From assembly GCA_947302675.1 (NCBI GenBank), contig CAMYWI010000035.1, forward strand, positions 1 through 8,936: a DNA stretch of 8,936 nucleotides, read 5' to 3'. The DNA is from an uncultured Selenomonadales bacterium. Its GTDB lineage: Bacteria > Bacillota_C > Negativicutes > Selenomonadales > Selenomonadaceae. A program made the translations under genes and the position numbers. Position 1 is the stretch's first letter; each line of letters opens with the position of its first letter. This document shows positions 1-8,936 of the stretch, in pieces. The notes beneath the pieces were generated by a model, which did not search any database, had not been told where the DNA came from, and saw only the letters and a list, made by a program, of their open reading frames with translations.

Positions 1-46
1 TTATATCAAAATCCTTGGCGGATTCTAATATCTACTTTTATATAAC

Positions 47-53
47 AGGAGGT
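47..53 (+). promoter_or_regulatory. Ribosome binding site of aspS
   Basis: AGGAGGT, a perfect Shine-Dalgarno match, ends 7 bases before the TTG at 61. It decides the start. The next in-frame candidate, ATG at 79, lies about 25 bases from this site and has no site of its own, although it would match the usual family N-terminus (M-R-T..CG) more closely. The 46 bases to its left hold no gene I can call. Confidence 0.85.
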
Positions 54-60
54 AATAATT

Positions 61-1851
61 TTGGAAACATTGACAGGAATGGAGCGGACGGCAAATTGCG
101 GCGAAGTTCGCAAGTCGGACGTTGGCAAAGAAATTCAACTGGCGGGCTGGGTGTCGCGGCGCAGAGATCATGGCGGTTTGATTTTCGTCGACATGCGCGA
201 CAGGAGCGGCTTGGTTCAGATAGTTTTTGACGGTTCGACGGAAGGTTTGGACTTCGCCAAAGCCGAGACGCTCCGCAATGAATTTGTTATCGGCGTGCGC
301 GGCAAGGTTCGTGCGCGTTCCGAAGAGACAATCAATCCGAAAATGGCGACGGGCGAGATAGAAATTTTGGTCGAAGAGCTGAGGATTTTGAACAAGGCGA
401 AGACGCCGCCCTTTTACATTCAAGACGGCGTTGACGTTGATGAAATGGTTCGCCTGCGCTATCGTTATCTTGACCTGCGCCGCCCCGAAATGCAACAGAA
501 TATAATTTTGCGGCACCGCGTCACGAAAATTATGCGCGACTACTTGGACGAGCAAGGCTTTTTGGAAATCGAAACGCCGATGCTTTGCCGCTCAACTCCG
601 GAAGGCGCAAGAGATTTTTTGGTACCGAGCAGATTAAATCCGGGACAATTCTACGCGCTCCCGCAGTCGCCGCAAATTTTTAAACAACTGCTTATGGTGT
701 CTGGCTTTGAAAAATATTTCCAGATTGTGCGCTGTTTCCGCGACGAAGATTTACGCGCCGACCGTCAGCCGGAGTTCACGCAACTTGACATTGAAACTTC
801 CTTCCTCAATCAGGATCAAATTCTAACGATAATGGAAGGTTTGATAAAGCGAATTTTCGAGACGACGCTTGACGTAAAAATCGAGACGCCGTTCCTGCGC
901 ATGAGTTGGGAAGAGGCAATGACGCGCTTTGGTTCGGACAAGCCGGACTTGCGCTTTGGCATGGAGTTGCAGGACATTTCGGAGCTTGTCAAGGGTTCGG
1001 AGTTTAAAGTTTTCAACAGCGTGCTTGAGCGCAACGGGCAGATAAAAGTTATTCGCGTCGACGATTACGCCGACATTCCGCGTCGCGAGCTTGATAATCT
1101 TGTCGAGTACGTGAAGATTTACGGAGCAAAGGGTTTGGCTTGGATTCAGTACGCGGCGGAGGGCGTGAAGTCTCCGTTCAAGAAATTTTACAGCGACGAG
1201 ACTTTTGAGGCGATTAAACAGGCGACGGGTTGCAAGACGGGCGATTTGCTTTTGGTCGTCGGAGATAAGCCGTCGGTTGTCGCGCAGGCACTTGGCGAGT
1301 TGCGTTTGGAAATGGCGCGGCGCAGAAATTTAATCGACGCGGACAAACTCTGTTTCCTGTGGGTTGTAGATTTCCCGATGTTCGAGTACGTCGAGGAAGA
1401 CAAGAGATATAAGGCAATGCATCACCCGTTCACGTCGCCGCGCGAGGAGGACATTGAACTTTTGCTGACGGCTCCCGAAAAGGTCAAGGCGAACGCTTAC
1501 GACATAGTTTTGAACGGTGTCGAGGTCGGCGGCGGCAGCTTGAGGATTTATCGCCGCGATGTTCAGGAAAAAGTTTTCGAGGCTATCGGCTTGACGCAGG
1601 AGGAAGCTTACGCGAAATTCGGATTCTTAATGGACGCCTTCGAGTTCGGGACGCCTCCGCACGGCGGAATTGCCTTCGGTTTGGATAGATTGATAATGTT
1701 AATGGCAAAGCGCAAATCGATTCGCGACGTGATAGCCTTCCCGAAGACGCAGAGCGCGATTGACCCGATGAGCCACGCACCCAGCGAAGTCGACGATAAA
1801 CAACTGCGCGAGCTTTACATAAAGACCGCCACTAAAAAAGTAATTCATTAA
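61..1851 (+). CDS. aspS: Aspartyl-tRNA synthetase, bacterial type (possibly non-discriminating)
   Basis: Class II aminoacyl-tRNA synthetase that charges tRNA-Asp with aspartate in the cytoplasm. The 596 residues are the normal bacterial length. In order: N-terminal OB-fold anticodon-binding domain (about 17-115) with [14 protein letters not shown]; class II core starting near 140; motif 2 with [19 protein letters not shown] (225-243); the bacterial GAD insertion (about 290-420); motif 3 with [10 protein letters not shown] (535-544). The TTG start is chosen because of a perfect Shine-Dalgarno 7 bases upstream. His37 and Gly81 in the anticodon domain match the residues reported for non-discriminating enzymes such as that of Pseudomonas aeruginosa; discriminating E. 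coli AspRS has Leu at the first site. The enzyme may therefore also load Asp onto tRNA-Asn for GatCAB to amidate; that is inference. In many Firmicutes hisS lies just upstream, but that region is outside the window. Confidence 0.97.
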
Positions 1852-1867
1852 CTTTTATGTATAGAAT

Positions 1868-1901
1868 CTACTTTTTCTTTGCTTGTCCAAAGAAAAAGTA
1901 G
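1868..1901. repeat. Perfect 14-bp inverted repeat after aspS
   Basis: CTACTTTTTCTTTG (1868-1881) and its exact reverse complement (1888-1901) flank a 6-base loop, starting 16 bases after the aspS stop. On the + strand it is followed by A-rich DNA rather than a T run, so it is not a textbook intrinsic terminator for aspS, though it may stabilise the 3' end of the mRNA. The core CTTTG..CAAAG with flanking A/T tracts resembles dispersed intergenic palindromes I associate with several bacterial groups; I cannot check its copy number. Confidence 0.75.
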
Positions 1902-1902
1902 C

Positions 1903-1926
1903 AAAAAGAAAAGACCCCTCGCGGGG
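1903..1926 (-). terminator. Probable intrinsic terminator of comEC
   Basis: Read on the minus strand, CCCC-GCGA-GGGG (1915-1926) forms a short all-GC stem capped by a GNRA tetraloop, followed directly by TCTTTTCTTTTT (1903-1914). This is the hairpin plus U-rich tail of a rho-independent terminator, about 90 bases past the comEC stop. The stem has only 4 pairs, which limits confidence. The 14-bp hairpin immediately downstream could act as a second barrier. Confidence 0.55.
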
Positions 1927-1930
1927 GCGT

Positions 1931-1987
1931 AGCCGCTTGAACTTCCTGTTCAAACGCGGCTTCGTGGGCGCGCGTCCATGCGCGCCC
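1931..1987. repeat. Two adjacent GC-rich inverted repeats in the aspS/comEC gap
   Basis: The first hairpin pairs AGCCGCTTGAAC (1931-1942) with GTTCAA (1948-1953) plus GCGGCT (1956-1961), all bases pairing apart from a 2-base AC bulge at 1954-1955 and a 5-base loop. The second pairs GGGCGCGC (1966-1973) with GCGCGCCC (1980-1987) perfectly around GTCCAT. Neither is followed by a T run on either strand. With the hairpins at 1868-1901 and 1915-1926, the whole 164-base gap is almost continuous palindromic DNA, which suggests a REP-like composite element rather than a simple terminator. Confidence 0.7.
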
Positions 1988-2015
1988 TTCTGCTTTTCGA
2001 TAACCCGCAACGTTT

Positions 2016-4346
2016 TTAATTACGTATCGTTTTGTTGAAGGTCTCGACGCGCAGATTTTTCCCGTCGGTTTTGAACTTAATCAAGCCGTCGCGGTCAGTG
2101 CGATAAATTTTAGTCGGGAGATTTTCGAGACGCTCAAGGACTTCTGCGCGGGGATGACCAAAAGTATTTCCGTAACCGACGCAGATAACCGCGCACTTCG
2201 GCTTGACGGCTTGCAGAAATTCTTCGCTCGAACTCGTCTTGCTCCCGTGATGAGCAACTTTTAAAACCGTGCTTGAAACGTCAATGCCCTCGCGCAAAAT
2301 CTGCGCCTCAATCTCTTTGACCAAATCGCCCGTGATTAAAAAACTCACGCCACCATAACGGATGCGGTAGACGTTGGAAATCTCGTTGCCCGTCCCGTCG
2401 CTCGGCGCAAATAAAATCTCGACTTCCACGCCGTCAACGTTGTAATTTTCTCCGGCGTGACCTTGTTTAAGCGGCGGCAAATTTTCTTCAGCAATGCCGA
2501 ACGTCGCCGCATATTCCGATTTACTCTCGCCCGCAGTGATAACTTCACCGACGGGCAATTTTTTTATCACCGCGCCCGCGCCGCCCGCGTGGTCTTCGTG
2601 AACGTGCGTCAAGAAAATTTTATCGACCTCGCGAATGTTTTCGTGCTTGAGATAGGGAACGACGACGCGCCCGCCCACGTCAAAAGCTTTCTCGCGAACG
2701 CCGCCCGTATCGAAAATCAAGCAACGCTTATGCGGCGTAATCACAACCGCGCAATCGCCCTGCCCGACGTCAACAAAGCTGACTTCAACATCGCCCGCCT
2801 TGAAAAAATTCGGCGCGAGCAAAAAAATTATCATCAGCAAAATTATCGGGCGTCGGAAAATCAGCGCGGCGTAGTAAAAAACTCCCGCCAATATTCCGAG
2901 CGTCGGCACTTGCACAGAACTAAGCGGCAGGTTCGCGAAGATTCGATTCAGCTCCGCGCCCGCCCCGAAGATTAACGCCTCGCCCGTGAAAAATATCTTT
3001 CCCGCCAACGGCACGACCGTGCTAAAAATTCCTCCCAACAGCCCGCCGACGATTACGATTTCCAAAAGCGGCATGACAAAGACATTTGCCAACACCGAAC
3101 TCAGCGAGATTTGATTGAAATACCAGATTATTATCGGCAGGCTCGCCAGTTGCGCGGCGATTGTCATTGACGCCGGCTCCACAAAAAATTTCGGCACGCG
3201 CTCAAAATTTTTCTTCAAGCCCTCCGATAAATACATCAAGCCCGCCGTCGCCGAAAAGCTCAGTTGAAAGCTTATGTCGAACAAAAGCAGCGGCTGATTC
3301 AAAAGCATTGCAAGCGCGGTTATCGTCAAGAGTCGTGCGCCCTCCGCCTCCGCGTCGAGAGTTTTGGCGAAGAAAATTAAAATGCCCATCGTCGCCGAGC
3401 GCAGGACTTGCGGCAAAAGCCCGCTCAATATCGCGTACGTGCCGATTACAAAAAAGCCGATTGCGAATGTCAATCTGCGCGGGAGTTTTAAAAGTGTGCA
3501 AAGCCACGCCGTCGCCATTGCCAACATGCTCATGTGCGAGCCGCTGACCGATAAGATATGCACAATGCCCGTCGTCACGAAATCTTCTACGAGTTCGGGA
3601 TTAAGTCCTGCGTAGCCGCCGAAAAGCATTGCGAAAATCGCCGCCGCATCTTCGCGCGACATGACGCTTGCCATTGACTCGCGATAGTGTTCACGAATCG
3701 CCGCGACGAGTCTCAAAAACTTTGTCCAAAGTCCGCCGTCAACTTGCTCAATCGAAATGCCCTGCTTGCCCGCCGAGAGCCGCGCAGTAATTCCCGTTGC
3801 CTTCATGCGCGTCACGGTGTCGATTTGTCCGGGGTTGTTGTAGTTGGACAAAAATTTCAAGTTGCCGCCGGCAGAAATTTTATCGCCGATACGCGCCGTC
3901 GGAAGTTCCTCGCCCGCTCGCGGGTAGTAAGTCAGAATCAAGCCGCCGCAAATTTTTTCAGTCGCGCCACGAGTTTTAATTGACTCCGCGTCGACGACAA
4001 AGCGCACTTGCGTTAAGTCGTTCGGCAAAGTTTTTATCTGCGGCTCCTCGCGAATCTCGCCTGTGATTTGAACGTTATCGCCCGCGAACTTGGAAATGTC
4101 GTTTGGCGGGAGCGTGTCGACTGCAAAAAATCTCAGCCCGCCGATTGTAAAGAAGATTATCGGGAAGATTATTCGCGCCGTCAGATTTTTCCGCCGCCAC
4201 GTCAACACGATTGCGCCGATTGTCAACGCCGCGCAGGTCGTGATTAAAAATCTCGGCGAACGATTGAAATTTTCAACAAAAAGAACGCCCGCCGCCATTG
4301 AGGCAAGCAGAACGTTCAGAAATGTATTCGAGACTTTAATCTTCAT
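2016..4346 (-). CDS. comEC: ComEC/Rec2 DNA internalisation protein with C-terminal metallo-beta-lactamase domain
   Basis: Inner-membrane channel that passes single-stranded DNA into the cytoplasm during natural transformation. The 776 residues are full family length. In order: membrane segments near 8-25, 33-50 and 57-75; a soluble DUF4131/OB-like part (about 85-200); the polytopic Competence domain (about 220-510) with the signature HILSVSGSHM at 263-272 and PQVLRSATMG at 312-321; a metallo-beta-lactamase domain (about 520-765) with DVGQGD (526-531), FDTGG (545-549), the metal motif HVHEDH (581-586), ITGD (671-674) and AHHGS (698-702). All metal-binding positions look intact, so a nuclease role is plausible. 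It begins 4 bases after the cbiK stop. I see no Shine-Dalgarno before its ATG, so translation probably depends on coupling to cbiK. comEA and other competence genes are not in the window. Confidence 0.95.
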   Translation of the reverse strand: MKIKVSNTFLNVLLASMAAGVLFVENFNRSPRFLITTCAALTIGAIVLTWRRKNLTARIIFPIIFFTIGGLRFFAVDTLPPNDISKFAGDNVQITGEIREEPQIKTLPNDLTQVRFVVDAESIKTRGATEKICGGLILTYYPRAGEELPTARIGDKISAGGNLKFLSNYNNPGQIDTVTRMKATGITARLSAGKQGISIEQVDGGLWTKFLRLVAAIREHYRESMASVMSREDAAAIFAMLFGGYAGLNPELVEDFVTTGIVHILSVSGSHMSMLAMATAWLCTLLKLPRRLTFAIGFFVIGTYAILSGLLPQVLRSATMGILIFFAKTLDAEAEGARLLTITALAMLLNQPLLLFDISFQLSFSATAGLMYLSEGLKKNFERVPKFFVEPASMTIAAQLASLPIIIWYFNQISLSSVLANVFVMPLLEIVIVGGLLGGIFSTVVPLAGKIFFTGEALIFGAGAELNRIFANLPLSSVQVPTLGILAGVFYYAALIFRRPIILLMIIFLLAPNFFKAGDVEVSFVDVGQGDCAVVITPHKRCLIFDTGGVREKAFDVGGRVVVPYLKHENIREVDKIFLTHVHEDHAGGAGAVIKKLPVGEVITAGESKSEYAATFGIAEENLPPLKQGHAGENYNVDGVEVEILFAPSDGTGNEISNVYRIRYGGVSFLITGDLVKEIEAQILREGIDVSSTVLKVAHHGSKTSSSEEFLQAVKPKCAVICVGYGNTFGHPRAEVLERLENLPTKIYRTDRDGLIKFKTDGKNLRVETFNKTIRN

Positions 4347-4350
4347 GAAT

Positions 4351-5331
4351 TTATTTAATCAGCGCGTCCCAAGCTTCGTTCGCACGTTCGACGTAAAGCT
4401 CGCGGATTTTTTTATTCTCGCCAAGCCCTTGCAAGCGCGTCTCGACCTTAAAGCCCATTTTCTCCAAGATAACTTTGTGCGAGTCTTCCTCGTCGCCCGC
4501 CATGTCGTTATTGGCGTGGTCGCCCGCAACCAGCATGAACGGCATCAAAATTATCTTCTCGACCTTGTGCATTTTGAGCTTGCCCGCCCAATCCTCAAGG
4601 CGCGGCCAACCCTCGACTGTGTAAATGTGCACGTCGTTGCGTTTCATTTGCCGCAGTTTGTTTTGCATGACCGAATAATAAGCATTAGACGGGTCGGGCG
4701 TGCCGTGCGCCATTAAAAGAATCGCCGTGCCCTTCTTGTACGCGGGCAAGTGCAACGACTGCATGACCTGCATAACGTCATCGGGTTGTTCTTCTTGACC
4801 TTGCCAATACATCAGCGGCGTCGCCAGCGACATTTTTTTGAACTGCGTCTTGTACTCGTGGAAAAGTGCCACGTCGTACTTGTACTCCATGCCGGGAATC
4901 ACGTCGAGCGACACGAGCGCAATTCGCGTGTAACCTTCGCGCTTGAGTTGGTCAAGCGTTTGTTCGGGCGTCATATAATCGCACTTGCCCTCGTTCTCGA
5001 CAATGTGCTTGATAACGATATGGCTTGTAAACGCCGTGACGACTTTTGCGTTGGGGTGCGCGGCTTGAATAGCGTTGGCGGTCGCGTCGATAGCTTTGGC
5101 GCGTTGGTCTTTAAAGGTCGTGCCGAAACTCAAAACGACGATAGCATCCTTGTCCGTGTAGCTTTGCAAGTTCGGGTTGTCGTACTTGAGGACGCCGATT
5201 TGCGTTGCCATTTGCAGAGCGGCGGGCGGGTTAGCTACCTCGTCATTGAGCGTGTAGGCGGCTTCGGCGTGCGCGAAGAATAAACTCGAACACGCCGCAC
5301 TTATCGCCAATAACTTTTTCCAGGACTTCAT
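4351..5331 (-). CDS. cbiK: Sirohydrochlorin cobaltochelatase CbiK, predicted exported form
   Basis: Class II chelatase that inserts Co2+ into sirohydrochlorin in the anaerobic cobalamin pathway. Family hallmarks: SFGTTFKDQR (68-77), PGMEYKYD (146-153), LLMAHGT with the presumed catalytic His209, VEGWP (239-243), and MLVAGDHANNDMAGDEEDS with the second metal-binding His272. The N-terminus MKSWKK is followed by a hydrophobic stretch and AHAEAA, a typical Sec signal peptide with cleavage expected near residue 24-25, so the mature enzyme should be periplasmic. This matches the known periplasmic CbiK of Desulfovibrio vulgaris, for which a role in metal or haem trafficking rather than B12 synthesis has been discussed. 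The Shine-Dalgarno GAGGAGG (5339-5345) sits 7 bases before the ATG. No cobalamin riboswitch fits in the short leader. It is 4 bases from comEC and likely co-transcribed with it. Confidence 0.94.
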   Translation of the reverse strand: MKSWKKLLAISAACSSLFFAHAEAAYTLNDEVANPPAALQMATQIGVLKYDNPNLQSYTDKDAIVVLSFGTTFKDQRAKAIDATANAIQAAHPNAKVVTAFTSHIVIKHIVENEGKCDYMTPEQTLDQLKREGYTRIALVSLDVIPGMEYKYDVALFHEYKTQFKKMSLATPLMYWQGQEEQPDDVMQVMQSLHLPAYKKGTAILLMAHGTPDPSNAYYSVMQNKLRQMKRNDVHIYTVEGWPRLEDWAGKLKMHKVEKIILMPFMLVAGDHANNDMAGDEEDSHKVILEKMGFKVETRLQGLGENKKIRELYVERANEAWDALIK

Positions 5332-5361
5332 TAAACTTCCTCCTCAAAATTTTTTTGCTTG

Positions 5362-5391
5362 CTCATACATTTCTTTGCGGAGGTCAGTCAA
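5362..5391 (-). promoter_or_regulatory. Candidate promoter for cbiK-comEC
   Basis: On the minus strand, TTGACT (5386-5391, 5 of 6 to the -35 consensus) is separated by 18 bases from TATGAG (5362-5367, 4 of 6 to the -10). The start of transcription would fall near 5355 and leave the cbiK Shine-Dalgarno intact. The -10 match is modest, and transcription from the large upstream gene could also reach cbiK. Confidence 0.3.
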
Positions 5392-5394
5392 TGC

Positions 5395-5451
5395 TCAGAT
5401 ATGAATTCCGAGTCGATTGGCGTCAAAAATATTGACGTAACCTTTTTTCTA
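5395..5451 (-). other. TAG stop with 17-codon in-frame, family-like continuation
   Basis: The large Rossmann/radical SAM/glycosyltransferase gene ends ..EVLPLL at TAG (5449-5451). The same frame then reads KKGYVNIFDANRLGIHI before a TGA at 5395-5397. A G-[FY]-x-x-[IL] pattern like this is how such Rossmann modules normally finish. The N-terminal module of the same protein aligns to it with no gap across the stop: V at the start of both, L at the fourth position, G at the ninth, then F/Y, and L/I at the thirteenth. I infer that this was, or still is by readthrough, coding sequence. Confidence 0.6.
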
Positions 5452-7947
5452 CAAGAGCGGTAAAACTTCCTGCTTATTTTTATCATTCATCGCCAAAATT
5501 ATTCCGGTCTCGTCGGGCGCGGCGGCGAGCGCGATTAAATCTGTCACGTCGTGTTCTTCGCCAGAAATTATCATGCGCTGATTGTAATTGCCGCCCAAGT
5601 TGCTTGTCAAAAAGCTGTAGCGTGTGCAGTTCATTTTGCTGAGCAACTCGCCAACTTCCACGCCGAAATTCCCCGTGCCATAGATAAAAATATTTTCGCG
5701 GGCTTTGTAGAAAGTTTTCAAGTCGTTAAGAAAGTCAGCATAAATTTTGCGGCAGTCGCGTTTGGCGTCGTCAAAGGGTTGCGTGAGCGCGTCGAATAAA
5801 AATTTCTTTTCGGGTGACAAGGTGACAAGCTCCAAAATCTCCGATTTGTTTTCCGTCAAAGTGTTCAAGTAATATTCGACGTCGCCGGCTTTGACTTCAA
5901 AGTTATCTTGCGTCAAAAGGCGGAAAAGTCGACTTAACGAAACATTGAGTAATTGTTGAGTGGCAATAAATTTTCTGTCTTTATCCTCGCCGCGAATTTC
6001 ATATATCTTCACAGCAGACTTTATTAAGTCGTAGGGGTGGTCGAACCCGTTATTGCTCTGCGCGGACAAACTCAAAGAATTTATTCTGTAATTATAGCCT
6101 CTGTACGGTATGATTCCAACTTTCCGCACCCGATTAAATAGACGCCAATTACCAAGAATGTCTTCACCCATGTGCAACGTTTCGTCGAACTTAAAGTCAT
6201 TAAGGAGAGAACAACGATACATTTTCGCCCAAAAATTGAATCTGTATACGCCGAACAAAATTGCCAGTGCCGCCTTTGAATCCAAAATTTCATAGTCGTT
6301 GCTTTTGGGGAACATCACTCTTTTTTGACCGTGTGGATCAATTACAAAGCCGTTGCACATGCAAATATCGACTTCCGAGTTGACGTCCATGAACTCGATA
6401 AAGCGTTCAAAGGTCTGCGGCTCCAGATAATCATCAGCGTCAACAAACGATAAGAATTCCCCCCCGCTTAGCGAGCTGATAAGCTCAAGAGCTACGTTGC
6501 GGGCGGCGGAAGGTCCTCTATTGTCTTGGCTAATGAGAGTTATTCGGTCGTCGCGTCGAGCGTATTCTTCGCATATTGATAACGAGTCATCGATTGAACC
6601 GTCATTGACGAGAAATAACCCGAAGTCCTTAAACGTCTGATTCAAAATAGAGTCGAGGCATTGGCGCAGATATTTTTCCACGTTGTACACAGGCACGACG
6701 ACACTAAGCTTGTGCGGGCGGTTGTCGGTCTGAAAATACTTTATGTACTTGAGCGGCTTGCTGGTCTGTTCATGCGGCGGGATTTTATCTTCGTCGCGTA
6801 TGTCAAGCGGAGTCGGTCTGCCCGTGCACCTGTCGCACGAATCAAAGAACGGGCGGCTGAATAATTTCCTTACCTTTTGCCGCAACGATTCAAGGTCGGG
6901 CGTCGCAGTCAAGTCGACAAAATCATTTTCCACAGCGGGAATAGCCTTCAAGTTCATTGCGTTGGAGATAAACGGGCAGGGATAGAGCTTGCCATTTAAC
7001 AACGTCGCCAAATCCCTCGCGCAACACTTTCTAAAAACCTCCGCTAATTCCTCGCGCGTGCGATTGTGCTTGACGAACGACGAACAGTGCGTCCAATGCG
7101 GAATGGCTTTAACTTCGCTGGGAATTTCATACGCCGCCAATTTCTTTTTGAGCGGCTCCAATTTCCGCGACAGCTCGTCATAGTCGCTTATCGAAAGCCA
7201 GGCATTCGTCGCCTTTAAAACTTCGCATTGGCTATCGCTCGGCAAAAGCGTCCCGTTGGTGTAAATGCTTATCCGCTTGATATTTTCCTTGCTGGCGATG
7301 TATTGAAGAATCTCGTCCCAGTTCGGGTGAACGAAAGGCTCGCCGCCGATTATGCGTATCTCGTAAATCTCGTCGAATACCGCGCAGGTCAAATCCAACT
7401 CGCGCTTTAAATCTTCCACAGAAAAATTTTTCGGAGCCGCGTAGTATTGCATGAGATTTGAACACTCGCGGCAACGCAGAGAGCAACGCTCCGTTATCAC
7501 GAAGTCCAGCGAATTCAGCGTCAACAGCTTTTTGTCGAGGAAACGTTCAAAGTAAAATTGCATTGCCTCGAACTTTTGAAACTCCATGAACGACAACAGC
7601 GCGGAAGTTTTTTCGTTGAGCAAATCGTAAGCGGGTAGCCAACTGAAACCGCCGCTCTCCTCCAACTGCTTTACTGCCTCGTCCATGTTGTGGATTGCCA
7701 AAATAAAAACGACTTCGCCGCGATTGAGCGTCGAGAAATTCATACGCGCGACAGGAATTCCTTCCACAGAGTAAGGCTGAAGTGCTCCGTTGTCGTGAAA
7801 CGCCGCGACGGGAATTTTTTCTTGACGCAAAATTTTCAAGACGCCCTTGCCGGCAATGCCCGCGCCAAAGATTATGACGGTCTTGCCGCCGAGCAAATCT
7901 TTTAGCGCGACACCTTTCGCGGACAGCCGCAGATTTTTTCCTTGCAT
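5449..7947 (-). CDS. Four-module fusion: Rossmann / radical SAM / family 2 glycosyltransferase / Rossmann
   Basis: Cytoplasmic multidomain protein of 832 residues; function and substrate unknown. Module 1 (about 22-112) is a nucleotide-binding Rossmann fold like the PglD N-terminus, with IIFGAGIAGKG at 25-35. Module 2 (about 144-380) is a radical SAM domain with the C-x3-C-x2-C cluster motif CSLRCREC (155-162), GGEP (201-204), and later cysteines CC (308-309), C324 and CDRC (371-374) that could bind an auxiliary SPASM/twitch-like cluster. Module 3 (about 414-640) is a GT-A glycosyltransferase with SVVVPVYN (415-422), NDGS (448-451), DADD (503-506) and GED (594-596). Module 4 (about 750-832) is a second Rossmann unit with IYGTGNFG (755-762), cut by a TAG. 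The start at 7947 is chosen because GGGAGG lies 5 bases upstream; ATG at 7965 would add 6 residues but has no ribosome binding site. Divergent from dnaN; possibly co-transcribed with cbiK and comEC. Surface glycan modification is a guess. Confidence 0.9.
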   Translation of the reverse strand: MQGKNLRLSAKGVALKDLLGGKTVIIFGAGIAGKGVLKILRQEKIPVAAFHDNGALQPYSVEGIPVARMNFSTLNRGEVVFILAIHNMDEAVKQLEESGGFSWLPAYDLLNEKTSALLSFMEFQKFEAMQFYFERFLDKKLLTLNSLDFVITERCSLRCRECSNLMQYYAAPKNFSVEDLKRELDLTCAVFDEIYEIRIIGGEPFVHPNWDEILQYIASKENIKRISIYTNGTLLPSDSQCEVLKATNAWLSISDYDELSRKLEPLKKKLAAYEIPSEVKAIPHWTHCSSFVKHNRTREELAEVFRKCCARDLATLLNGKLYPCPFISNAMNLKAIPAVENDFVDLTATPDLESLRQKVRKLFSRPFFDSCDRCTGRPTPLDIRDEDKIPPHEQTSKPLKYIKYFQTDNRPHKLSVVVPVYNVEKYLRQCLDSILNQTFKDFGLFLVNDGSIDDSLSICEEYARRDDRITLISQDNRGPSAARNVALELISSLSGGEFLSFVDADDYLEPQTFERFIEFMDVNSEVDICMCNGFVIDPHGQKRVMFPKSNDYEILDSKAALAILFGVYRFNFWAKMYRCSLLNDFKFDETLHMGEDILGNWRLFNRVRKVGIIPYRGYNYRINSLSLSAQSNNGFDHPYDLIKSAVKIYEIRGEDKDRKFIATQQLLNVSLSRLFRLLTQDNFEVKAGDVEYYLNTLTENKSEILELVTLSPEKKFLFDALTQPFDDAKRDCRKIYADFLNDLKTFYKARENIFIYGTGNFGVEVGELLSKMNCTRYSFLTSNLGGNYNQRMIISGEEHDVTDLIALAAAPDETGIILAMNDKNKQEVLPLL

Positions 7948-7952
7948 GACAA

Positions 7953-7958
7953 CCTCCC
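7953..7958 (-). promoter_or_regulatory. Ribosome binding site deciding the start of the fusion gene
   Basis: GGGAGG on the minus strand, 5 bases before the ATG at 7947. It lies inside the reading frame that opens at 7965, where the bases upstream of that ATG are A/T-rich with no Shine-Dalgarno, so the shorter start is preferred. Confidence 0.65.
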
Positions 7959-7978
7959 GATTCATAAAAATTTTCGTC

Positions 7979-8007
7979 AGTCTATCACAGCGAGTTTCTT
8001 AACACAA
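7979..8007 (-). promoter_or_regulatory. Weak candidate promoter for the fusion gene (extended -10)
   Basis: On the minus strand TAGACT (7979-7984, 4 of 6) is preceded by TG plus one base, an extended -10, with a poor -35 TTGTGT (8002-8007) at 17 bases. A start near 7972 would leave a 25-base leader, which fits translation from 7947 better than from 7965. A perfect TTGACA on the same strand (8014-8019) has no acceptable -10 at the right distance. Confidence 0.25.
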
Positions 8008-8012
8008 GCTAA

Positions 8013-8041
8013 TTGTCAAAGTCGGTCAAATGTTATACAAT
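8013..8041 (+). promoter_or_regulatory. Sigma-A type promoter of dnaN
   Basis: TTGTCA (8013-8018, 5 of 6 to TTGACA) and TACAAT (8036-8041, 5 of 6 to TATAAT) are separated by exactly 17 bases. An overlapping TG-n-TATACA could act as an extended -10. Transcription would begin near 8048, giving a leader of about 27 bases that includes the Shine-Dalgarno at 8059-8065. Confidence 0.65.
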
Positions 8042-8074
8042 GCGGCGGCACAAATCTTAAGGAGGCAACTTTGA

Positions 8075-8936
8075 ATGAAATTTTCTTGTTATAAAAGCGA
8101 TTTGACGGAGGCATTGCAATTCGTGATAAGGGCGGTAGCGGTCAAGCCAATGACGCCGATTTTGGCAGGAATTTATCTCAAGGCGGACGGCTCGATGCTC
8201 GAACTGCAAGCTAACAACTTTTCAACGGGCATGATCACGCGGATACCTGTGAACACGGAAGATCCTGGCGAAGTCGTCGTCAGCGGCAAACGTTTTCAAG
8301 AGTTCGTTAAGAACATGCCCGACGACACGATTACTTTTTCCCTCGAAGACAACACCTTGTCGATTGAGTCGGGCGGCGCGAGCGTCGAGCTTTTGACAAT
8401 GAACGCGGGCGACTTCCCGAAGGTCAAGACGCCCGAAACTGACCGCTCCTTTAAAATTCGCACGACGGTTTTGCGCGACTTGATTAAGCGGACGGTCTTC
8501 GCGGTTGGCAAAGATGACACGCGCCCGATTTTTTCCGGCTGTTGTTTCGAGATTGCTGGCGATAAAATTTCCGTCATCGCCACGAATACTCATCGCCTTG
8601 CGCTCGCCAAAGAACAACTCAGCGAGAGTTATGAGGATTGCAGTTTCGTCGTACCGGCGGAGGCTCTGCGCGGGATTATGCTCCGCATTGACCCCAACGA
8701 CGTTGAAAATTACGTGACGATAAATTATTCCGTGCGCTACTTGACGTTCAGTTTCGACAACGTTTTTGTGAACTCGCGCTTGATTGACGGCATGTTCCCG
8801 CCCTACGAGAAGGTTATCCCGTCTTCGAGCAGTACCAATGTTAAGGTCGACACGGCGGCTTTCAGACGTGCGGTTGAATTTGTCGCGCTCATGTCGAAGG
8901 AGACCGAATACAACACCGTTAAGTTTACGTTCAGCG
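8075..8936 (+). CDS. dnaN: DNA polymerase III subunit beta (sliding clamp), 3' end outside the window
   Basis: Ring-shaped dimeric clamp that tethers DNA polymerase III to DNA. 287 residues are visible of the usual 365-375, so about 80 are missing beyond the right edge; the frame is open to the last base. Three repeated clamp domains are expected: about 1-120, 121-248, and the third from about 249, only partly present. Family signatures are KDDTRPIFSGCCFEI (147-160, including both ends), IATNTHRLALAK (168-179; usually ATDTHR, here Asn for Asp) and NSRLIDGMFPPYEKVIP (233-249). AAGGAGG (8059-8065) lies 9 bases before the ATG. The TTG at 8071 is out of frame. dnaA is not immediately upstream; instead the gene is divergent from the radical SAM/glycosyltransferase fusion and has its own promoter. 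Confidence 0.97.
   Translation, partial: MKFSCYKSDLTEALQFVIRAVAVKPMTPILAGIYLKADGSMLELQANNFSTGMITRIPVNTEDPGEVVVSGKRFQEFVKNMPDDTITFSLEDNTLSIESGGASVELLTMNAGDFPKVKTPETDRSFKIRTTVLRDLIKRTVFAVGKDDTRPIFSGCCFEIAGDKISVIATNTHRLALAKEQLSESYEDCSFVVPAEALRGIMLRIDPNDVENYVTINYSVRYLTFSFDNVFVNSRLIDGMFPPYEKVIPSSSSTNVKVDTAAFRRAVEFVALMSKETEYNTVKFTFS

Follow-up and report, generated by a model that had tools for sequence, protein, structure and literature searches.

This locus raises the question of what might be done by a single gene that joins a radical SAM enzyme to a glycosyltransferase, carries a Rossmann module at either end and stands by itself between dnaN and cbiK-comEC. The window, by which we mean the whole stretch of DNA analysed, is 8,936 nucleotides long and comes from an uncultured Selenomonadales bacterium. 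An earlier note on it had described the product as one polypeptide of four modules, and domain profile and fold searches confirm this architecture. One minus-strand open reading frame of 832 codons plus TAG (5449..7947; the features described within it lie on the same strand) encodes, in order, an N-terminal Rossmann module, a SpeY-like twitch radical SAM module, a family 2 GT-A glycosyltransferase and a C-terminal Rossmann module. The N-terminal Rossmann module (residues 15-117; 7597..7905) is PglD_N-like, and the C-terminal one (residues 751-832; 5452..5697) is shortened by the stop; both are of the PglD_N type (PF17836), the first by profile and the second by fold, and the proposal of two modules of the same type at the two ends thus stands.

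The radical SAM module (residues 132-402; 6742..7554) matches the twitch-enzyme fold in fold comparison and scores 48.3 bits against PF04055 (cut-off 29.5), with the CX3CX2C cluster motif of the superfamily in place as CSLRCREC (residues 155-162; 7462..7485), as had been noticed before. Cys 155, 159 and 162 are nearly invariant in a 72-row alignment, as are Cys 288, 308, 309, 324, 371 and 374, which may hold an auxiliary 4Fe-4S cluster of the twitch/SPASM kind. The SPASM family is absent from the Pfam matches of the fused protein, and the best 25 of 68 matches to named NCBIfam equivalogs (MoaA, AlbA, ScmE and others) all fall under the curated cut-offs; viperin and MoaA were set aside as identities for this half, the likeness being one of superfamily only. 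The glycosyltransferase with its helices (residues 411-702; 5842..6717) scores 102.9 bits against PF00535 (cut-off 23.3) and contains both NDGS and the metal/donor motif DADD (6430..6441). The GT-A core recognised earlier was thus recovered, and by profile and DxD motif this half is a predicted member of glycosyltransferase family 2.

The position of the gene was likewise confirmed, and comparison with relatives indicates how it came to stand there. It is flanked by cbiK (4351..5331, minus strand) and by dnaN (8075..8936, plus strand), which runs off the window end. The nearest genome by aspS is G076 (96%). Of 20 near genomes, cbiK was found in 18, and dnaN lies beside it, divergently oriented, in 16 of the 18 loci examined; of the two remaining, one has its contig end right next to cbiK, and in the other no dnaN is seen. 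The spacing between the two genes is 139-203 bp in nine measured loci and, from coordinates, up to about 380 bp in others. Homology of the window to the empty site ends near 5383-5390 and restarts near 8013, which gives an approximate insertion of 5391..8012, little more than the single fused gene. Judged against these empty sites, the fused gene was inserted between cbiK and dnaN. Comparison of the two 50-base junction stretches showed no direct or inverted repeat of at least 6 bases, and we therefore name no mechanism of insertion. Carriage as mobile element or phage cargo was considered and rejected, with no phage match and no relative in viral contigs. The radical SAM half was matched in 5 of 72,556 plasmid records, none above 32% identity; three Brachyspira plasmids (NC_012226.1, NZ_CP019601.1, NZ_CP046931.1) carry a distant relative of it (24-25%). 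On the far side of cbiK, the window's aspS (61-1851) adjoins comEC (2016-4346); comEC, cbiK and dnaN were not found in 14 other aspS regions, several of which are short on that side.

The suggestion that this architecture is not common held up. Full-length fused proteins in the databases number three (P0002, the window's own allele, P0003 and P0004), with a few more that are split or partial, and among 189 related genomes the full architecture occurs only in G001, a rumen Selenomonadaceae metagenome-assembled genome, where the locus L001 is frame-split (E 1e-40). Each half is found by itself in the same 189 genomes of the family: a stand-alone GT2-Rossmann protein in G168, G122 and G175, and a stand-alone Rossmann-radical SAM protein in G173, with typical sizes of about 440 and 400 aa, respectively. 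The radical SAM half is matched in 30 of the 189 genomes (E 1e-12) and gives 480 database matches when searched alone; most of the best 120, the fused group included, are about 400 aa long. In a tree of 55 radical SAM halves the 10 fused rows cluster within stand-alone proteins, on a branch whose support of 93/97 is short of the starred level. P0044 (350 aa, scored as non-fused) lies inside the fused group, so that the fused label requires two changes on this tree. By these comparisons, the fused gene unites two proteins that are each more common, one Rossmann-radical SAM and the other GT2-Rossmann. As full-length fused proteins reach down to 58-59% identity (P0004), the fusion has persisted for some time.

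The Rossmann ends have a wider distribution. Rossmann-like N-terminal stretches, judged by eye and in one case matched to Pfam PglD_N, occur in clusters of G122, G137, G173 and G003 on radical SAM, TylF, FkbM, GT9-like and MptE-like proteins, the last of which we take to be Maf-type; the GT2 proteins of G168, G122 and G175 have such a stretch at the C-terminal end, and methyltransferases in the glycan-type clusters examined also carry them. Such stretches, N- or C-terminal and mostly recognised by eye, were noted on many glycan-cluster enzymes (L187-L190 and L017-L019), and the Rossmann ends are best seen as a shared cluster add-on, possibly a docking domain. With both halves occurring alone in relatives and the Rossmann ends a common add-on, the earlier idea of a self-contained enzyme that may build or alter a sugar by radical chemistry and then transfer it claims more than the evidence supports.

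A short homopolymer in the glycosyltransferase half bears more directly on how the gene may be used. Directly before DADD lies a tract of seven G (6459..6465; C7 on the plus strand), the only G/C run of at least six in the 8936 bases of the window, in which GGG is the rarest glycine codon of the five genes (19 of 177). Ten alleles span this tract. Seven of them (P0005, P0006, P0007, P0008, P0009, P0045 and L001) end no more than 10 residues from it, and three (P0002, P0003 and P0004) read through, among them both alleles seen in the window's own species (P0002 and P0003). This count leaves aside P0010, which ends about 35 residues earlier, P0044, which ends well before the tract, and P0038-P0042, which are C-halves only. 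In L001, which was read as DNA, the tract is also G7 and is followed by a stop, with the remaining glycosyltransferase and second Rossmann parts open in another frame; over 489 aa L001 and P0008 have 99.4% identity, yet they leave the tract in different frames. The C-half proteins P0038 and P0040 start at the tract, and the contigs of the C-halves P0040 and P0041 are equal in length to those of the N-halves P0009 and P0010. Relatives other than L001 were read as proteins, from which their tract lengths were deduced; of the seven alleles that end here, six may therefore do so because their contig stops at the tract.

Two marks of SSR phase-variable genes are found here: a G tract of at least seven inside an ORF, in the window and, at the DNA level, in L001, and a tract frame that differs between near-identical copies, L001 and P0008. 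In the Campylobacter poly-G survey (PMC6321876), from which the length mark is taken, G7 is the shortest length counted and switching is reported from a length of eight upwards. The window copy keeps its frame through the tract and has a defect of another kind, a TAG stop (5449..5451) 18 codons short of the end common to intact relatives; the intact copies without it are P0002-P0004. Because this stop removes the last 18 residues, the C-terminal Rossmann module of the window copy is probably impaired.

In related genomes the number of poly-G tracts reaches 88 per genome, and some of the tracts lie in glycan-type genes. G001 (2.1 Mb) has 50 tracts of 8-12 (L080-L116), where a random order of bases would give about 2.6, and they are distributed among many genes of different kinds. 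Their length is G9-G10 in 42 of the 50, with A before the tract in 49, T after it in 50 and TA after it in 48. A total of 147 kb of G001, selected because it contains these tracts, has 45 G4 and 2 G5 runs and none of G6 or G7; this gap, together with the fixed flanks, suggests that the tracts do not arise by lengthening of shorter runs. A count of the pattern A-G9-(0-2 bases)-TA over the 189 genomes gave 44 in G001, 21 in G092, 20 in G088 and 15 in G062, against 1 in G088 and 0 in the other three for the reversed-pattern control. G069 has 88 tracts of at least nine, none with this flank type. Among 57 ORF pieces of at least 60 aa beside the G001 tracts, the overlapping Pfam tallies (best 25 of 48 families) include GT2, FkbM and Methyltransf_11 (4 each), Radical_SAM (3), GT1 (2), DegT and Epimerase_2 (1 each). 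An open frame of at least 60 aa lies on both sides of 19 of the 50 tracts. Some tracts, at L112, L170 and L173, lie between TTGACA and TATAAT; these may, given that position, switch promoters rather than reading frames. The fusion draws attention to a large repertoire of poly-G tracts in the Selenomonadaceae, a family for which no report of phase variation was found in the literature among the matches listed (titles and abstract openings).

We take a phase-variation switch to be the best reading of the G tract, with slipped-strand changes best explaining both the endings and the frame change seen across alleles. The same features could be produced by programmed ribosomal frameshifting or transcriptional slippage, which would set a ratio between the long product and a short one consisting of the Rossmann-radical SAM half and part of the glycosyltransferase. 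Seven consecutive G also make a slippery sequence, the position of the tract is common to the alleles, and the second half of L001 has stayed open in another frame rather than decaying. Recoding would, however, call for one frame relation, and there is no single one: P0002-P0004 are open straight through, and the near-identical L001 and P0008 differ in frame. The many G001 genes with tracts of 8-12 also resemble a phase-variation repertoire, and we regard recoding as very unlikely. A little less improbable, although still unlikely, is that the broken alleles reflect homopolymer assembly errors, the ends of contigs or the neutral decay of a gene that the cell can do without. The early stop of the window copy, the break of P0010 at another point and the small size of the contigs (the largest of P0002-P0010 are only 2.8-5.4 kb) would fit this account, but one ending point recurs in alleles 62-88% identical to the query, the C-halves stay conserved and, over the whole L001 contig, the other homopolymers listed (A8, T8 and A7) sit in ORFs that are still open. 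Plain decay may nevertheless account for part of the breakage, given the separate stop of the window copy and the break of P0010 about 35 residues before the tract.

Variation of a second kind affects the glycosyltransferase half downstream of the tract. P0002 and P0003 are 99% identical outside residues 521-680 (5908..6387) and only 58% identical within them; of the 76 positions at which they differ, 67 (11 of them gaps) fall in this hypervariable segment and 9 in the other 690, a clustering for which Fisher's p of 1e-44 is descriptive only. The segment is a mosaic in other pairs as well. P0041 and P0042 are 92% identical over their last 100 residues and 30% (12/40) in 641-680, while P0040 and L001 have the opposite pattern, with 95% (38/40) in 601-640 and 69% over the last 100. 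In the window gene, GC content is 40.5% in codons 541-680 and 50.1% in codons 1-400. By what is established for the fold, residues 521-680 form the acceptor side of the GT-A enzyme. The pattern suggests a segment diversified by recombination, which, given this position, probably alters the acceptor.

The G tract, mosaic segment, early stop and empty site say more about the use of this gene than its list of domains. Building on the four modules, the tract endings and frame change, the mosaic segment and the cbiK-dnaN insertion, all read from sequence or model, we consider it probable that the gene was acquired laterally and encodes a phase-variable enzyme that decorates surface glycans, fused from a Rossmann-radical SAM and a GT2-Rossmann protein. 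Its radical SAM half, by analogy with SpeY, would oxidise or epimerise a sugar hydroxyl, and the glycosyltransferase half would transfer the sugar, with the Rossmann ends docking the enzyme to a shared nucleotide-sugar, carrier or partner. The fused enzyme would thereby decorate a surface glycan. Slipped-strand changes in the G tract would turn the glycosyltransferase half off while the Rossmann-radical SAM half was still translated, and recombination would replace the acceptor-binding segment so that a different glycan was decorated.

The weakest step of this mechanism is that both halves act on the same sugar, to which we give about even odds. The rival view, in which each half serves a step unrelated to that of the other and their fusion does no more than co-express or co-locate them, has in our judgement somewhat less than an even chance. 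It accords with the occurrence of both halves alone, in clusters with other glycan-type genes, and with the Rossmann-like add-ons common there; against it stands the retention of the fusion for some time, down to 58-59% identity in P0004. A bolder version of the decoration enzyme is a one-gene glycan diversifier that moves laterally and both makes and attaches a radical-modified sugar, with its transfer half switched by the G tract, its radical half left on and its acceptor segment swapped. We think this version doubtful; if it were true, a single locus would let a population display one surface glycan in many forms. The modules and the principle of switching are all known already, and no report of the fusion, of the mosaic glycosyltransferase segment or of poly-G switching in Selenomonadaceae was found in the literature among the matches listed. 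Coupling of radical SAM chemistry and glycosyl transfer in one chain is seen here in one small group of database proteins and, among 189 related genomes, in a single one. With the fusion it can be tested directly whether the sugar that a glycosyltransferase uses comes from a radical SAM enzyme.

Known systems resemble the fused protein part by part. The substrate of SpeY is a spectinomycin intermediate, an aminocyclitol, and we know of no radical SAM part in the GT2 glycosyltransferases CgT, TarS, TarP or RmlT. SpeY, a twitch radical SAM dehydrogenase (PDB 7wzv, 7wzx and 7x0b), has a fold like that of the radical SAM half at 19% identity; its aligned chain is 300 residues long and hence lacks a Rossmann or glycosyltransferase part. 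CgT (5hea), TarS, TarP and RmlT are 18-28% identical to the glycosyltransferase half in these rows. Both ends match PglD_N-type Rossmann domains (WeeI, the PglB acetyltransferase domain, VioB and 3nkl), but in the fused protein they flank radical SAM and glycosyltransferase modules, with no acetyltransferase domain. The closest parallel for the tract, as described in the PhasomeIt survey (PMC6321876), lies with the poly-G phase-variable genes of Campylobacter. These belong to a different phylum, and the tract in the window is only G7 and those of G001 have the fixed flank A-Gn-T, unlike the Campylobacter system; the Campylobacter tracts are nevertheless mostly G9-G10, as in G001 (42/50), and there too the G tract is intragenic and frame breaks truncate the product.
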